From: Chitinophaga agri
GTDB taxonomy: Bacteria; Bacteroidota; Bacteroidia; Chitinophagales; Chitinophagaceae
Assembly (NCBI RefSeq): GCF_010093065.1
Contig: NZ_CP048113.1
Span: 7,892,001-7,956,000 of the forward strand
DNA: 64,000 nt
Direction of reading: 5' to 3'
Positions 1-64,000 of this stretch are shown in pieces; within the stretch, counting starts at the first letter, position 1; every line of letters starts with the position of its first letter. Below the pieces are notes generated by a model, which saw only the letters and a program-made list of their open reading frames with translations, did not search any database and was not told the origin of the DNA. Made by a program: the position numbers and the translations under genes.

Positions 1-472
1 GGGATATGCACTGATCGTAATTTCCAATCAGGCAGGCGTGGCGCATGGATACTTCGCGGAAGAAGACCTCGAGCCTGTTATCTTCAGGTTACATCATCTG
101 TTGGGCAGTGCGGGTATTACGCTGAACGGATTCTATTATTGTCCGCATCACCCGATGGGAAAGCTGTCGCAATATACCGTCTCCTGTAACTGTCGTAAAC
201 CAGCGCCAGGCATGATACTGAAAGCAGCAGCTGACATGAACATCTCACTGCAGGCATCCTGGATGATAGGGGATATTCTGCATGATGTGGAAGCCGGTAA
301 CCGTGCGGGCTGCCAGTCTGTGCTGATCAACAACGGTAACGAGACCGTATGGGAAATGAACGAATATTCCCGGCCGGCATATATCGCAAAAGACTTACTG
401 GAAGCAGCAAGGCTTATTATCAATCACTCTACTGCAAACTATAGCACATGGAACTCATATATCAGTCATTGA
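1..472 (+). CDS. gmhB: D-glycero-beta-D-manno-heptose-1,7-bisphosphate 7-phosphatase (5' partial)
   Basis: HAD-family phosphatase that removes the C7 phosphate of heptose-1,7-bisphosphate on the way to ADP-heptose for lipopolysaccharide cores. The reading frame (codons from base 2) is open to the window edge, so the N-terminus with the DxD nucleophile lies outside; a GTG at 38 is internal, not a start. Visible family marks are SNQAGVAHGYF, the zinc-type cysteine/histidine cluster CPHHP...CNCRKPAPGM, and the acid motif MIGDILHDVEAG. The stop overlaps the hldE start by 25 bp, so the two are almost certainly co-transcribed and in the same pathway. Confidence 0.88.
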   Translation, partial: GYALIVISNQAGVAHGYFAEEDLEPVIFRLHHLLGSAGITLNGFYYCPHHPMGKLSQYTVSCNCRKPAPGMILKAAADMNISLQASWMIGDILHDVEAGNRAGCQSVLINNGNETVWEMNEYSRPAYIAKDLLEAARLIINHSTANYSTWNSYISH

Positions 473-1932
473 TCAGGTCTTTTGTAGAACCGGCAGTACT
501 TGTACTCGGGGACCTGATGATAGATACTTACCTCAGAGGGGCGAGTACACGTCTTTCTCCGGAGGCCCCCGTGCCTGTAGTAGACATCAGTTCCCATACA
601 TCTGTATTGGGAGGTGGCGCGAACGCAGCAGCCAATTTGCGCCAGCTGGGTGCACAGGTTACATTTGTCAGCCTGATGGGAAACGACTATGCCGCAGAAC
701 TGGCCAGTGGACTACTTACGAAGGATGGGATCAGGAACGAAGTGGTAAGATGCGATACAAGACGTACCATTACCAAGACAAGAGTGATCGCCGGACAACA
801 GTTGCTCACCCGTTATGATGAGGGCACAGAACTGCAGCTGGATGCCATGTGCGAACAACAGATCATCACAGTACTGGAGCAACAACTTCCATTACATAAT
901 GCTATACTGATCGCAGATTATGGAAAGGGGCTTATTACGCCTGGTATTATTGAAGCGCTGGAACGACTGAATAGTATCCACAGAAAGTTCCTGGCTATAG
1001 ATGCCAAAAGATTAGACAGGTACAAAGCGCTGCAGCCCGATGTAGTAAAGCCTAATTATAAGGAGATCATTACACTGCTGGGTATTGCAGAGCAGCCTGA
1101 TTGTAAAGCGAGACAACTGGAGGAGCTGGGAGCCTCCATTTACGATGCGACAGGTGCGAAGATAACGGCTGTTACACTGGATGAAGAAGGTGCCCTGATC
1201 TTCGAGCAGGATAAATTGTTATGTCATACGTCCGCCCGTCCGGTTAGCAACCCCAATGTATCTGGTGCCGGAGACACCTATATCAGTGCATTCACATTGT
1301 CCTGTTTGTCAGGTGCTACCCCGGCAACAGCCGCTGAAGTAGCTGGCATGGCAGCATCCATTGCCATCCGGAAGAGTGATACCGCACATTGTAAGCTCAG
1401 TGAACTGGTGGCCTGTTTCTCTATGAAGGATAAATACATCCGTGACACGGCAGAACTGGATGCGCTCTGCAACATGTACAGAGCGCAGGGTAAGAAGATC
1501 GTGTTTACAAATGGCTGTTTCGATATTCTGCATAGCGGACATGTCAGCTATCTGGAACGTGCGGCATCACTGGGAGATATTCTGATCGTAGGGGTGAACA
1601 CCGATGATAGCATTAAGCGTTTGAAAGGCTCCGAAAGACCCATTAATCAGCTGAATGACAGGGTCCAGGTACTGGCGGGATTAGGTGCAATTACACACCT
1701 GATAGCCTTTGGAGACGCGCAGCATGATACGCCGGAACCGCTCATCAGGATCATACGCCCGGATATATTTGCCAAGGGAGGTGATTACAGCCGGGAATCG
1801 CTGCCGGAAGCTGCTGCTGTAGAAGAATACGGGGGAGAGGTGGTATTACTTCCACTTGTTCCGGATCGTTCTACTACGCTGATCATTAAACGTATCTATA
1901 CTACTCCTGTTCTAAAAGTTGCGGAGGCATAA
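448..1932 (+). CDS. hldE: Bifunctional heptose-7-phosphate kinase / heptose-1-phosphate adenylyltransferase
   Basis: Supplies both remaining ADP-heptose activities from one cytoplasmic polypeptide of 494 residues. Residues about 1-330 form a ribokinase-type kinase (GGGANAAANL substrate loop, SGAGDTYISAF anion-hole/catalytic motif). Residues about 340-485 form a cytidylyltransferase-like domain with FTNGCFDILHSGHVSYL (the HxGH nucleotide-binding motif) and KGGDYS. Length and domain order match HldE. It overlaps gmhB upstream and is followed directly by a glycosyltransferase whose ATG comes immediately after its stop, giving a gmhB-hldE-GT9 operon. The start at 448 places DLMIDTYLRG at the usual N-terminal distance. 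Confidence 0.95.
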   Translation: MELIYQSLIRSFVEPAVLVLGDLMIDTYLRGASTRLSPEAPVPVVDISSHTSVLGGGANAAANLRQLGAQVTFVSLMGNDYAAELASGLLTKDGIRNEVVRCDTRRTITKTRVIAGQQLLTRYDEGTELQLDAMCEQQIITVLEQQLPLHNAILIADYGKGLITPGIIEALERLNSIHRKFLAIDAKRLDRYKALQPDVVKPNYKEIITLLGIAEQPDCKARQLEELGASIYDATGAKITAVTLDEEGALIFEQDKLLCHTSARPVSNPNVSGAGDTYISAFTLSCLSGATPATAAEVAGMAASIAIRKSDTAHCKLSELVACFSMKDKYIRDTAELDALCNMYRAQGKKIVFTNGCFDILHSGHVSYLERAASLGDILIVGVNTDDSIKRLKGSERPINQLNDRVQVLAGLGAITHLIAFGDAQHDTPEPLIRIIRPDIFAKGGDYSRESLPEAAAVEEYGGEVVLLPLVPDRSTTLIIKRIYTTPVLKVAEA

Positions 1933-3051
1933 ATGAAAACTGAATGGCACGCATGCCGTCGTATACTGTGCATACGTCCTGATAATATCGGCGACTTGTT
2001 GATGAGCACACCTGCTATAAAAGCACTGAAGCAAACATTTGATTGTCATATCACCGTACTTGTATCGTCCATGGGAGCAGCCATCGTGGAAGAAATACCT
2101 GAAATCGATGCTGCTATTGTCTGCGATGTTCCATGGGTACAGACGAATAAGACGCCAACCCCCACTGACTTTACTGATCTGGTACAGCGCCTGAAGGACG
2201 AACACTTTGATGCCGCTGTGATATTCACTGTGTACAGTCAGAATCCCATGCCATCTATTTTGCTGGCATATCTTGCAGCGATCCCACTCAGGCTCGCCTA
2301 TTGCCGCGAAAATCCTTATCACCTGTTAACGCACTGGGTACCTGATGAGGAACCTTACTCCTTCATCCGCCATCAGGTAATAAGGGACCTGGAGCTGGTA
2401 GTTAGGGTAGGAGCAGTGATCAGGGACCGGCAGTTTAGTTTGCAGATAAGGCACCAACTCTGGCCGGCAATAGCAGATAAGCTCCGGGCGATCGGGGTGG
2501 ATCCTGACGCGCCCTGGATCGTCTTACATCCGGAAGTATCAGAGCAGAAACGGAAGTACAGTACGGAGGACTGGATTACTATTGGCAAACAGATACGGGA
2601 GGCTAATGGTTGTCAGTTGGTGGTAACGGGAAAGTCAAATCAGGAAGAGGCACAGGAAATGGTGAATGGTATTGGCGATAAGGCTTTTAATACAGCTGGT
2701 TTGTTCAATCTCGCGGAGCTGATCGTGCTGATCAGCCGTGCGGCTTTATTACTGTCAGTGAACACCGGTACCATACATATTGCATCTGCTGTACAAACGC
2801 CGGTACTGGTGCTGTATGCGTTGACGAATCCACAGCATACTCCCTGGTGTGTACCTTCAAAAGTGTTATATTTTGATGTACCGGTTGATCTGCAAAGCAA
2901 AAATGAAATTGTGAGATATGTGTATCAGTCATTCTCCAGGGAAGACCTGCCATTAGCACTGCCTGAACGTGTAGTTGAAACGGCGTTGACAATGCTGGCG
3001 AGCAGGAATACTCCGTCAGGTAGCTTCCAGCAGCCGCATACCTTGCCTTAA
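1933..3051 (+). CDS. Glycosyltransferase family 9 (heptosyltransferase-like)
   Basis: Cytoplasmic GT-B transferase of the ADP-heptose:LPS heptosyltransferase family, 372 residues. The N-terminus reads ILCIRPDNIGDLLMSTPAIKALK, the classic acceptor-side GDxLxxTPA motif. The C-terminal half has IVLHPEVSEQKRKY and the nucleotide-site stretch LLSVNTGTIHIASAVQTPVL, resembling the family D/NTGxxHxA signature. It starts straight after hldE, so it probably uses the ADP-heptose made by the upstream genes; the exact acceptor cannot be read from sequence. Its last 36 bp overlap antisense with the end of the convergent GT9 gene. Confidence 0.9.
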   Translation: MKTEWHACRRILCIRPDNIGDLLMSTPAIKALKQTFDCHITVLVSSMGAAIVEEIPEIDAAIVCDVPWVQTNKTPTPTDFTDLVQRLKDEHFDAAVIFTVYSQNPMPSILLAYLAAIPLRLAYCRENPYHLLTHWVPDEEPYSFIRHQVIRDLELVVRVGAVIRDRQFSLQIRHQLWPAIADKLRAIGVDPDAPWIVLHPEVSEQKRKYSTEDWITIGKQIREANGCQLVVTGKSNQEEAQEMVNGIGDKAFNTAGLFNLAELIVLISRAALLLSVNTGTIHIASAVQTPVLVLYALTNPQHTPWCVPSKVLYFDVPVDLQSKNEIVRYVYQSFSREDLPLALPERVVETALTMLASRNTPSGSFQQPHTLP

Positions 3052-3996
3052 TACGATCTCGTAGTCTGGTTCACTTGTCCAGTCGATGGTGTAGTGTAGC
3101 TGCTTATTCAATGGCGCCCATCTGCCAGGTTCTCCGTCCATACTGATCACCACACTCGGCGTCTCAAATGCTGCCGCCATATGTGAGACCCCTGTACAGT
3201 TCGATAATAGTGCCCTTGCATTTTTGATCAATACCCCCAGACTGCCTAATGTCGTTCGTCCGGCAGTATTCATTGACTTATGTTTCATCAGTGAGGCTAC
3301 TTCTTCCGTCAATGGTCTTTCATCTTTCGTACCCGTCAGTACGATCTTCCATCCTTTCTCTGCGAATTCATCGGCCATCGCGGCGAACATATGTGGAGGC
3401 CACTGCCGCCAGCTGCCTCTTGATCCTGGATGTACACACAGGTACTCCTGTGCTTCCAGTGGAAGGCACAACTGATTGAATTCATCTACATCCTTTGCCG
3501 TGACGGGAAACTCCAGGTGTGTACCCTGTCGGGGAATATTGAGATATTCCATCAGTAGCAGATGCCGTTCTATTTCAGATACATCTGTGGGATATTCAAG
3601 GAACAGACCCGCATCCGGACAACCATCTTCCTGCCGCCAGTATCCGGCTGTATAACGTGCGCCGAATAAGGCCACCATCGGATTGACTATTGATCCGTTG
3701 CCCTGCATCTGTATGGCAAGGTCAAAGTGTTGCTCCTGCATGCTACTGAGGAAGGGCGGAATTTGTGCAGGCACTACTGATTGCTCCGGGAGTCCGGGGA
3801 ATCCGGGGAAGTGAACAAATTCATCCAGGTAATGATGGAAGCGTTCTACGAAGGCTGCCTCCCATGGTAGTCCCAGCAGCGTAATATGAGCGTCGGGGAA
3901 AGCTGTGCGCAGTGCGCGGAATGCGGGAACTGCGCACAACATGTCTCCAAGCTGTAATGCACGGAATACAACGATCTTTTTTATAGGTGTCTGCAT
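3016..3996 (-). CDS. Glycosyltransferase family 9 protein
   Basis: Second GT-B heptosyltransferase-family protein, about 326 residues from the chosen start. The open frame runs 20 codons further upstream, but the ATG at 3996 (MQTPIKKIVVFRALQLGDMLCAVPAFRALR) puts the GDML motif at the normal distance and sits one base after the neighbour's stop. Other family marks are VHPGSRGSWRQWPP, LTGTKDERPL and LLSNCTGVSHMAAAFETPSVV; here the usual D/N-TG is NCTG. It is the last gene of a minus-strand set with the GT2 and carbamoyltransferase genes, pointing to assembly of a decorated surface glycan. Confidence 0.88.
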   Translation of the reverse strand: MQTPIKKIVVFRALQLGDMLCAVPAFRALRTAFPDAHITLLGLPWEAAFVERFHHYLDEFVHFPGFPGLPEQSVVPAQIPPFLSSMQEQHFDLAIQMQGNGSIVNPMVALFGARYTAGYWRQEDGCPDAGLFLEYPTDVSEIERHLLLMEYLNIPRQGTHLEFPVTAKDVDEFNQLCLPLEAQEYLCVHPGSRGSWRQWPPHMFAAMADEFAEKGWKIVLTGTKDERPLTEEVASLMKHKSMNTAGRTTLGSLGVLIKNARALLSNCTGVSHMAAAFETPSVVISMDGEPGRWAPLNKQLHYTIDWTSEPDYEIVLRQGMRLLEAT

Positions 3997-3997
3997 A

Positions 3998-4969
3998 TTA
4001 CAGGTAAAGTACTTTATAGCGCCATGCCCCATACAGACTCCAGTAAGTGGCCGCAAATGGGATGGCAGCAGATGTTACGATCATTTCTAGCACATGGGAT
4101 ATCCGGTGTGACGTATGTCGCAGCCGTCTCCCTGCAAATGTTCCTACCAGCAACAACCATGCACCGATCATCACTGTTGCCGCCGTAAATTCTCCGCTGA
4201 ACATCAAACTGATACCGAGCAGAAAACAGGCGATCATTACATAATAGTTCCATGCCGGCCGGCGTTGTATCCGGTTTCGGTACATACCAGGGAATTTCTT
4301 ATAAAGCAGGGCATTGAAAATATTTTTCTTCTGTTCCTTTATACTTATGCCCCAGGAGGCTTTCCGCACAGGATGGACAACTACCGCATTTTGCAGATGA
4401 TAGATGGGAATATTGTGTTGCAGCAACCTGAACTCCAGATCACTGTCCTCCCGCCATGCGGCTTCAAATGATTCGTCAAATCCGCCGACTATTTCCAGTG
4501 CCTCTCTTGTACACGCACAATTGGCTGTGACAAAGTCGCTCTTTTCCAGCTGCGCGGTATTGAGCTCATAGTCGGTGGGACGTCCTTTAATAGGAACCAC
4601 TACACGTCCTGTATAGACGGCAACTGCATCGCCTTTCCATCCGTGCCACAGACTTTGCAGCCAGAAAGGATCTGGCTGTGTATCATCGTCTGTAAATGCT
4701 ATTAGCGGTGCGTCACTGGCTTTCCAGCCTGCATTTCTTGCGGCAGCCGGCCCTTTTTTACCAGGCAGTGCAATGTATTTTACATCGATCAGGCCTGCAT
4801 ATTTCCAGCTGCAGGCTACCTGACGGGTATACTTGTCAGGACCATCACTCACAACGATCACTTCGAACGAGCCCAGGTCAAAAGATTGCTCTTCGAGGGC
4901 TTTCAGACAGCGCGACAGTAGCTCGGGTCGTTGATAGGAGGGAATAACAACACTGATTTTTTTGTGCAT
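3998..4969 (-). CDS. Glycosyltransferase family 2 with C-terminal membrane segments
   Basis: GT-A fold inverting glycosyltransferase of 323 residues. The nucleotide-sugar domain (about 1-225) begins ISVVIPSYQRPELLSRCL, carries the metal-binding AFTDDDTQPDPFW and the acid motif WREDSDLEFRLL. Residues about 240-315 contain two or three hydrophobic helices (MIACFLLGISLMF, MIGAWLLLVGTFAG, AAIPFAATYWSLYG), so the enzyme is probably bound to the inner membrane and acts on a lipid-linked acceptor. It lies 9 bp after the carbamoyltransferase and 1 bp before the GT9 gene. The sugar donor is unknown. Confidence 0.9.
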   Translation of the reverse strand: MHKKISVVIPSYQRPELLSRCLKALEEQSFDLGSFEVIVVSDGPDKYTRQVACSWKYAGLIDVKYIALPGKKGPAAARNAGWKASDAPLIAFTDDDTQPDPFWLQSLWHGWKGDAVAVYTGRVVVPIKGRPTDYELNTAQLEKSDFVTANCACTREALEIVGGFDESFEAAWREDSDLEFRLLQHNIPIYHLQNAVVVHPVRKASWGISIKEQKKNIFNALLYKKFPGMYRNRIQRRPAWNYYVMIACFLLGISLMFSGEFTAATVMIGAWLLLVGTFAGRRLRHTSHRISHVLEMIVTSAAIPFAATYWSLYGAWRYKVLYL

Positions 4970-4978
4970 AGTGCTATT

Positions 4979-6697
4979 TTATTTCTCGATTAAAAAAGAG
5001 CTGATTACAAGTGCATCAAACGGTGATGACCAGAAACATTCTACTGCATCACGGGGTGTGCAGACGATGGGTTTACCGAGTGTATTGAATGAGGTGTTGA
5101 TCAGTACAGGTACTCCAGTTTTTTTATAGAATGCCTGTAGCAGATCATAGTAACGGCTGTGCTGATCACGGTTGATCGTCTGGATACGTGCTGTACCATC
5201 TACATGGGTGACCGCAGGTATTTTATCTTTTTTATCCTCTTTTACATTATATACAAACAACATGAAGGGCGAGAACTGTGCATCTTCGAACCATTCACCG
5301 GCAGCTTCTTCGAGTACAACAGGAGCCACCGGACGGAAGTCTTCGCGGTCTTTTACCTCGTTCAGTCTGGCCTGCATATTTGCAGAGATAGGAGATGCCA
5401 GTATAGAACGGCTGCCTAATGCCCGCGGACCAAACTCCATGCGTCCCTGGTACCACCCGATGATCTTATCCTCGGCTAACAGCGCAGCAGTTTCTTCAGC
5501 TACGTTGTCCAGTTTCTTATAAGGTGTTTTGGTCCAGTCGAGAAATGCTTTTATCTCTTCATCGCCATATTCCGGTCCCCAGTAAGCGTGGTCCATCCGG
5601 AAAGTTTTTTCCTGGCTACCTCTTTCTTTTGCGTCCGTCCACATAGCCGCACCCAGCGCGGTTCCTGCATCTCCGGAAGCAGGTTGCACCCAGATGTTCC
5701 TGAAGATACCGGCATCTCTGATCTTCGCGTTCAGCACACAGTTCAATGCTACTCCGCCGGCAAAGCAAAGGTTTTCGGCATGTGTTTCTTTATAAAGCCA
5801 GTCAGCCAGTTGCAATACTGATTCCTGCAATACTGCCTGTAAAGAATGTGCAATGTTGAAGTGATGGGCTGTGAAATCATCACCTTTCTTCCTTGCTGGC
5901 CCCAGCATTTCTACCATCAGCGCATCATCAATGGCATACTGCCCATTGTCCAGCATGCTGATCATGGAGCGGAACGCATTTACAAACACCGGTTTTCCGT
6001 AGGAAGCCAGTGCCATCACTTTATACTCATCGGAAGAGTGCAGGAAACCAAGGTGTGTAGTGATTTTCTCATACAATAATCCGAGAGAATGTGGCATGTT
6101 GACCTGACTGATACGTTGCAGGTCATTGTCTTTACCCATACTGAAGGTAGTGGTAGCCTTTTCCCCGCGACCATCTATCGTAAGCACCGCTGCCTCGTGA
6201 TAGGGAGAGGGGAGGAACGCACTGGCAGCATGACAAAGGTGATGCTCTACGAAATGCCACTGGTCGTTCTCAAACCTGGCACCACGGAACCGTTGCTGTA
6301 AATGATGCGGATAGCCATCTACCAGTTGCCCGGGTGCGTTAATAATAGCTGAGAGAAATAACGGATCCCAGGGGGATACCCATTTCTCCGGAACAAATTG
6401 CGAAGGCTGTCTCAATGGAATATCTATCAGGCTTTTCTCCGCGTCCTCTTTCGGTAGGAGGATGAACGGATCGAAAGAATAGGAAATGTGGTCCACATCA
6501 CTAAGATGAATATTGGCAGTTTTCAGACAATAATCTATCGCATGATAGGGCAGTTCGTAAGCAGAGAACGGAATAGGCCGTTTACCATGTTTGATGTGCG
6601 TGAAACGTTCATCTTCTGCGGCAGCAATGAGCTGACCATCTTTTACGAGACACGCGGCAGAATCATGAAAAGCGGCGTTGATTCCAAGTGTATACAT
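4979..6697 (-). CDS. Carbamoyltransferase (NodU/CmcH family)
   Basis: Predicted O-carbamoyltransferase that moves a carbamoyl group from carbamoyl phosphate to a sugar or natural-product hydroxyl. The ATG at 6697 gives MYTLGINAAFHDSAACLV, the standard family N-terminus; the open frame extends six codons further. The large N-terminal Kae1-like domain has the metal-binding HHLCHAASAF and TIDGRGE; the C-terminal domain has YQGRMEFGPRALGSRSILA, FRPVAPVV and the closing NTSFN. About 572 residues is the usual size. As first gene before a GT2 and a GT9, and beside ADP-heptose genes, it plausibly carbamoylates a core or surface sugar (compare WapO on Pseudomonas LPS heptose, established knowledge). 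Confidence 0.92.
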   Translation of the reverse strand: MYTLGINAAFHDSAACLVKDGQLIAAAEDERFTHIKHGKRPIPFSAYELPYHAIDYCLKTANIHLSDVDHISYSFDPFILLPKEDAEKSLIDIPLRQPSQFVPEKWVSPWDPLFLSAIINAPGQLVDGYPHHLQQRFRGARFENDQWHFVEHHLCHAASAFLPSPYHEAAVLTIDGRGEKATTTFSMGKDNDLQRISQVNMPHSLGLLYEKITTHLGFLHSSDEYKVMALASYGKPVFVNAFRSMISMLDNGQYAIDDALMVEMLGPARKKGDDFTAHHFNIAHSLQAVLQESVLQLADWLYKETHAENLCFAGGVALNCVLNAKIRDAGIFRNIWVQPASGDAGTALGAAMWTDAKERGSQEKTFRMDHAYWGPEYGDEEIKAFLDWTKTPYKKLDNVAEETAALLAEDKIIGWYQGRMEFGPRALGSRSILASPISANMQARLNEVKDREDFRPVAPVVLEEAAGEWFEDAQFSPFMLFVYNVKEDKKDKIPAVTHVDGTARIQTINRDQHSRYYDLLQAFYKKTGVPVLINTSFNTLGKPIVCTPRDAVECFWSSPFDALVISSFLIEK

Positions 6698-6748
6698 GTT
6701 GAATGGTTTTATCAATAAGAATGGGTTAATATGTAGCGGTCAGTAATA

Positions 6749-6782
6749 AGGGCAATGATCAGTGGATACCGGTCATTGCCCT
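6749..6782 (-). terminator. Hairpin terminator after the acidic protein gene
   Basis: Arms AGGGCAATGA and TCATTGCCCT (10 bp, perfect) enclose a 14-nt loop, 24 bp downstream of the minus-strand acidic-protein stop. The minus-strand side continues with only a short T-rich stretch (TTATTACTG), so termination strength is uncertain. Confidence 0.55.
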
Positions 6783-6805
6783 GTGAGACGTAGCTACGCT
6801 ACGGG

Positions 6806-7093
6806 TTAACTGTTTTTAGGAGGCTCCCATTGTACCTTGTCGGCCTCGCCATCTGACAGATTGTTTTCTTCAAGGTCTTCCTCGTCAAGTTCAGGCGTAT
6901 CATCCAGCGCTTCTTGGTCATCATCCTCATCCAGATCATCTTCCAGGTCATCATCTTCCAGGTCATCTTCTTCTCCTTCCAGACCGCCTTCGGCGTTAAT
7001 ATCATTAGGATCCTCCTGCTGGTCTTCTGCGAGATTAGCATTTAGTGGATCTTCATCATTTCCTGGTTGCTCTTTGTCATTAGGCAATTGCAT
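6806..7093 (-). CDS. Acidic low-complexity protein, function unknown
   Basis: A 95-residue protein from the ATG at 7093 (MQLPNDKEQPGNDEDP); an in-frame start 18 codons further up is less likely because its leader sequence is hydrophobic and unlike the body. The middle is almost entirely Asp/Glu/Leu, built from DLEDD-type units, with no signal peptide, cysteine or membrane segment. At DNA level the unit ATCATCTTCCAGGTC occurs twice in perfect tandem at 6935-6964, so the acidic run may grow and shrink by slippage. No family recognised. It is probably a disordered, highly charged cytoplasmic protein. A hairpin lies just downstream. Confidence 0.6.
   Translation of the reverse strand: MQLPNDKEQPGNDEDPLNANLAEDQQEDPNDINAEGGLEGEEDDLEDDDLEDDLDEDDDQEALDDTPELDEEDLEENNLSDGEADKVQWEPPKNS
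6935..6964. repeat. Perfect 15-bp tandem duplication inside the acidic protein gene
   Basis: Two exact copies of ATCATCTTCCAGGTC lie head to tail, followed by a partial, diverging third copy. On the coding (minus) strand the unit encodes one five-residue Asp/Glu/Leu repeat, so copy-number change would keep the frame. Confidence 0.85.
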
Positions 7094-7461
7094 AAGAGTA
7101 GTTTTAGTGGAGTGAATTAATAAACACTGTACTATCAACAGCGGCACAAAGATTACGCCATCACAACAGGTTAGGCATTATGAACGGATGGCTCCCCCAT
7201 AAAAGGGAAAGCTTATCTACACACATATGTAGTATGAGAAACAATTGTGCTGAAACGCTTACAGTCAATGGTACATGGCACGTTTATGGGCACCTGGTAA
7301 ACAAAGGCACTCCATGGAACGAAGGCCTGAGTACACAACTGGACGAAGGATAGCAATATATTGAAAACCCTGAATACCTACTAAGATCGTAGCTATGGTT
7401 TATCAGATAAGGGTAGAGTGGGGTTGGCCTGAGGCCGGCCCCTCTTTTTTGTATCACTATA
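7094..7461. other. Intergenic stretch with a plus-strand transcript candidate
   Basis: No recognisable gene family here. The plus strand has a 57-codon frame from the ATG at 7180 (internal ATG at 7234) to a stop at 7351-7353, followed about 60 bp later by a strong plus-strand terminator. The inner part reads MRNNCAETLTVNGTWHVYGH and continues to LSTQLDEG. Because both flanking genes are on the minus strand, the terminator needs a plus-strand transcript to serve; this may be a small protein gene or a non-coding RNA. Confidence 0.35.
7415..7451 (+). terminator. Intrinsic terminator on the plus strand
   Basis: GGGGTTGGCC pairs with GGCCGGCCCC (two G-U pairs) around a TGA loop and is followed by TCTTTTTTG. 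The T-run is only on the plus strand, so it does not serve the minus-strand bestrophin gene that ends at 7462. Confidence 0.75.
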
Positions 7462-8379
7462 TCAGCTGATGTAGTAATTGTTTGGAGGCGCGTCAGTTAC
7501 TACGGGTTTGCCCGTCATTTCCAGCAGCGTATTTTCTATCATCCTGCTCATGGCGTCCAGCGCGAGATCGTTAGGTTCCATACCGAAAGGTTCTTCCAGT
7601 TCATCTGCAATAGCCTCCAGTGCCACAAATGTATAGGCTATGAAAGTGACGATCACAGGCGTCATCCAGCCCAGGCTGTCAACAAATCCAAATGGTAGCA
7701 GTAAACAATAGATATAGACAGTCCTGTGCAACAGCACGCTGTAGGTGTAGGGGATAGGGGTGCTGACCAGTCTTTCGCAACCACCTAAGATGTCAGATAG
7801 CTTATTAAAGTTGTTGTCGAAGGAAGCCTGTTGAATGCTGTCGATCCTACCGGCGGCTTTGGCGTCCTGTAACCATTGTCCCATTTCACGCATCAGCAGG
7901 ACAGGTTTATAGGTCGCCGTCTTTAAAGACGCGGCCAGTGATGCAGGCAGCAACCTATCCAGATCAATTCCCGCATCTGTACGGCGCAGCTGATGTTTTA
8001 AGCTATAGGTAAAAGCAATCAGGTACTGGATAAATTGTTTAGGTTCGGCCGCTTCTCTGCCATAGCTACTCAATGTCAGTGCCTGTCTCGCGAGAGAACG
8101 GGTGTCATTGAGTAAGGCTCCCCAGAGCTTGCGTCCTTCCCAGAAGCGATCATAGCTGGCATTATTTCTGAACCCCAGGAAGAGTGCGAGCGCGATGCCG
8201 AATAGCGTGAAGGGAGCAGGATTGAGCTGGACCTTCATATGAAAGAACGAACCCCGCAGATATACCACCAGTACTGATAGGGTGAGCAGTAACAACAAAC
8301 GGGGAAGTACTTTAGGGAGTACCGACCCCTTTATGATGAACAACATTCTAAACCAGTGCTCTTTCCTCCTGATGATCAT
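7462..8379 (-). CDS. Bestrophin-family membrane protein (UPF0187)
   Basis: Inner-membrane anion or cation channel of the bacterial bestrophin family, 305 residues. The N-terminus MIIRRKEHWFRMLFIIKGSVLPKVLPRLLLL and the segment LGFRNNASYDRFWEGRKLWG (conserved RNxxSYDRFWEgR) are characteristic, as are PFGFVDSLGW and the closing DELEEPFG in the cytoplasmic region. Four hydrophobic helices are apparent (near 20-45, 55-75, 205-225, 230-250). A CAAAATTA element at 8396-8403 reads TAATTTTG on the minus strand, a possible -7 promoter; if so the internal ATG at 8346 is an alternative start. It is divergent from the PKS operon. Confidence 0.9.
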   Translation of the reverse strand: MIIRRKEHWFRMLFIIKGSVLPKVLPRLLLLLTLSVLVVYLRGSFFHMKVQLNPAPFTLFGIALALFLGFRNNASYDRFWEGRKLWGALLNDTRSLARQALTLSSYGREAAEPKQFIQYLIAFTYSLKHQLRRTDAGIDLDRLLPASLAASLKTATYKPVLLMREMGQWLQDAKAAGRIDSIQQASFDNNFNKLSDILGGCERLVSTPIPYTYSVLLHRTVYIYCLLLPFGFVDSLGWMTPVIVTFIAYTFVALEAIADELEEPFGMEPNDLALDAMSRMIENTLLEMTGKPVVTDAPPNNYYIS

Positions 8380-8512
8380 GGGACGTATTTGCCGGCAAAA
8401 TTATGAATTACTGGCATTCCGGGTTCTTCATTTCAGGAAAATGGTGTACACTTGTTGCAACATATACTTTGTCATTTGATATTCGAAAGCATAAGATCAA
8501 TTAGTACGTCCA

Positions 8513-9637
8513 ATGCCGGTAAATGATGTTATCATTGTGGGAGGCGGACTGGCCGGATTAACCAGTGCCCTGCACCTGTTACGTGCAGGGTTGTGCGTTA
8601 CGGTAATTGAAAGGAACGCTTACCCGAAACATAAGGTCTGCGGAGAGTATATCTCCAATGAAGTGTTGCCTTACCTCCGGTGGTTAGGAGCGGATCCGGC
8701 TGTGCTGCGACCGGCAAGGATCGAACGGGTTTGCCTGTCGACCGTTTCCGGTAAAAGTATAGCAGCCACCCTGCCGCTGGGAGGCTTCGGCATCAGTCGT
8801 TATGCCCTGGACCATTTCCTGATGCAGCGCGTGCTGCAGGAAGGGGGGACTATCCTGGAAGATTCCGTAGATGATATCGTGTTCACACAGGACCATTTCC
8901 TGGTCAGTACCACCGGGGGAACATCGCTGAAGGCGCGTTTTGTGATAGGCGCCTATGGGAAAAGAGCAGCACTCGACCAGCGGATGGACCGTGACTTCTC
9001 AGCACAGAAGTCCCCCTGGCTGGCTGTTAAATGCCATTATAAGGGCGATTTTCCGGATGGACTGGTAGCACTCCACAATTTCAGGGGTGGGTATTGTGGG
9101 GTATCCAAAGTGGAGAATAATATCATCAACGTTTGCTACCTGGCCAGTTATGATACCTTTAAGAAATACAGGAACATTGAGGCGCACCGGGAGGGAGTAT
9201 TATATGAAAATCCGCATCTGAAAACCATATTTGAACATAGCAGTCCGCTTTTTGAGCGTCCGCTCAGTATCAGCCAGGTGTCATTTGCAGAGAAGCGGAA
9301 GGTAGACCGGCATATACTCATGACAGGGGATACCGCTGGCCTGATCCATCCGCTGTGTGGGAATGGCATGGCCATGGCCATCCATAGTGCCAAGATCGCT
9401 TCGGAACAATTATTGTCTTTTATGGCGGGGGATGTTTCTTCACGGGGAGAGCTGGAAAGGAAGTATATAAACGCATGGAATGGAGCGTTTGGCAAGCGAA
9501 TGGCAGCAGGAAAGCTGTTGTCAGCTGTCTTTCGGAAACCGCAGCTGGCGGCAGGTGCTATGAAAGGATTGGTATTGTTACCGAAGTTGTTACCGGTTAT
9601 TATCCGCCAAACGCACGGAAAACCTTTAAATAATTAG
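8513..9637 (+). CDS. FAD-dependent oxidoreductase of the type III PKS operon
   Basis: Flavoprotein of 374 residues in the geranylgeranyl-reductase / PHBH-like monooxygenase group. Starts VNDVIIVGGGLAGLTSALHLL (FAD Rossmann GxGxxG), then KHKVCGEYISNEVLP typical of the lipid-acting branch, and near residue 270 MTGDTAGLIHPLCGNGMAMA, the FAD-ribose GD motif. In the operon with a type III PKS and a methyltransferase it most likely hydroxylates or oxidises the aromatic product to a quinone, as SrsC does for alkylresorcinols in Streptomyces (established knowledge; equivalence here is inference). It is the first gene, with seven bp to the methyltransferase. Confidence 0.88.
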   Translation: MPVNDVIIVGGGLAGLTSALHLLRAGLCVTVIERNAYPKHKVCGEYISNEVLPYLRWLGADPAVLRPARIERVCLSTVSGKSIAATLPLGGFGISRYALDHFLMQRVLQEGGTILEDSVDDIVFTQDHFLVSTTGGTSLKARFVIGAYGKRAALDQRMDRDFSAQKSPWLAVKCHYKGDFPDGLVALHNFRGGYCGVSKVENNIINVCYLASYDTFKKYRNIEAHREGVLYENPHLKTIFEHSSPLFERPLSISQVSFAEKRKVDRHILMTGDTAGLIHPLCGNGMAMAIHSAKIASEQLLSFMAGDVSSRGELERKYINAWNGAFGKRMAAGKLLSAVFRKPQLAAGAMKGLVLLPKLLPVIIRQTHGKPLNN

Positions 9638-9643
9638 TCACAC

Positions 9644-10357
9644 ATGTTTGTCAATACGCAGCAGCGTACGCTTGCTCCTGAAATGATGGATGACTTCCAG
9701 ATGGAAGGAGATGATCTGCGCAGTACATTGGACGAGATCGCTTATATTAACAGATTGCTGGGAGGAAACAATATTACCCTGAAAGGTGTTTCTTCGCTGA
9801 TGGAGCATGTTGCAAAGGGTAAACAGGTCACTATCGCTGACATTGGGTGTGGCAACGGGGATATGCTTCGTGCGCTGGCCAAACTGGCGAGGAAGTCTAA
9901 ATGGCAGGTTAGACTGCTGGGGATAGACGCTAATCAGTTTACGGTGGATTATGCCTCGACATGCTCAGCAGAATATCCGGAAATCAGTTACTATTGCATG
10001 GATATTATGCAGGACCGCTTCAGAAGTCTTCAATACGATATCGCATTATGTACACTGACGCTGCATCATTTTGAAGAGAAGCAGATCCTGAAACTGATGT
10101 CTCTCTTCCGGAGGAATGCAGCGCTGGGAATAGTGATCAATGACCTGCAACGTAGTGCGGTGGCTTACCGTTTATTTCAGGTATTCAGCTGGATCGCGGG
10201 TTTGGGTAAGATGGCCAGGGTCGATGGCCTCACATCGATACTCAGGGGATTTAAAAAAAATGAGATCAAACAATTATCTGAAAAACTCAATTTCAATCAA
10301 TATACACTCAAATGGAAATGGGCTTTCCGTTATCAGTGGATAATCACAAATGTATGA
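9644..10357 (+). CDS. SAM-dependent methyltransferase of the type III PKS operon
   Basis: Class I methyltransferase, 237 residues. Motif I is VTIADIGCGNGDMLRALAKL, followed by LLGIDANQFTVDYA (acidic ribose-binding loop) and ALCTLTLHHFEE (motif post-I/II). The last bases overlap the PKS start as ATGA, implying translational coupling. By position it methylates an oxygen or carbon of the polyketide product, in the role SrsB plays in Streptomyces; the acceptor atom cannot be predicted from sequence. No membrane segment is obvious. Confidence 0.85.
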   Translation: MFVNTQQRTLAPEMMDDFQMEGDDLRSTLDEIAYINRLLGGNNITLKGVSSLMEHVAKGKQVTIADIGCGNGDMLRALAKLARKSKWQVRLLGIDANQFTVDYASTCSAEYPEISYYCMDIMQDRFRSLQYDIALCTLTLHHFEEKQILKLMSLFRRNAALGIVINDLQRSAVAYRLFQVFSWIAGLGKMARVDGLTSILRGFKKNEIKQLSEKLNFNQYTLKWKWAFRYQWIITNV

Positions 10358-11406
10358 GCGTTAAAATAACAGCAGTATCGAAAGCCTTACCACCTTATAC
10401 CAGAAGTACAGAAGAGATCATGCCTTTTCTTGATGTCTGGTTGTCCGGACAGGAAGACCGCTTTGCCAGGAAAGTCAGGAAGATCTTTGAAAATGCTGCA
10501 GTTGAACGGCGCTATTCTATTATGAGCCCAGAAGAAGTATTTACCAGTACTTCTTTCGAAGAAAAGAACGATATCTACATGAGAGAGGTGATCAAACTGG
10601 GTAGGACCTGTCTCGAAGATGCCCTGCATAAAGCAGGACTGGAGCCGCAGGACCTGGACTACATCATCACCGTCAGCTGTACGGGTATCATGATCCCTTC
10701 GCTGGATGCCTACCTGATCAATCTGTTACAGCTTCGCCAGGATATCGTACGTTTACCTGTTACAGAAATGGGCTGTGCGGCTGGTATTTCCGGGATGATC
10801 TATGCAAAGAAGTTCCTGGAGGCGAACCCGGGCAAGAGGGCCGCTGTTATTGCGGTGGAATCACCGACAGCCACTTTTCAGCTGGAAGACTATTCGATGC
10901 CGAATATTGTAAGCGCTGCTATCTTCGGTGATGGTGCTGCCTGTGTGCTCCTCTCATCCCATGAAGAAGATGCTGGTCCACAGATACTGGGAGAAGAGAT
11001 GTATCATTTCTTTGATGCAGAACATATGATGGGCTTCCGGCTTACAAATACAGGCTTACAAATGATCCTGGATGTCGAAGTACCCGAAAGGATCGCTACT
11101 CACTTCCCTGCCATCGTCCATCCTTTCCTGGATAGACACGGCTGCCGGATAGACGATGTAGACCACCTGATCTTCCATCCCGGAGGGAAAAAGATCATTC
11201 AGACGGTAGAGCAGCTGTTTGGTGATATGGGAAAGAACATAGACGACACAAAAGAAGTCTTACGGTTATATGGAAATATGTCCAGCGCTACCGTCCTTTA
11301 TGTACTGGAGCGTTTTATGGACAGAGAGATCCCGGCAGGCAGTAAAGGCCTGATGCTGAGCTTCGGTCCGGGTTTCTCTGCACAGCGAATATTGTTACAA
11401 TGGTAA
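10354..11406 (+). CDS. Type III polyketide synthase
   Basis: Chalcone/stilbene-synthase-like homodimeric ketosynthase, 350 residues from the ATG at 10354. The open frame reaches 10312, but that extra sequence lies within the methyltransferase gene. The catalytic triad is visible: Cys in TEMGCAAGISG, His in LIFHPGGKKI, Asn in YGNMSSATVLYVL; the C-terminus has the SFGPGFSAQ loop. It extends an acyl starter with malonyl-CoA to an alkylresorcinol or alkylpyrone. The fatty-acid genes downstream imply a long acyl chain handed over from the dedicated carrier protein rather than a plant-like aromatic CoA. It overlaps the enoyl reductase gene by 7 bp. Confidence 0.93.
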   Translation: MSVKITAVSKALPPYTRSTEEIMPFLDVWLSGQEDRFARKVRKIFENAAVERRYSIMSPEEVFTSTSFEEKNDIYMREVIKLGRTCLEDALHKAGLEPQDLDYIITVSCTGIMIPSLDAYLINLLQLRQDIVRLPVTEMGCAAGISGMIYAKKFLEANPGKRAAVIAVESPTATFQLEDYSMPNIVSAAIFGDGAACVLLSSHEEDAGPQILGEEMYHFFDAEHMMGFRLTNTGLQMILDVEVPERIATHFPAIVHPFLDRHGCRIDDVDHLIFHPGGKKIIQTVEQLFGDMGKNIDDTKEVLRLYGNMSSATVLYVLERFMDREIPAGSKGLMLSFGPGFSAQRILLQW

Positions 11407-12200
11407 AAGAGTTTCTTGCACATCACTACTGGGCTTTAATCCTGGGCGGCAGTAACGGTCTCGGACTGGCTACCGCCCGCAAACTTGCGTCACATGGCAT
11501 GAATATCTGCGTCGTACACCGCGATCCGCGTATTGAAATGGACCGTATCAACAGTGATTTTGATACCCTGCGGGCAGTATCAGGAGTGCAGGTGCTGACG
11601 ATGAATGCGGATGCCCTGCAGGCCGAAAAGCGCCAGGAGATCGTGACCGCTTTACAGGCAGCGATGGGAGTGGAAGGAAAGGTGCGCACACTGGTGCATA
11701 GCATCGCTAAAGGAAACCTCAAGGCGATGCATACATCGGAAGGACCGGTACTGAACAACGATGACTTCCGGATCACGCTGGACAGTATGGCCGTCAGTCT
11801 GTATGACTGGACGCAGGCACTGGTACAACGGCAGCTGTTTGCTGCTGACGCCCGCGTACTCTCTTTTACCAGTGAAGGCAGCACCCGTGCCTGGGCGCAT
11901 TATGGAGCGGTTGCCGCGGCTAAAGCTGCATTAGAAGCGATCACCCGGAATATGGCCCTGGAATTTGCCCCGCTCGGACTACGTGCGAACTGTATTCAGG
12001 CCGGCGTGACGGATACACGCTCGTTACAGGCTATTCCCGGCAGTGCAGACCTCATTACTTATACCAAACAACGTAATCCTTTTCACCGGCTGACAACCCC
12101 CGAAGATGTAGCCAATGCCGTATATCTGTTGTGCAAAGATGAAGCAGCCTGGATCAATGGAGCGGTGATTCCGGTGAATGGAGGTGAACATATCAGCTGA
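11400..12200 (+). CDS. Enoyl-ACP reductase-like SDR (FabI/FabL type)
   Basis: Short-chain dehydrogenase fold of 266 residues. The dinucleotide loop is ILGGSNGLGLATA. The catalytic stretch AHYGAVAAAKAALE has Tyr and Lys separated by six residues, the spacing of FabI/FabL enoyl reductases, not the YxxxK of ketoreductases; no Tyr occupies the ketoreductase position. PVNGGEHIS closes the protein like other ENRs (VDGG). It would saturate the enoyl-ACP intermediates of the starter chain. It is sandwiched between the type III PKS (7-bp overlap) and the dehydratase (3-bp gap). Confidence 0.85.
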   Translation: MVKEFLAHHYWALILGGSNGLGLATARKLASHGMNICVVHRDPRIEMDRINSDFDTLRAVSGVQVLTMNADALQAEKRQEIVTALQAAMGVEGKVRTLVHSIAKGNLKAMHTSEGPVLNNDDFRITLDSMAVSLYDWTQALVQRQLFAADARVLSFTSEGSTRAWAHYGAVAAAKAALEAITRNMALEFAPLGLRANCIQAGVTDTRSLQAIPGSADLITYTKQRNPFHRLTTPEDVANAVYLLCKDEAAWINGAVIPVNGGEHIS

Positions 12201-12203
12201 TAT

Positions 12204-12650
12204 ATGACGATACAAGCAATTCTTGAAAAGCTTCCCTACACCCCGCCTTTTCTATTTGTAGATGGACTGGATCATATAGATCGTGATAGCGTAACAGGGC
12301 ATTATACTTTCAGGCAAGACCTGGATTTCTATAAAGGGCATTTCATCGGCTATCCGGTAACACCGGGAGTCATACTTACGGAAGTAGCCGCCCAGATCGG
12401 ATTGGTTTGCCTGGGTATTTACCTGACAGCAGACGAGCAACTACCCGGGCAGATGACCTTCGGTCTGACGTCTACAGAAATGGAGTTCCTGCGTCCTGTT
12501 TTTCCGGGAGAGAAGGTGACGGTATATGCCGAAAAAGTATATTTCCGTTTTGGTAAACTCAAATGCGGGGTGAGTATGAAAAATGAATCAGGTGAAGAAG
12601 TATCTGGTGGCGTTATTGCCGGAATGATCATTACGAAACCACATGAATAA
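12204..12650 (+). CDS. 3-hydroxyacyl-ACP dehydratase (FabZ/FabA-like hotdog)
   Basis: Single-hotdog dehydratase of 148 residues. FYKGHFIGYPVTPGVILTEVAAQ carries the active-site His of GHF and the Glu of the central helix in the FabZ arrangement; the N-terminus LPYTPPFLFVDGLDHID matches the family substrate loop (usually PFLLVD). It removes water from 3-hydroxyacyl-ACP in the chain-building cycle supplying the type III PKS. Its end overlaps the ketosynthase start by 8 bp. Confidence 0.9.
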   Translation: MTIQAILEKLPYTPPFLFVDGLDHIDRDSVTGHYTFRQDLDFYKGHFIGYPVTPGVILTEVAAQIGLVCLGIYLTADEQLPGQMTFGLTSTEMEFLRPVFPGEKVTVYAEKVYFRFGKLKCGVSMKNESGEEVSGGVIAGMIITKPHE

Positions 12651-13914
12651 AAGAGTTGTTGTGACAGGCCTGGGAGTTGCTGCTCCCAACGGCGTTGGTA
12701 TCCCTGCTTTTACAGCGGCGATCAAAGCCGGCACTTCCGGTGTCCGGCATGATGCAGAACTGGCCGCCTTACAGTTTTCCTGTCAGATAGCCGGAAAACC
12801 TGAAGTGCCGGAAAGCGTACAATTACAGTACCTTGATGCACTGGAATTACGCAGCTTCAATAGCAATGGTATTCTCTACGGACTCATTGCCGGAATAGAT
12901 GCCTGGAAAGATGCGCAGTTGCCCGTCGGGGCAGAAGTACCGCCTGACTGGGACAGTGGTACGATCTTCGGTGCTGGATCAGCTGGCGTAGATAAACTGC
13001 GCGAAGCGATCTATAAAGTGGATGCGTTAAATGTACGCCGGCTGGGCAGTACCGTGGTGCCACAGACCATGGCCAGCGGCATCAGTGCATGGCTGGGCGG
13101 AAAGCTGGCACTGGCCAATCAGGTGACCACCAATTCATCCGCCTGCACCACCGGCGCTGAAAGTGTGCTGATGGCCTATGACCGTATCCGTAATGGCTAT
13201 GCGAAGCGTATGCTGGCAGGTAGCACCAGTGATGCCGGGCCTTATATATGGGGTGGTTTTGACGGACTTAAAGTATGCACGTTCAAGCATAACGACAATC
13301 CGGAAGCCGGTTCCAGACCAATGAGCGCCTCCGCAAGCGGATTTGTACCAGGTAGTGGGGCCGGCGCACTGGTGCTGGAATCACTGGATAGCGCATTAGA
13401 CAGAGGAGCCACCATTTATGCAGAAGTACTGGGTGGACATGTCAATGCCGGTGCACAAAGGGGAGACGGTTCAATGACCGCCCCGAATAGTATCGCCGTA
13501 CAGCGATGTATCCGCGAAGCGGTAAAAGCGGCAGGCATAGACGCTGCAGATATAGATGCTATTAATGGCCACCTGACCGCTACGGGCAAGGATGCACTGG
13601 AAGTAGAGAACTGGAGTATCGCGCTGGACAGAAGAGGAAGCGACTTTCCTTATCTGAATGCGCTGAAGGGAATGATAGGGCACTGTCTGAGTGGTTCGGG
13701 CAGTATTGAGCTGGTGGCCGCAGTATTACAGTTACACGAAGGCTTTTTGTTCCCCAATATCAATTGTGAAGATCTGCATCCTGAGATCGCCGCGATAGTA
13801 GCTCCCGAAAAAATACCACAGCAATTGATATATAAAGATTTAAATTTGATCGCCAAGGCGAGCTTTGGCTTTGGTGACGTGAATGCCTGCGTGATTTTAA
13901 AGAAGTATAAATAA
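12643..13914 (+). CDS. Beta-ketoacyl-ACP synthase (FabF/KAS II-like)
   Basis: Condensing enzyme of 423 residues with the thiolase fold. Active-site Cys lies in TNSSACTTGAES; the first His in INGHLTATGKDALEVENW (GHLT instead of the usual AHGT); Lys and second His in ALKGMIGHCLSGSGSIE; the closing FGFGDVNACVIL replaces the common FGFGGxN. It elongates the acyl chain on the operon's own carrier protein. The altered first-His motif suggests a specialised rather than housekeeping KAS. A five-base gap separates it from the ACP gene. Confidence 0.9.
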   Translation: MNKRVVVTGLGVAAPNGVGIPAFTAAIKAGTSGVRHDAELAALQFSCQIAGKPEVPESVQLQYLDALELRSFNSNGILYGLIAGIDAWKDAQLPVGAEVPPDWDSGTIFGAGSAGVDKLREAIYKVDALNVRRLGSTVVPQTMASGISAWLGGKLALANQVTTNSSACTTGAESVLMAYDRIRNGYAKRMLAGSTSDAGPYIWGGFDGLKVCTFKHNDNPEAGSRPMSASASGFVPGSGAGALVLESLDSALDRGATIYAEVLGGHVNAGAQRGDGSMTAPNSIAVQRCIREAVKAAGIDAADIDAINGHLTATGKDALEVENWSIALDRRGSDFPYLNALKGMIGHCLSGSGSIELVAAVLQLHEGFLFPNINCEDLHPEIAAIVAPEKIPQQLIYKDLNLIAKASFGFGDVNACVILKKYK

Positions 13915-13919
13915 AAAAG

Positions 13920-14174
13920 ATGGATAGAGAAACGCTGATCGCACAATTAAAAGAGATCGTTAAGCCATATGCGAAGGACCAGGAAGCCTTACAACAGATC
14001 AATGAAAACACCGACTTTGTAAAGGACCTCAAGATCAACTCTGCCAACCTGGTAGATGTGATACTGGACGTAGAAGAACAGTTCAACATCGTGATAGATA
14101 ATGAGGCAATGGAACACATGCTGAATGTAAAATCGGCTATAGAGATCATTGAAGCCAAATTAGGGGGACAATGA
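13920..14174 (+). CDS. Acyl carrier protein
   Basis: Small acidic four-helix carrier of 84 residues. The phosphopantetheine Ser is most likely Ser41 in DLKINSANLVDVILDVEEQF; the usual DSL is replaced by NSA, but the surrounding helix II pattern (LVDVILDVEEQFNIVI) is standard. It holds the growing fatty chain for the adjacent KAS, dehydratase and enoyl reductase, and overlaps by 4 bp the gene for the enzyme that would activate it. Confidence 0.9.
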   Translation: MDRETLIAQLKEIVKPYAKDQEALQQINENTDFVKDLKINSANLVDVILDVEEQFNIVIDNEAMEHMLNVKSAIEIIEAKLGGQ

Positions 14175-14707
14175 TCGGTAACGATATCATAGACCTGCGT
14201 CTTGCCCGAAAGGAAAGTAACTGGCAGAGGAAAGGATATCTGGGCAAGATCTTTACAGCTGCAGAGCAGGAGATGATCTGTCAGGCAGCTGAGCCGTCGG
14301 ATATGGTCTGGCTGCTCTGGAGCTGTAAGGAAGCCGCCTATAAGATCGTGAATCGTATTACGAATGTAAGAGCATATAATCCCATTAAATTTGACTGCTC
14401 TCTGTTATACCAGCATTCAACAGCTATCACCGGAAAAATAGCGCATGCCTCAAGAACCTATGCATTTGTCAGTCAACGGGAAGGGCATTGTATTCATACT
14501 GTTGCTGTCGCACATGAGATCTTTTTTGACAGTCTAGATATCTATACAGGTAACAGCTGGCCATTACATTTACCTGACCAGTGTATACTGATGAAAAACC
14601 AGGATGGCATTCCCTATATAAACTGTTGCAGCAATACCCCACTTCCTGTGTCCATCAGCCACCACGGAGATTATTATGGTATGGTAAAAAAGAAGGCACT
14701 TATATAA
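14171..14707 (+). CDS. 4'-phosphopantetheinyl transferase
   Basis: Transfers phosphopantetheine from CoA to the Ser of the carrier protein. At 178 residues it is in the Sfp/AcpS superfamily: IGNDIIDLRLA (the GxDxxD-like magnesium motif, here GNDIID) and WLLWSCKEAAYKIVNR (the W-KEAxxK motif) are clear. Coupling by ATGA overlap to the ACP gene implies a dedicated pair, fitting the non-standard NSA serine motif. Last gene of the PKS operon. Confidence 0.88.
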   Translation: MIGNDIIDLRLARKESNWQRKGYLGKIFTAAEQEMICQAAEPSDMVWLLWSCKEAAYKIVNRITNVRAYNPIKFDCSLLYQHSTAITGKIAHASRTYAFVSQREGHCIHTVAVAHEIFFDSLDIYTGNSWPLHLPDQCILMKNQDGIPYINCCSNTPLPVSISHHGDYYGMVKKKALI

Positions 14708-14749
14708 GAGGTCTGGTTTTTGAAGTGCCATAGGTAAAAGACATGGCTT

Positions 14750-15001
14750 ATGAAACTAAATGATGACCTGATTAAAAAATTGTCAAAACAGTACACGCCT
14801 TCCTCCATGGTCGACATGGAATTCAGAGGAAATGACCTCTCGTTTAAAACAGATGAAGAAGGCAATCCCATCTTACTTTTTATTGGTGAAAGAACGCCCG
14901 ACGGAAACGTCAGGGGAGAACGTTATGCGCGTACGCTTAAGTATGACCGCGATGGTACGCGTATTAAAGATCACTGGGAGCTGAAAGGTAAAGCAACCTG
15001 A
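14750..15001 (+). CDS. Small hypothetical protein
   Basis: An 83-residue charged protein, MKLNDDLIKKLSKQY..., without signal peptide, cysteine or membrane segment. The middle alternates charged and hydrophobic residues (LLFIGERTPDGNVRGERYARTLKYDRDG), suggesting a small beta-rich domain. No family recognised. It is 42 bp after the phosphopantetheinyl transferase and 38 bp before the flavin oxidoreductase on the same strand, and may simply be read through from the PKS operon. Confidence 0.65.
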   Translation: MKLNDDLIKKLSKQYTPSSMVDMEFRGNDLSFKTDEEGNPILLFIGERTPDGNVRGERYARTLKYDRDGTRIKDHWELKGKAT

Positions 15002-15039
15002 ATCAGCAAGTTTGGTACAGAGATGGTAATGGTAAAGTT

Positions 15040-16020
15040 ATGGCACAGATCACTTATCATGCATCTCACGAACAACATGCCCCTTCCGCATTGCTTCAAT
15101 TTGCAATAGCGGCTGAGCAGGCTGGCTTTCAGGCCGTTCATTGTTCCGACCACTTTCATCCATGGAGTGAACGTCAGGGACAGAGCGGCTTTTCCTTTTC
15201 CTGGATCGCAGCTGCTATGCAGGCGACAAAATTACCTTTCAGTATGGTATGTGCACCCGGACAACGATACCATCCTGCTATCGTTGCGCAGGCTATTGCT
15301 ACACTTGCGGAAATGTTTCCGGGGAGGTATGCTGTTGAACTGGGTAGTGGCGAGGCGCTTAACGAATCGATCACAGGAGACGTCTGGCCACATAAAGAGG
15401 AAAGGAATGCGCGATTGCTGGAATGTGCGCAGGTGATAAGGTCTCTTTTGAATGGAGAGCTGGTGACGCATAATGGTCTTATCTGCGTCAAAGAAGCAAA
15501 GTTATACACGCTTCCTGCCGTATCACCTCCGTTAATGGTAGCAGCACTTTCTGAGCGGACAGCAGCCTGGGCCGGCGCCTGGGCTGATGGACTGATCACA
15601 GTAGATAAAGAGAAGGAGGAACTGAAAAAGGTGGTAGCCGCATTCCGCGATAACGGTGGCGCTGGTAAACCCGTATTTGTACAGGTGGCGTTCTCTTATG
15701 CGGCTTCAGAACAGGAAGCGCTGGAAGCTGCATACGACCAGTGGCGAACGAATTTCTTCGCGCCTGAGGTATTGAATGATCTGTCCCGTCCCACACAGTT
15801 TGATGCGATCGCGGACTATGTCACGCGGGAAGAATTGCAGCAGAAAATGCTTATCACGGCCAGCCCTGAACAATGCATCAGAAAAATACAGGATTGCATT
15901 GACCTGGGATTTGACAGGGTGATACTCCACAATGTACACAGGGACCAGGAAATGTTTATCCGCGATTTTCAGGACAAAATACTGCCCCATATCCGATCAT
16001 CCAAAAATGTACAGTTATGA
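15040..16020 (+). CDS. LLM-class flavin-dependent oxidoreductase (TIGR03885-like)
   Basis: Luciferase-like TIM-barrel oxidoreductase, 326 residues. ITYHASHEQHAPSALL, HCSDHFHPWSERQGQSGFSFSWIAAAMQAT, FPGRYAVELGSGEALNE and ADGLITV are the signatures of the G6PDH-related group predicted to use FMN rather than F420. The substrate is unknown. Its stop overlaps the next gene as ATGA, so they are translated together. Confidence 0.85.
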   Translation: MAQITYHASHEQHAPSALLQFAIAAEQAGFQAVHCSDHFHPWSERQGQSGFSFSWIAAAMQATKLPFSMVCAPGQRYHPAIVAQAIATLAEMFPGRYAVELGSGEALNESITGDVWPHKEERNARLLECAQVIRSLLNGELVTHNGLICVKEAKLYTLPAVSPPLMVAALSERTAAWAGAWADGLITVDKEKEELKKVVAAFRDNGGAGKPVFVQVAFSYAASEQEALEAAYDQWRTNFFAPEVLNDLSRPTQFDAIADYVTREELQQKMLITASPEQCIRKIQDCIDLGFDRVILHNVHRDQEMFIRDFQDKILPHIRSSKNVQL

Positions 16021-16406
16021 CTACAGGCACAAAAAAGTATTCTATCTGGAAAAGAAAAGGCTATTTATGGTTTACACTGGCGTTCTTTCTCGTGTCAGTG
16101 GTGCTGCACTGGTATTTTGGCTGGGAAGTTTTTATAGACGAACAGCAGGCACATGGTCAGCCGGTACAGGTCAGCCAGTATGTTGCGGAGATGATGAGAG
16201 ATACCATGGAGAACTGGCAGTCAGAGTTCCTGCAGCTGATATGGCAGGTAGCAGGGCTGGCTTTTCTCTGGTACTGTGGTTCCTCTCAGTCAAAAGAAGC
16301 GGATGACAGGATGGAAGAGAAGATAGACTTCATTATCCGGCGGATGGAGCCAGAAAAAGCAGAACAGTTGCTAACCGCCTGGAAAGAGAAATATCCCGAA
16401 AAGTGA
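16017..16406 (+). CDS. DUF6766-like small membrane protein
   Basis: 129 residues with a first hydrophobic helix GYLWFTLAFFLVSVVLHWYFGW, a loop containing the QYVAEMMRDTMENWQSEFLQL segment, a second helix LIWQVAGLAFLWYCGS and a charged cytoplasmic tail (DDRMEEKIDFIIRRMEPEKAE). This layout resembles DUF6766 proteins, whose role is not known. It overlaps the flavin oxidoreductase by 4 bp and converges on the SPW gene with 3 bp between stops. Confidence 0.75.
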   Translation: MTTGTKKYSIWKRKGYLWFTLAFFLVSVVLHWYFGWEVFIDEQQAHGQPVQVSQYVAEMMRDTMENWQSEFLQLIWQVAGLAFLWYCGSSQSKEADDRMEEKIDFIIRRMEPEKAEQLLTAWKEKYPEK

Positions 16407-16409
16407 TAT

Positions 16410-16799
16410 CTAGGAATGATGAGCTGTTCTGGAGAACAGTTCTTTACCCAATGGAAATGGTGACCGGTCTGTTAGCAGGCCGGCCGCTATTTCTGATAGC
16501 CCCAGAAGAAGATGCGGAAGAAAGATCACCTCAGCAAAGCCAAAGATCCAGGGAGACAACGTCAGACCTATACCCGCCAGGACATCAATTGTTAGGTGAG
16601 TCTTCATGCTCACTGCCCTGAAAATACCACCTTCGTACCTGGTAAAAATAGAAAGCAATACTAACAGAACGCCATTAAAAATAGGGATCCAGGAGACGGC
16701 GGTGCCGTCGTGGAATTCAAATATCATTGGGGCCGCGATCAGTGATACACCTACGGTGTAGTCAAGTATGGCATGTGTCTTTGTGCTAATGAATGACAT
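16410..16799 (-). CDS. SPW-repeat membrane protein
   Basis: 129 residues from the ATG at 16799 (MSFISTKTHAILDYTVGVSL); the open frame extends 23 codons upstream across the DUF4142 gene's end. Four hydrophobic helices come as two related halves, the second with LAGIGLTLSPWIFGFAEV, the SPW motif. Such proteins are inner-membrane and uncharacterised. The start lies 13 bp after the DUF4142 gene, suggesting one transcript. A CTGTTC/GAACAG mini-hairpin at 16424-16439, followed by TTCTTT on the plus strand, may terminate the opposing operon. Confidence 0.75.
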   Translation of the reverse strand: MSFISTKTHAILDYTVGVSLIAAPMIFEFHDGTAVSWIPIFNGVLLVLLSIFTRYEGGIFRAVSMKTHLTIDVLAGIGLTLSPWIFGFAEVIFLPHLLLGLSEIAAGLLTDRSPFPLGKELFSRTAHHS

Positions 16800-16812
16800 G
16801 GGGCAATGTTTG

Positions 16813-17418
16813 TTACTGATAAGATTCGACATCGTCAAATTGTTCCGGCGCATACTGTTTACGCACATCTTCCAGGATATGCCTGGCCTCTTCCAGATGG
16901 GCGGTCACAACAGGCAGCGTTTTCCGGGCATAATGCTGTAAGGCGGTGTCTTTCATATTGTGTGCTGCAGCGTCCAGTTTCTCCATGGTAGCCTGGTGTT
17001 CATGCACCATCTTTTTAATGTAACTCCTGTCGAATGCTTTATCATCTTTCTCTGCGAGGGAGGCTATCTCTTTCCTGTCGGCATCAGAAAGGTCCGCAGG
17101 GACGGTTACGCCGGCTGAGTAACAGGCTTTCTGCAACTCCTGGTTGGATTGGACATGTGCACTGACCATCCTTTTTCCAAAGTCTTTTAGCCGCTGATAA
17201 TTTGCTTTTGTCTGCGCGAGTTTTCCAAGCTCAATTTCTTTCAGATTAGCGTGGGCGATGTCCGTAGCGAAATCAACAGCTGCATTGCTGATGTGCTCCA
17301 TGCTTTCAGACATAGCCTGTGTACTGTCTTTACTGGCTTCCTGCTGTGTTTTTGAATTATTCTCACCACAAGCCCACATGAGCATGGCGGTAGAGAGTAC
17401 AATGGATAATCTTTTCAT
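16813..17418 (-). CDS. DUF4142 ferritin-like lipoprotein
   Basis: 201 residues from the ATG at 17418: MKRLSIVLSTAMLMWACGEN, a lipoprotein signal with the lipobox ending at Cys17; the longer open frame is not needed. The body is helical, with ANAAVDFATDIAHANLKEIELGKLAQTKA-type DUF4142 sequence, KDFGKRMVSAHVQSNQEL and YIKKMVHEHQATMEKLD, the repeated His/Glu helices of the DUF4142 ferritin-like fold. Function not established; such proteins often accompany envelope-stress genes. Divergent from the 79-residue gene that starts at 17530. Confidence 0.85.
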   Translation of the reverse strand: MKRLSIVLSTAMLMWACGENNSKTQQEASKDSTQAMSESMEHISNAAVDFATDIAHANLKEIELGKLAQTKANYQRLKDFGKRMVSAHVQSNQELQKACYSAGVTVPADLSDADRKEIASLAEKDDKAFDRSYIKKMVHEHQATMEKLDAAAHNMKDTALQHYARKTLPVVTAHLEEARHILEDVRKQYAPEQFDDVESYQ

Positions 17419-17529
17419 AGTAATACTGTTTATGCTGATATGCGTCAAAAAGAGTACCATGAGGTGTTGGCATAGTTTTATGCGCTTATACAGCAATGAA
17501 TAGCATTCTATCACTTTAAAACGAATCTT

Positions 17530-17769
17530 ATGAGTTCAGTACTTAATCAGGGACACGAAGAGGGCACAGTAACCACGGCTATTGAAAATCAGACGGCCAA
17601 GCTGCCTTCTGATACTTTTCTGTGGGCTGCAGTAGGAGCCATGGGGGTATCGCTGGCTTTACAATGCCTGAAACAGAAGCATGTCAGCCTTTTTATAGGA
17701 CAATGGGCTGCTCCTTTTCTGCTATTTGGGATTTATAACAAGATAGTCAAGACGCAGGGGCATGACTAA
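17530..17769 (+). CDS. Small membrane protein, function unknown
   Basis: 79 residues: a hydrophilic N-terminal third (MSSVLNQGHEEGTVTTAIEN) followed by two hydrophobic stretches, TFLWAAVGAMGVSLALQCL and FIGQWAAPFLLFGIYNKIV. No family recognised. Starts about 110 bp from the divergent DUF4142 lipoprotein gene, so the two may share a control region. Confidence 0.65.
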   Translation: MSSVLNQGHEEGTVTTAIENQTAKLPSDTFLWAAVGAMGVSLALQCLKQKHVSLFIGQWAAPFLLFGIYNKIVKTQGHD

Positions 17770-18148
17770 TTTAATTTATCCCAATGCGCGTGTTCATTAA
17801 GCAATGATCATGCGCCATCGAATAGTATATAAGTTGGCATTTACACATAGGCGCACCAGTGGTTTGCCGCACATGCAGGTAATGCCTTTCGCTCTCAGGA
17901 AATAGTGTGTTCTACGGTTTAATAAAAGGTCCGGAAGTATATTTACTTCCGGACCTTTTTTACGGGAGATATTTCCCTGGCAGTGTTGCTGTGTATACAC
18001 ATATTCAACTGATAGCCTGGGTCGTCTCATGTGCCCTGCAGTTTTCATACGTCGATTGTGTGAGCGTCAAAATTTTCACCGCAATAACCACGTAGTATAA
18101 TATGTTCAGTAGTTTGCTCTTCCAGAAAATTAAGTGGAGGGTGCAGGA
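17770..18148. other. Intergenic stretch with a strong hairpin, otherwise nothing seen
   Basis: Apart from the hairpin at 17924-17961 no gene, repeat or RNA was recognised. Short frames cross the hairpin on both strands, but they have no family features and are interrupted by the palindrome. Confidence 0.5.
17924..17961. terminator. Bidirectional intrinsic terminator
   Basis: Arms AAAAGGTCCGGAAGTA and TACTTCCGGACCTTTT pair perfectly around TATT, with T-runs on both strands. It can end the plus-strand small membrane gene and the minus-strand HAD/MFS operon. Confidence 0.85.
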
Positions 18149-18820
18149 TTAGGGATGTTGCACGGCAGTACTACTCAGTGACAACAGGTTAGTCAGTTCT
18201 TTCATATCATAAAAAACGGTGGCGCCCTCTTTTTTCAGTTCGTCACCGTTGAATGGTTTGGCATATCCATATGCTTTAAAGCCGCCCCGTTGCGCAGCAA
18301 TAACGCCCGCTTTACTGTCTTCAATGACCACACAATCAGCAGGAGAGAAGCCCATCATTTTTGCCGCATGCAGAAATATGCCTGGGTCTGGTTTCCAGCT
18401 ATTGATCTGATATCCGCTGAAGATGCGGTTGCCTTCTTCAAAGTAGGGCAGCAGACCGGTAATGGTCAGGTTAAGGATCATTTTTTCGACAGGGCCACTG
18501 GAAGCTACACAGAAAGGCATGGTGAGACTGTCAAGGATCTCTCTGATGCCCTTTACCGGGCGCATTTCTGTTTTGAAAACCTCATAGGAGCGTTTGCGGA
18601 AGGCCAGTTCAAAATCATCAGGAAACGGGCTCTTAGCCTTCTGTTGCAGCATTTTGATCCCTTCCCTCAGCCGGATGCCGCTGAACTCTTCAACGGCTTC
18701 CTGCAGATCCATGGTTACACCATATTCGGATGCCATATCCAGCAATACCTTTACACCGATCACTTCACTATCTACTAATACACCATCACAGTCAAATATG
18801 ATACATCCTGGCTTTGTCAT
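18149..18820 (-). CDS. HAD-family phosphatase (beta-phosphoglucomutase-like)
   Basis: Cytoplasmic HAD hydrolase of 223 residues. CIIFDCDGVLVDSE is motif I with the nucleophile Asp and acid/base Asp, FCVASSGPVEKM motif II, WKPDPGIFLHAAKMMG motif III and VVIEDSKAGVIAAQRGG motif IV. A helical cap sits between about 18 and 80. Probably acts on a phosphosugar such as 2-deoxyglucose-6-phosphate or a hexitol phosphate; the substrate is not readable. The frame runs 148 codons upstream of the ATG at 18820 over the MFS gene, but that part is unlike any protein. Two bases separate it from the MFS gene. Confidence 0.88.
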   Translation of the reverse strand: MTKPGCIIFDCDGVLVDSEVIGVKVLLDMASEYGVTMDLQEAVEEFSGIRLREGIKMLQQKAKSPFPDDFELAFRKRSYEVFKTEMRPVKGIREILDSLTMPFCVASSGPVEKMILNLTITGLLPYFEEGNRIFSGYQINSWKPDPGIFLHAAKMMGFSPADCVVIEDSKAGVIAAQRGGFKAYGYAKPFNGDELKKEGATVFYDMKELTNLLSLSSTAVQHP

Positions 18821-18822
18821 GT

Positions 18823-20013
18823 TTACGCTTTTATACTTTCTGTTAATGTAGTTGTTTGAGTTGCTTCTTTGATCTGCAATATCAGATAGGTAATGAGTGC
18901 ACCGAACAATGCCATTATCGCAAATGTCCATTGCATACCTGCTGCTTCTGAGAGAAAACCCACTACCGGTGGTACGATCAGGAACCCCAGATAGCCTACT
19001 GTTGATACAGCAGCGATGGCAGGTCCACTGCCCATAGTGGTTTTCATGGTAGCCATGCGCAGTACCAATGGTACGACACAGGATACCCCGAAGCCGATCA
19101 TCATAAAGGCGATACTGGCAGGTATTACATGAGGTATGAGAGCAGATAGCATGAAACCACAGCATACCAGTATTCCGCTGTATCTGATCATTGTGGGAAT
19201 ACCCAGCATGTTGACCAGACGGTCGCCTGTAAAACGGCCGGTACTCATCGCTATCATATAACACACATAACCGGTACCCACCCGGTTTTCCCCCGCATGC
19301 ACGGCATCCTGAAAGAAGATAGTGCTCCAGTCGAGCATGGTGCCTTCGCAGGCCATGACTGCAAATGAAATGAGCCCATACTTCAGCAGGTATTTATCAG
19401 GCCATACGAAACGCTTACTATCCGCCTTTCTGGTTGGTTGCTCATGCGGACTGTCCGGAAAAGCGATAAAGCCCATGATGGTCATGAGTACTGCTACCCC
19501 CAGGAAATGCCATCCCGGCGATATCTGCATCCTGGTCATCAGGGTAGTGACCAATCCTGCGATTGCCCCTGCAAGACTCCATACGCCATGAAAAGTAGTG
19601 ATTATTGACCGATTATACAATGCCTGGACCGCAACTGATTGTGCATTCACTGAAATATTCATCAGGTTTCGGGAGCATCCAAAGCAGAAAAGTACCAGTC
19701 CCAGCTGCCATGGATGATTGACGATCCCCAGCAGTGCCAGCATCAGATTGAATATCAATACCCCTATCATCATGATATTACGGCTGCTATGCCGTTGTAG
19801 GAGATACCCGGTGATGGGGAGTGTCAGCACAAGGCCGACAGGCAAAGCAAAAAGGGAGAGTCCCAGTTCGGCCTTATTCAGGGAGAGGTGACGCTGTATG
19901 TCCTGTATCCTCGATGCCCAGCTGGAAAAGCTGAACCCTGAAATGAAGAAAAAAGCGGCAGTAGCGATACGTGCCGATCGGGCACGGCCGGTATGAAGAG
20001 GCTGAGTAGTCAT
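18823..20013 (-). CDS. MFS transporter
   Basis: Twelve-helix major facilitator of 396 residues from the ATG at 20013 (MTTQPLHTGRARSARIATAAFF). The upstream in-frame extension is translated AATTAGGAATT repeat sequence and is not part of the protein. FFISGFSFSSWASRIQDIQ and LNKAELGLSLFALPVG resemble the YbjJ-like group of sugar or peptide MFS proteins; a second half begins KYGLISFAVMACEGTMLDWS. Being 2 bp upstream of a sugar-phosphatase-like HAD gene suggests uptake or release of a small sugar-like solute (inference). Confidence 0.88.
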   Translation of the reverse strand: MTTQPLHTGRARSARIATAAFFFISGFSFSSWASRIQDIQRHLSLNKAELGLSLFALPVGLVLTLPITGYLLQRHSSRNIMMIGVLIFNLMLALLGIVNHPWQLGLVLFCFGCSRNLMNISVNAQSVAVQALYNRSIITTFHGVWSLAGAIAGLVTTLMTRMQISPGWHFLGVAVLMTIMGFIAFPDSPHEQPTRKADSKRFVWPDKYLLKYGLISFAVMACEGTMLDWSTIFFQDAVHAGENRVGTGYVCYMIAMSTGRFTGDRLVNMLGIPTMIRYSGILVCCGFMLSALIPHVIPASIAFMMIGFGVSCVVPLVLRMATMKTTMGSGPAIAAVSTVGYLGFLIVPPVVGFLSEAAGMQWTFAIMALFGALITYLILQIKEATQTTTLTESIKA

Positions 20014-20033
20014 GACAGGACAAAAGTAGAGGA

Positions 20034-20065
20034 AATTAGGAATTGGGGATTGAGAATTAGGAATT
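20034..20065. repeat. Intergenic AATTAGGAATT repeat, two units
   Basis: AATTAGGAATT occurs at 20034-20044 and again at 20055-20065, a 21-bp periodic unit with GGGGATTGAG between. Related copies lie at 20181-20200 (inverted), 47894-47904 and near 47997-48005 (inverted). Confidence 0.7.
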
Positions 20066-20110
20066 GTCTGGTGGAAATTGTCTGCATCTATAGATATGAC
20101 ATCAAACAAA

Positions 20111-20138
20111 ACAGGCACCTCGTAAGAGGTGCCTGTTC
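20111..20138 (-). terminator. Intrinsic terminator after the MG2/plug gene
   Basis: AACAGGCACCTC and GAGGTGCCTGTT pair perfectly around GTAA. On the minus strand it is followed by TTTGTTTG, fitting termination of the gene that ends at 20202. Confidence 0.8.
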
Positions 20139-20201
20139 ATATAAGTGATGGTGCAACTGGTTTGAGACCGGATGTGATCCAATTCCTGGTCCCTAATTGA
20201 A

Positions 20202-22661
20202 TTAATACACCTGTTCCACGCGTCCCACGCGTCCATCCGCAGCAATACCTTCTACCACGACACGGAAGCGTTTAGTGAAGTCATTGTTATAGAAACGGAT
20301 AGTAGTGGCATACGTAATGGAATCTACGGAAATATAGGGGCTCCAGAAGAGGGTCAGGCGTTTGTCTGCCAGTTCGTGCACTTCTTTTTTCACGGAGTAG
20401 TCCGGAGAATAGAATTCTTTCACGAGGCTGTAACCAGCTTTCTTCATACGTTCGAAACCGCGGATCGTCTGATCGCTACCAGTATTGTCACCACCTTTTT
20501 TGGTGTATACAGCGATGGCACCACCGGCACCGCCACCGAAACCACCCATAAATGGCGGACGGAATACTTTCACCAGTGCGATATCATTCACGCTTACGTT
20601 TGCCAGCATGCTTGCGTCTGTAGGCATTTCGTTAAGATAGAGGGATGGTCTGGCCCCGCGCCATGCAAGGGTTGGGTTATTCAGGTCACCTGTGATGTTC
20701 AGACCGGCTACTTTTGACTGCAGGTACTGGAATACGTTCAGCTGGTATGGTGTTTCCTTTGTCAGGTCGAAGGTATAACCGTCGCCGGAAGCAAACATGC
20801 CGGAGGTGTAACGTTGTTCTGTCGTCTGCTGTGGTGTGATCTTCTTATCACGGATGTTCACCTCTTTCAGATAGACCGTTTTATTCGTCATTGCCCTGTT
20901 CACCTTGTTGCTTTCATTGGCAGTGGTCAGGAAGCGGGTCATCGCCGCATTATCCAGTCCCAGTGGCACACGCATCGGATAAGGGGTCGTGATCGGCATT
21001 GGCGCCCTGTCGAAGAAGTGCTGATCAAAAGTCACCTGTACGTCTTTCCATCTTTTCTGCTTATCGTTACCCTGGAAGAATACCAGTACGGTATCCATAA
21101 ACTGCAGGTTGGCGATCTCAAATTCGCCTTTCTCATTGGTTTCAGCAGAAGCGAAGGAAGTATTGCTGTCGAGTGGCTGTTTGAAGATGAAGTCCACCTT
21201 ACCCCCCTGGAGTGGATAACGGCCCGTATTGGTCACGGCGGTACCCTTCAGTGACATACCCTGTTCGTATGGATACTTCAGCTGCGGCATCTCGTTATTA
21301 AGGATCTTCTGCCAGCTGAAACGGCTCCATCCATTCGTCAGCATCACCAGGTCGATCGCTTCAATGGTGGCTTTGGCGGTGTCTTTAAAGTACCAGGCCG
21401 GATTATATACATATCCTTTCAGGTCGGAGGTCATGAGCAGGGTAGACAGGATGTTGTGCTCATCCGGATCTTTCAATACCTGGTCAGCATCAGTAATGGA
21501 GATGGAAAGGCTGGTTTGCATGCTGTCCGGTGCAAACAGCTCGATAGAACTTTTGCTTCTCGGTGCATTGCTGATCTCCGCATTCATGAAGCTGAGGTCA
21601 ATCTGGTCGGCCTTTCTGACAAATGCCAGGCGTTCAGATACAGGCAATCCCTTGTCGCTGAACAAAGTTACATGTACGATACCGGTGGGAAGGTTCTGAG
21701 CCGGAATAAATCCGCTGATCCTGCCTTCACCTGCATCCAGCACTGCTTTATAGATCAACTGGTTCTGTACCTGGGCGATGACCATCATTTTGTGGAAAGC
21801 GGTATCGTCCGGGTTAGCCAGCGTGGCCTGATAAAAAATGCGGTTACCCCTGTTGAACAGTTTCAGGGACGCCCCTTCCGTAGCCGCAGCGGGTAAGTCG
21901 AATGTTTTCTGAACACCGTTACCGATCTTCACGACTGCATGGTATTGTTCTCCGGCAGCGGGCGAGAGTTCGAAGGTACCCATCCCATCATGGATGGTTT
22001 TGATCTCGGCGACAGTCTGTTTTTTGCTGTTCTGGACAGAACCGGTGACCGCAATCGGGTAGCCGTTCTGGTCGATGGCTTTAAATGCCACCAGATTGGC
22101 ATTATTCACCATCATATTTCCGCCTTCAGGGAAGAACTGTACGGCAAAGTCGCGCAGGGCGGAGGTATCTTTGGCCGGCAGTGTATTCTTTTTAGTCGGA
22201 TCTAATATCTCTATGTTCTTATAGAAGAGAAAGGATGGATCATAGTTCAGCATCCAGGCAGTATATGCCCTGATCTGATAATGACCGGTTTTCAGCGTTT
22301 CCGGGAGTTCCAGGTCGCCGGCTGCCGCCGCACCCTGGGCAGGCAGTCGTTTCTTTGTTACAACGTTGCCATCTTTGTCGAGCAGCTCCACGTAGATAAT
22401 AGAGGCGGCGAGGGATGGCTGGTTCTGCAGCATGATATAGGCTTTGAACCACATCGTTTCACCTGAAGCGTAGATGTCTTTGTCGAAGTGCAGGTATACT
22501 TTTTCCTGCGGGTAGCGTTTTGCAAACAGCGCCAGCGCATTTGTAACCTTATCCTGCCATTCGTCAGCCGGCAACAGGGAGAACGCGGTCAGTATCCCTG
22601 CTGAACAGATAGGGATGATCCATTTCAGTCGGGTATACTTTCTAAAAGATGAAAATTCCAT
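20202..22661 (-). CDS. Envelope protein with MG2-like domains and TonB-receptor plug
   Basis: 819 residues. An N-terminal hydrophobic segment (LKWIIPICSAGILTAFSLL) serves as signal or anchor. YPQEKVYLHFDKDIYASGETMWFKAYI at 50-76 is the alpha-2-macroglobulin MG2 motif; several Ig-like domains follow. Near 640-730 there is a TonB-receptor plug: LQSKVAGLNITGD, SLYLNEMPTD and FGGGAGGAIAVYTKKGG. No 22-strand barrel follows, so it is not a transporter by itself. Such proteins occur widely in Bacteroidota and may be surface or periplasmic partners of TonB systems; role unknown. Divergent from the Crp/Fnr regulator. Confidence 0.8.
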   Translation of the reverse strand: MEFSSFRKYTRLKWIIPICSAGILTAFSLLPADEWQDKVTNALALFAKRYPQEKVYLHFDKDIYASGETMWFKAYIMLQNQPSLAASIIYVELLDKDGNVVTKKRLPAQGAAAAGDLELPETLKTGHYQIRAYTAWMLNYDPSFLFYKNIEILDPTKKNTLPAKDTSALRDFAVQFFPEGGNMMVNNANLVAFKAIDQNGYPIAVTGSVQNSKKQTVAEIKTIHDGMGTFELSPAAGEQYHAVVKIGNGVQKTFDLPAAATEGASLKLFNRGNRIFYQATLANPDDTAFHKMMVIAQVQNQLIYKAVLDAGEGRISGFIPAQNLPTGIVHVTLFSDKGLPVSERLAFVRKADQIDLSFMNAEISNAPRSKSSIELFAPDSMQTSLSISITDADQVLKDPDEHNILSTLLMTSDLKGYVYNPAWYFKDTAKATIEAIDLVMLTNGWSRFSWQKILNNEMPQLKYPYEQGMSLKGTAVTNTGRYPLQGGKVDFIFKQPLDSNTSFASAETNEKGEFEIANLQFMDTVLVFFQGNDKQKRWKDVQVTFDQHFFDRAPMPITTPYPMRVPLGLDNAAMTRFLTTANESNKVNRAMTNKTVYLKEVNIRDKKITPQQTTEQRYTSGMFASGDGYTFDLTKETPYQLNVFQYLQSKVAGLNITGDLNNPTLAWRGARPSLYLNEMPTDASMLANVSVNDIALVKVFRPPFMGGFGGGAGGAIAVYTKKGGDNTGSDQTIRGFERMKKAGYSLVKEFYSPDYSVKKEVHELADKRLTLFWSPYISVDSITYATTIRFYNNDFTKRFRVVVEGIAADGRVGRVEQVY

Positions 22662-22779
22662 GCGGGACGATTTATTAATAACTATCTAATTTACTGTCAA
22701 AAACTGAGCGCTTTGCTTATTATTGCGGATGAAAGTAAGCATTTAAGCAAAATTTAAGAAAACCGCCCATCAATTTACT

Positions 22780-23358
22780 ATGTTCGGCCCAATTGACCAA
22801 TTCGTTGCGAGGTTCATTCAGCTTACTCCGGAAGAACTGGAAATTTTCCACTCGCTGCTGGAGTACAGGAAAGTGAAAAAGAAGAGTTTTTTACTTCGGG
22901 AGGGAGAAGTGTGTGATTATGAAGCATACATCCTCAAGGGTTGTGTGCGTACCTTTTACGTGGATAAACAGGGTGCCGAGACTAATCTCACTTTTGCCAT
23001 TGAAGACTGGTGGGTAGCTGATCTGGCTAGTTTCTCAGAGCAGCAGCCTTCGAAGCAGAATATTGAAACGCTGGAAGACTGTGAGCTGCTGACGATCAGT
23101 TATGGGAACAAGAATGCTCTTTATGCGCAGGTGCCGAAGTTTGAAAGGCTGTTCCGTCTATTGTTACAGCGCACCGCCAGCGTGATGCAGCAGCGGATCT
23201 ATGCGTCCATCTCCCAGACGGCGGAAGAACGTTATCTTGCCTTTATAGAGAAATATCCTGCCATAGTACAACGCATACCGCAGCATCATATTGCACGCTA
23301 CATCGGTGTATCGCCCGAATTTCTGAGTAAGGTGCGTAGTACGATGTACCGGAAATAG
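22780..23358 (+). CDS. Crp/Fnr-family transcriptional regulator
   Basis: 192 residues. The N-terminal cyclic-nucleotide-like beta roll covers about 20-115 (KKSFLLREGEVCDYEAYILKG and TNLTFAIEDWWVADL). A dimer helix follows, then a compact helix-turn-helix near the C-terminus (HHIARYIGVSPEFLSKVRS). The ligand pocket lacks the canonical cAMP arginine motif, as in many Bacteroidota members. Divergent from the MG2/plug gene and convergent on the detoxification operon; targets cannot be named. Confidence 0.88.
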   Translation: MFGPIDQFVARFIQLTPEELEIFHSLLEYRKVKKKSFLLREGEVCDYEAYILKGCVRTFYVDKQGAETNLTFAIEDWWVADLASFSEQQPSKQNIETLEDCELLTISYGNKNALYAQVPKFERLFRLLLQRTASVMQQRIYASISQTAEERYLAFIEKYPAIVQRIPQHHIARYIGVSPEFLSKVRSTMYRK

Positions 23359-23400
23359 TAGGAAGTACCTCAGGCTGTCCTTACTGATCAGCTATAAAGT

Positions 23401-23434
23401 AACAGGCCCCGTTCTTTCGAGCGGGGCCTGTTTT
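23401..23434. terminator. Bidirectional intrinsic terminator
   Basis: AACAGGCCCC pairs with GGGGCCTGTT around a GTTCTTTCGAGC loop, with T-run on the plus side. Lies between the convergent Crp/Fnr gene and the esterase that ends the detoxification operon. Confidence 0.85.
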
Positions 23435-23473
23435 AGCGATACTAAATCAGTTGTTACAGACTGTTACCTGCGA

Positions 23474-24091
23474 CTACCTGAACACGAGCTTATTGGCCAG
23501 ATCAATTTCGTCCTGGCTGATGGTGTGCCCCATGTTATTGTAGATGTTCACTGTGATATCAGCGCCCATTTCCTTCAGTATCTTTTCAGATGCTTTTACG
23601 CGATCTACCGGTACATGCGGATCAGGGTTGCTGGTGCCGATGAATACCGGGCTTCCGCCAAAGTTGCCCTGGTAGTTCCCGGGATAGACCTGATCGCCGA
23701 TCAGTCCACCGGTGAAGGCGACAGCCCCACCATATTGCTGTGCATTGCGGGTGATAAACTCCAGTGTCAGACACGCACCCTGTGAGAATCCCAGGAAATA
23801 GATGTTTTCCGGTGCGATACCATCTGCTACTATATCCGCTGTCACTTCTTTCAGAACGTCCAGTGCAGAGGAAAGCCATGGTTCATTCTGTGCCGGTGGC
23901 ATCAGGAATGAGTAGGGGTACCAGGTGTGACCGGTAGCCTGCGGCGCCACCAGCGCATAGTCCTTTACGTTCAGGTAGTTGGCCAGTGTGAGGATGTCTT
24001 CCGCACTACCGCCGCGACCGTGTACCATGACCAGTGCTTTCTTTGCTTCAGTCGTCTTTTTTCCTGCTGTTACTATATTCTTGGTATGCAT
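23474..24091 (-). CDS. Alpha/beta hydrolase, phospholipase/carboxylesterase family (MhqD-like)
   Basis: 205 residues. ALVMVHGRGGSAEDIL is the oxyanion region, FLGFSQGACLTLEF the nucleophile elbow with Ser, and the catalytic Asp (SNPDPHVPVDRV) and His (NNMGHTISQDE) follow. In size and layout it matches MhqD of Bacillus, an esterase of the hydroquinone-stress regulon (established knowledge). It is the last gene of a minus-strand run that also holds a ring-cleaving dioxygenase and a nitroreductase, the same combination as mhqNOP plus mhqD. Confidence 0.85.
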   Translation of the reverse strand: MHTKNIVTAGKKTTEAKKALVMVHGRGGSAEDILTLANYLNVKDYALVAPQATGHTWYPYSFLMPPAQNEPWLSSALDVLKEVTADIVADGIAPENIYFLGFSQGACLTLEFITRNAQQYGGAVAFTGGLIGDQVYPGNYQGNFGGSPVFIGTSNPDPHVPVDRVKASEKILKEMGADITVNIYNNMGHTISQDEIDLANKLVFR

Positions 24092-24112
24092 AACTTCAAT
24101 TGACGGTTCAAA

Positions 24113-24415
24113 TTACTCTCCTTCCTGCTTCAGCCAGATGTCCGCAAACTCTTCAGGACGTTTTTTGAACTGCATATGTACATAGGCACACAGCGGTCTG
24201 ACCTTCAGGTTATGTGCACGGACGTATTCCACCATGCCATTCATCAGGACCCTGGCCAGGCCTTTACCTTCGGCCTGCGGAATAATCTCTGTATGATAGG
24301 CGGTAAGCACGTCACCATCTATACCGATCACCATTTCTCCGGCCTGTTCACCGTCGTGCATCAGGTAAAAGGCACCGTGATTTTTGGCATTGAGCCTGAT
24401 TACTACTTCATCCAT
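24113..24415 (-). CDS. Small GNAT-like N-acetyltransferase
   Basis: 100 residues, the short GNAT type: AFYLMHDGEQAGEMVIGIDGDVLTAYHTEI, then IIPQAEGKGLARVLMNGMVEYV containing the Q/G-x-x-G/A acetyl-CoA loop (AEGKGLA), and LKVRPLCAYVHMQFKK. Very short members may bind acyl-CoA without a known acceptor. Lies 21 bp from the esterase and 10 bp from the dioxygenase in the same operon. Confidence 0.85.
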   Translation of the reverse strand: MDEVVIRLNAKNHGAFYLMHDGEQAGEMVIGIDGDVLTAYHTEIIPQAEGKGLARVLMNGMVEYVRAHNLKVRPLCAYVHMQFKKRPEEFADIWLKQEGE

Positions 24416-24425
24416 TTTATTCAGC

Positions 24426-25358
24426 TTAAAGAACAGGTAATACTTTTTCGATATCTGCGCGAATAGATTCGTACTGTACCGGCAGTTTCAGGTTCTTACC
24501 CAGTTCATTGAGTGGTTCATCCACGGTGAAGCCAGGGTTGTTAGTCGCCAGTTCAAACAGCACGCCGCCTGGTTCTCTGAAGTAGAGGGAATAGAAATAG
24601 TCACGGTTGATCTTCTGCGTGATGTTCAGTCCTTTTTTCAGTACTTTATCTCTGAACTGCATCAGCACTTCTTCATTGGCTACACGGAAGGCTACGTGGT
24701 GATTGGTACCACCGCCACCTTTACCGGCAGATTCTTTCGGCGATTCGATCAGGTCAACGATCGCAGCTTCCTGTACCGCGTCAGTGATGTAACGGTGACG
24801 GTTACCGTCCTGTTCCAGGAACGTATAACCCAGTACATCGGTCAGGATAGCAGCGGTCGGGCCAATGCTTCTGAGCGTCAGTACGATACTGTGGAAGCCT
24901 TTGGTAGCATGTGCTGCTTTTATATCAGCCGTTTCCCAGCCGGTACGGTTATCCGCAGTCTTGGAAACGATCAGATTTAATTTCAGACCATCCGGATCTT
25001 CGAAAGGCAGGTATTGTTCACCAAATCTTTCTGCTATCGGACCATGCACTACGCCTCTGGCTTTGAAGCGTTCAGCCCAGAATTCAAGGCTGCCGGCAGG
25101 TACGGAGTAACCGATCTCTGTTGCCATGCCTGTACCGGTGTGACCGCGGCCGATACCTTCCCATGGGAAGAAGGTCAGGATGGTGCCAGGGGTACCGTGT
25201 TCATCACCAAAATAGAAGTGATAAGTGCCGGGATCGTCGAAGTTGACGGTTTTCTTTACGAAACGAACACCCAAAGTGTCTGTATAAAAATCAAGGTTTC
25301 TTTTAGCATTATCAGCAATGGCTGTAATGTGGTGCAGGCCTGCTATTCTATCTTCCAT
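24426..25358 (-). CDS. Ring-cleaving dioxygenase, glyoxalase superfamily (MhqO-like)
   Basis: 310 residues with two vicinal-oxygen-chelate halves. The first half starts IAGLHHITAIADNAKRNLDFYTDTLGVRFVKKTVNFDDPGTYHFYFGD; the second has GFHSIVLTLRS and GGGTNHHVAFRV, and REPGGVLFELATNNPGF supplies the metal Glu. His/His/Glu metal ligands are thus present. MhqO-type enzymes open catechol or hydroquinone rings (family knowledge). Central gene of the putative quinone-defence operon. Confidence 0.88.
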   Translation of the reverse strand: MEDRIAGLHHITAIADNAKRNLDFYTDTLGVRFVKKTVNFDDPGTYHFYFGDEHGTPGTILTFFPWEGIGRGHTGTGMATEIGYSVPAGSLEFWAERFKARGVVHGPIAERFGEQYLPFEDPDGLKLNLIVSKTADNRTGWETADIKAAHATKGFHSIVLTLRSIGPTAAILTDVLGYTFLEQDGNRHRYITDAVQEAAIVDLIESPKESAGKGGGGTNHHVAFRVANEEVLMQFRDKVLKKGLNITQKINRDYFYSLYFREPGGVLFELATNNPGFTVDEPLNELGKNLKLPVQYESIRADIEKVLPVL

Positions 25359-25376
25359 AAAAAAGTGTTTTTAAAA

Positions 25377-26237
25377 TTAATAATCTAGTGTGCCGAAGCG
25401 TCCGTTCTTGTAGTCTTCCATTGCCTGGTCCACTTCCTCTTTCGTATTCATTACGAAATTGTCTTTAGCAGCCACTGGTTCGTCAATCACTTCTGCAGAG
25501 AGGAAAAGGATCTGGCTGTCTTCATTGGCAGCCACTGAGAAGTGGGTGCCTTTTCTGTCGAATACGATCAGATTGTGTTCAGCGACAGGGGTGATGTCAT
25601 CTATCGTTACACGTCCGTGTGCTACATAGAGCAACGTCCAGTAGTCTTCCGTCACGTTAAATTCTATTTCCTTTCCATTGGCAATTTCCCCTACTGCTGA
25701 AATAACAGGTGTAAATGAAATGTTTACAGGTCCTGTTTTACCTTCGAACTGTCCGCTTACTAATCTGAGGTTGACACCGTCCTGTTCAAAAATCCTGGGC
25801 ATATCCGCTTTGGGTACGAACTGGTACCTTGGATCATCCCATTTATGTGCTGCAGGTACATTGACCCACAGCTGAAGGAATTCTATAGTTCCGCCATCTG
25901 TATGCATCTGCGCTGAAGGGCCCTCACTGTGGAGGATGGCCTTTCCTGCAAACATCCATTGCGCATCACCGCCATTGATCAGCTGATCGTTCCCTTCCGT
26001 GTCTTTGTGGTGTGCCTGTCCCTGTAACTGGAATGTTACGGGCGCAAACCCACGGTGAGGGTGCGGAGGAAGCCTGTCATCAGATCCCGGAGGAACGGTA
26101 TCAGGGCCGCCGTGATGCAACACGATGAACGGGTTGGCAAAACGTAAGTCCGCATGTGGTAACGGTTGTATGACCGTTTCGGTAGGGGTGATGTTTTTTG
26201 ATCTTCCTGCAAGGATGTGTGCAATATTCTTTTTCAT
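25377..26237 (-). CDS. Pirin-family protein
   Basis: 286-residue bicupin. PFIVLHHGGPDTVPPGSDDRLPPHPHRGFAPVTFQLQG carries the metal-binding His pair (HPHRGF) and HKDTEGNDQLINGGDAQWMFAGKAILHSEGP supplies the further His and Glu (HSE). Pirins of this kind can show quercetin-2,3-dioxygenase activity. Sits 18 bp upstream of the dioxygenase. A second, YhhW-like pirin starts the gene group at 27964. Confidence 0.9.
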   Translation of the reverse strand: MKKNIAHILAGRSKNITPTETVIQPLPHADLRFANPFIVLHHGGPDTVPPGSDDRLPPHPHRGFAPVTFQLQGQAHHKDTEGNDQLINGGDAQWMFAGKAILHSEGPSAQMHTDGGTIEFLQLWVNVPAAHKWDDPRYQFVPKADMPRIFEQDGVNLRLVSGQFEGKTGPVNISFTPVISAVGEIANGKEIEFNVTEDYWTLLYVAHGRVTIDDITPVAEHNLIVFDRKGTHFSVAANEDSQILFLSAEVIDEPVAAKDNFVMNTKEEVDQAMEDYKNGRFGTLDY

Positions 26238-26261
26238 AGCAGATGTTTTATGCCCGGGCGT

Positions 26262-26573
26262 TTATCTATGCTCCAGGGCGTAGCGTATTTCGTTTTTCAG
26301 CAGACCACTGCCTCCGCCATAGTGTCTCTTCACAAGTACATCCGGAGATAGTTGTCTGAAGTGAGCGGTCAGTGTTGCTTCTTCTTCCGGAGTGATACCC
26401 GCGCATAACAGCACGATATCGAATTTCTCCTGATCAAAAGCTGCGATAGCCGCTTCGTCCGTCGTCACTGCCAGACCTGTCCAGTTATCGGGCGCATTCA
26501 GCAGCCGTTGCATGACTGTCATGATCTCGGCATTTCTTCCTATTGCAAGTATGTGCAGTTTCGCGGTATCCAT
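26262..26573 (-). CDS. Receiver-like small protein lacking the phospho-acceptor Asp
   Basis: 103 residues with an alternating strand/helix pattern like a response-regulator receiver: LHILAIGRNAEIMTVMQRLL, then EKFDIVLLCAGITPEEEATL and PDVLVKRHYGGGSGLL. At the phosphorylation strand (normally VLLDxxM) the sequence is VLLCAGI, so Cys replaces Asp. It may be a redox- or protein-binding receiver relative; no firm family assignment. Lies between pirin (24 bp) and nitroreductase (10 bp) in the same operon. Confidence 0.6.
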   Translation of the reverse strand: MDTAKLHILAIGRNAEIMTVMQRLLNAPDNWTGLAVTTDEAAIAAFDQEKFDIVLLCAGITPEEEATLTAHFRQLSPDVLVKRHYGGGSGLLKNEIRYALEHR

Positions 26574-26583
26574 GTTACTTGGT

Positions 26584-27162
26584 TTAGTCCAGGTGAGCTG
26601 CGATCGTAGTGATCGGATTACGGCTTCTTGGTGTTAATTCCCTTGTTTTGTAAGGTTCATCCAGTTTCTCTGCGCTATCGATGTACCCCAGTGCCAGGAT
26701 CGATACGGCTTCTTCATTGGCAGGCAACGCAGCTACTTCTGCAGCCTGCTGCTTGTTGAATCCAGCCATGATGTGTGCGTAAACATTCATCTCGAGTCCC
26801 TGCAACAACATGAAAGAGGTGGCCATACCGACATCGTGCATGTAGTAATGATTTTTCTGCTGGGTATCAGGTGTCTCACGGATACCGATAGTCGCTACCA
26901 GCGCCGCCGCATTTTTCGCCCATGGAAGGTTGCCTGGTGCTAATGTCGCAAGGAGCTTATCAAAACCGGTTGTACCGCGTAAAGCATATATAAACCTCCA
27001 TGGTTGTGAATTGTTTGCACTTGGCGCCCATGAACCAGCTTCCAAAATGGTCTCAACGGTGGCAGCATCCAGCGCTTTCTCCGCGAAGGAGCGTGGGCTC
27101 CATCTGTTTTTGATCAGATCAATTACTTCATACTGCGTGTTGGCGATCTTAATAGGAGACAT
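26584..27162 (-). CDS. Nitroreductase-family oxidoreductase (MhqN-like)
   Basis: 192 residues from the ATG at 27162 (MSPIKIANTQYEVIDLIKNRWSPRSF); the frame runs further but the 27162 start gives the usual N-terminus. SPRSFAEKALD and LEAGSWAPSANNSQPWRFIY are the FMN-binding signatures, and NVYAHIMAGFNKQQAAE the helical cap. Likely an NAD(P)H quinone or nitro reductase. A CAAAGATA element at 27196-27203 (TATCTTTG on the minus strand) is a good -7 promoter for the six-gene operon ending at 23474. Confidence 0.88.
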   Translation of the reverse strand: MSPIKIANTQYEVIDLIKNRWSPRSFAEKALDAATVETILEAGSWAPSANNSQPWRFIYALRGTTGFDKLLATLAPGNLPWAKNAAALVATIGIRETPDTQQKNHYYMHDVGMATSFMLLQGLEMNVYAHIMAGFNKQQAAEVAALPANEEAVSILALGYIDSAEKLDEPYKTRELTPRSRNPITTIAAHLD

Positions 27163-27195
27163 GTTTATGAATTTATATTTGTTGTTTACGTAAGG

Positions 27196-27203
27196 CAAAG
27201 ATA
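27196..27203 (-). promoter_or_regulatory. Putative -7 promoter element of the detoxification operon
   Basis: TATCTTTG on the minus strand matches the Bacteroidota TAnnTTTG consensus, 34 bp upstream of the nitroreductase ATG. A matching -33 TTTG is not clear. Confidence 0.45.
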
Positions 27204-27244
27204 TATGTATCAATCAATGCATTTCAGGCAATAAGTTGTCGATT

Positions 27245-27964
27245 TCAACTGAAAATAGGTATATCTATTACAAGGATCTCGGCATTATCTTCCAGTGCGG
27301 TGATATTTGCCTGCTGAAGATCTTCGATACCGTATCCGTCCCTTGGCCCTAATTCCTGCCCGTTCACGGAGAAGGAACCGCTGATCACGAAGAAATAAAC
27401 CCCGTTTCCGGATTGTTTTACCGTATATTCAGTACTGGCGTTCTTATCAAACCTGCCCATGTGGAACCAGGCGTCCTGATAAAGCCAGGTGCCTTCGCCA
27501 TTTGGATCAGGAGAGATCAGCTGCTGCAGGGTGTTTTTCCTGTCGGCAATGTTGATAGTTGCCTGATCATATCTTGGTGTGACGTTCAGCTTATTCGGGA
27601 ACAACCAGATCTGCAGAAAACGCGCAGTGGCATCAGCATTAGCGTTGTATTCGCTGTGAAATACCCCTGTACCGGTACTCATCACCTGTATTTCGCCAGC
27701 CTGGGTCACCACCGTGTTGCCAAGGTTATCCTTGTGTTCCAGTGCGCCTTCCAGCGGTATACTGATGATCTCCATGTTATCATGAGGATGTGTATCAAAT
27801 CCTCTTCCGCCAGCCACTGTATCATCGTTGAGTACGCGCAGGGCACCAAAGCGCATTCTGTCAGGATTATAATAGTTGGCAAAACTGAAAGTGTGATGGC
27901 TTTCTAACCAACCGTGGTTGACATGTCCACGGGTCGCTGCCTTATGTAATATCGTCTTTGCCAT
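27245..27964 (-). CDS. Pirin-family protein (YhhW-like, quercetinase type)
   Basis: 239-residue bicupin. GHVNHGWLESHHTFSFANYYNPDRM is the family N-terminus; FDTHPHDNMEIISIPLEGALEHKDNLGN gives the metal His residues and FHSEYN the final His/Glu. YhhW of E. coli degrades quercetin in vitro (established). An upstream TATATTTG (27988-27995, minus strand) may be its own promoter. Same strand as, and 82 bp from, the nitroreductase operon. Confidence 0.9.
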   Translation of the reverse strand: MAKTILHKAATRGHVNHGWLESHHTFSFANYYNPDRMRFGALRVLNDDTVAGGRGFDTHPHDNMEIISIPLEGALEHKDNLGNTVVTQAGEIQVMSTGTGVFHSEYNANADATARFLQIWLFPNKLNVTPRYDQATINIADRKNTLQQLISPDPNGEGTWLYQDAWFHMGRFDKNASTEYTVKQSGNGVYFFVISGSFSVNGQELGPRDGYGIEDLQQANITALEDNAEILVIDIPIFS

Positions 27965-28292
27965 GATTGCTGATTTATATGTTGCAACAAATATACGACG
28001 GTATCCGGGAGTAATCCGTTAATGTAGCTTAAGAAATAACGGTGTTACCTGCCACCTACCCGGAGAATACAGCTCCTGACTACAAATACCCTCTTTCCTG
28101 ATGTCCATCATCTTACCTGCTCACCTGCTATCGTAACTTTATACGGCGTTAATGAATAAAAGCACCTTCTGCCGGCCGTTTATGCATCGTTAACAAACAC
28201 CTGGCAACCAATGATTATTTTATTTGTTTAACACAAGGATGGAATATGCCCCGCTGACCGGATGTCCGTTTAACTTATTAAAATACAATACG
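27965..28292. other. Intergenic stretch holding a pirin promoter element only
   Basis: CAAATATA at 27988-27995 is the only element recognised (TATATTTG toward the pirin gene). No RNA, repeat or gene seen in the rest. Confidence 0.4.
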
Positions 28293-28676
28293 ATGGAAAT
28301 CTATATCAGTGAAGAAGACATTCTTCTCAATATCCAGAACAAATTTCACGAGGTATATCCTTATCTGAAACTTGAGTGTTACCGGAACCCTCATCCGGAT
28401 GGAGGAATGTCAGATAATGACCAGAAAATCCCCTCTGATACGCCAATAGAGGATATCCGGCTGGTCCACAGTTTCGGCTGGATGGATATTAGTGGCCACC
28501 GCACGGTCGCCGCTGTAGAGAAAGACTTTTACAGATACATGGGACTGGCCGTTCAGATATTCCGGCGTTGTAAAACGGGCTGGCTACAAACAACAAAGAC
28601 AGATGCACTGACATTGGCCGAACAGAACAGTCTGGGTCATGAAAGTATGACGGCTGAAGCAGGAGTGGAAGCATAG
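28293..28676 (+). CDS. Hypothetical protein
   Basis: 127 residues from the ATG at 28293 (MEIYISEEDILLNIQNKFHEVYPYLKLECYR); the frame extends 23 codons up but the first part is unlike the rest. Mixed alpha/beta, no signal peptide or membrane helix; the end is an unstructured Ser/Glu/Ala tail. No family recognised, although VHSFGWMDISGHRTVAAVEKDF looks like a small conserved core. Standalone, followed by a small hydrophilic gene. Confidence 0.65.
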   Translation: MEIYISEEDILLNIQNKFHEVYPYLKLECYRNPHPDGGMSDNDQKIPSDTPIEDIRLVHSFGWMDISGHRTVAAVEKDFYRYMGLAVQIFRRCKTGWLQTTKTDALTLAEQNSLGHESMTAEAGVEA

Positions 28677-28839
28677 CCCTGCCTGCTTACAAGCACCCAT
28701 ACGCCGCAATAAATTCTACACTATTGTTTCAGCATGTATACAACTATACTGGCTGACCACGCTTATTGTTACCGAACTGGCATACATGGAATGCTGTTTG
28801 TACCTCTTATAGTATTCTTCACCTTTAAAACTGAATATT

Positions 28840-29034
28840 ATGGGACAGAATAATAAAGACGAACAGTCAGTCCAGAAGACAGATCTTACTGGTAAAGCAG
28901 AACAGTCTGAAGCAGCTATTGAACAGACTGAAAGGGAGAGACACAATAAGGGCGCGAAGGATGTAACGCCTGAAGCACATGAAGAGAAAAAGGAGCTGAA
29001 AGAAGCACCTGAAAGCCTTAAAAATTCCCGTTGA
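28840..29034 (+). CDS. Small hydrophilic, charged protein
   Basis: 64 residues, MGQNNKDEQSVQKTDLTGKAEQSE..., almost free of hydrophobic residues, rich in Glu, Lys and Gln and predicted disordered, like small stress-type hydrophilic proteins. No family recognised. Its stop is 17 bp before the SDR start, suggesting co-transcription. Confidence 0.6.
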   Translation: MGQNNKDEQSVQKTDLTGKAEQSEAAIEQTERERHNKGAKDVTPEAHEEKKELKEAPESLKNSR

Positions 29035-29051
29035 TCATTAAACCATATCTT

Positions 29052-29954
29052 ATGCCAGTAGTAAATATGAACAATCGAAATCAGTACGCGCTGATCACTG
29101 GCGCAACCAGTGGCTTCGGCTATGAGTTGGCAAAGCTTTTTGCCGCAGATGGTTACAGTCTGATACTCGTAGCGCGGTCTGAAGAAAGATTACAGGAGGT
29201 GACCAACGAATTGAAAACACAATATAGTGTGGAGGTAACACCCATTGCCACAGATCTGTTCCGACCTGAAGCTGCAAAGGAAATATACGACGAAGTACAG
29301 GCGCGTGGCATTGTGGTCAATTACCTGGTAAATGATGCCGGACAGGGTGAATGGGGTAAATTCATCGATATAGACCTGCAGCGCAGTCTGGACATCATTC
29401 AACTGAACATTTCCTCCCTGGTCGCACTGACGAAATACTTTGCCACTGATATGGTGGCAAGAGGGGATGGACACATTCTTCAGCTGGGTTCGGAAGCAGG
29501 GAAGGCGCCTATGCCACTGTTGTCGGTCTATGCAGCCACCAAGGCATTTGTGATATCTTTCAGTGCTGCTATCAGTAATGAACTCGAAGGAACGGGTGTG
29601 CATGTTACGGTATTGTTACCGGGAGCAGCAGATACAGATTTCTTCCATAAAGCGAATATGGAACACACAAAAACATATAGGGAGGAATCACTACAAACGC
29701 CTGAAGAAGTAGCAAAGGACGGGTATGAAGCACTGATGAGTGGTGAAAGCAGGGTCATTTCGGGTGGTAAGACAAAAATGCATGTATATATGTCTAACCT
29801 GATGAGTGATGAAATGAATGCCGCCAATATGCGTAAGCTCATGGAGCCATCTACGGAGGAAGAGGGAAGGGAACATGCCGATCATGAGCCGTCCCGCAGA
29901 GAAAGAGACCTCATTGGCCATGAGTCAGGAGATATGAAAGAGAGACAGGAATAA
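29052..29954 (+). CDS. Short-chain dehydrogenase/reductase
   Basis: About 300 residues from the ATG at 29052; the open frame begins with a TTG at 29031 overlapping the previous gene. ALITGATSGFGYELAKLFA is the cofactor loop, NYLVNDAGQGEWG the NAG-like motif, SVYAATKAFVISF the catalytic YxxxK. The C-terminal 40 residues (EEEGREHADHEPSRRERDLIGHESGD) form a charged extension beyond the SDR fold. NADP-type oxidoreductase of unknown substrate. A perfect hairpin terminator overlaps the stop. Confidence 0.88.
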   Translation: MPVVNMNNRNQYALITGATSGFGYELAKLFAADGYSLILVARSEERLQEVTNELKTQYSVEVTPIATDLFRPEAAKEIYDEVQARGIVVNYLVNDAGQGEWGKFIDIDLQRSLDIIQLNISSLVALTKYFATDMVARGDGHILQLGSEAGKAPMPLLSVYAATKAFVISFSAAISNELEGTGVHVTVLLPGAADTDFFHKANMEHTKTYREESLQTPEEVAKDGYEALMSGESRVISGGKTKMHVYMSNLMSDEMNAANMRKLMEPSTEEEGREHADHEPSRRERDLIGHESGDMKERQE

Positions 29955-29974
29955 CCCCTGTCTCTCTTCTTTTA
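29938..29974 (+). terminator. Intrinsic terminator overlapping the SDR stop
   Basis: AAGAGAGACAGG and CCTGTCTCTCTT pair perfectly (12 bp) around AATAACC and run into CTTTTAT. The SDR stop codon lies in the loop. Confidence 0.8.
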
Positions 29975-30058
29975 TAGTGGCTGTTCAGGATAGAAGCCGA
30001 AGGGAATTTGATTAAACCTCCCTCTCCCGACCTGAAATGCGTTCGCAGCTTTATTCTT

Positions 30059-30715
30059 TTAGAAATTATTGACAACTAAGCGCTTCTCAAAAACTGCGGA
30101 CCAGATAAATCTGCGGAAGTAATACTGCTCGTAGACACGATCATATCCGTGTGATTGAAACAATGGAAGCGTATTTGTCAGTGCGCTGGCTTCTACTGCG
30201 CATAATATCCTGAAAAAAAGATACATGCTGTTTAACAATAGCTGTTGCCAGTAGGGCATGTGCTGCTGATAATGAAAGTCAGTGAACAACCACTTTCCAC
30301 CAGGAGACAGCATGGTATTCAGATGCTGAAATAGTCCTGGTATCCGCTCTTCTTTAAAATTGTCAAACAGGAAAGGAGTAATGATCACATCAACGCCAGT
30401 CAGGCCGGTTTGTGACAGTTCAAAGTTTTCTATTGCCTGATTGATGAATGTAACCTTATTCGGCAGGTAGTTGGTTTTTGCGGCTTTAGCGATCATATTC
30501 GCAGAGAGCTCTACGTAGTAAATGTGTAACCCCGGTGGACATTTTTCAGCGATCGCCTCCAGTATCCAGCCGGTGCCTCCACCAGCGATCAGTACATGAC
30601 TAACAGCCGGAATGTAAGACAGCAAAGCAGTCTGCGCATCTCTTTGTGAAGAGCCGAATACCATTCTGCTCAAGAGATCATAGTACCTGGCGATATTGTC
30701 GTAGTTATTTTTCAT
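30059..30715 (-). CDS. Class I SAM-dependent methyltransferase
   Basis: 218 residues. NIARYYDLLSRMVFG precedes motif I HVLIAGGGTGWILEAIA; YVELSANMIAKA is the acidic loop; DVIITPFLFDNF and KWLFTDFHYQ follow. The C-terminal half has a hydrophobic stretch (LLLNSMYLFFRILCAV) that may contact a membrane or lipid substrate. It lies 30 bp after the MFS pump, so it shares the TetR-controlled transcript; it may modify the compound the pump exports or a related lipid (inference). Confidence 0.85.
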   Translation of the reverse strand: MKNNYDNIARYYDLLSRMVFGSSQRDAQTALLSYIPAVSHVLIAGGGTGWILEAIAEKCPPGLHIYYVELSANMIAKAAKTNYLPNKVTFINQAIENFELSQTGLTGVDVIITPFLFDNFKEERIPGLFQHLNTMLSPGGKWLFTDFHYQQHMPYWQQLLLNSMYLFFRILCAVEASALTNTLPLFQSHGYDRVYEQYYFRRFIWSAVFEKRLVVNNF

Positions 30716-30745
30716 GGGCCCGTCCAGGCCTGTAAGTTAATGTTT

Positions 30746-32287
30746 TTAATGGTCTGCCAATATCACCTGTACCTTTTCCCCTTTCTTTTTAGGCGTTGCC
30801 AGCAGTAGCAGTGGCAATGCACAGATGAATACCAGCCCTACCAGCAGATAGGCATCATTGAAGCTAAGCACAGATGTTTGTTTAATGATGTTGAGATCCA
30901 TCAGCCGGAGCGCTTTGGCCTGTGCCTCCTGCGCGCCAGCTCCCCTGGAAAGGAAGAACTGGGTATAGTCGGCCAGCCTTTTTACGGAGGCGGGATTGTC
31001 GCCGGTGATGTTGGAGACCAGGTCCATCCGGTGTACCGCGTTGCGGTTGGCAAGGTAAGTATTGACCATCGCCAGTCCGAATGATCCGCCTAATTGCCGC
31101 ATCATATTATTCAGTGCCGCTCCCTGTGCAAAGTCAGTGGGTGATAATGCTGAAACAGCGAGCACCGATAAAGGTACGGTTGTCATGGCCAGTCCTACAC
31201 CACGCCATATCAGCGTCGCAGTCACACTCCCCGCACTCACATCCAGGTTGTAGCCCGACATCTGCCAGCTGAAAACAACAAACATCAGCATGCCCGCCGT
31301 GATCATTACGATGGGAGAGACGCCCCGCTGTAATAATCTGGCTGAAATGATCAGTCCTCCAATGGCCAGAATAGCGCCTGGTAAGAGCAGTAGGCCTGTT
31401 TGTGTAGGTGTGAAGTTGAGCAGTCGTTGTGCAAACACTGGTGTCAGGAACACGGAACTGAAAAGCCCCACGCCCGACACAAAGGTCATGATGGCGGCAA
31501 GGCTCAGGTTCCTGCTTCTTAGTACTCTTAGATTTACCACAGGATTTGGTGTGGTCAGTTCCCACCAGATGAACAGCAGTAAGCCAAAGAAGGCGATCAC
31601 ACTCAGTATGATAATATATCCTGCTTCAAACCAGTCATCTACTTCACCACGTTCCAGCACCGTTTGCAGGGAACCGATACCAATAGCGAGCAGTATGATG
31701 CCTGCCCAGTCTATGCTGCCTGTCTGTCCTTTGCTTTCAGGCTCCTTCAGCAATACATAACAGATGCTGGCAGCGGCGATACCGATAGGAATATTGATGT
31801 AAAAGATCCATGGCCAGTTATAGAATTCTGTGATATATCCACCCAGTGTCGGTCCGATAGTAGGGCCGACAAAAACACCCACACCAAATAATGCGCTTGC
31901 TACGCTTTGTTTTTCTTTAGGGAACAGTTCAAATACTATTACCTGTGACACAGATAACAGGGCGCCACCGCCCATGCCCTGCAGGAAGCGAAATGCTACC
32001 AGCATCCAGATGTTGGTGGCCTGTCCGCACATAAAGGAAAAGAAGGTGAAGGCGATGATAGAACCGATATAATAGTTACGTCGTCCAAGTTTATTGGCCA
32101 GGAAACTGGTGATGGGAATGATGATCACATTGGCAATGGCGTAGGCAGTGATCACCCAGGAAGTGTCCTCGAGTGTGGCACCCAGGTTACCGCTCATGTG
32201 CGAGAGCGCTACATTCACTATAGACGTGTCTATCAGCTCCATTACTGCAGCAGCAATAACGGTGATCAGCAGAAGGGTCCTTTTCAT
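30746..32287 (-). CDS. DHA2-family (EmrB/QacA) MFS drug exporter
   Basis: 513 residues, fourteen predicted helices. ELIDTSIVNVALSHMSGNLGATLEDTSWVITAYAIAN is the DHA2 motif, GRRNYYIGSI motif A, FLQGMGGGALLSVSQ and FGVGVFVGPTIGPTLGGYI motif C of exporters. It probably exports a hydrophobic toxin. A perfect 30-bp palindrome with the ATACC-GATT-GGTAT core lies 22 bp upstream of its ATG, matching sites upstream of the TetR and SDR genes. Confidence 0.92.
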   Translation of the reverse strand: MKRTLLLITVIAAAVMELIDTSIVNVALSHMSGNLGATLEDTSWVITAYAIANVIIIPITSFLANKLGRRNYYIGSIIAFTFFSFMCGQATNIWMLVAFRFLQGMGGGALLSVSQVIVFELFPKEKQSVASALFGVGVFVGPTIGPTLGGYITEFYNWPWIFYINIPIGIAAASICYVLLKEPESKGQTGSIDWAGIILLAIGIGSLQTVLERGEVDDWFEAGYIIILSVIAFFGLLLFIWWELTTPNPVVNLRVLRSRNLSLAAIMTFVSGVGLFSSVFLTPVFAQRLLNFTPTQTGLLLLPGAILAIGGLIISARLLQRGVSPIVMITAGMLMFVVFSWQMSGYNLDVSAGSVTATLIWRGVGLAMTTVPLSVLAVSALSPTDFAQGAALNNMMRQLGGSFGLAMVNTYLANRNAVHRMDLVSNITGDNPASVKRLADYTQFFLSRGAGAQEAQAKALRLMDLNIIKQTSVLSFNDAYLLVGLVFICALPLLLLATPKKKGEKVQVILADH

Positions 32288-32308
32288 GTATAATGATTGT
32301 ATGAAAAA

Positions 32309-32338
32309 CCAGTATTATACCGATTGGTATAATACTGG
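32309..32338. promoter_or_regulatory. TetR operator, copy 1 (MFS pump)
   Basis: Perfect 30-bp palindrome: arms CCAGTATTATACC and GGTATAATACTGG around GATT. The core ATACCGATTGGTAT recurs upstream of the SDR and, with one changed spacer, of the TetR gene. Confidence 0.8.
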
Positions 32339-32356
32339 TCATGGAAAAAGGAAAGA

Positions 32357-33097
32357 TTAGTTCCCGCCGTTCATTACAGCAAACGCCTGGGCGGGAGAGG
32401 ACAGGAACAGTTTATATAACTCGGCAGTATTGCCTACATGTATTTCATATTCATCGGATGCAATTGCATCTGTTAAAGCTGCTGCAACACCAGCTGCCGG
32501 CATACCATTTTCACCGCCGATCTCTCTGGAGAATTCTGTATTTACCAGTGGTGGCATCAGTTCAAACACTTTGATGTTGGTGTCGGCCAGTGTATGCCTC
32601 AGCGTTTGCGTATAAGAGTGCAATGCGGCTTTGCTGGCAGCGTATCCCGGGAGCCTGCTACCAGGTGTGATGGCTACGATAGATGATACATTCACGATAG
32701 CGGCAGCTGGTTGTTGTGACAGGAGAGGGAGCAGTATCTCATTCAGTCTGATAACAGACAGATAGTTGGTATGCATCTCTTCAGCGGCTTTGCTGTAAGC
32801 GTTTGCGCCTGCTTCCAGTTTGTAGAGGTGGGCGGCGGCAGCGTTGTTGATGACGATATTCAATGAAGGAAAATCCTTTTTCAGTCTTGCTGCCAGCGCC
32901 AGTACGTCTTCTTCTTTAGATACGTCAGACACGATAGGTGTCACGTTTTTCAGTTGCGCAGCAGCTTTATTGATAGTATCAGCATTTCTACCGGTGATGA
33001 TCACCTGATTTCCTTTTTCTGATAATAATTTGGCTGTCTGAAAGCCAATACCAGCCCCTCCGCCTGTAATGAGGACGGTGTTATTACTTGTTTTCAT
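32357..33097 (-). CDS. Short-chain dehydrogenase (DltE-like)
   Basis: 246 residues. VLITGGGAGIGFQTAKLLSEKG is the cofactor loop, IVINNAAAAHL the NAG motif and YAASKAALHSYTQTLRHTL the catalytic YxxxK. The C-terminal dimer region is standard. Substrate unknown; co-regulated with the TetR and pump genes through an ATACCGATTGGTAT site at 33125-33138, so it may detoxify the same compound. Confidence 0.9.
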   Translation of the reverse strand: MKTSNNTVLITGGGAGIGFQTAKLLSEKGNQVIITGRNADTINKAAAQLKNVTPIVSDVSKEEDVLALAARLKKDFPSLNIVINNAAAAHLYKLEAGANAYSKAAEEMHTNYLSVIRLNEILLPLLSQQPAAAIVNVSSIVAITPGSRLPGYAASKAALHSYTQTLRHTLADTNIKVFELMPPLVNTEFSREIGGENGMPAAGVAAALTDAIASDEYEIHVGNTAELYKLFLSSPAQAFAVMNGGN

Positions 33098-33124
33098 GTT
33101 TTTCTGATTTGAATTGCCTGTATT

Positions 33125-33138
33125 ATACCGATTGGTAT
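33125..33138. promoter_or_regulatory. TetR operator, copy 2 (SDR gene)
   Basis: ATACCGATTGGTAT, identical to the core of copy 1, placed 27 bp upstream of the SDR ATG and 19 bp beyond the TetR stop. Confidence 0.75.
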
Positions 33139-33157
33139 ATTTGTAAGTAAAAAAATA

Positions 33158-33742
33158 TTAAAGTGAATCTATGTATTGTTGTGCGACTTCCATCACACTT
33201 CTGCCATAGTGTTTTTTGCCTGTTGTTCTGCTGATCATGATAGCTCCTTCTATCATGGACATGAGCGTAAGTGTTACCTGTTCCACATTCGTACCTGCTG
33301 CAATCTCTTTATTGCTGATACCCTGCGCAATCATCTCCATGGTCTTTTCTTTCCAGGATTCGAGCGCATCCACTACTCGTTTCCGAAGGTCCGGATGCGT
33401 ATCATCGGCTTCTGTTGCGGTATTTAACAGCGGACAACCACCTACCGGATAAGCCGTCAGTTGCTCGTCACTGAAAACCCTGGTGCGGACCTTCAGCTTG
33501 TCTTTGATCGTAGTGGCTTTGTCCTCTTCTCCCTGTATATATCCCCTTAATTTCCGGAGATTATAGTCAAAAGATGCCAGTGCCACTTCATCTTTGCTAG
33601 CGAAGTTGCCATAAATACTACCCTTTGTCAATCCGGTAGCCGTTGTCATATCTGAGAGGGAAGTGCCTGCAAATCCCTTGGTGTTAAAGATGGGCGCCGT
33701 CTTCTCTACTATAAACTGTCTTGTCTTTTCTGCCTTGCTCAT
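33158..33742 (-). CDS. TetR/AcrR-family repressor
   Basis: 194 residues from the ATG at 33742 (MSKAEKTRQFIVEKTAPIFNTKGFAGTSLSDMTTATGLTKGSIYGNFASKDE). The N-terminal helix-turn-helix is TSLSDMTTATGLTKGSIYGNF; the C-terminal ligand-binding part has KVRTRVFSDEQLTAYPVGGCPLLN, the YPVGGCPLL motif common in this branch. It probably represses itself, the SDR and the MFS-methyltransferase genes by binding the three palindromes; the inducer is unknown. Confidence 0.92.
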   Translation of the reverse strand: MSKAEKTRQFIVEKTAPIFNTKGFAGTSLSDMTTATGLTKGSIYGNFASKDEVALASFDYNLRKLRGYIQGEEDKATTIKDKLKVRTRVFSDEQLTAYPVGGCPLLNTATEADDTHPDLRKRVVDALESWKEKTMEMIAQGISNKEIAAGTNVEQVTLTLMSMIEGAIMISRTTGKKHYGRSVMEVAQQYIDSL

Positions 33743-33763
33743 ATTGCTTTCATTAAGACAATA

Positions 33764-33784
33764 CAAAATTATACCAGTTGGTAT
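33764..33784 (-). promoter_or_regulatory. TetR promoter -7 element with operator copy 3
   Basis: CAAAATTA (33764-33771; TAATTTTG on the minus strand) abuts ATACCAGTTGGTAT (33771-33784). The half-sites ATACC and GGTAT equal copies 1 and 2, with AGTT instead of GATT between. Operator contact with the -7 element fits autorepression. Confidence 0.75.
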
Positions 33785-33823
33785 TATTTTCCAAATAAAT
33801 TTATTGCTGGGCAGTGGGATGTA

Positions 33824-33953
33824 TTATAATTAATTGATTATTAATTATAAGTGGGCTGTATGAAGATAGTTGGTCGACTGGATATTATCGCTCGTAATAA
33901 CAATTTGTGTTATTAATTCATAACCTGTGGTTATCCAATATCACTATTAGTGA
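33824..33953. repeat. Cluster of four inverted repeats upstream of the YeiH gene
   Basis: In 130 bp: TTATAATTAAT-N5-ATTAATTATAA (33824-33850), TAATAACA-N5-TGTTATTA (33895-33915), ATAACC-TGT-GGTTAT (33920-33934) and TCACTA-T-TAGTGA (33941-33953), all with perfect arms. They lie between the divergent TetR and YeiH genes and could be operators for one or more regulators. Confidence 0.7.
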
Positions 33954-34005
33954 TTTCCTTTAACGCGGTGAACGACTGACATTTGTGTCATTAAAAGAAT
34001 AAAAT

Positions 34006-35007
34006 ATGAATACGGTTTTACAAGACGAACGGACTGGAAAACAGGTTATCAGCAACACAGGCAAGAAACGTTTCCTGGATAAGAGTATTACCACCCGCGA
34101 GGTGATCTTTATACTCGCACTGGCCCTCTGTATGACGCCCTGGGTATCAGCACCGGTAGCATTGACGGGTGGCTTGATCATCGCACAGTTTATCGGGCAC
34201 CCTTTTCTCCATCTGAATCATAAAGCGACACATATATTACTGCAGATATCTGTTGTAGGGCTGGGCTTCGGTATGAATATGCATAGTGCACTGAAAGCAG
34301 GTAGTGAAGGTTTTATTTTTACGATCGCCTCTATCAGTGGGACACTGATCGTTGGATACATCATGGGTAGATTACTGAAGATAGATACGAAGACTTCTCA
34401 CCTGATATCCTGTGGGACTGCTATCTGTGGTGGGAGTGCGATCGCAGCTGTATCTCCTGTTATTAAAGCCGAAGAAAAACAGTTGTCTGTAGCATTAGGG
34501 ACGGTTTTCATACTCAACTCCGCAGCACTGTTCCTGTTTCCTTTCGTAGGACATCTGCTACATCTAAGTCAGACGCAGTTTGGTTTGTGGAGTGCGATCG
34601 CTATTCATGATACCAGCTCTGTCGTAGGTGCTGCCAGTAAATATGGTCCGCAGGCACTGGAGGTTGCCACTACGGTTAAACTGGCCCGTGCACTCTGGAT
34701 TATGCCGGCAGTTGTGTTGACGACGCTTTGTTTCCGCACAGGTAAGCAAAAGATAAAGATCCCCTGGTTTATCGGATTATTCCTGCTGGCCATGTTGCTC
34801 CATACTTACTTTCCGATAGCACCTGTTAGTGAGGTACTTGTGAAAGTGGCAAAGACGGGGCTCACCATTACGCTTTTCCTGATAGGTGCCGGACTCTCCA
34901 GAGAAGTACTAAAAGGAGTTGGTTTTAAGCCATTATTACAGGGCGTAATCTTATGGGCATTGATCTCCGGAGCTGCGCTGTGGGCAGTGATGACCTTAGC
35001 CGCATAG
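34006..35007 (+). CDS. YeiH/UPF0324-family transporter
   Basis: 333 residues with about ten membrane helices after a hydrophilic N-terminus. ISVVGLGFGMNMHSALKAG, HLISCGTAICGGSAIAAVSPVIKAEE and SAIAIHDTSSVVGAASKYG are the conserved YeiH segments. The family is called a putative sulfate exporter, but substrate is not established. It stands alone, preceded by a dense set of palindromes. Confidence 0.92.
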   Translation: MNTVLQDERTGKQVISNTGKKRFLDKSITTREVIFILALALCMTPWVSAPVALTGGLIIAQFIGHPFLHLNHKATHILLQISVVGLGFGMNMHSALKAGSEGFIFTIASISGTLIVGYIMGRLLKIDTKTSHLISCGTAICGGSAIAAVSPVIKAEEKQLSVALGTVFILNSAALFLFPFVGHLLHLSQTQFGLWSAIAIHDTSSVVGAASKYGPQALEVATTVKLARALWIMPAVVLTTLCFRTGKQKIKIPWFIGLFLLAMLLHTYFPIAPVSEVLVKVAKTGLTITLFLIGAGLSREVLKGVGFKPLLQGVILWALISGAALWAVMTLAA

Positions 35008-35057
35008 TTTATCATCATCCCCGGGCATTGCGACAGCGTAATGAAAGGTATCCATGT

Positions 35058-35092
35058 ATTCTTCTCTGTTATGTAGGATAGCAGAGAAGAAT
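35058..35092. terminator. Hairpin between convergent genes
   Basis: ATTCTTCTCTG and CAGAGAAGAAT pair perfectly across a 13-nt loop between the YeiH and S41 peptidase stops. No long T-run, so it may act weakly in both directions. Confidence 0.55.
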
Positions 35093-35099
35093 ATGCGGG

Positions 35100-36437
35100 T
35101 TAAAATGCTGTATCGGAAGCGGACCATTGCAGCGCTTCTTCCATGATCACATCTTCCTGTTGTAAATATGCGTCAACAGAGATCAGCACCGGATGTCCGG
35201 GAATGATGCCACGACCTTCCTGTTGTGCACTGCGTACATCCATTACGTATTTAGTGGTCGGTATCCACAGATCCACTTTACTATACGGCAATGTAACCTG
35301 TATCATTTGGCCCGAATTGTTCCCCTCATATCTTCCACCGGTCTCACTGCCGAAAAAAACAGCTCTTGTGTGGCTGTAGGCTACTGAACAGAATTCGGCG
35401 GCTGCGGAGAATGTGCCTCCATCAGTTAATATTGCTACTGGTCCATCGTAATGAAGTGCCGCCGGCTGTTGTACACCCAGCCCTGGTCTGCCGGAGAGCT
35501 TTTTTTTATCCTTTTCCTGATACCGGTAATAAGTAAATTTTTCTTTTGTGAGATACCTGTATAAGGTGACACCATATTCATCCCTGCCGCCACCATTTCC
35601 TCGCAGATCAATGATCAGTTTTTTTACGCCTGCCTGTTTCAGCTGACGGAATGTTTGCGCAATAAATTTATTGTAATCCAGGTTTGCCTCCTGTAGGTCG
35701 TTCAGGTCAAACGTCCGGATAGTAAGGATGCCGGTTTTATTCTCCGTAACAGAAAAAGACAGCAGCGGCTTTTGGGGTGAAGCTATCTTTAAGGCTTTGA
35801 TAGCATGTTCCGGTACGGCAGATAAGGCGGTGCTTTTCACCTGACCGCTTTTATCTTTATATACTACGGTGAATCCGCCGGAGTAGCCATATGTGAGATA
35901 GTAATAGAAATAAAAGATCTCATTCAGTACAATATCTTTTTTCGTGTTGCTGTAGCCGTCAGCCATCAGATAGTTGTGCATCATTTCCCGCATCACTGAT
36001 GCAGGATGAGAATTGACACTTATCAGCAGGCTGCCTGCCGGAATGGTATTATTGACACTGGCCGTAATGAAAATACTGTCCGCTGTAACATATGTCAGCA
36101 GTGGCAGATAGCTATTCTCTTTGTGTACGAACTGGTTGAAGGAAGGTGCTGCACCCGTTGACAGATGTCCGTCTCTCACAGCACTGCACAATACTTTTAC
36201 CATACTGTAGAACTGTCTGTCATCGGTATCTTCATGGATATGCCGGTAACAGCTGTCAAGCAGCGAATTCATTCTGTCCGCCGTTACAAAAGCATAAGGG
36301 TCCGGATGAATGGCGATAAGTTTCTCATGTAGTAGTTGCAGGTCCGCTTTCAATGAATCTGCCCGTTGTCCGCACACTGTGCAGACACAACAGATCAGGA
36401 TGAGGGAGAGAACTGTTTTTTTGAGATGGGTGAACAT
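35100..36437 (-). CDS. S41-family peptidase, secreted
   Basis: 445 residues with signal peptide MFTHLKKTVLSLILICCVCTVCG. The catalytic C-terminal domain has LIIDLRGNGGGRDEY, AILTDGGTFSAAAEFCSVAYS (nucleophile Ser in GTFSAA) and FGSETGGRYEGNNSG, the tail-specific-protease core. The N-terminal helical region resembles other Bacteroidota S41 proteins, and a PDZ-like segment is present (PAGSLLISVNSHPA). Likely periplasmic or outer-membrane-facing protein turnover. Confidence 0.9.
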   Translation of the reverse strand: MFTHLKKTVLSLILICCVCTVCGQRADSLKADLQLLHEKLIAIHPDPYAFVTADRMNSLLDSCYRHIHEDTDDRQFYSMVKVLCSAVRDGHLSTGAAPSFNQFVHKENSYLPLLTYVTADSIFITASVNNTIPAGSLLISVNSHPASVMREMMHNYLMADGYSNTKKDIVLNEIFYFYYYLTYGYSGGFTVVYKDKSGQVKSTALSAVPEHAIKALKIASPQKPLLSFSVTENKTGILTIRTFDLNDLQEANLDYNKFIAQTFRQLKQAGVKKLIIDLRGNGGGRDEYGVTLYRYLTKEKFTYYRYQEKDKKKLSGRPGLGVQQPAALHYDGPVAILTDGGTFSAAAEFCSVAYSHTRAVFFGSETGGRYEGNNSGQMIQVTLPYSKVDLWIPTTKYVMDVRSAQQEGRGIIPGHPVLISVDAYLQQEDVIMEEALQWSASDTAF

Positions 36438-36455
36438 ACACCCAATTTAGAACAA

Positions 36456-37520
36456 TTATTTTAAGGTGGTGAACTGTTTGAACCGCATCGCTTCTTTGTC
36501 CAGTCCGCCCTGGATGGTTTTACTCAATGGGGTAAATGGTGTGTATTCCATGATGATGTCCGTTTTTTTGATCGTACGTTTCCAGGTACCAGCTATCGCG
36601 CCATTTACGAGAATGACATTGCTGAACAGCGGGTTTCCGTCCCGGTTGAGCTGCCTGGCATTGTTCGCACTGAGTATGACCTCTCTGTCTTTATAGGCGA
36701 CAAGATATTCGTCATAATTAGGGAGCAGCAACACCTCATTGCGTTTGCCTGTAATTTCCTGCGAGTGGAGTGGGCCGTAGTAGTCTAGTCCGCCGAAAGT
36801 ATCATGCGCCAGCTGCGCCTTCACGGATTGCAACCCTTCGCGTGCGGCGGTAATGGTCAGACCGCTCCAGCCGGTAAAGTCTTTTAATGTGGCCGGTCCA
36901 TGACTGTTGAAGTAGCGAAGCGCCAGCATTGCAAGGGCTTCTTCCCTTTTTTTACCGGCAGCAGGAGGAACCCTTTCTTCAAAGAGGGCGTAGGTGATCT
37001 GTTTATCTTTCTTACCACCGTTGCAGATGATCATATCCAGTTCTGCTTTTATCAGCAGAAAATTCATGCGGAGGTCATTGGTCGGGATCCTGGCAGCGTC
37101 CAGGGCCGCAGCCAGTTCGGTACGTTTAAGCTGCTTACCGCCGGCCAGCAGTTTCTCAAAGATCTTGTTGCTTTTGCGAAACACCTTATCGTCCAGTTCG
37201 AGTTTGCGGTTATAGGTACCCATCAACCGTTCGATGGCCGGGCCTGTCAGTGTCAGCATCCAGCGCACGTCGGCAGGATGAACGAGGTGCCAGGTAGGGC
37301 GCAGTACATGCGTACGTACCAGCTGGCCTGTTGCGATGCAATGTTCGATGTCTTCGCTGGTTGCCTGTGGCAGGCGCATGCCCACTGCCCATTTGGACAT
37401 TTCGTAATCCTGGGCCTGTATAGCGGCACACCAGTGTACCAGTTGAGGGGGCGATTGAAATGAAGGGTTGTTAAGTTGCTGATTAGCAAGTCTTTGCTGG
37501 AGTAGCTGTTGAGCGGTCAT
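36456..37520 (-). CDS. AlkZ-like winged-helix DNA-binding protein
   Basis: 354 residues from the ATG at 37520 (MTAQQLLQQRLANQQL); the frame continues 51 codons upstream but the family N-terminus is here. VHWCAAIQAQDYEMSKWAVGMRL carries the QxQ motif that in AlkZ-family glycosylases is catalytic (established for AlkZ), and RPTWHLVHPADVRWMLTL is the hallmark segment of PF06224. It may be a DNA glycosylase of the AlkX/AlkZ superfamily or only a DNA-binding relative. Lone gene on the minus strand. Confidence 0.85.
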   Translation of the reverse strand: MTAQQLLQQRLANQQLNNPSFQSPPQLVHWCAAIQAQDYEMSKWAVGMRLPQATSEDIEHCIATGQLVRTHVLRPTWHLVHPADVRWMLTLTGPAIERLMGTYNRKLELDDKVFRKSNKIFEKLLAGGKQLKRTELAAALDAARIPTNDLRMNFLLIKAELDMIICNGGKKDKQITYALFEERVPPAAGKKREEALAMLALRYFNSHGPATLKDFTGWSGLTITAAREGLQSVKAQLAHDTFGGLDYYGPLHSQEITGKRNEVLLLPNYDEYLVAYKDREVILSANNARQLNRDGNPLFSNVILVNGAIAGTWKRTIKKTDIIMEYTPFTPLSKTIQGGLDKEAMRFKQFTTLK

Positions 37521-37695
37521 AGTATTTCCTTTGGTTGCCGGAACAAAGGAAAGGTACGAAGATGACAACAGTATGTCAGCAGATAATCTGTGCTGGTAGT
37601 ATTCACTTTGATTATCCTGGTCCATCTTACGTTCACGCATGTAAGTTGAAACCGCGATAATCAAAGCAAACACTGAACGGGAACATACCGGAAGT

Positions 37696-38415
37696 TTAAC
37701 AATCCCCGTCAGGACCGCAGGTTTGTCCTTCTATTATCTCCAGACCAGCAGGCTGGGTCTTTTTCCATTCGTCTACTGATTTGTTCAGTACTTCGAGGAA
37801 GGTGTCAGCAGCCTGTGCACCGGAAACACCATATTTTCTGTCAAAGACAAAGAAAGGTACACCTCTGATGCCCAGAGCGTCTGCCTCCTGTATATCGCGG
37901 CGTACTTCTGTGGCAAATCCCTGTCCGCTTACCAGCTCCGTTAAAACGCTTTCTTCGAGGCCGATTTCCTTACCAAGCTCCACGAGCGTACCAGCATCAC
38001 TAAAATCTTTCCCTTCCGTGAAATAAGCCTTAAAAAGGCGTTCTTCTGCCGCATCTCCGAGCTGGTGTTGCTTAGCCAGCTGTATCAGGCGGTGTGCATC
38101 AAAAGAATTCGCCACAACAGCCTGTTCCATGTTGTATGTTAATCCGAGGTCCGCGGCGAGTGCCGTTACCTGATGATTCATCTGTTCTGCCTGTTCGTAG
38201 GGAATACCTTTTCTTTTGGAAAGGTAGGTATACAGGTTATCGCCGTGACCGGACTCAATGGTTGGGTCAAGCTGGAAGCTGTGCCATTCTATTTCTACGG
38301 ATCCGGCGTCGGAGAACTGTTCCATTGCTGCTTCAAAGCGGCGTTTACCAATATAGCACCATGGACACATAATATCTGACCAGATCTCTACTTTCATTTT
38401 GTTCGCTGTACTCAT
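37696..38415 (-). CDS. DsbA-family oxidoreductase (FrnE-like)
   Basis: 239 residues, cytoplasmic, no signal peptide. The active site is DIMCPWCYIGKRRF (CPWC), followed by the helical insertion and the cis-Pro loop ALGIRGVPFFVFDRKYGVSGAQ. FrnE-type enzymes act as thiol-disulfide oxidoreductases in redox or electrophile stress. Divergent from the HxlR regulator across a short region with two palindromes, so it is probably its target. Confidence 0.92.
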   Translation of the reverse strand: MSTANKMKVEIWSDIMCPWCYIGKRRFEAAMEQFSDAGSVEIEWHSFQLDPTIESGHGDNLYTYLSKRKGIPYEQAEQMNHQVTALAADLGLTYNMEQAVVANSFDAHRLIQLAKQHQLGDAAEERLFKAYFTEGKDFSDAGTLVELGKEIGLEESVLTELVSGQGFATEVRRDIQEADALGIRGVPFFVFDRKYGVSGAQAADTFLEVLNKSVDEWKKTQPAGLEIIEGQTCGPDGDC

Positions 38416-38428
38416 ATGATCGTTTTCT

Positions 38429-38460
38429 TTTGTAAAGTTCCTAATCTTACTTTACTTTTG
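38429..38460 (+). promoter_or_regulatory. Promoter of the HxlR gene
   Basis: TTTG at 38429-38432 and TACTTTTG at 38453-38460, 20 bp apart, match the Bacteroidota -33/-7 consensus on the plus strand, with the ATG at 38512. Confidence 0.6.
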
Positions 38461-38494
38461 AAAGTGGTATCCCGGAGGAAAGTACTTTCTCCGG
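38454..38494. promoter_or_regulatory. Putative HxlR operators
   Basis: ACTTT-TG-AAAGT (38454-38465) overlaps the -7 element; a second near-perfect palindrome centred on GAAAGTACTTTC (38478-38489), extended by CCGGA and TCCGG to 38472-38494, follows. Both share AAAGT half-sites and lie between the divergent dsbA-like and hxlR-like genes. Confidence 0.6.
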
Positions 38495-38511
38495 GGAAAC
38501 TATAAGGAAGT

Positions 38512-38913
38512 ATGATGAACAGGAAATCACAGACATCAGAGAAGTCAGAAACGTGCGCAGAACATCTTCGCGCTATCCACGATACCATGGATGTACTGAA
38601 TGGTAAGTGGAAGATAGCCATTATTGGCTCTTTACGCTTTGGCAAACGCCGTTTTATGGAATTACAGCGGGAAGTAGAGGGAGTGGGTTCCAAAATGCTC
38701 TCCAAGGAGTTGCGGGAGCTGGAAATGAATGAGCTGGTGAAGAGGACGGTGTATGATACCAAACCGGTGACCGTTGAATATGAATTAACCCCTTACGGTA
38801 AAACGCTGGAGGCGATCATTGACGAAATGGCCAAATGGGGGCATACCCACCGTCAAAGGATTATGCATCCCGTAAATCAGTTAGACCTACAGGATGCACT
38901 AAGCCATCTTTAA
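38512..38913 (+). CDS. HxlR-family transcriptional regulator
   Basis: 133 residues; winged-helix HxlR fold: CAEHLRAIHDTMDVLNGKWKIAIIGSLRFGKRRFMELQREVEGVGSKMLSKELRELEMNELVKRTVYDT. One N-terminal Cys (SEKSETCAEH) is where some HxlR members sense electrophiles or oxidants (HypR, YodB; established). A good ribosome site AAGGAAG precedes the start. Probably controls the divergent DsbA-like gene and itself. Confidence 0.92.
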   Translation: MMNRKSQTSEKSETCAEHLRAIHDTMDVLNGKWKIAIIGSLRFGKRRFMELQREVEGVGSKMLSKELRELEMNELVKRTVYDTKPVTVEYELTPYGKTLEAIIDEMAKWGHTHRQRIMHPVNQLDLQDALSHL

Positions 38914-38933
38914 CCTTCAACCTTAAACTAAAA

Positions 38934-40217
38934 CTATTTTTTAACGAAGCGTTCGAAATAAGCTTTTTCCAGCACCTCACGGTGATCGGGATGCGCAATC
39001 TCTATCAGCGCTTTGGCGCGCTGTTTAAGACTTTTTCCGAACAGGTTTGTTCTGCCATATTCAGTGATTACCCAGTGCATATGTCCGCGGGTGGTCACCA
39101 CGCCTGCGCCTTCTTTCAAAAAGGGCACGATACGTGAAATGCCCTTGTTCGTAACAGACGGCAGGGCAATGATCGGTTTCCCACCTTCTGAGAGGGACGC
39201 CCCGCGCATAAAGTCCATTTGTCCGCCGATACCGGAGAACTGATAGGTACCGATAGAGTCAGCACATACCTGCCCGGTCAGGTCTATTTCGATCGCACTG
39301 TTGATCGCCATTACTTTGGGATTCTGGCGGATAACGCTCGTATCGTTCACATAACTGATATCCATTACTCTGATAGATGGATTATCATGTACAAAGTCGT
39401 ATAACTTACGTGTGCCTGCCATAAACGCCGTCACAGACCTGCCTTTGTTCAGTTTCTTCAGACTGTTGTCGATCACGCCGCTTTCTATCAGCGGGATTAC
39501 GCCATCGGACAGCATTTCAGTGTGCAGGCCCAGATTCTTATGGTTGGTCAGATTTTTCAGTACCTGGTCAGGGATGTTCCCGATACCCAGTTGTAAAGTA
39601 GCGCCGTCTTCCACCAGTTCGGCAATATTGCGGCCGATACTCGCCGTTACGTCACTTGATTGCCGGGCATAGTCCAGCTCTGGTAAAGTCGCTTTCTGCC
39701 ATACTGCTGCGTGAAATTTAGAGATATGGATAAAGCCTTCTCCATGCGTACGCGGCATTAGCGGGTTGACCTGTGCGATCACGTACTTCGCAACATCTAC
39801 AGCGGCACGCGCAATATCTACAGAGGTGCCGAGAGAGCAATATCCATGTGCATCAGGAGGAGAGACAGATATGATCGCTACATCGGGAGGCAGTATGCCA
39901 GTCCTGAACAGCTGTGGTATCTGACTGAGGAAGATCGGTACATAGTCGCCATCATCACTGTTCACAACAGCACGGTTGGCGGCGGATACAAACAGCGAAT
40001 TGATATAAAAGCTTTTACGGTATAGCGGATTATCGAAGTCAACATCTCCCAGGGTAGTAATGCTGACTATTTCTACGTCATGAAGGTCTGCATGCCTGTT
40101 CTGTAACGCGCGCAGCAGGTGTACGGGGGTGGCTGCACTACCATGAATGAATACACGGTTGCCGGACTGAACGCATTTAACAGCTTCTGCTGCAGTAGTA
40201 TATGATATATCAGACAT
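38934..40217 (-). CDS. Acetyl-CoA hydrolase/transferase family protein (4-hydroxybutyrate CoA-transferase-like)
   Basis: 427 residues, two Rossmann-like CoA-transferase domains. GNRVFIHGSAATPVHLLRAL and the SVSPPDAHGYCSLG segment are N-terminal marks; LQLGIGNIPDQVLKNL and LGLHTEMLSDGVIPLIESG give the catalytic Glu of HTE; GIGGQMDFMRGASLSEGGKPIIAL is the C-terminal signature. Exchanges CoA between acetate or another short acid and an acyl-CoA. Convergent on the HxlR gene. Confidence 0.9.
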   Translation of the reverse strand: MSDISYTTAAEAVKCVQSGNRVFIHGSAATPVHLLRALQNRHADLHDVEIVSITTLGDVDFDNPLYRKSFYINSLFVSAANRAVVNSDDGDYVPIFLSQIPQLFRTGILPPDVAIISVSPPDAHGYCSLGTSVDIARAAVDVAKYVIAQVNPLMPRTHGEGFIHISKFHAAVWQKATLPELDYARQSSDVTASIGRNIAELVEDGATLQLGIGNIPDQVLKNLTNHKNLGLHTEMLSDGVIPLIESGVIDNSLKKLNKGRSVTAFMAGTRKLYDFVHDNPSIRVMDISYVNDTSVIRQNPKVMAINSAIEIDLTGQVCADSIGTYQFSGIGGQMDFMRGASLSEGGKPIIALPSVTNKGISRIVPFLKEGAGVVTTRGHMHWVITEYGRTNLFGKSLKQRAKALIEIAHPDHREVLEKAYFERFVKK

Positions 40218-40304
40218 AGTATTGTTTTTAAGAACGATGTCCCAAAATTATGCCTGTGTCACCTGGTAAAATATGATAAAGATTAGCCGTAAATATGATA
40301 TATG

Positions 40305-41126
40305 TTAGAAAGCTAGTTGACCCTGTACATATGTAATAACTGGTGTAACGGTTTGCGGAGTAGCACTGATGTGAAATACAGGCGTCTCGACATCCCGTGA
40401 GGCGACGATGACCTGTGTACGGCCAGCGTGTGGCCGGAAAAGGTCCAGTACCAGCTCAGGCTTATTATTGTCCCTGGAGAGATGTGACAGCAGGATATGC
40501 GTCATGTAGGACGGCTTATGTAGTTTGAAGACTTCCAGTGCCTGGGTGTTGGAGAGATGCCCTTTGCCACCACGTATCCGCTTTTTCAGGAAGAACGGAT
40601 AACGTCCCTGTTCCAGTAGCTTTTCATCATAATTGGCTTCCAGGAACGCGGCATGGCATTGTTTGAAATGATGGATCAGGTTAGTGCATGGCACACCAAT
40701 GTCGGTGAATACGCCAATACGGATACCATCATGCGTGATCATAAAGCTGTGGGGCTCGATGGCGTCATGCGCTTTGGAAAAAGCGTGAACGGTGAGATCA
40801 CCGATCGGTATGGGAGCTGTATCGTCAAATACCTTTACATATGCTGCATGAAGGTTTAGCCGGCCATGCAGCATGGTCTTGGTGGTGATGTATACCGGCA
40901 GACTATATTTCTTTGAGAGGACTTCCAGTCCACGGATGTGATCGGAATGTTCGTGTGAAATAAAGATGGCCTTTACTATGTCCATCTTCAATCCCAGCCT
41001 TTTCATCCGTCTTTCCGTTTCGCGGCAGGAGATGCCCGCATCTATCAGGACAGCTTCTGTAGCAGTCCCGATATAATAACAGTTTCCGTTGCTGCCGGAA
41101 TTGAGTGACGTAATTTGCAGTGACAT
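40305..41126 (-). CDS. Metallo-beta-lactamase-fold hydrolase (YycJ/WalJ-like)
   Basis: 273 residues. Starts MSLQITSLNSGSNGNCYYIGTATEAVLIDAG; AIFISHEHSDHIRGLEVLSKKY is the HxHxDH metal motif. The pattern matches YycJ/WalJ, a 5'-exonuclease-type DNA metabolism enzyme in the WalRK locus of Firmicutes (established), although that two-component system is not seen here. A palindrome ACTAAAA-A-TTTTAGT (41141-41155) lies just upstream. Confidence 0.9.
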   Translation of the reverse strand: MSLQITSLNSGSNGNCYYIGTATEAVLIDAGISCRETERRMKRLGLKMDIVKAIFISHEHSDHIRGLEVLSKKYSLPVYITTKTMLHGRLNLHAAYVKVFDDTAPIPIGDLTVHAFSKAHDAIEPHSFMITHDGIRIGVFTDIGVPCTNLIHHFKQCHAAFLEANYDEKLLEQGRYPFFLKKRIRGGKGHLSNTQALEVFKLHKPSYMTHILLSHLSRDNNKPELVLDLFRPHAGRTQVIVASRDVETPVFHISATPQTVTPVITYVQGQLAF

Positions 41127-41154
41127 AGCACCGCAATTTTACTAAAAATTTTAG

Positions 41155-43557
41155 TCATTTTACAATCCATTCATGAATACCTGATGCATTTTCAGCAGGA
41201 AGCTGTATCTCAAGCTTAAGTGCAGTGGTTTTTACCGGTTCAAACTGTACACTGTCATACTTGTCTTTGGTAACAGTATAAGGCGTGAGCTGCTTCACTG
41301 GTATCCATTGGTCGCCCTGTTTATACAGGATCTTCCAGGAGGCGGGGATGCGGCAGTCGCCAAACGGACTGTCATCATACCAGTATACCTGTGAGCCGGA
41401 AACGGTATATTCCTGGTCAAAGTCATACTGTACCCATTCCAGTGTATTGTGTTTAGGCCACCAGTGGAGGTATAGAGAATTTTTATCCTGTGCGTTCAAT
41501 GGCTCATACTGGTCATTGAGTGCCATGTACATTCTTTTATTAGGCGTAGAGGCACTGACTTTACTTTTGGAAGCAATGGTGGGCGCTGGTTTGGGTCTGG
41601 CGGCAGAAGCTTCGTAAGGAATCCATACGGTCATTTCCGAAGGTCCCCGGTTTGCCCAGGTATAATAAGGAATGGCAGTCACCATCTGGGTGGTACTGAT
41701 AAGCTGGTCAGTGTTGAGTTGCCGGCTGGCTGCTGTCCCCTGCATTTCCAGTACGGTAACACCGTTCAGGAAGTCGGGTCTGTAAACCGCATTGACCGCC
41801 GCACTTTTATCTACCACAATATTCTGTACAACGGCGTCCTTGTTGTCAGGGCCTTCCAGGCAATACATGATCGGGCCGCGTTGCAGCGCAAAGCGGTTCC
41901 GGTCACTGGCTACGGAATCGCTCGCCAGCACCTTCTCTGTTTCCATCGGGAACTCAAAGCTTACTTTATCGCCCTTTTTCCAGTTACGGGTAAGAACGGC
42001 ATACCCCTTCTCCATTTTGTATGTCACCTGCTCACCGTTCACCAGTATCACAGGAGGTTGTTTGGCATCGCTGTCTGCCCCGAAATAAAGGTTACCGGGA
42101 ACGGGTTTACCACTGGCCCATTCAGGAATGCGTATGTGCAGGTTAAATTGCATGGCTTTCGCAGGATGTACGGTCACGGCTATCTTACCATCCCATGGAT
42201 AGTTGGTTTGCTGTATGAGTGTGACTTTACCTGCGGGCAGGGTGATATTCGCGGTGTTGCCTGCAAACAGATTGATATACAGGTCATTCTTGTTCTGCGC
42301 ATAGATATACCCCGGCATGGAGGGCAGGAAGCGTGTCATATTAGAGATGCAACATGCACAACCGAACCACGCACTACGCTGGTGCTGGCCCATAGACATC
42401 AGTGGGTTGGGGTAGAAGAACCGGTCCCCGCTGAGTGATACACCGGAGAGCAGGCCATTATACAGGGTACGTTCCAGTACGTCGATATATTTGGCATCGC
42501 CATGGAGGAGGAACATCCGGCTGTTCCAGTAGACGTTGGCGATGGCGGCACAGGTCTCGGCATAGGCGGACATATTCGGCAGGTCGTATGGTTTACCAAA
42601 TGCTTCACCATTACCAGTGGCCCCGATCCCTCCGGTGATATACAGTTTCTTTTCCACCACATCCTGCCAGATGTCGTCAATCGCATGCAGGTACTGCGTA
42701 TCGCCGGTAAGGGCCGCTACATCAGCCATGCCGGTGTACATGTAGGTCGCCCTGACAGCATGCCCTACTGCTTCATGCTGGGCGGTTACTTTTTTATAGG
42801 ATTGATTATACTCTCCGCTATATTTTTTACCAGGGCCGCGTACGTCAAGGAAGAACTTAGCCAGGTCGAGGTAAGATCTGTTACCGGTAACACGGTACAT
42901 TTTGGTCAGTCCTGTTTCTACAATCTGGTGACCAGGGAAACGTTCTTCTTTGCCGAATCCAAAGGTCTTCACCAGCAGGTCAGCATTTTTAACAGCAATA
43001 TTCAGCAGGTTGCGTTTGCCGGTGGCCTGGTAGTGGGCTACCGCTGCTTCGAACAGGTGACCGGAGTTATATAGTTCGTGGCTGAGGTCTTCTTCTTCCT
43101 CCCATCTGCGGGCGCCTATCCAGGCATGTGGCTGACTGGCATTCACGGTTCTGAAAGTATACAGGTAACCATCCTTTTCCTGCGCAGCGCCTATAATAGC
43201 AATGAGGGTATCCAGATATCTTTCCAGTGCCAGGTCTTTTTTCATCTGCAGGCTGTAGGAAGCTCCCTCAATCACTTTATATACATCGGTATCGTCAAAA
43301 GTGTATTCCGTCATTTTATCGCCGGGCAGGGTGTGGGCAGCACGCCTGAAATTATCTATTCTGCCGGTTTTTTTACATTGTTCCAACGTATAGGGTATTG
43401 TTGTTTCCGCATTTACCCTTATTTTTGGCGCCCAGAAATTATCTGTTACCTGTACCTGAGTAAAAGCAACGGGCTGAATGGGATAGTCCTTCTTCAGTTG
43501 ACCCTTAACCGCCATGCTGATGCCAGCGAGCGAAAAAATAGCTACAAGTAATTTCAT
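41155..43557 (-). CDS. Glycoside hydrolase family 127 (beta-L-arabinofuranosidase-type)
   Basis: Secreted hydrolase of 800 residues from the ATG at 43557 (MKLLVAIFSLAGISMAVKGQ, signal peptide). The alpha/alpha barrel has AETCAAIANVYWNSRMF (Glu-x-Cys of GH127) and WFGCACCISNMTRF supplying the Cys pair that, with the other Cys, forms the zinc/thiol active site of HypBA1-like enzymes. After about residue 600 a beta-rich region ends with a discoidin-like carbohydrate-binding module (YTVSGSQVYWYDDSPFGDCRIPASW). Releases arabinofuranose or a related sugar from plant or glycoprotein glycans. Confidence 0.9.
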   Translation of the reverse strand: MKLLVAIFSLAGISMAVKGQLKKDYPIQPVAFTQVQVTDNFWAPKIRVNAETTIPYTLEQCKKTGRIDNFRRAAHTLPGDKMTEYTFDDTDVYKVIEGASYSLQMKKDLALERYLDTLIAIIGAAQEKDGYLYTFRTVNASQPHAWIGARRWEEEEDLSHELYNSGHLFEAAVAHYQATGKRNLLNIAVKNADLLVKTFGFGKEERFPGHQIVETGLTKMYRVTGNRSYLDLAKFFLDVRGPGKKYSGEYNQSYKKVTAQHEAVGHAVRATYMYTGMADVAALTGDTQYLHAIDDIWQDVVEKKLYITGGIGATGNGEAFGKPYDLPNMSAYAETCAAIANVYWNSRMFLLHGDAKYIDVLERTLYNGLLSGVSLSGDRFFYPNPLMSMGQHQRSAWFGCACCISNMTRFLPSMPGYIYAQNKNDLYINLFAGNTANITLPAGKVTLIQQTNYPWDGKIAVTVHPAKAMQFNLHIRIPEWASGKPVPGNLYFGADSDAKQPPVILVNGEQVTYKMEKGYAVLTRNWKKGDKVSFEFPMETEKVLASDSVASDRNRFALQRGPIMYCLEGPDNKDAVVQNIVVDKSAAVNAVYRPDFLNGVTVLEMQGTAASRQLNTDQLISTTQMVTAIPYYTWANRGPSEMTVWIPYEASAARPKPAPTIASKSKVSASTPNKRMYMALNDQYEPLNAQDKNSLYLHWWPKHNTLEWVQYDFDQEYTVSGSQVYWYDDSPFGDCRIPASWKILYKQGDQWIPVKQLTPYTVTKDKYDSVQFEPVKTTALKLEIQLPAENASGIHEWIVK

Positions 43558-43686
43558 ATTTCTAAAATGATTTTGGCAACGGGCTAAAGTTATGCATTGT
43601 CGTGGCACCTTATTTTAAATATATTAATCAGACTTGATCAGATTTTAGCTTAATTTTTTTATTCCTTATACCTTAAATATTCATCC

Positions 43687-44865
43687 GTGAAGACGAGAAT
43701 TTTATTATTGTCAGGCATGTTTGCCCTGACCTCTTTCTATGCGCAGGCACAAAATAATATTTTAAAAAGTCTTTACCTGACTGATACGGCGGCTCTTAGT
43801 TCAGGTGGTGCATCTTTAATAAGACTGTATAGTGGTGCTGCGACCAGCGATCGCCTGAGATGGGCTATTGGTACGGTTGCTCCTGAGACGGGCAGTAATG
43901 TGGGATCCAGTTTCAGACTCTTCAGATACGCGGATAATGGCGCATTGCTGGGTACTGTTATAGCAATTGATCGCAATACAGGTCGTGTTGACGCACCGTT
44001 AGGTTTTCGTGTAGGTACACTCCTGGCTACACAATCTGTAGCCAGTGACCAGCCGGGCTACGGTGCTGGTATCTTTGGTACTGGAACCGGGTCAAACAAC
44101 CAGTCTGTCTTAGGTTTTTATGAATCAAATGGTAGTGTAAGACAGGGATATGTAGGCAAGGGGTTCGCAAGTTCTACTAATGCTGATATATACCTGGTTT
44201 CCGAGATCGGTGGTGTAGCGTTGGGTGCAAAGAACGGTTATATCAACCTGGTAAATGGTACCGCTAATATCATCAAATTTAACGCTGCAGGTTATGGTGC
44301 CCCTACAATCAATACAAGAAGTCTGGGCAGCAAGATCGTTCTCCATGATGCGGTATCTTCATCTTCCACTAACATGGATTATGCCATCGGACTGGAAAAT
44401 GGCGCTTCTACCTATGGATGGTTCGCTGTACCAACCAATACCACTGCCCATGGCTGGAACTTCTACGGTGGTACTACAAAGGTTGGTAATCTGGATGGCG
44501 CAGGTAACCTTAACCTTGCTGGGAATGTGTTTATTGGTACGACTTCGACGCAGGTTACATTAAAAGTGAATGGTGTGATTAATGCCCGCAATATGACGGT
44601 GGTAACTACCGGCTGGCCTGACTATGTGTTTGGTGAAGACTACAAACTGCCTTCTTTACAGGAGATCAGCAACTACATCAAAGAAAATCACCACCTGCCG
44701 AACGTGCCGGCTGCTGCCGAGGTAGAAAAGAATGGCCTGGATGTAGGAGAAATGCAGAAAAAGATGATGGAAAAGATCGAAGAGTTAACTTTGCACCTTA
44801 TCAGACTGGACGAGGAGAATCGTCAGCTGAAAGCTGAAGTTGAAAAAATGAAAGCATCTAAGTGA
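43687..44865 (+). CDS. Secreted fibre-like protein with C-terminal S74-type coiled coil
   Basis: 392 residues with signal peptide MKTRILLLSGMFALTSFYAQAQ. The middle is Gly/Thr/Ser-rich beta repeats (LGTVIAIDRNTGRVDAPLGFRVG, NVFIGTTSTQVTLKVNG) as in tail-fibre-like proteins. The end is the Bacteroidota module WPDYVFGEDYKLPSLQEISNYIKENHHLPNVP...KIEELTLHLIRLDEEN, a conserved HLP/coiled-coil terminus found also in the two proteins at 56986 and 57747. Likely a trimeric extracellular fibre; no enzymatic residues seen. Its stop overlaps the pseudouridine synthase start (TGATG). Confidence 0.8.
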   Translation: MKTRILLLSGMFALTSFYAQAQNNILKSLYLTDTAALSSGGASLIRLYSGAATSDRLRWAIGTVAPETGSNVGSSFRLFRYADNGALLGTVIAIDRNTGRVDAPLGFRVGTLLATQSVASDQPGYGAGIFGTGTGSNNQSVLGFYESNGSVRQGYVGKGFASSTNADIYLVSEIGGVALGAKNGYINLVNGTANIIKFNAAGYGAPTINTRSLGSKIVLHDAVSSSSTNMDYAIGLENGASTYGWFAVPTNTTAHGWNFYGGTTKVGNLDGAGNLNLAGNVFIGTTSTQVTLKVNGVINARNMTVVTTGWPDYVFGEDYKLPSLQEISNYIKENHHLPNVPAAAEVEKNGLDVGEMQKKMMEKIEELTLHLIRLDEENRQLKAEVEKMKASK

Positions 44866-45503
44866 TGAATGAAAGCGGTCACCGTTATTTTGTTATAAAC
44901 AAACCTTACAACATGGTCTCCCAGTTTATCAGTCCTGACAAGGTCAGGCTGCTGGGAGACCTTGATTTTGATTTCCCGGAGGGAACGCATGCTGTAGGCC
45001 GGCTGGACAATAATTCAGAAGGCTTATTGTTACTAACCACCAATAAGAGGGTCACCCGTCTGCTTTTTGAAAGTGAGCAACCCCATAAAAGAACTTACCT
45101 GGTGATGGTGAAGAATATCGTTACCCAGGAGACGATCGAAAAGCTGCGACAGGGTGTTACCATCCGTATCAAGGGTGGGGTAGACTGGGTCACTACGCCC
45201 TGTGAAGCCGAGATCGTGGAGAAGCCAGCCTACATGCTTCCCAGAATACATCATCCCCTGAAAGAATTCTTACCACATTCCTGGTTGCGGATCACCCTTA
45301 CAGAGGGGAAATTCCATCAGGTACGGAAGATGACGGCGGCGATCCATCACCACTGTGACCGCCTGATACGGGAATCCATAGAAGACCTGCAACTGGGCGA
45401 CCTCCCTCCAGGAGGCGTCCGGGAAATGGAGGAGACGGAGTTCTTCCGGTTGCTGAAAATAGAGAACTGGCAACCTGAAGCGTCAATATTGCCGCAGGAA
45501 TGA
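44865..45503 (+). CDS. rRNA pseudouridine synthase (RluE/RsuA family)
   Basis: 212 residues from the ATG at 44865; a GTG at 44862 is the alternative. RYFVINKPYNMVSQFISPDK and GTHAVGRLDNNSEGLLLLTTN (catalytic Asp in GRLD) and EGKFHQVRKMTAAIHHHCDRLIR are the RluE-type motifs. No S4 domain, as in RluE, which modifies 23S rRNA U2457. Oddly coupled to a secreted fibre gene rather than to translation genes. Confidence 0.92.
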   Translation: MNESGHRYFVINKPYNMVSQFISPDKVRLLGDLDFDFPEGTHAVGRLDNNSEGLLLLTTNKRVTRLLFESEQPHKRTYLVMVKNIVTQETIEKLRQGVTIRIKGGVDWVTTPCEAEIVEKPAYMLPRIHHPLKEFLPHSWLRITLTEGKFHQVRKMTAAIHHHCDRLIRESIEDLQLGDLPPGGVREMEETEFFRLLKIENWQPEASILPQE

Positions 45504-45577
45504 GCAATATGCCATTAGTTTACTGTTAAGATTCTTGGTATTTTGCCGGCTTCGTTATCATGCTTAAAGAATCTATT

Positions 45578-47899
45578 ATGTTTAAACCATTCAGGCTTAC
45601 GGGCGCCGTGGTATTCTGCGTATTGCTCGGTATCTCCGCAGTTCATGCACAGGATGCGGACCCGGCACGTTATGCTATTGTCCCTTATCCACAGGAACTG
45701 GTACCTGCTGCGGGCGAGTTTGTGATCACACCGAAAACCAAACTGGTATTACCTTCCAACAAAGCATTTTTCAGTAATGAGGCTGCACAATTGCAGACGC
45801 TGATCAGACAGGGCCTGGGAAAGGCGTTGCCTGTTGCCGGTAAAGCGGGTAACGGCACGATCGTGCTGAAACAAAACGACCAGCTGGCAGGAGAAGAAGA
45901 TTACACACTGGAGGTTACTCCCCAGCAGCTGATCATCTCTGCCAAAACGCCGACAGGTATGTTCCGTGCGGTACAGACGATCCGTCAACTGCTACCGGCA
46001 AACATAGAAGGCGTTAAAAATGCGAAACTGCCAAAGCTGACAGTACCTGCGGTTAAGATCACTGACCATCCTGTATACGGCTGGCGTGGGATGCACCTGG
46101 ACGTGTCAAGGCATTTCTTCTCAGTAGATTATCTGAAGAAATTCATTGACCTGCTGGCACTGTACAAAATGAATAAATTTCATATCCACCTGACGGACGA
46201 CCAGGGTTGGCGTATTGAGATCAAAAAATACCCTTTGCTGACAGAACAGGGCGCATGGCGTGAATTCAATAACCAGGATTCCGTGTGCATGCAGAAAGCA
46301 AAGACCAATCCTGATATGGAGATCGATAAATCCCATATCATCCAGAAAGATGGTAAAACACTCTACGGAGGTTTCTATACGCAGGCGCAGATGAAAGAGG
46401 TGATCGCGTATGCGACTGCCCGTCATATTGAAATGATCCCGGAAATTGACATGCCTGGTCATATGATGGCGGCTATCAAATCCTATCCTTATCTGAGCTG
46501 TGTGGGTGGTTCTACATGGGGCCCGTTATTCACCACACCTATTTGTCCATGTAATGAATCGACCTTTGAATTTGCAGAAAATGTTTATTCAGAGATCTTC
46601 GCCCTTTTTCCTTCCCAATACGTCCACCTCGGTGCGGATGAAGTAGAGAAAAGTACCTGGGCAAAATCTCCTGCCTGCGAAGCGATCATGAAGGCTAACA
46701 ACCTGAAAACAGTAGAAGAGCTGCAGAGTTATTTTGTGAAGAGAATGGAGAAGTTCTTCAACTCCAAAGGCAAGAAACTGATCGGATGGGACGAGATCCT
46801 GGAAGGTGGTATCAGTGAAACGGCTATCCTGATGTACTGGCGTAGCTGGGTGCCTGATGCGCCGGTGCATGCAGCACAACATGGCAACAAGGTGATCATG
46901 ACGCCGGGTAATCCGCTGTACTTCGATACACCGCCTGACCGTAATTCAGTTTCTAATGTCTACCATTTCAACCCCGTACCTAAAGGATTAACACCTGAAC
47001 AGGAAAAGTTCATCATTGGTGCACAGGCGAATACGTGGACGGAATATATTCCTTCCGAGAAGAGAGCGGATTTCATGATGTTCCCACGTATGACAGCACT
47101 GGCTGAAGTACTGTGGACACACCGCCAGGATTACGACAACTATCTGCTCAGACTGAACAAACAATACAAAAGACTGGACCAGCTGAAGGTGCATTACCGT
47201 ATGCCGGACCTGGATGGCTTTACGGACGATAACGTGCTGGTTGGTAAGACCGTTCTGAAACTCCAGAAACCATCTCCGGAAATTACGATCCGTTATACGA
47301 CGGATGGTACTGCTCCGACAATGTCATCTGCTGAGTTACCGGAGGCATTCATTGTTCCTGGTCCTGGTACCATCAAACTGGCTTCTTTCAGCCCATCCGG
47401 CAGCAGCAGTGATATCTATACGCTGAACTATCGTCAGCAGTCATTCTTTCCGCCGGTGAACCTGTTCAAGGCGCCGGAAGCCGGATTACAGGTACAGTAT
47501 TTCGATAGCTCCTACAGGAGCGTGACTAAACTGCCTGATACATCAGACAGCATCGTATATGTGACCAATGCAGTGATCCCGGCTGGTATGGGTAAAGGTG
47601 GCAAAGCTTTCGGTGCGAAGATCACCGGTTATATAGACGTTCCGGAGACAGCTATATACAGCTTCTTCCTGACGGCAGATGATGGTGCTAACTTATATAT
47701 CCAGGGTGATAAAGTGGTTGACAATGATGGCTGGCATGCCCCGGTACAGAAGAGTGGTCAGGTAGCGTTGCAGAAGGGACTGCACCCGTTTGAGATCAAG
47801 TTTGTGGAAGGCGGTGGCGGATATACGCTGAAGCTGGAATACCGCGTGAATGGTGGTAAGATCCAGGCGGTGCCAGATGCGTGGTTTAAGCGAAATTAG
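45578..47899 (+). CDS. Beta-N-acetylhexosaminidase, GH20
   Basis: 773 residues from the ATG at 45578 (an ATG at 45560 gives six more), with signal peptide MFKPFRLTGAVVFCVLLGISAVHAQ. The GH20b N-terminal domain is followed by the barrel: MHLDVSRHFFSVDYLKKFIDLLALYKMNKFHIHLTDDQGWR, HLGADEVEKSTW with the catalytic Asp-Glu pair, and IGWDEILEGG. From about 600 a chitobiase-like strand region and a C-terminal PA14-type carbohydrate domain (YIDVPETAIYSFFLTADDGANLYIQGDKVVDNDG). Removes terminal GlcNAc/GalNAc from glycans or chitin-oligomers. Confidence 0.93.
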   Translation: MFKPFRLTGAVVFCVLLGISAVHAQDADPARYAIVPYPQELVPAAGEFVITPKTKLVLPSNKAFFSNEAAQLQTLIRQGLGKALPVAGKAGNGTIVLKQNDQLAGEEDYTLEVTPQQLIISAKTPTGMFRAVQTIRQLLPANIEGVKNAKLPKLTVPAVKITDHPVYGWRGMHLDVSRHFFSVDYLKKFIDLLALYKMNKFHIHLTDDQGWRIEIKKYPLLTEQGAWREFNNQDSVCMQKAKTNPDMEIDKSHIIQKDGKTLYGGFYTQAQMKEVIAYATARHIEMIPEIDMPGHMMAAIKSYPYLSCVGGSTWGPLFTTPICPCNESTFEFAENVYSEIFALFPSQYVHLGADEVEKSTWAKSPACEAIMKANNLKTVEELQSYFVKRMEKFFNSKGKKLIGWDEILEGGISETAILMYWRSWVPDAPVHAAQHGNKVIMTPGNPLYFDTPPDRNSVSNVYHFNPVPKGLTPEQEKFIIGAQANTWTEYIPSEKRADFMMFPRMTALAEVLWTHRQDYDNYLLRLNKQYKRLDQLKVHYRMPDLDGFTDDNVLVGKTVLKLQKPSPEITIRYTTDGTAPTMSSAELPEAFIVPGPGTIKLASFSPSGSSSDIYTLNYRQQSFFPPVNLFKAPEAGLQVQYFDSSYRSVTKLPDTSDSIVYVTNAVIPAGMGKGGKAFGAKITGYIDVPETAIYSFFLTADDGANLYIQGDKVVDNDGWHAPVQKSGQVALQKGLHPFEIKFVEGGGGYTLKLEYRVNGGKIQAVPDAWFKRN

Positions 47900-47904
47900 G
47901 AATT
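47894..47904. repeat. AATTAGGAATT repeat at the GH20 stop
   Basis: AATTAGGAATT spans the GH20 TAG stop; the inverted counterpart (CCTAATTCCT, 47998-48007) spans the SusD stop, with a terminator hairpin between. Same sequence as the 20034-20065 units. Confidence 0.65.
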
Positions 47905-47929
47905 GAACAGATTCGATCTCGCATATTTG

Positions 47930-47965
47930 AAGAGCGCTCCCGGCTATTGGTCAGGAGCGCTCTTT
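47930..47965. terminator. Bidirectional terminator between GH20 and SusD
   Basis: AGAGCGCTCC and GGAGCGCTCT pair perfectly around a 13-nt loop, with TTTCGTTT on the plus side. Flanked on both sides by inverted AATTAGGAATT copies. Confidence 0.75.
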
Positions 47966-48004
47966 CGTTTGCAGCAGTCTATTATTATCAATAAATCCTA
48001 ATTC

Positions 48005-49816
48005 CTAGTAATTGGGATTCTGATAATACGTCCCAGCTTCCTGTAACGTATTCAGGAACGTAGTAGGGATCGGCCGTACCTCATTTCTGTTGTCCATAAA
48101 GTACTGGCCGACGTCCGGATTAGTGGACATCAGATAAGCCTTGTTCAGCTTTTTGGTACGTTTCAGGTCATAGTATCGCACATATTCCCCACACAGTTCC
48201 CGGGCTCTTTCGTCGAGGACGGTCTGCACGGTGACACCACCTCCCAGCGGAAGTGCGCCCGCCCTGGTCCTGACCTTATTGATGTATTGCTGTTCCATCC
48301 CTCCGCCGGCATATATAGCAGCTTCGGCGGCGATCAGGTATACTTCCGGCATGCGCATCATAAAGGTGGCATTCAGGTTGCCATAGCGGTTATTATTAGG
48401 GTTGTTGACGTAGTAGTTACTACTGTTGTGTTTCATCAGCGATGGATAGAAACTGAAGAACGGGTTGGTAGTTTGCGTGCCGCCACCGTCCAGTGGTCTG
48501 TTCACCCTGTTGTACTGCATCTTCACTGTTTTGGCATTCGCATCGTATACATCAGCGAAGTCCACTACGAGGTAAGGTTGTGATAGTTTGGTCGCCGCCT
48601 TTGCCGTGTAGTCAGGATCGCTGGGATGTATGAAGGTAATGCCCTGGTCTCCGTTACTGAGTTGGGTGGTATTGTTAATTTCACCTGACCGGTCAAATAT
48701 CTTCAGGGCAGCGTCTGTCCAAGTATAACCCGCTTTATTGACGGTCCAGGAGGTTTGGAAGGATTTATGATAGCGGGGATCAAGTGTACCGTCAGGTTGC
48801 ACATAAAGTCCCAGCAGATAGGCAGTAGGCATGAATTGTCCACCAGAACGACGCCCCCAGGTGGTATAATCCGCACCCACCTGTTGCATCGCGCCGAAAT
48901 CGGTCACCACGCAATAGAACAGTTCATTGTTCATATTCATGTTCCAGGCATTGTTGCTCACGCCTCCGATCACGAAACGATGTGACCATAAGGATTCTCT
49001 GTTAGTGTAATTGTTCGTTTCCAGGAATACATCATCGAAGGTAGGATACATGAAAGTATTATACTTCGTACCACCGCTTTCACAATCATCGATCAGCATT
49101 TTCGCTGTTTCGAGCGCCTTGCCGGCCAGCGCTTTGGTGTCATCATATTCCACCGTCTGCAGATAGGCACGCGCCAGAAAGCCGAGTGCTGATTTTTTGG
49201 AAGGTTTTGTAGTGCCATTATCTACGGGTAACCATTGTGCGGCAAATTGCAGATCCGGAATAATTACATTGTTATAGATGTCGAGTGGTGTGCCTTTTTC
49301 CGGGCGAAGGTTGACAGTCGCAACAGGCTCAGTAGTGACAGTCACGCCGCCGAATTGTTCTACCAGGTTGTAGTAGTACATCGCCCGCAGGAAATAAGCT
49401 TCTGCCACGACTTTCTTCCGCTCGTCTTCTGACGTGAACGGAGCGACGGATGCATATTTGATAGCGGTATTGCAGGAGCCGATACCATCATAGCATGCAT
49501 TCCAGAGGTCTTTGCCCATCGTCAGATTGGGGGCGGCGCCTGCACTGTATTTAAAGAACTGAGAAAAGGACACGCCATTCTTCTGGTAGTTCCAGAGATC
49601 AGTGCCACCTTCACAGAACATCATCCACTGGTTATAGCCGTACAGACTACGTTCCATACCGAAGTAGCAGTTGTTGACCAGTTTCCTGTAGCCATCAACA
49701 GAAGATGCGGCAACAGCATCAATGGTGAATCCGGATGGATTGACCTCTTCAAGGGAGCAGGAGGAAATGCCTGTCAGTAAGCTAAGCAATAGTGTCGATA
49801 ATATGCTGGTTTTCAT
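48005..49816 (-). CDS. RagB/SusD-family outer-membrane nutrient-binding lipoprotein
   Basis: 603 residues from the ATG at 49816; MKTSILSTLLLSLLTGISSCSLEEVNPSG is a lipoprotein signal with lipobox Cys. Helical TPR-like SusD core: FGMERSLYGYNQWMMFCEGGTD, KKVVAEAYFLRAMYYYNLVEQFGGV and the C-terminal RMPEVYLIAAEAAIYAGGG and ERARELCGEYVRYYDLKRTKKL that close the family. It sits surface-exposed and delivers ligands to the SusC partner 10 bp upstream. Confidence 0.95.
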   Translation of the reverse strand: MKTSILSTLLLSLLTGISSCSLEEVNPSGFTIDAVAASSVDGYRKLVNNCYFGMERSLYGYNQWMMFCEGGTDLWNYQKNGVSFSQFFKYSAGAAPNLTMGKDLWNACYDGIGSCNTAIKYASVAPFTSEDERKKVVAEAYFLRAMYYYNLVEQFGGVTVTTEPVATVNLRPEKGTPLDIYNNVIIPDLQFAAQWLPVDNGTTKPSKKSALGFLARAYLQTVEYDDTKALAGKALETAKMLIDDCESGGTKYNTFMYPTFDDVFLETNNYTNRESLWSHRFVIGGVSNNAWNMNMNNELFYCVVTDFGAMQQVGADYTTWGRRSGGQFMPTAYLLGLYVQPDGTLDPRYHKSFQTSWTVNKAGYTWTDAALKIFDRSGEINNTTQLSNGDQGITFIHPSDPDYTAKAATKLSQPYLVVDFADVYDANAKTVKMQYNRVNRPLDGGGTQTTNPFFSFYPSLMKHNSSNYYVNNPNNNRYGNLNATFMMRMPEVYLIAAEAAIYAGGGMEQQYINKVRTRAGALPLGGGVTVQTVLDERARELCGEYVRYYDLKRTKKLNKAYLMSTNPDVGQYFMDNRNEVRPIPTTFLNTLQEAGTYYQNPNY

Positions 49817-49826
49817 TGAATTCAAA

Positions 49827-52800
49827 TTAAAAAGTGATGTTCATCCCAAATACATAGGTGGCGAAGAGCGGAAAGGTATCAGAGCCGCCTGTTTCAGGGT
49901 CGGTACCTTTCAGATCGCGGTTTTTGGTATAGACCAGTGGGTTGTAGGCGGAAGCGTATATTCTGCCTTTGGAGATGTGTGCGTATTTAGTCAGCCGTGA
50001 CGGGAACGTGTAACCGGCAGTGATAGTTTTGATCTTGATAAAAGAGCCATCTACATAACGCAGCGATTCTATACCAAGTGTACTGTTAATACCAGGGCGG
50101 GGGTAGCGGGCAGGCTGATTCTCAGGTGTCCAGTAGTTGATGCCGGCGGGCTGACCGTCCTCATTGGTAGTGTACCATCCCAGCAGGCTGCTGTTGAGCA
50201 TTTGTCCCCAGCGTACCATCGTAAATATATTCAGGTCAAAGTTGCGGAACGTGACGTTATTGTTGACGCCCAGTAACCATTTAGGGACGGAAGAACCCAG
50301 TATCATACGGTCATTCTGTGAGTAGGGATGTACGCCTTTGTCACCCACACCATTAGCATCAAACTTCTCGACAGTAGCCACCTTTACAAAGCCGGGTTTG
50401 GCGCCATACAGTGCGGCAGTAGTGGCTTCTGCTGTAGACCAGATGCCCTGGTATTTATAGTTATAGTGTGCGCTGATCGGTTGACCCTGAAACAGATTTT
50501 CCAGGATGACATCACCATCGGGTAGATAAACGATCTTTTCCCTGTTGCTGGTGAAAGAGAAGTTGGTGCTCCATTCAAAAGCAGGTTTGACAATGTTCCG
50601 CGTATTGAGGGAGAGCTCAAAACCTTTGTTGTTTGTTTGTCCGATGTTCTGCCACATCTGCAGCGGAGAGGCCCAGGTGGTCAGTCCGGCGGTCACTGGT
50701 AATGTACGTTTAAAGAGCAGCCCTTTCGTATCTGTGTTGTATACTTCACCAGCCAGTGTTATACGTCGTTTCAGCAGGGAGAGGTCGATACCGATATTCG
50801 TATTGTAGCTTCTTTCCCAGCTGATAAGCGGATTAGAATAGGTCCCAGCATATTGTACGTTGGGAACAAGTTTGCCGTCCAGTGAGATGGCCTGGAACAT
50901 GGCCGCCTGCGTTTGAGAGGAGTAGGCGGACATACCACCTGAGTTACCGGTAACACCATATCCCGCGCGAAGTTTCAGTTCATCCATCCATCCTTTGGCA
51001 CCCTGCATAAATCCTTCGTCGGAGAGGCGCCACGCTACTACGCCGGCCGGGAAGGTGCTCCATTTATGACCTTTGGCGAGATGAGATACACCGTCCCATC
51101 TGTTGGTCAGTGTTAGGAGGTATTTACCTCTGAAACTATAATTGATCCTGCCCGCAAAGGACATGCGTTGCTTCTGTTCGTAAGAGGAAGCGATGCCTTG
51201 TTTCTGTGTGCCGTTGGCCAGGTTGTAGAACTGGTAATAGTCGAGTTCCTGTCCCTGACCGAGGGCGTTGTTATAGTCTGCGCTGTTCTTCGCCCAGGAG
51301 GTGATGCCGGTCAGCGTGAGCTGATGGTCGGTGGTGATGGTCTTGTTGTAGGTAACGATATTCTCCCACGTATATCCGTAGCTGAAAGCATTGTAGATCC
51401 CTGCCAGGGGATAAGCATAACCATTTACAACATTAGAAACCGCCTGTTTACCCCAGTACTTGCCATTACGTGAGTTGTTAAGCGTGACGCCGATCACGGA
51501 GCGATAGGTGAGGTCTTTATGTGGTTTTACATCGAGGTAGCCGGTCATGAATGCGTATGTGGAACGGGTATTATCCGCATACTGCATCGGGATCTGGTCA
51601 CCCAGTGGTGTTGATTCCCCTTCTACAAACACGGGATTGATATTGCCCTGGGCATCATATGGATCGCCGAGTGGCAGGGCAGAGAGCGATTTGGTGAAGA
51701 TGTTCTTTCCTCTTGCATTCTGGATAGAATAGTTTACGTTGATGTTGGCGCCAACTTTCATCCAGGACGCGATATCCCGGTCGAGGTTCATGCGGAGTGC
51801 GTACCTGTTGAGGTTCTCATTACTGAGGAGCCCCTCTTCTTTTGTGTAGGTAAAGGAAGTGTAGACCTTTGTTTTGCCGGAGCCATCCGCCAGTGAGAGG
51901 TGGTATTTCTGTTGTGTGGCGGTATTATCAGTGATCAGACCTACCCAGTCTATCCATTTGCCTTTGTTGTAGGCATCGAATACCGGTTCAGTGGTAAATA
52001 TCTGGGACATGTCCTGTGGATACTCACCGTTCACCGTACGGTATAATTCCCTGCGATAATTGGTATACTCGTCACCAGTCATGCCGTGGAAGAAATGCGG
52101 GCTGCCGGAGAGACCATAGAATACGTCGAGGTTGACAGTGGACTTACCGGCTTTCCCTTTTTTCGTGGTGATGATAACGACCCCATTGGAGCCAGCGGAA
52201 CCATAGATGGCGGTGGAGGATGCATCTTTGAGAATGTCTATAGAGGCAATGTCCGACGGGTTGATCTGGTCGTAACTGCTTTGTATACCGTCTACGATAA
52301 AGAGCGGACTGTTATCACCGTAAATCGAGCGGCTGCCACGCAGGAGGATATTGACATTTGTGCCTGCAGCACCGGATGGACGTGTGATATCCATACCGGC
52401 CACTTTTCCCTGCAGGGCTTCCATGGCATTATTGACAGGCGTAGCAGTGATATCGGCCTCCCTGATGGATACAACCGCACCTGTAAGATCCCGCTTTCTA
52501 ACGGTGCCATACGCGATGACTACACGCTCACCGAGCTCCTGTACAGATGAGCTGAGTCTGATAGTCAGATGGGGCGCATCACCTGCGGTCACCTGGAGAT
52601 GTTCAGCGTCAGTGGCCTTTGCCGTGGAGGCAGTGTAGCCTTTATCTGTTCGCTTCAATATGATTTCCATAGAATTATATCCCATGCTGGAGATGATCAA
52701 TACTGCATTTTCAGGAACAGCAGTAAGGGTGAAATTACCGCTGGTATTGGTAGATGTACCGGCAGTGGTACCTTTGACACGGATAGCGGCGCCGATGACA

Positions 52801-52934
52801 GGGGCACCGTCCCTGTCCGTAATTTTTCCGCTGATGGTCACAGGAGGTCCGGAGGAGCGGTCAGCTGCAAGAGCGTGGCACATATGCACATGGAGGGCGC
52901 AGATGAGCATCAGCAGCATTGTTAGTTTTTTCAT
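49827..52934 (-). CDS. SusC/RagA-family TonB-linked outer-membrane protein
   Basis: 1035 residues from the ATG at 52934 (MKKLTMLLMLICALHVHMCHA signal). The N-terminal CarboxypepD_reg-like domain (VTISGKITDRDGAPVIGAAIRVKGTTAGTSTN), a TonB plug (ALQGKVAGMDITRPSGAAGTNVNILLRGSRSI, FIVDGI) and a 22-strand barrel ending in aromatic residues (FGMNITF) show a nutrient receptor. With the adjacent SusD and nearby GH20 and GH127 it may import glycan fragments, although no sensor or extracytoplasmic sigma gene is beside it. Confidence 0.95.
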   Translation of the reverse strand: MKKLTMLLMLICALHVHMCHALAADRSSGPPVTISGKITDRDGAPVIGAAIRVKGTTAGTSTNTSGNFTLTAVPENAVLIISSMGYNSMEIILKRTDKGYTASTAKATDAEHLQVTAGDAPHLTIRLSSSVQELGERVVIAYGTVRKRDLTGAVVSIREADITATPVNNAMEALQGKVAGMDITRPSGAAGTNVNILLRGSRSIYGDNSPLFIVDGIQSSYDQINPSDIASIDILKDASSTAIYGSAGSNGVVIITTKKGKAGKSTVNLDVFYGLSGSPHFFHGMTGDEYTNYRRELYRTVNGEYPQDMSQIFTTEPVFDAYNKGKWIDWVGLITDNTATQQKYHLSLADGSGKTKVYTSFTYTKEEGLLSNENLNRYALRMNLDRDIASWMKVGANINVNYSIQNARGKNIFTKSLSALPLGDPYDAQGNINPVFVEGESTPLGDQIPMQYADNTRSTYAFMTGYLDVKPHKDLTYRSVIGVTLNNSRNGKYWGKQAVSNVVNGYAYPLAGIYNAFSYGYTWENIVTYNKTITTDHQLTLTGITSWAKNSADYNNALGQGQELDYYQFYNLANGTQKQGIASSYEQKQRMSFAGRINYSFRGKYLLTLTNRWDGVSHLAKGHKWSTFPAGVVAWRLSDEGFMQGAKGWMDELKLRAGYGVTGNSGGMSAYSSQTQAAMFQAISLDGKLVPNVQYAGTYSNPLISWERSYNTNIGIDLSLLKRRITLAGEVYNTDTKGLLFKRTLPVTAGLTTWASPLQMWQNIGQTNNKGFELSLNTRNIVKPAFEWSTNFSFTSNREKIVYLPDGDVILENLFQGQPISAHYNYKYQGIWSTAEATTAALYGAKPGFVKVATVEKFDANGVGDKGVHPYSQNDRMILGSSVPKWLLGVNNNVTFRNFDLNIFTMVRWGQMLNSSLLGWYTTNEDGQPAGINYWTPENQPARYPRPGINSTLGIESLRYVDGSFIKIKTITAGYTFPSRLTKYAHISKGRIYASAYNPLVYTKNRDLKGTDPETGGSDTFPLFATYVFGMNITF

Positions 52935-53370
52935 AAACGTTATTTTATAATGCATCAAGTGTTATCAATGGAAACCGCATACGGATAGGTATGGCTGGTC
53001 GGGCTATTCTCGTGGAATTGAAGCAATAAGTGTTTTAACGCATAGTACAGGCGATGTTTTTCACATGGAATTGTACGTTGGTCGAGTTTCTAATGGATAT
53101 CAGGGGATAAATGTATAAAATAGGTGTGAGATTGACACTATATGGACTTGTTTTTTTTCTGAATGCAGTAGTAGTACTGCTTCGCGGTTTTAGGAATGTT
53201 TATTAGTATTGATAGCGAGCATATTCATTTTATCATGTGGAAGTGGCGCATTGCCCTTTCGGTACATTTTATTTTGTAATTTTGCCGGAAATCCCTGTAC
53301 TGAGAAGCGCCCGTAGACTTACCCTGATATTTCGACCCGCCCAACTGGTACTAAATAAAAATTATTTACG
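52935..53370. other. Intergenic control region between SusC and the macro-domain gene
   Basis: Divergent promoters expected. A TAATTTTG -7-like element occurs at 53277-53284 for the plus strand. GCAGTA-GTAG-TACTGC (53165-53180) is a small perfect inverted repeat next to a TTTTTTTT run. Nothing else recognised. Confidence 0.45.
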
Positions 53371-53820
53371 ATGATCCATTACTTAACATACGGTGATATC
53401 TTCAATATCGAAGGTGTGCTGAACTATGCGCATGGCTGTAATTGTGCCGGCGCGATGGGAAAGGGTATTGCGGTGCTTTTTAAGGAGAGATATCCGGAGA
53501 TGTACAAAGAGTATAAGCGGCGGTGCAAAACGGGCGAATTGACGCCCGGAGATATCTATGTGTACAACTATGGAGCAGGGTATGTGTTCAATCTGGGAAC
53601 ACAGGTATCCTGGACGACAGGGGCGACGTTACCGGCGATTGAGCGGTCAATAGGGAAGATGCTGGCGTATGCATCAGCGCATGGTATTCTGAAGATCGCA
53701 TTGCCGAGGATAGGGGCCGGACTCGGCCGGCTGGACTGGGATGAAGTGAAGGCGGTCATAGAGAAGGCGGCGGAGGCTTATCCGGTTGTAGCGTTATACA
53801 TAGTCGAGAATAAATTGTAA
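53371..53820 (+). CDS. Macro-domain protein
   Basis: 149 residues, a single macro domain: MIHYLTYGDIFNIEGVLNYAHGCNCAGAMGKGIAVLFKERYPEMY (the ADP-ribose loop GCNCAGAMGKGIA) and RIGAGLGRLDWDEVKAVIEKAAEAY. Such enzymes bind or hydrolyse ADP-ribose or its esters, including removal from modified protein or DNA. First gene of the immunity-like island; it may protect against an ADP-ribosylating toxin (inference). Confidence 0.9.
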   Translation: MIHYLTYGDIFNIEGVLNYAHGCNCAGAMGKGIAVLFKERYPEMYKEYKRRCKTGELTPGDIYVYNYGAGYVFNLGTQVSWTTGATLPAIERSIGKMLAYASAHGILKIALPRIGAGLGRLDWDEVKAVIEKAAEAYPVVALYIVENKL

Positions 53821-53823
53821 CAA

Positions 53824-54204
53824 ATGAAAAGATACCTGCCAAAACAAAAGCTTGACATGGAAGCAGTGGAATATCTGCAGACGTGCAATTTCGCTGACAT
53901 CCGGCAGGATGTACCCGCATTGCTGGAATGGCTGCAGGACCTGAACTGGATGGTAGGCGACGGGATAGGCGATTACCTGCGCCCTCATGTGAATGAGATA
54001 AAAGAAGATATACTGCCGATCCTGCTGTCAGATGATGATCAATGGAAGTATGGAATTGTGATATGTTTACTTTATACGACTACGGTTAAACTGGATGAAG
54101 CATACCTGCCGGTATTACAGCGGATGGCAGCAGATCCTGTCGGAGAAGAGAAGGACTGGGAGCTGGATGAATGGGCAGAGAAGATACTCAGGAAACAGGT
54201 GTAG
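53824..54204 (+). CDS. DUF5071-family protein
   Basis: 126 residues, acidic, helical: KRYLPKQKLDMEAVEYLQTCNFADIRQDVPALLEWLQDLNWMVGDGIGDYLRPH. DUF5071 proteins are often found among polymorphic-toxin immunity genes (family knowledge). Three bases after the macro-domain stop, so co-transcribed. Confidence 0.85.
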   Translation: MKRYLPKQKLDMEAVEYLQTCNFADIRQDVPALLEWLQDLNWMVGDGIGDYLRPHVNEIKEDILPILLSDDDQWKYGIVICLLYTTTVKLDEAYLPVLQRMAADPVGEEKDWELDEWAEKILRKQV

Positions 54205-54457
54205 CGGGATTGTTTGTTGCTAAGACCTTTTTGATGAAGGGGTAGTTGTTATTGGTAAGGTAACAGCTATCCTTTTTTCTATATGAATATGTGTAAAGAA
54301 TATTACATTTGACCCGGATTTACCTATGAGATTGGTGATAATGATTTGTGACCTCATTTTCATTAACCTAAAACGGTATTTATGGAACATATCCTTTATC
54401 GCCAGGATGGCAGTGATAGCAGCTTTTTGTTATTAGCACCATAGTGTTTACTACAAT
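54205..54457. other. Short intergenic region with one promoter element
   Basis: TACATTTG at 54304-54311 is a TAnnTTTG match on the plus strand, about 150 bp before the next ATG. A 20-codon frame from 54382 lies between; too short to judge. Confidence 0.4.
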
Positions 54458-55066
54458 ATGAAAGAAAACTATGCGGATATTGAGGTAATGTGTTTTCACC
54501 TATCCAATGCCGACGCCGAAACTACCTACTACGACATCTGTCGTGATGGTATTCCCGTGATGGATATGGATAACTGGGACATAAAGAGCTTCTGGATGGC
54601 ATATGGAGGATTCACTATTACACTGGATGGATATAAGACAGTATTTCATTCCGGTGGGTTTTACAACATCGTAAAGGCCACTACGTTCCTGTTAAATACG
54701 ATTTACTGGCTCGAAGGGAAGTCGTCATGCTGGTTTAATGATCATGAAGGAGCTGAGGAGTTATTCATAAGTTTGGGGCTACATGAAACATTTAAGGTCC
54801 GGAAGAAGAATGAGCACGAGATATTATTATCTTATTACCGGGAGAATAATGCGGCAGTCAGGAAAAGAGGTGAACATTTTTTTCATGAACTGTTGTTAAG
54901 CAGGGATAGTTGGATCGATGCGTGTAAAATAGCATTGGGAGAATATTTTCAGATGGTCAGAGAAATAGCGGACGCACATCCCGAGTCGAAGCTGAAGCGG
55001 GTGCTTGACGAGTATTATGATGTCTGGATGGGAGTGAGTGGTATAAATATAAACAGACCAGTATAG
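54458..55066 (+). CDS. Hypothetical protein of the immunity-like island
   Basis: 202 residues, cytoplasmic, Trp- and acid-rich: LSNADAETTYYDICRDGIPVMDMDNWDIKSFWMAYGGFTITLDGYK, FWMAYGGF. No transmembrane helix or signal. Unrecognised family, but its size, acidity and neighbours fit an immunity protein. Confidence 0.6.
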   Translation: MKENYADIEVMCFHLSNADAETTYYDICRDGIPVMDMDNWDIKSFWMAYGGFTITLDGYKTVFHSGGFYNIVKATTFLLNTIYWLEGKSSCWFNDHEGAEELFISLGLHETFKVRKKNEHEILLSYYRENNAAVRKRGEHFFHELLLSRDSWIDACKIALGEYFQMVREIADAHPESKLKRVLDEYYDVWMGVSGININRPV

Positions 55067-55439
55067 TTATGACGATAGGGAAATTATAGCAATTACAGGA
55101 AGGCAGCACGCAATATGTGAACGATATACAGCTGCGTATGTCGAAGCTCCCTTTGATAAGATCATCGGCGTGGCAATAGAGACCTTTGCCGATAAGACGC
55201 TGATGCCTATACATGGATTAAGACGTGCCAAGGAACCGGCCCATACAACCGGATGGTATATATGGGCAGGAGCGTTTTCTGAAGCAGATGATTTCTTTAA
55301 ACCTATGCATGTACATCATTTGCTGGAGTTGTATCCGGAGGTGCTGGATTATCTCGGATTAGCACCCGGCTGGCGATTCCTCTTTGATAATGAGCAATAT
55401 GAGGATGTATGGTATGATGAGTGGCTGTTAAACAATTAA
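55053..55439 (+). pseudogene. Imm33-like immunity protein with no usable start (probable frameshift)
   Basis: The frame is open from 55053 to 55439 and reads, after YDDREIIAITGRQHAICERY, TAAYVEAPFDKIIG, then VAIETFADKTLMPIHGLRR, TTGWYIWAGAFSEADDFF, HVHHLLELYPEVLDYLGL and WRFLFDNEQYEDVWYDEWLLNN, a full Imm33-type domain. The only in-frame start codon (GTG at 55170) would drop the conserved N-terminal third. The natural ATG is at 55069 but in another frame that stops after six codons; a one-base change near 55071-55088 would join them. Probably a recently broken gene. Confidence 0.6.
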
Positions 55440-55461
55440 TATTTTACGAACTAATTTCCCT

Positions 55462-56265
55462 ATGCCTCAATATATAGATGCATATTTCCTGGTACCTTCC
55501 AGATCACCATCAGTGGTACACCGCTTTCTGGACAGGTTTCTGCCTCAGAGAGAACAATCATCGGAGAACTATCTCTTTCCTGCGGCTGATACAAACGAAA
55601 CCGATATTCTTTTTTTAGATCCTTTTGAAGCCATCGCTTATATGGAAGCGAAACCAGATGAGTCACACGCTATTTACTGGCGTAATACGGATCTTAGTAA
55701 TGCGATTCATCACGGAATGGTTTTTCATACTAACGATGGCATGATGATCTTAGGCGTATCTATTCCCGGTGGAGATCCTGAGGAAGACTATGCTATTGCA
55801 ATTTTCAGGGAGATAGAAGCTTTTACGGGTGCCGAATGGGCTTGCATGACAGTGGAGGAACCGCCACCGGGTACTGAAGAAGAATTCCATGTCTTCTGTA
55901 AAGCAAGATTTCACCCAGGCGAAGCGACGGACGCGCCTGAACATGTCGTTCAGCATAAAGAGGAGTATTCCCGGGGATATTGGTGGTTGTTCTGTTATCT
56001 ATTCCTTGAGTTGTTTTTTATGATCCTCATGATCGTGGAAGTTTACTATCAAGATCTGGGAATGGATCTGTTTGGCATGCATATGGTCTGGTTCACACCG
56101 GTATCGATATTAGTGGGACTTGTAACAATATTGTCGGCGGCGGTCTCTTATGACAAAGGAAGTATGTCAAAGGTGGCGTGCAGGCGTGTGGTATTAGTAT
56201 CTATTGCTGTTAGTTTAGTACCTTGTTTGGTTTACTGGCTGATGTTAGCCTCCGGACATTGCTGA
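55462..56265 (+). CDS. Hypothetical protein with C-terminal membrane helices
   Basis: 267 residues. An N-terminal soluble domain of about 180 residues (MPQYIDAYFLVPSRSPSVVHRFLDRFLPQ) includes acid-rich DDGMMILGVSIPGGDPEEDYAIA-type sequence, then three hydrophobic helices (YWWLFCYLFLELFFMILMIV, VWFTPVSILVGLVTIL, VVLVSIAVSLVPCLVYWLML). No family recognised. Last gene of the immunity-like island before a long AT-rich gap. Confidence 0.6.
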   Translation: MPQYIDAYFLVPSRSPSVVHRFLDRFLPQREQSSENYLFPAADTNETDILFLDPFEAIAYMEAKPDESHAIYWRNTDLSNAIHHGMVFHTNDGMMILGVSIPGGDPEEDYAIAIFREIEAFTGAEWACMTVEEPPPGTEEEFHVFCKARFHPGEATDAPEHVVQHKEEYSRGYWWLFCYLFLELFFMILMIVEVYYQDLGMDLFGMHMVWFTPVSILVGLVTILSAAVSYDKGSMSKVACRRVVLVSIAVSLVPCLVYWLMLASGHC

Positions 56266-56985
56266 TCAACCAACAATTGAGGCCGGATGAGAAGCCCCTT
56301 AATATTAATAAGAACGAATGAGAGTAGCCTGTTTAAATTTGTTTCAAGTATGATAAATTCATGCCGGCAAAAGAAATCTCTTCACATGCAGACTTAGGAA
56401 TCATTCCATTGTTTACTGATTAGTATCTTGCTCCTTTACTGTGTTAAGCCGAAGTCACTTCCTCCACTTACAGACAATAATTTTAAACTAAGCGCTACGT
56501 ATATATATTGCGCAGTATAGCTCTATTATTGCCTTGAATATCAGAATTGATTTTTCTTGGCAGTAAGTAAGATATTGCAGAAGAAAAATTTCCTGATATT
56601 AGGAATATTATTTTTCTTTGTACATATAATATACCTATGTCTATGTCACATACTATGTTCGTTTAATTAAAGCTTTGTTAACTACTGCATGTTTGTAAAT
56701 AGTGGTGTTGGGATCGGGACTTTGCTGAAACTTCATGGCTGAAAGTTCGTTACAGCTTTTCTTATTGTTTATTTTAAAAGGACAATTTGCCGCTACATGA
56801 CAGGGGCCGGGAACAGTAATGGCTATTGATGGCCAGTCATCATTCCCAAATATTTGTAAATGCTTACAGGCCTGCATGTAAGCATGCCTAACTGGTTGTA
56901 TGATACACCGGATGTGGCGGCGTTTGCAGTAAAATTATGTGAATCTTTTGTTCATACTGAGAATGTTTCTCTTTATAATATACCT
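56266..56985. other. Long AT-rich intergenic region containing a decayed gene remnant
   Basis: Contains the remnant at 56625-56745, an inverted repeat TTCCT-GATATT-AGGAA (56590-56605) and otherwise no gene. A minus-strand frame at 56653-56877 is the antisense of the remnant. Expected to hold the promoter of the fibre/Rhs operon; no clean TAnnTTTG element was found. Confidence 0.5.
56625..56745 (+). pseudogene. Decayed remnant of a fibre-like gene
   Basis: TATAATATACCTATG occurs exactly at 56625-56639 and again at 56974-56988, where it ends in the start ATG of the next gene. Downstream of the first copy a similar TTAATTAAAGCTTT run recurs, and at 56698-56742 the frame reads NSGVGIGT-LLKLHG, resembling the NSGNVGIGTTDPKAKLAVNG motif of the gene at 56986, before a stop. 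This suggests a degenerate duplicate of that gene whose body was lost. Confidence 0.5.
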
Positions 56986-57699
56986 ATGCGATTAAATAAA
57001 GCTTTTTTTCTTATCAGCCTATTCGGCTGGGCAGCTACCGTGAAAGCACAAACGCCCAATCTGCAGGCCGTTACCACGGCCGGTAATACCACCACTAACA
57101 CCATTTCCATATGGAATAAAGATGGTTTGAATATAGGTGTTGACTCAACTGTAGGTTATACGATGCAAACACATTTTTTGCGACCGTCATTGACCGAGAA
57201 CAGGACGATGCGCTTTGACTGTACCGCTAATACCGCCACGGGCGGTTGGGAGTTTTACAATGTCTATTCCAGTAAAAGCCTCTTGTACATTAAGCAGAAT
57301 TCAGGTAACGTCGGCATTGGTACCACTGATCCTAAAGCGAAACTGGCTGTGAATGGTGACGTATATGCCAGACTGCTGCGCGTAAGACCTGACGGCTGGG
57401 CAGACTTTGTTTTCGAACCATCGTATCAGCTGATGTCATTACAGGAGCTGGAATCTTATATCAACACACATAAGCACCTGCCAGATGTGCCAACAGAAGA
57501 AGATGTACGCAGAGATGGTCTTGATCTGGGGGGGAACCAGGTTATTTTACTTCAGAAGATTGAGGAGTTGACATTACATCTCATTGATCAGGAGAAACGT
57601 GTTAATACCCAGAAAGCTCTGCTGAGTGCACAGGAAGCTGCTTTCACCGAGCAGGAAAAACGTTTGGCGGAGCTGGAGCGCAGATTAGCTGGCCAGTAG
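56986..57699 (+). CDS. Secreted fibre-like protein with S74-type coiled coil, copy A
   Basis: 237 residues from the ATG at 56986 (MRLNKAFFLISLFGWAATVKAQ, signal peptide); the open frame starts at 56860 but that part is non-coding-like. Beta repeats NVGIGTTDPKAKLAVNGDVYARL, then WADFVFEPSYQLMSLQELESYINTHKHLPDVPTEEDVRRDGLDLGGNQ and KIEELTLHLIDQEKR coiled coil with heptads to the end. Predicted trimeric surface fibre or folding scaffold. First intact gene of the operon leading to the Rhs protein, 47 bp before its paralogue. Confidence 0.78.
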   Translation: MRLNKAFFLISLFGWAATVKAQTPNLQAVTTAGNTTTNTISIWNKDGLNIGVDSTVGYTMQTHFLRPSLTENRTMRFDCTANTATGGWEFYNVYSSKSLLYIKQNSGNVGIGTTDPKAKLAVNGDVYARLLRVRPDGWADFVFEPSYQLMSLQELESYINTHKHLPDVPTEEDVRRDGLDLGGNQVILLQKIEELTLHLIDQEKRVNTQKALLSAQEAAFTEQEKRLAELERRLAGQ

Positions 57700-57746
57700 T
57701 AAGAGACACCGTTGTCATGTATAGTATTTCAATGTTTTAATTATCT

Positions 57747-58484
57747 ATGAGTAATATCAGACTCTATTTAATAGCCGCATTATTAATGGCGGCAGGGAGA
57801 ACGTTTGGTCAGACCCCTACTTTACAGGCAGTGACCGATCAGGGGAGGACTACAACTAATCCTGTAATAGTCAGGCATAGAGATGGACTCGCTTTTAATG
57901 TCGATCCCAGGAATGGTAACGTAAAAGTTCATTTTTTACGACCATCAACAACTGACATGCGTACGCTGAGGTTCGACTGTACCTCGAATGACGTTACAGC
58001 GGGATGGGAGTTCTATAATTCCAACACAGGGAAATCTCTTCTTTATATAAGACAGATCAGCGGCTTTGTTGGTATTAATACTGTTGGTACTCCTTCGACA
58101 ATGTACAGGGTGCGCCTTGCCGTGAACGGAGATATGTTGGCTCATAAGGTAAAAGTAACAGTGAATAACTGGGCGGACTTTGTTTTTGATTCATCATATG
58201 CGTTGCCTTCCTTACAGGAAGTTGAAAGGTATGTAGCGGCTAACAAACATCTTCCTGATATCCCATCTGCAGAAGAGATCCGTATCTGGGACCAGGAGCT
58301 GGGAGGAATGCAGGCGAAAATGCTGCAGAAAATAGAAGAGTTGACTTTGCACCTGATCTTACAGGAAAAGGATCTTTCCCAGCAGGAGCAACTCATAAAG
58401 AATAACGAGGCATTACTTCAGGAGCGGGAAAAAAGAATTGCCGGCCTGGAAGCCAAAATGAAAAATCAATCCTTGAACCTTTAA
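57747..58484 (+). CDS. Secreted fibre-like protein with S74-type coiled coil, copy B
   Basis: 245 residues, signal peptide MSNIRLYLIAALLMAAGRTFGQ. Tandem paralogue of copy A: QTPTLQAVTDQGRTTTNPVIV versus QTPNLQAVTTAGNTTTNTISI, WADFVFDSSYALPSLQEVERYVAANKHLPDIPS and KIEELTLHLILQEKD. The beta motif lacks the GTTDP stretch (GFVGINTVGTPSTMYRVRLAVNGD). Same operon, one base before the next start. Confidence 0.78.
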   Translation: MSNIRLYLIAALLMAAGRTFGQTPTLQAVTDQGRTTTNPVIVRHRDGLAFNVDPRNGNVKVHFLRPSTTDMRTLRFDCTSNDVTAGWEFYNSNTGKSLLYIRQISGFVGINTVGTPSTMYRVRLAVNGDMLAHKVKVTVNNWADFVFDSSYALPSLQEVERYVAANKHLPDIPSAEEIRIWDQELGGMQAKMLQKIEELTLHLILQEKDLSQQEQLIKNNEALLQEREKRIAGLEAKMKNQSLNL

Positions 58485-58485
58485 T

Positions 58486-60885
58486 ATGTATCATATGTAC
58501 AGAAAGGTATCTCCATTGGTGGTGTGCCTGTTGGTGTGGCTTAACCCGGCCAGTAATGCGGCCCCTTTGCGCATACCATCCTTATCGCGGGATAGTGTGC
58601 CCGTTGATATAACCGGCAGGGACCTGATGAGTCAACCCGAAATCAAGTCGGCAGTAGTCGATGCTGTTAACCGAAAGATTAGCTATAAAGCTGCAGGCGA
58701 CACGGCTGCAGAAGCTATCCCGTTTGGCAAATTCGGACTAGGTGGCCTACACCCCAGCGCCAGAGCCCAGTTCATGGAGTATATGCGCGCAGGTAATACG
58801 AACGCCGGTATCGGAAAGATGCAGGGTATGTTTGATAGCATGAAGGACAGTGTGAAGAAGGTGCAATACATTGATAATAAACTGAGAGGATTTTATGCAT
58901 TGAAAGATCGTCATTTGCCGGGCTCTCTCACGCTTCCTGGTAAACCGGAGAATAAACTCAAAGGTGCTTCCTGGACGACGACTTACAGCGACTCTACTGC
59001 GATGATGTCTGGATGGTGGAATGAAGGGGTAATACAGGATGTGTTTTCTATCGGAAGCATCCCTTTTCAGCTGAATTATTCCACGTTGTCCGGATATAAT
59101 TATAACGGTGCATCATTACAGGGCGCCCATTTTGGCAAGATCGCGTTCGATAGGGAAGCTTACCTCGACAAGGTCAATCAGCAGCTGCAAAAGAAATATG
59201 ATCTCCGTAAGTACTTTCTGGAAGATCTTGATATCAGGGGCAGTATGAAAGAATATGCTGCCAGGCAGCTGACCCTGATCAAAGGTGCAGATAGTCTGAA
59301 AGGAAGGCTGTCTGCCGATCAGCTGATGTACCTCGACAGCGCGCAACTGAGTAATGTATTATTAAGAAGCGGCGATACGGCTGCTGTCTATTATAGAAAG
59401 GTAATGGCATTGAAGCAGCAGCTGGGTGGCGTGAAGGAAATGAGCCTTATGCTGACCAGTCAGCGTGATGTGAACGGTGGTATAGCCGCATTGGTGGAGG
59501 AACCAGGGAATACCTCCCGCATAGCGTCTAACCTGATGCATTTAAGTCCATTGCAGCGCCTCATGATGCATATGAAAGAACTGCGTGTAGGTAGTATCGG
59601 TGCTGATGCCAGTAAGGGTAGTGTGTCAGATCTGTTTATGACAGGCGCTATGGGAACTTTCCTGAAAGGAAATAAGTTCATCATGCTGGGGCTTGGAAAG
59701 ACAAAGGAGATGGGTATTCAGGACGCAGGATTGCAATCTGCCACCGGCAACCCCGCATACAGTATGCAGTTTGTCCGTGTTGGCCGTGGCGATATTGGCA
59801 ATAAACAAAGCCATGTATCTGTGTTAAATGCGAATGCAAAACCGCAGCAACAGTATGGTATCAGTACAAGTGCGATCAGCCGTAACATTTTTGTAGGTGC
59901 TGTTTCCAAACAGTTAAGTCTGGGAGATCTGGGAACGCTCGACTTTGAGTTGTCCAAATCATCCGGACAGTTTGGTACAAACAGTCAGGATGCGGCAGCA
60001 GTGTCTAAATCGGCTGCCAGTCATTTCCTGAATGACATATGGGCGACAGCGGCTGTCGGGATGGCTTATAATGGAGAAGTGAAAAAGATAGGGTTGTCAC
60101 AGAAAGTATATTTCAAATATTCCGGACTGGGATATGTTAATCCGGGCGCGCCTTTCGGCAGCAGGGGAACAACGCAGTATGGTCTTTATGTGAAACGTAG
60201 CTGGCTGAGAAACAAGGTGATGGTCAGTGTGAGAACGGATATCCGTAACCTGGCAGTTTCTCCCTTGACAGGTGACAAACGCGGCAGCCAGCAATATGCT
60301 TTCGATGCCCGTTACCGTTTTACCCGCAGATTCTCCCTGAGCATGAATGTATTGCAGAATACCCTGAAGGAAACCTCAGAAGGTAAAAGCTATACTGCTT
60401 TTCTGAATAGGAAGATCTCCTTCATGAGCCAGGCGAATGGTAAGATCGGCGGAAAGTCTTTCAGCAATAGCAGCACTATCGGCTTGCAGCAGCTGAATTA
60501 TCTGGCGCCGGACGCACCGTTGAAAAGTCTGTTCGTAAATGCCTCCTCTATGCAGACCTGGATGGCCGGACCAGGAATGGTCATGGTCAGCGTGTTGTAT
60601 AGTCGTGATGTGAAGAATACGGCGGTGTACAATAACCTGCTAAATACAGAAGGTGGTTATCAGTATACACTATGGAAGTTGTCCTGCAGCAGTGCATTGA
60701 TCTATATGGATAGCAGGGACGTAGTGACGCAGCTGGGCCTTCGTCAGCAGTTGTCTGCACAGTTCTTTAAACACTGGAGCGTCACTGCGTCTGCGGACGG
60801 TCGACATAATATCAGAAATACAGCTGCCAACTATTACTACGGCAGATTTAATACAGCAATATCACTGCATTACCAGATAAACTAA
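58486..60885 (+). CDS. Large outer-membrane protein of the Rhs operon
   Basis: 799 residues, signal peptide (MYHMYRKVSPLVVCLLVWLNPASNAA). The first half is helical and periplasmic-like (FMEYMRAGNTNAGIGKMQGMFDSMKDSVKK, LQKKYDLRKYFLEDL). From about 430 onward it is amphipathic beta (GNKQSHVSVLNANAK, TTQYGLYVKRSWLRNKVMVSVRTDIRN, RFSLSMNVLQN) and the C-terminus NTAISLHYQIN ends with an aromatic/hydrophobic beta-signal, so a barrel embedded in the outer membrane is likely. No family recognised; candidate exporter or anchor for the downstream Rhs protein. Confidence 0.7.
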   Translation: MYHMYRKVSPLVVCLLVWLNPASNAAPLRIPSLSRDSVPVDITGRDLMSQPEIKSAVVDAVNRKISYKAAGDTAAEAIPFGKFGLGGLHPSARAQFMEYMRAGNTNAGIGKMQGMFDSMKDSVKKVQYIDNKLRGFYALKDRHLPGSLTLPGKPENKLKGASWTTTYSDSTAMMSGWWNEGVIQDVFSIGSIPFQLNYSTLSGYNYNGASLQGAHFGKIAFDREAYLDKVNQQLQKKYDLRKYFLEDLDIRGSMKEYAARQLTLIKGADSLKGRLSADQLMYLDSAQLSNVLLRSGDTAAVYYRKVMALKQQLGGVKEMSLMLTSQRDVNGGIAALVEEPGNTSRIASNLMHLSPLQRLMMHMKELRVGSIGADASKGSVSDLFMTGAMGTFLKGNKFIMLGLGKTKEMGIQDAGLQSATGNPAYSMQFVRVGRGDIGNKQSHVSVLNANAKPQQQYGISTSAISRNIFVGAVSKQLSLGDLGTLDFELSKSSGQFGTNSQDAAAVSKSAASHFLNDIWATAAVGMAYNGEVKKIGLSQKVYFKYSGLGYVNPGAPFGSRGTTQYGLYVKRSWLRNKVMVSVRTDIRNLAVSPLTGDKRGSQQYAFDARYRFTRRFSLSMNVLQNTLKETSEGKSYTAFLNRKISFMSQANGKIGGKSFSNSSTIGLQQLNYLAPDAPLKSLFVNASSMQTWMAGPGMVMVSVLYSRDVKNTAVYNNLLNTEGGYQYTLWKLSCSSALIYMDSRDVVTQLGLRQQLSAQFFKHWSVTASADGRHNIRNTAANYYYGRFNTAISLHYQIN

Positions 60886-60891
60886 CGGCAA

Positions 60892-61989
60892 ATGAACGTG
60901 TACAGAATATTAATGACAGGGCTGTTACTAGGCATACTGCTACCACTGCGGGCACAGGTAACCTTTTCTTTCATGCCGGAGATACAGGGCCGTACTGTGG
61001 AAAACATCTATAAGGTACGTATGGGTAACCCCGGCGCCAGACAGACGGTCAATCTTGTGATCAATGTAACAGAAGCGAAGTCGGGAATGGTGGTAAATAT
61101 CAGGACAGCTCCCTTTGAGCTGTTGCCAGGTATCAATACTGTTCCGCCAGGAGCGATCTATAATGCAGCGGTGTCTTTCGGCGGCAGTAAAATAGCCACG
61201 GTGGTGAGCCAGAGCGGCTTTTTCCCCGAAGGAGATTATGACTACTGTTTCCAGTTGTATGAAGGCAGCGGACACAGTGGCGGAATACTGGACGAACAGT
61301 GCTTCTCTTACAATCTGCAACCATTCAGTTCGATGCAGCTGATACAGCCGTACGACGGGGATAAGATCTGCGATAAGCGGCCTACATTATCCTGGCAACC
61401 ATTGGTGCCTGCGATCAATGGCATGATGTATCGTTTGTTGCTGGTAGAGGTAAAAGAAGGACAGCAACGTGCGGAAGCGTTAAGAATGAACCTGGCGATT
61501 ATCAATCAGCGTCAGATCCCGTTACCAATGTTGATCTATCCTTCGCTGGCAAATCAGTTGCAGGAGGGAAAAAAATATGCCTGGCAGGTATCAGCTTATA
61601 AGAATGATCTCCTGCTGGCAGAATCAGAGATGTGGGATTTTACCGTGGAATGCGAAAAGGAGCCGGTGGAAGCGCAGCCAGATGCTTACAGAAGTCTGGA
61701 TGATCTGACAAAAGGTAATTTCTATATAGCCCGTGGACAGGTGTTGTTTGCTTTTAATAATACCTATGCACCAGCGAACCTGCAATATACACTTCAGTGT
61801 CTAACCAAGCCTGATCAGGCATTTAAGAAACTACCGACGGTGAAGGTAGGCAGAGGGCTGAACCAGATCAGTGTAGCGTTGTCTGAAAAGAACGGACTGG
61901 TAGATGGCTATTTCTATATTATGCATGTGACGTTGCCATCAGGAGAAACGAAACAACTGAGATTCATCTATAAACAACCTGAAGAGTGA
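60892..61989 (+). CDS. Secreted Ig/fibronectin-like protein of the Rhs operon
   Basis: 365 residues with signal MNVYRILMTGLLLGILLPLRAQ. Beta-sandwich sequence throughout: VTFSFMPEIQGRTVENIYKVRM, FFPEGDYDYCFQLYEG, SMQLIQPYDGDKICDKRPTLSWQPLVPAINGMMYRLLLVEV and LQEGKKYAWQVSAYKNDLLLAESEMWDFTVE, the PxLSWxP and WQVxA motifs of fibronectin-III-like domains. No enzyme motif. Probably a periplasmic or surface adaptor. Overlaps the lipoprotein start. Confidence 0.75.
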   Translation: MNVYRILMTGLLLGILLPLRAQVTFSFMPEIQGRTVENIYKVRMGNPGARQTVNLVINVTEAKSGMVVNIRTAPFELLPGINTVPPGAIYNAAVSFGGSKIATVVSQSGFFPEGDYDYCFQLYEGSGHSGGILDEQCFSYNLQPFSSMQLIQPYDGDKICDKRPTLSWQPLVPAINGMMYRLLLVEVKEGQQRAEALRMNLAIINQRQIPLPMLIYPSLANQLQEGKKYAWQVSAYKNDLLLAESEMWDFTVECEKEPVEAQPDAYRSLDDLTKGNFYIARGQVLFAFNNTYAPANLQYTLQCLTKPDQAFKKLPTVKVGRGLNQISVALSEKNGLVDGYFYIMHVTLPSGETKQLRFIYKQPEE

Positions 61990-62489
61990 TGATAAAACGA
62001 TTAGCGGCAGTGTGCAGCCTGCTGATATTGGCAGCATGTGGTAGTAGCAAGCGGGAGGTGATGCAGTCGGTGAAAGATAAGCACCTGTTACAGGAGAAAA
62101 CCGTGAATGATTACGTGTTTCGTCTGCAGTATATGCCTCCTGAAAAGGTGGCGGACGATACCGCCTTACTGTACTTCCGGCTGAATATTACGAATAGTCA
62201 GACCAGACAGATAAAAGGAACGTCGGATCAGGGCGCGAGTTATGGTCTTGATACATTATTCTGCCTGGTCGCAGGTACGGATACGCTTATACCGGTGGAT
62301 GTTAACCGGATTGCGAACGGAACGTTGAATGGCGCTGAATATATGCTGGTGTTCGATAAGCAGGCGGTACGTCGTCAGCCGGAGAGCAGGTTAGTATTCA
62401 GGGACTGGCTGTTTACACATCAGTATTTAGTATTCCCGGTCTCAGGGAGTGCAATTAGTCAAATTGATTCATTAAGTCTGAATATATGA
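61989..62489 (+). CDS. Small lipoprotein of the Rhs operon
   Basis: 166 residues from the ATG at 61989 (a GTG lies at 61986). MIKRLAAVCSLLILAACGSSKREV is a lipoprotein signal with Cys17. The body is beta-rich (YVFRLQYMPPEKVADDTALLYFRLNIT, EYMLVFDKQAVRRQPESRLVFRDWLF). No family recognised. Its TGA overlaps the ATG of the Rhs gene as ATGA, so it is translated with it and may assist its export. Confidence 0.75.
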   Translation: MIKRLAAVCSLLILAACGSSKREVMQSVKDKHLLQEKTVNDYVFRLQYMPPEKVADDTALLYFRLNITNSQTRQIKGTSDQGASYGLDTLFCLVAGTDTLIPVDVNRIANGTLNGAEYMLVFDKQAVRRQPESRLVFRDWLFTHQYLVFPVSGSAISQIDSLSLNI

Positions 62490-64000
62490 AAGTAAGGACA
62501 AAGCGTGGCCGTGTACGGATTGCATGTTTTTTTCTGGGTTTGTTACTCGTGCAGGGGCTGACACCGTCGGTAGCATGGGCCCTGACTTCCGGTCCTGCGC
62601 AACCTGAAATGCAACAATTTCAGGCAGCAGGTACCAGTGATATGGTTGATCTGTTCACAGGAGATTTTAAGTATAATATTCCGCTGCTGGATGTGGGCGG
62701 ATATCCGGTTAACCTCAGTTATGCATCTGGTGTGGGCATGGATGATGAAGCCAGCTGGGTGGGACTCGGATGGAGTCTGAATGCTGGTACGATGAACCGC
62801 CAGCTGCGTGGTATTGCAGATGACAGTGATGGTGATACATTGAGAAGTGAGAACTACATGAAGCCTAAGATTACGGGTGGCGGTAAGTTTACGTTGAGAG
62901 GAGAGTTATTTGGTAAGGGGGTGTCGGGATCAGTTTCTCTCGGTGTATTTAAGGACAACTATGACGGCTGGGGGTCAGAGGTTGGCGGAAATGTTGGTCT
63001 GTCACTGGGAATGGCGGCTATTGGTCCGGTAACGCCCGGTGTGGGCGTCGGATTAAATTCCAGCACAAGCGACGGTGTTACTGTGACACCGCATGTTTCG
63101 CTTTCGATGGAATGCGCAGACAAGGAACACTCAATATCCGCAGGTAACTCCTTATCATTTAGCTATAATACCCGGCAGGGCCTGAAAGGGTTAACACTTT
63201 CAAGTAGTTATAGTTCAGATAAGTATCAACGGGACGATGGAAATGTTTCTTTTACTTATAATACACCACCTTTTTATCCAAAATCAAATGTAACGTTCAA
63301 GTCTACCAACACTACGTACACCGGCGATATTGGTGGAGTAACAGTGGCTGTATTTACAGGTGCACAGGCTTCGGGATATAAATCCAAGAGGGAAGTACTG
63401 AACAGAAACCAGGAGAACAGAGCCTTTGGGTTGTTGTATGCAGAAAAGGGTAGCAATGTGCCCAATGCGCTGATGGACTTTATGCGCGAGAAGGATAATC
63501 CGGTAGTGCCTGAGCTGAATAATGTGGCTATGCCTATAGCAACGCCCGATATATTCAGTTATACCAGTCAGGTAGGAGGCGGACAGTTACGTTTGTCAAG
63601 ACTCAGTAGTGGTGTCTTTTTTGACAGTGAAACAAGGGATATCTCGGATAATAAATCATTTAGCGCCGAATATGGTGTAGGGTTGTATTTTCATGGAGGA
63701 ACGTCTGTTTTTCAGCAGGATATTACTAACAGGACTGGTAAGTGGAGACAAGATAACAACTTTCTTGCTAAAGGTGATTTTGCTGCAAAGGAATCACTTG
63801 AAGAGGAACATGCGTATTTTCAGCAGATGGGAGAAAAACATGTTGATGATCAGCGATTCCTGAGTAAAATAGCTGGTGAGGATGCTGTCAGGGTACAAAT
63901 GGATGGAAAGAAGGCGAAGGAATTTTTACAAACGGAATCAGGACGTTTGCTGGATAGTACTAAACCATATAAGCATGTTGGAAGGCAGCTTAGAAACACT
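62486..64000 (+). CDS. Giant Rhs-type secreted protein (3' partial)
   Basis: 505 codons to the window edge, open. MKVRTKRGRVRIACFFLGLLLVQGLTPSVAWA is a signal peptide. EMQQFQAAGTSDMVDLFTGDFKYNIPLLDVGGYPVNLSYASGVGMDDEASWVGLGWSLNAGTMNRQLRG is the conserved N-terminus of Bacteroidota RHS/YD-repeat proteins, which usually run for 2,000-3,500 residues and end in a variable toxin domain. The beta-sheet sequence continues without enzymatic motifs. It is the last seen gene of the fibre-barrel-Ig-lipoprotein operon; the C-terminal domain decides its function and is outside the window. Confidence 0.88.
   Translation, partial: MKVRTKRGRVRIACFFLGLLLVQGLTPSVAWALTSGPAQPEMQQFQAAGTSDMVDLFTGDFKYNIPLLDVGGYPVNLSYASGVGMDDEASWVGLGWSLNAGTMNRQLRGIADDSDGDTLRSENYMKPKITGGGKFTLRGELFGKGVSGSVSLGVFKDNYDGWGSEVGGNVGLSLGMAAIGPVTPGVGVGLNSSTSDGVTVTPHVSLSMECADKEHSISAGNSLSFSYNTRQGLKGLTLSSSYSSDKYQRDDGNVSFTYNTPPFYPKSNVTFKSTNTTYTGDIGGVTVAVFTGAQASGYKSKREVLNRNQENRAFGLLYAEKGSNVPNALMDFMREKDNPVVPELNNVAMPIATPDIFSYTSQVGGGQLRLSRLSSGVFFDSETRDISDNKSFSAEYGVGLYFHGGTSVFQQDITNRTGKWRQDNNFLAKGDFAAKESLEEEHAYFQQMGEKHVDDQRFLSKIAGEDAVRVQMDGKKAKEFLQTESGRLLDSTKPYKHVGRQLRNT

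Follow-up and report, generated by a model that had tools for sequence, protein, structure and literature searches.

Operons that combine a methyltransferase (MT), an FAD-dependent oxidoreductase, and a type III polyketide synthase (PKS) have been linked to alkylresorcinols, and the proteins of the planctomycete trio are 48–55% identical to HidA, HidB, and HidC (PMC10896814). The published orders of the hid genes are MT-oxidoreductase-PKS or PKS-MT-oxidoreductase (PMC8086630). Some type III PKSs are charged from an acyl carrier protein (ACP): ArsB and ArsC take chains from the ACP of the ArsA fatty acid synthase (FAS), and Gcs and SCO7671 can use hexanoyl-ACP (PMC6274091). CylI of the cylindrocyclophane pathway is supplied with its chain by type I PKSs (PMC8086630), and flexirubins consist of an aryl-polyene acid joined to a dialkylresorcinol (PMC3992019).

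The window analysed is a 64,000-nucleotide stretch of the Chitinophaga agri genome, on the forward strand of which eight tightly packed ORFs occupy positions 8513–14707 (Table 1). All eight are real, and Pfam and NCBIfam searches bore out the families named in the original prediction. The same prediction had the genes joined by overlaps of 4–8 bp, which holds for four of the seven junctions (MT/PKS, 4 bp; PKS/enoyl reductase, 7 bp; dehydratase/ketosynthase, 8 bp; ACP/phosphopantetheinyl transferase, 4 bp), the other three being gaps of 6, 3, and 5 bp. The operon is made of two units, the FAD-MT-PKS trio, side by side at 8513–11406, and a discrete type II fatty acid cassette comprising an enoyl reductase, a FabZ-like dehydratase, a ketosynthase (KAS), an ACP, and a phosphopantetheinyl transferase (PPTase), with every FAS activity on a separate ORF of 84–423 aa. 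A PADLOC search returned matches to generic parts only.

Table 1. Genes of the Chitinophaga agri operon, with positions in the window.
Feature	Coordinates	Strand	Details
FAD-dependent oxidoreductase, probable ring hydroxylase	8513..9637	+	374 aa; FAD_binding_3, 49.2 bits
Class I SAM methyltransferase	9644..10357	+	237 aa; Methyltransf_25
Type III polyketide synthase	10354..11406	+	350 aa; both Chal_sti_synt domains above cut-off
Enoyl-ACP reductase-like SDR, FabL type	11400..12200	+	best PDB sequence match 3oic
FabZ-like dehydratase	12204..12650	+	PF07977, 40.5 bits
Beta-ketoacyl-ACP synthase, FabF-like	12643..13914	+	PF00109 and PF02801
Acyl carrier protein	13920..14174	+	84 aa; PF00550, 22.8 bits
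4'-Phosphopantetheinyl transferase	14171..14707	+	178 aa; PF01648, 39 bits

The CHS-type Pfam domains of the PKS scored 84.6 and 68.7 bits against a cut-off of 27. Its start is most likely the ATG at 10354, within the MT stop overlap, and not position 10312, because the open frame in several orthologues is only 350–352 aa long. The catalytic residues of the operon proteins are intact and invariant across the relatives aligned, where rows were picked by score threshold and the C. agri row is included in each count. The expected Cys-His-Asn triad of the PKS is Cys141-His275-Asn308 in 64 of 64 rows, as is Phe228, which aligns with a Trp of PKS11 and a Tyr of THNS. Equally constant are Cys168-His310-His347 of the KAS (57/57), His46/Glu60 of the dehydratase (55/55), Ser41 of the ACP (48/48), and G3, D5, D8, K53, E54, and K58 of the PPTase (51/51). 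Among solved structures, the PKS is closest to PKS11 by sequence and to PKS11 and CylI by fold; ArsB and ArsC were not among the best 60 matches listed in either PDB search. Since PKS11 carries the name alpha-pyrone synthase, the ring of the product may be a pyrone.

FabI/FabL-type enoyl-ACP reductases have a Tyr-x6-Lys signature and not Tyr-x3-Lys. The motif had been read from the reductase sequence and is found as Tyr168-x6-Lys175 in 43 of 43 rows, with a Val (V171) at the YxxxK position in all 43. The protein matched 3oic (FabL-type) at 81.7 bits and did not reach the NCBIfam FabL equivalog cut-off (143.5 against 328 bits); at best, it would be a divergent relative.

The cassette had been proposed to be separate from the housekeeping FAS of the cell, and the rest of the genome agrees with this. 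It encodes seven other KAS-type proteins, 23–32% identical to the operon KAS, and two other FabA/Z-type proteins, one of them a 471-aa ORF which, by its size, is presumably similar to an LpxC-FabZ fusion. In a KAS tree that took in 15 of the 57 operon rows, the operon clade lies apart from the genome's seven other KASs. In view of the additional KAS and FabA/Z copies, the identity values, and the separate clade, we reject the cassette as the housekeeping set. As also foreseen, none of the eight ORFs encodes a ketoreductase or a malonyl transferase, and both activities must therefore be borrowed; a single FabD-type protein and a single SDR above the FabG cut-off are encoded in the genome.

In a phylum sample of 395 genomes, a PKS orthologue (67–100% identity, the next best match listed being at 38%) was found in 33, and a KAS orthologue (60% identity or more) was found in the same 33, always adjacent, on the same contig, and within about 3 kb. 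This co-occurrence in 33 of 33 genomes sustains the idea that the operon has its own starter supply, and both units are retained even where their arrangement has changed: MT-PKS and cassette are divergent neighbours in Dyadobacter, and in Pedobacter insulae the trio and dehydratase-KAS-ACP-PPTase lie on separate contigs. In Novosphingobium, four records gave a match, and each of the three that were examined has a PKS/MT/FAD cluster containing a KAS and an ACP, which fits the same idea. We fetched 60 loci and scored them by tblastn (E <= 1e-4). All eight genes are present in 32 of them, while 15 lack only the reductase, three only a detectable PPTase, and two, both from Dyadobacter, only the flavoprotein, for which the closest copy at another site in the same genomes is 37% identical. 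Of the other eight loci, L060 is without reductase, dehydratase, and PPTase, L047 retains just the trio, and six are cut by contig ends. The MT and the PKS were detected in all 60 loci, the flavoprotein in 57, and the dehydratase in 54; the six without the latter comprise four contig-cut loci, L047, where it lies on another contig, and L060. Because the same genes recur in relatives, the operon is not a chance assembly.

Within the genus, the PKS is present in 44 of 79 genomes, and the operon also occurs in Flavobacteriaceae, Weeksellaceae, Sphingobacteriaceae, Spirosomataceae, Saprospiraceae, and Lewinellaceae. A link to the microcysts of Chitinophaga (PMC3098273) gains no special support from this spread over many genera. 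The original prediction knew of no characterised Bacteroidota example of the exact set. We likewise found no description of the eight-gene set in the literature searched, which included few subscription papers and no bioRxiv preprints; PMC6498172 and PMC9606717 had no bearing on it. The set is, however, widespread and not singular.

Taken together, the operon probably joins a hierridin-type resorcinol-lipid pathway to a type II acyl-ACP maker of its own. We infer the hand-off from ACP to PKS, the ring type, the oxidation, the methylation site, and the product as follows. The PPTase would activate the private ACP, and the cell's FabD would supply malonyl-ACP; the acyl-ACP would then be built by three private enzymes (KAS, dehydratase, and enoyl reductase) together with a borrowed ketoreductase. 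The type III PKS would take the chain off the ACP, add malonyl-CoA units, and cyclise the product to an alkylresorcinol (or alkylpyrone), the ring of which would be hydroxylated by the flavoprotein and methylated by the MT to yield a redox-active, methylated alkylhydroquinone-like lipid.

Of 58 labelled tree rows, 16 have no enoyl reductase, which is thus not essential everywhere; as it comes and goes, saturation of the tail may switch. Chitinophaga operons carry the gene, and those of Sphingobacterium and Flavobacterium are among the reductase-minus ones. No alignment column of the PKS, KAS, dehydratase, ACP, flavoprotein, or MT fully separates reductase-plus from reductase-minus operons, and partial differences could be explained by ancestry alone. 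At position 113 of the KAS, the counterpart of an Ile in the FabF-like protein L062, Thr occupies 18 of 18 reductase-minus rows, and the other 39 have Ser (18), Ile (11), or Thr (10). The reductase-less lineages offer a natural comparison for the control of tail saturation.

Sister copies of the cassette were found in other surroundings. One (L085) adjoins DarB, DarG, and DarH, the last named as a BtrH-related acyltransferase, and a second (L084) adjoins counterparts that are 70–75% identical, so in these places the cassette would serve another resorcinol-forming ketosynthase. Three further sister cassettes adjoin GT2 glycosyltransferases and proteins with weak Pfam matches to the GNAT domain. 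Tentatively, the cassette may be a portable acyl-ACP supply with at least three consumers (type III PKS trio, dar cluster, GNAT/GT2 pair), and in its type III PKS version repeated gain and loss of the reductase might switch the tail between saturated and polyene, giving colourless antioxidant lipids or pigments according to lineage.

With regard to flanking genes, a bestrophin, a small ORF, and an LLM oxidoreductase were rejected as operon parts because they were seen beside the operon only in Chitinophaga-type loci. Upstream on the same strand in Flavobacteriaceae, an OmpA-type gene occurs in 13 loci and a lipocalin-like gene in 12, and an acetyl-CoA-synthetase-like gene recurs upstream in Flavobacterium/Weeksellaceae loci; we read these neighbours as probable local synteny. 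We would like to note that the resorcinol-lipid model assigns no role to the OmpA-type and lipocalin-like genes.

Other divisions of labour among the same proteins can be envisaged. It is unlikely that, as with CylI, the housekeeping FAS gives the starter and the private KAS makes only the last beta-ketoacyl-ACP, which the PKS would then extend and close. CylI is the second-ranked fold match of the PKS, in a structure complexed with a beta-ketoacyl-SNAC, the Bacteroidota operon has no ketoreductase, and in one annotated Novosphingobium cluster the KAS and the ACP directly adjoin the PKS, with no dehydratase or reductase between them. However, a KAS confined to the last step would not need a dehydratase, and retention of that gene in most loci with its His/Glu pair intact counts against this arrangement. 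We also give little credence to the idea that the cassette provides a second acyl group, linked to the ring through an ester or amide bond in the manner of flexirubins, while the PKS is primed separately by acyl-CoA. The two-part structure of flexirubins (PMC3992019) and the sister cassettes beside DarH or GNAT-domain and GT2 genes would fit, but the operon contains no acyltransferase and, apart from the type III PKS, no evident consumer of acyl groups. Moreover, no flanking gene family is common to all host families, the recurrent ones being confined to the genus or to related Flavobacteriaceae, and Pfam searches with nine recurrent flanking families identified no acyltransferase (one family had no match).

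The end product could also be an unoxidised alkylpyrone, with the flavoprotein an ene-reductase or acting on another substrate, which we regard as improbable. The closeness of the PKS to PKS11 agrees with it, as does the best NCBIfam match of the flavoprotein, the geranylgeranyl reductase family GG-red-SF (TIGR02032), at 99.2 bits and thus below the cut-off of 158.8. The 50 fold matches listed for this protein include a geranylgeranyl-reductase-like structure, at rank 50. In contrast, the predicted fold of the flavoprotein is closest to flavin halogenases and related monooxygenases, with 3-hydroxybenzoate 6-hydroxylase at rank 18, and of its six homologues from proteobacterial PKS/MT clusters, five carry the annotation FAD-dependent monooxygenase and the sixth FAD-dependent oxidoreductase. 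The flavoprotein shares 31–32% identity with its counterparts in two alphaproteobacterial PKS/MT/FAD clusters and 23% with that of a Psychrobacter one, and the MT, which is PRK06202-like (133.6 bits against a cut-off of 243), is 27–30% identical to the MTs of three proteobacterial clusters. The flavoprotein is a probable ring hydroxylase, the role that the resorcinol-lipid pathway would give it.

The original prediction, largely right in other respects, likened the operon to Streptomyces SrsABC, which shares with it a type III PKS, a methyltransferase, and a flavoprotein. SrsB is a methyltransferase of the isoprenylcysteine-carboxyl-methyltransferase (ICMT) type, and Srs is not known to include FAS genes. 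The MT here is Methyltransf_25/PRK06202-like and not ICMT-type, which places the operon outside the SrsABC type. Because the MT of the present operon is a class I SAM enzyme and the trio matches hierridin-type operons, SrsABC is not the best parallel, and the hierridin-type trio is closer (PMC10896814, PMC8086630). In dar/flexirubin clusters, the ring-former is DarB; the operon PKS scored 19.6 bits against the DarB NCBIfam model (cut-off 550) and on this feature does not belong there, and a separate cluster in the genome (L098) is probably of the flexirubin type. The cylindrocyclophane system resembles the operon in that a type III PKS is fed by ACP-borne synthases, and differs in that type I PKSs act upstream, alongside a free ACP and an AMP-binding enzyme (PMC8086630). 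Azotobacter ArsABCD also has a dedicated FAS beside the PKS genes, charging type III PKSs from an ACP (PMC6274091, PMC3098273). That FAS is type I, and with no type I FAS the operon is not of the Azotobacter type; here the proteins are separate, ketoreductase and malonyl transferase are missing, and an oxidase/methylase pair is added. If our reading is true, the operon would represent a type II counterpart, made of discrete proteins, of the Azotobacter FAS-to-type III PKS system, and its small proteins would be tractable material for studies of the hand-off, and it points to a lipid class for which we found no description in the literature searched. By gene content, the closest likeness is to hidABC of Cyanobium and the Planctomycetota MT-FAD-PKS operons, which likewise hold an MT, an oxidoreductase, and a type III PKS in one operon and for which the expected product is likewise a hydroxylated, methylated alkylresorcinol (PMC10896814, PMC8086630). 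Unlike the published hid orders, the order here is FAD-MT-PKS, five acyl-ACP cassette genes follow, and the PKS is closest to PKS11/CylI among solved structures.

Eight open reading frames on the forward strand make up the operon. By Pfam and NCBIfam, the first three encode an FAD oxidoreductase, a class I SAM methyltransferase and a type III PKS (the trio), and genes 4 to 8 encode a FabL-like SDR, a FabZ-like dehydratase, a FabF-like KAS, an ACP and a PPTase (the cassette). The original prediction described eight same-strand genes joined by 4-8 bp overlaps; the strand and gene count stand, and such overlaps occur at four of the seven junctions, the other three being gaps of 3-6 bp. A divergent bestrophin gene lies upstream, and a small ORF and the gene for an LLM-type oxidoreductase follow downstream; among the loci compared, these neighbors occur only at Chitinophaga-type loci. 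Nothing indicates that the carbamoyltransferase gene upstream belongs to the operon.

Positions of the operon and flanking genes in the window
Feature	Position	Strand	Remarks
Eight-ORF operon	8513-14707	+
Type III PKS start	10354		best placement
Carbamoyltransferase	4979-6715	-	both Carbam_trans domains; farther upstream than the bestrophin gene
LLM-class oxidoreductase	15040-16020		just downstream of the operon; exceeds the TIGR03885 cut-off

The operon is real and widespread. A PKS scan of genome contigs gave 60 loci at 69-92% identity, and by tblastn all eight genes are present in 32 of them, with six of the 60 ending at contig boundaries within the operon. The sole missing gene is the SDR at 15 loci, a detectable PPTase at three and the flavoprotein at two; one locus (L060) is without SDR, dehydratase and PPTase, and another (L047) has the trio alone. 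The methyltransferase gene is doubled as a tandem pair in a Ferruginibacter locus (L036). In an even sample of 395 Bacteroidota genomes, 369 have some PKS-type match at E <= 0.001, and in 33 the identity to the window PKS is at least 67%, falling to 38% for the next match listed. KAS matches at E <= 1e-90 occur in 38 genomes, namely those 33 and five more at 47-52% identity. Of 79 genomes of the genus, 44 encode the PKS at E <= 1e-60. Given these counts, the distribution of the operon is patchy rather than core. We met no description of the eight-gene set in the literature searched, a search beyond whose reach lay most subscription papers and bioRxiv. Just upstream of the operon in one Flavobacteriaceae locus, on the same strand, are lipocalin-like and OmpA-type genes (L032:6909-8110) with counterparts at 11 to 12 other Flavobacteriaceae loci, possibly a lipid carrier or envelope link, or mere synteny.

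The fatty-acid genes proved to be tied to the type III PKS, as had been proposed, in that all 33 PKS genomes have a KAS orthologue (at least 60% identity) no more than about 3 kb from the PKS on its contig. The two halves of the operon are also kept when apart: at two Dyadobacter loci, MT-PKS and SDR-DH-KAS-ACP-PPT adjoin in divergent orientation, and in Pedobacter insulae FAD-MT-PKS lies within one contig and DH-KAS-ACP-PPT about 45 kb inside another. This co-retention points to function more than to operon inertia.

That the cassette might be the cell's housekeeping set is ruled out by the divergence of its KAS. The window genome, a single contig of 7,969,925 bases, encodes eight KAS-type proteins; the operon's is 23-32% identical to the other seven, all of which fall outside the operon clade (support 98) in a KAS tree whose operon rows were the window and 14 loci out of 57 available, and whose deeper groupings we disregarded, several other branches being long. 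The cassette is thus distinct from the housekeeping genes, as originally predicted. Beside one of the seven (L062) is a putative RNase III-like ORF. Two further FabA/Z-type proteins are encoded elsewhere in the genome. Since the whole genome has one Acyl_transf_1 protein, and a single one of its 61 SDR matches exceeds the cut-off for FabG, malonyl loading must, and ketoreduction very probably does, come from the cell, which bears out the expectation that an operon lacking both activities borrows them. A probable flexirubin-type cluster lies elsewhere in this genome (L098, C1:6.15-6.17 Mb); it comprises three KAS genes, an ORF whose 86 aa would suit an ACP, and a gene with a weak match to dehydratases.

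Tyr-x6-Lys, an enoyl-reductase signature, is found in 43 of 43 SDR rows and Tyr-x3-Lys in none, which fits a predicted role of the SDR in enoyl reduction. A quick PKS tree comprised 60 rows (the window and 59 loci, L015 omitted), of which 58 carried an SDR label (L047 and L048 being unlabeled), 42 present and 16 absent; the "absent" label requires seven changes, and starred branches force at least four changes. In SDR-less lineages, either the cell's own enoyl reductase would substitute or the tails would be polyenes.

The five extra KAS genes of the phylum sample each lie within a cassette of their own. At L085, SDR-DH-KAS-ACP-PPT is divergent from an operon with genes named DarB, DarG and DarH by NCBIfam; L084 is arranged likewise, with counterparts 70-75% identical and no ACP called by the ORF picker. 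An ABC-2 exporter is also present in both dar-type operons. In the remaining three (L086-L088), the dehydratase, KAS and ACP genes are accompanied by a GT2 gene and by one for a GNAT-domain protein, the latter on weak matches; the SDR occurs at L086 only, and no PPTase was seen at these three loci. With a dar operon or GNAT and GT2 proteins alongside, each sister cassette plausibly adjoins an acyl-ACP consumer.

The PKS alone stands out as a candidate consumer in the window operon, and the private cassette would supply its chain directly. The solved structure nearest to this PKS among the matches listed is Mycobacterium PKS11, first by both sequence and fold, followed by CylI as second fold match (model mean pLDDT 84.4). 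Such a hand-off, which we infer for the window PKS, has precedent, because the ACP of ArsA is described as passing chains straight to ArsB and ArsC, and hexanoyl-ACP as being accepted by Gcs and SCO7671 (PMC6274091). The flavoprotein model (mean pLDDT 86.9) has flavin halogenases as its top fold matches; lower among the best 50 listed come an uncharacterized Cytophaga flavoprotein (rank 6), 3-hydroxybenzoate 6-hydroxylase (rank 18) and a geranylgeranyl-reductase-like protein (rank 50). The flavoprotein's match to TIGR02032 is under the cut-off. Its gene company favors ring hydroxylation, and we regard it with moderate confidence as a putative ring hydroxylase.

A flavoprotein search of plasmids matched 34 records, ten of which we inspected (eight annotated, two unannotated). 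In all six annotated proteobacterial records (Novosphingobium, Falsirhodobacter, Psychrobacter, Paracoccus, Sphingobium and Roseomonas), genes for a type III PKS and a methyltransferase adjoin the FAD gene or lie a few kb away at most; neither was found near the FAD gene in the two annotated Bacteroidota records (Bernardetia and Hymenobacter). The Hymenobacter flavoprotein homologue (L100) is distant (39%); an isonitrile synthase is encoded nearby and a TauD-type dioxygenase right next to it. A record titled Stenotrophomonas rhizophila plasmid (L103) has a type III PKS with ICMT, fosB, rsgA, methionine-tRNA ligase and rpmG, a make-up resembling a Bacillus chromosome that may reflect contamination. 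The two unannotated records, both Novosphingobium, were matched by tblastn with the PKS, MT, FAD, KAS and ACP genes of the first Novosphingobium; KAS and ACP thus accompany the trio in three Novosphingobium plasmid records (L101, L116 and L117), and had no match in the remaining plasmid records of that tblastn. At 29% identity to the window's, the KAS of the first record suggests that KAS and ACP were recruited to the Novosphingobium trio separately.

By gene content, set against descriptions of HidA, HidB and HidC, the window trio is of the hierridin type. In a planctomycetal study, an oxidoreductase and a methyltransferase gene share the operon of 58 of 96 type III PKS genes, and heterologous expression of PKS genes from such operons gave alkylresorcinols, the fully decorated product not being obtained (PMC10896814). 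The window operon is best read as a hierridin-type trio joined to its own discrete proteins for acyl-ACP supply; its product is a prediction.
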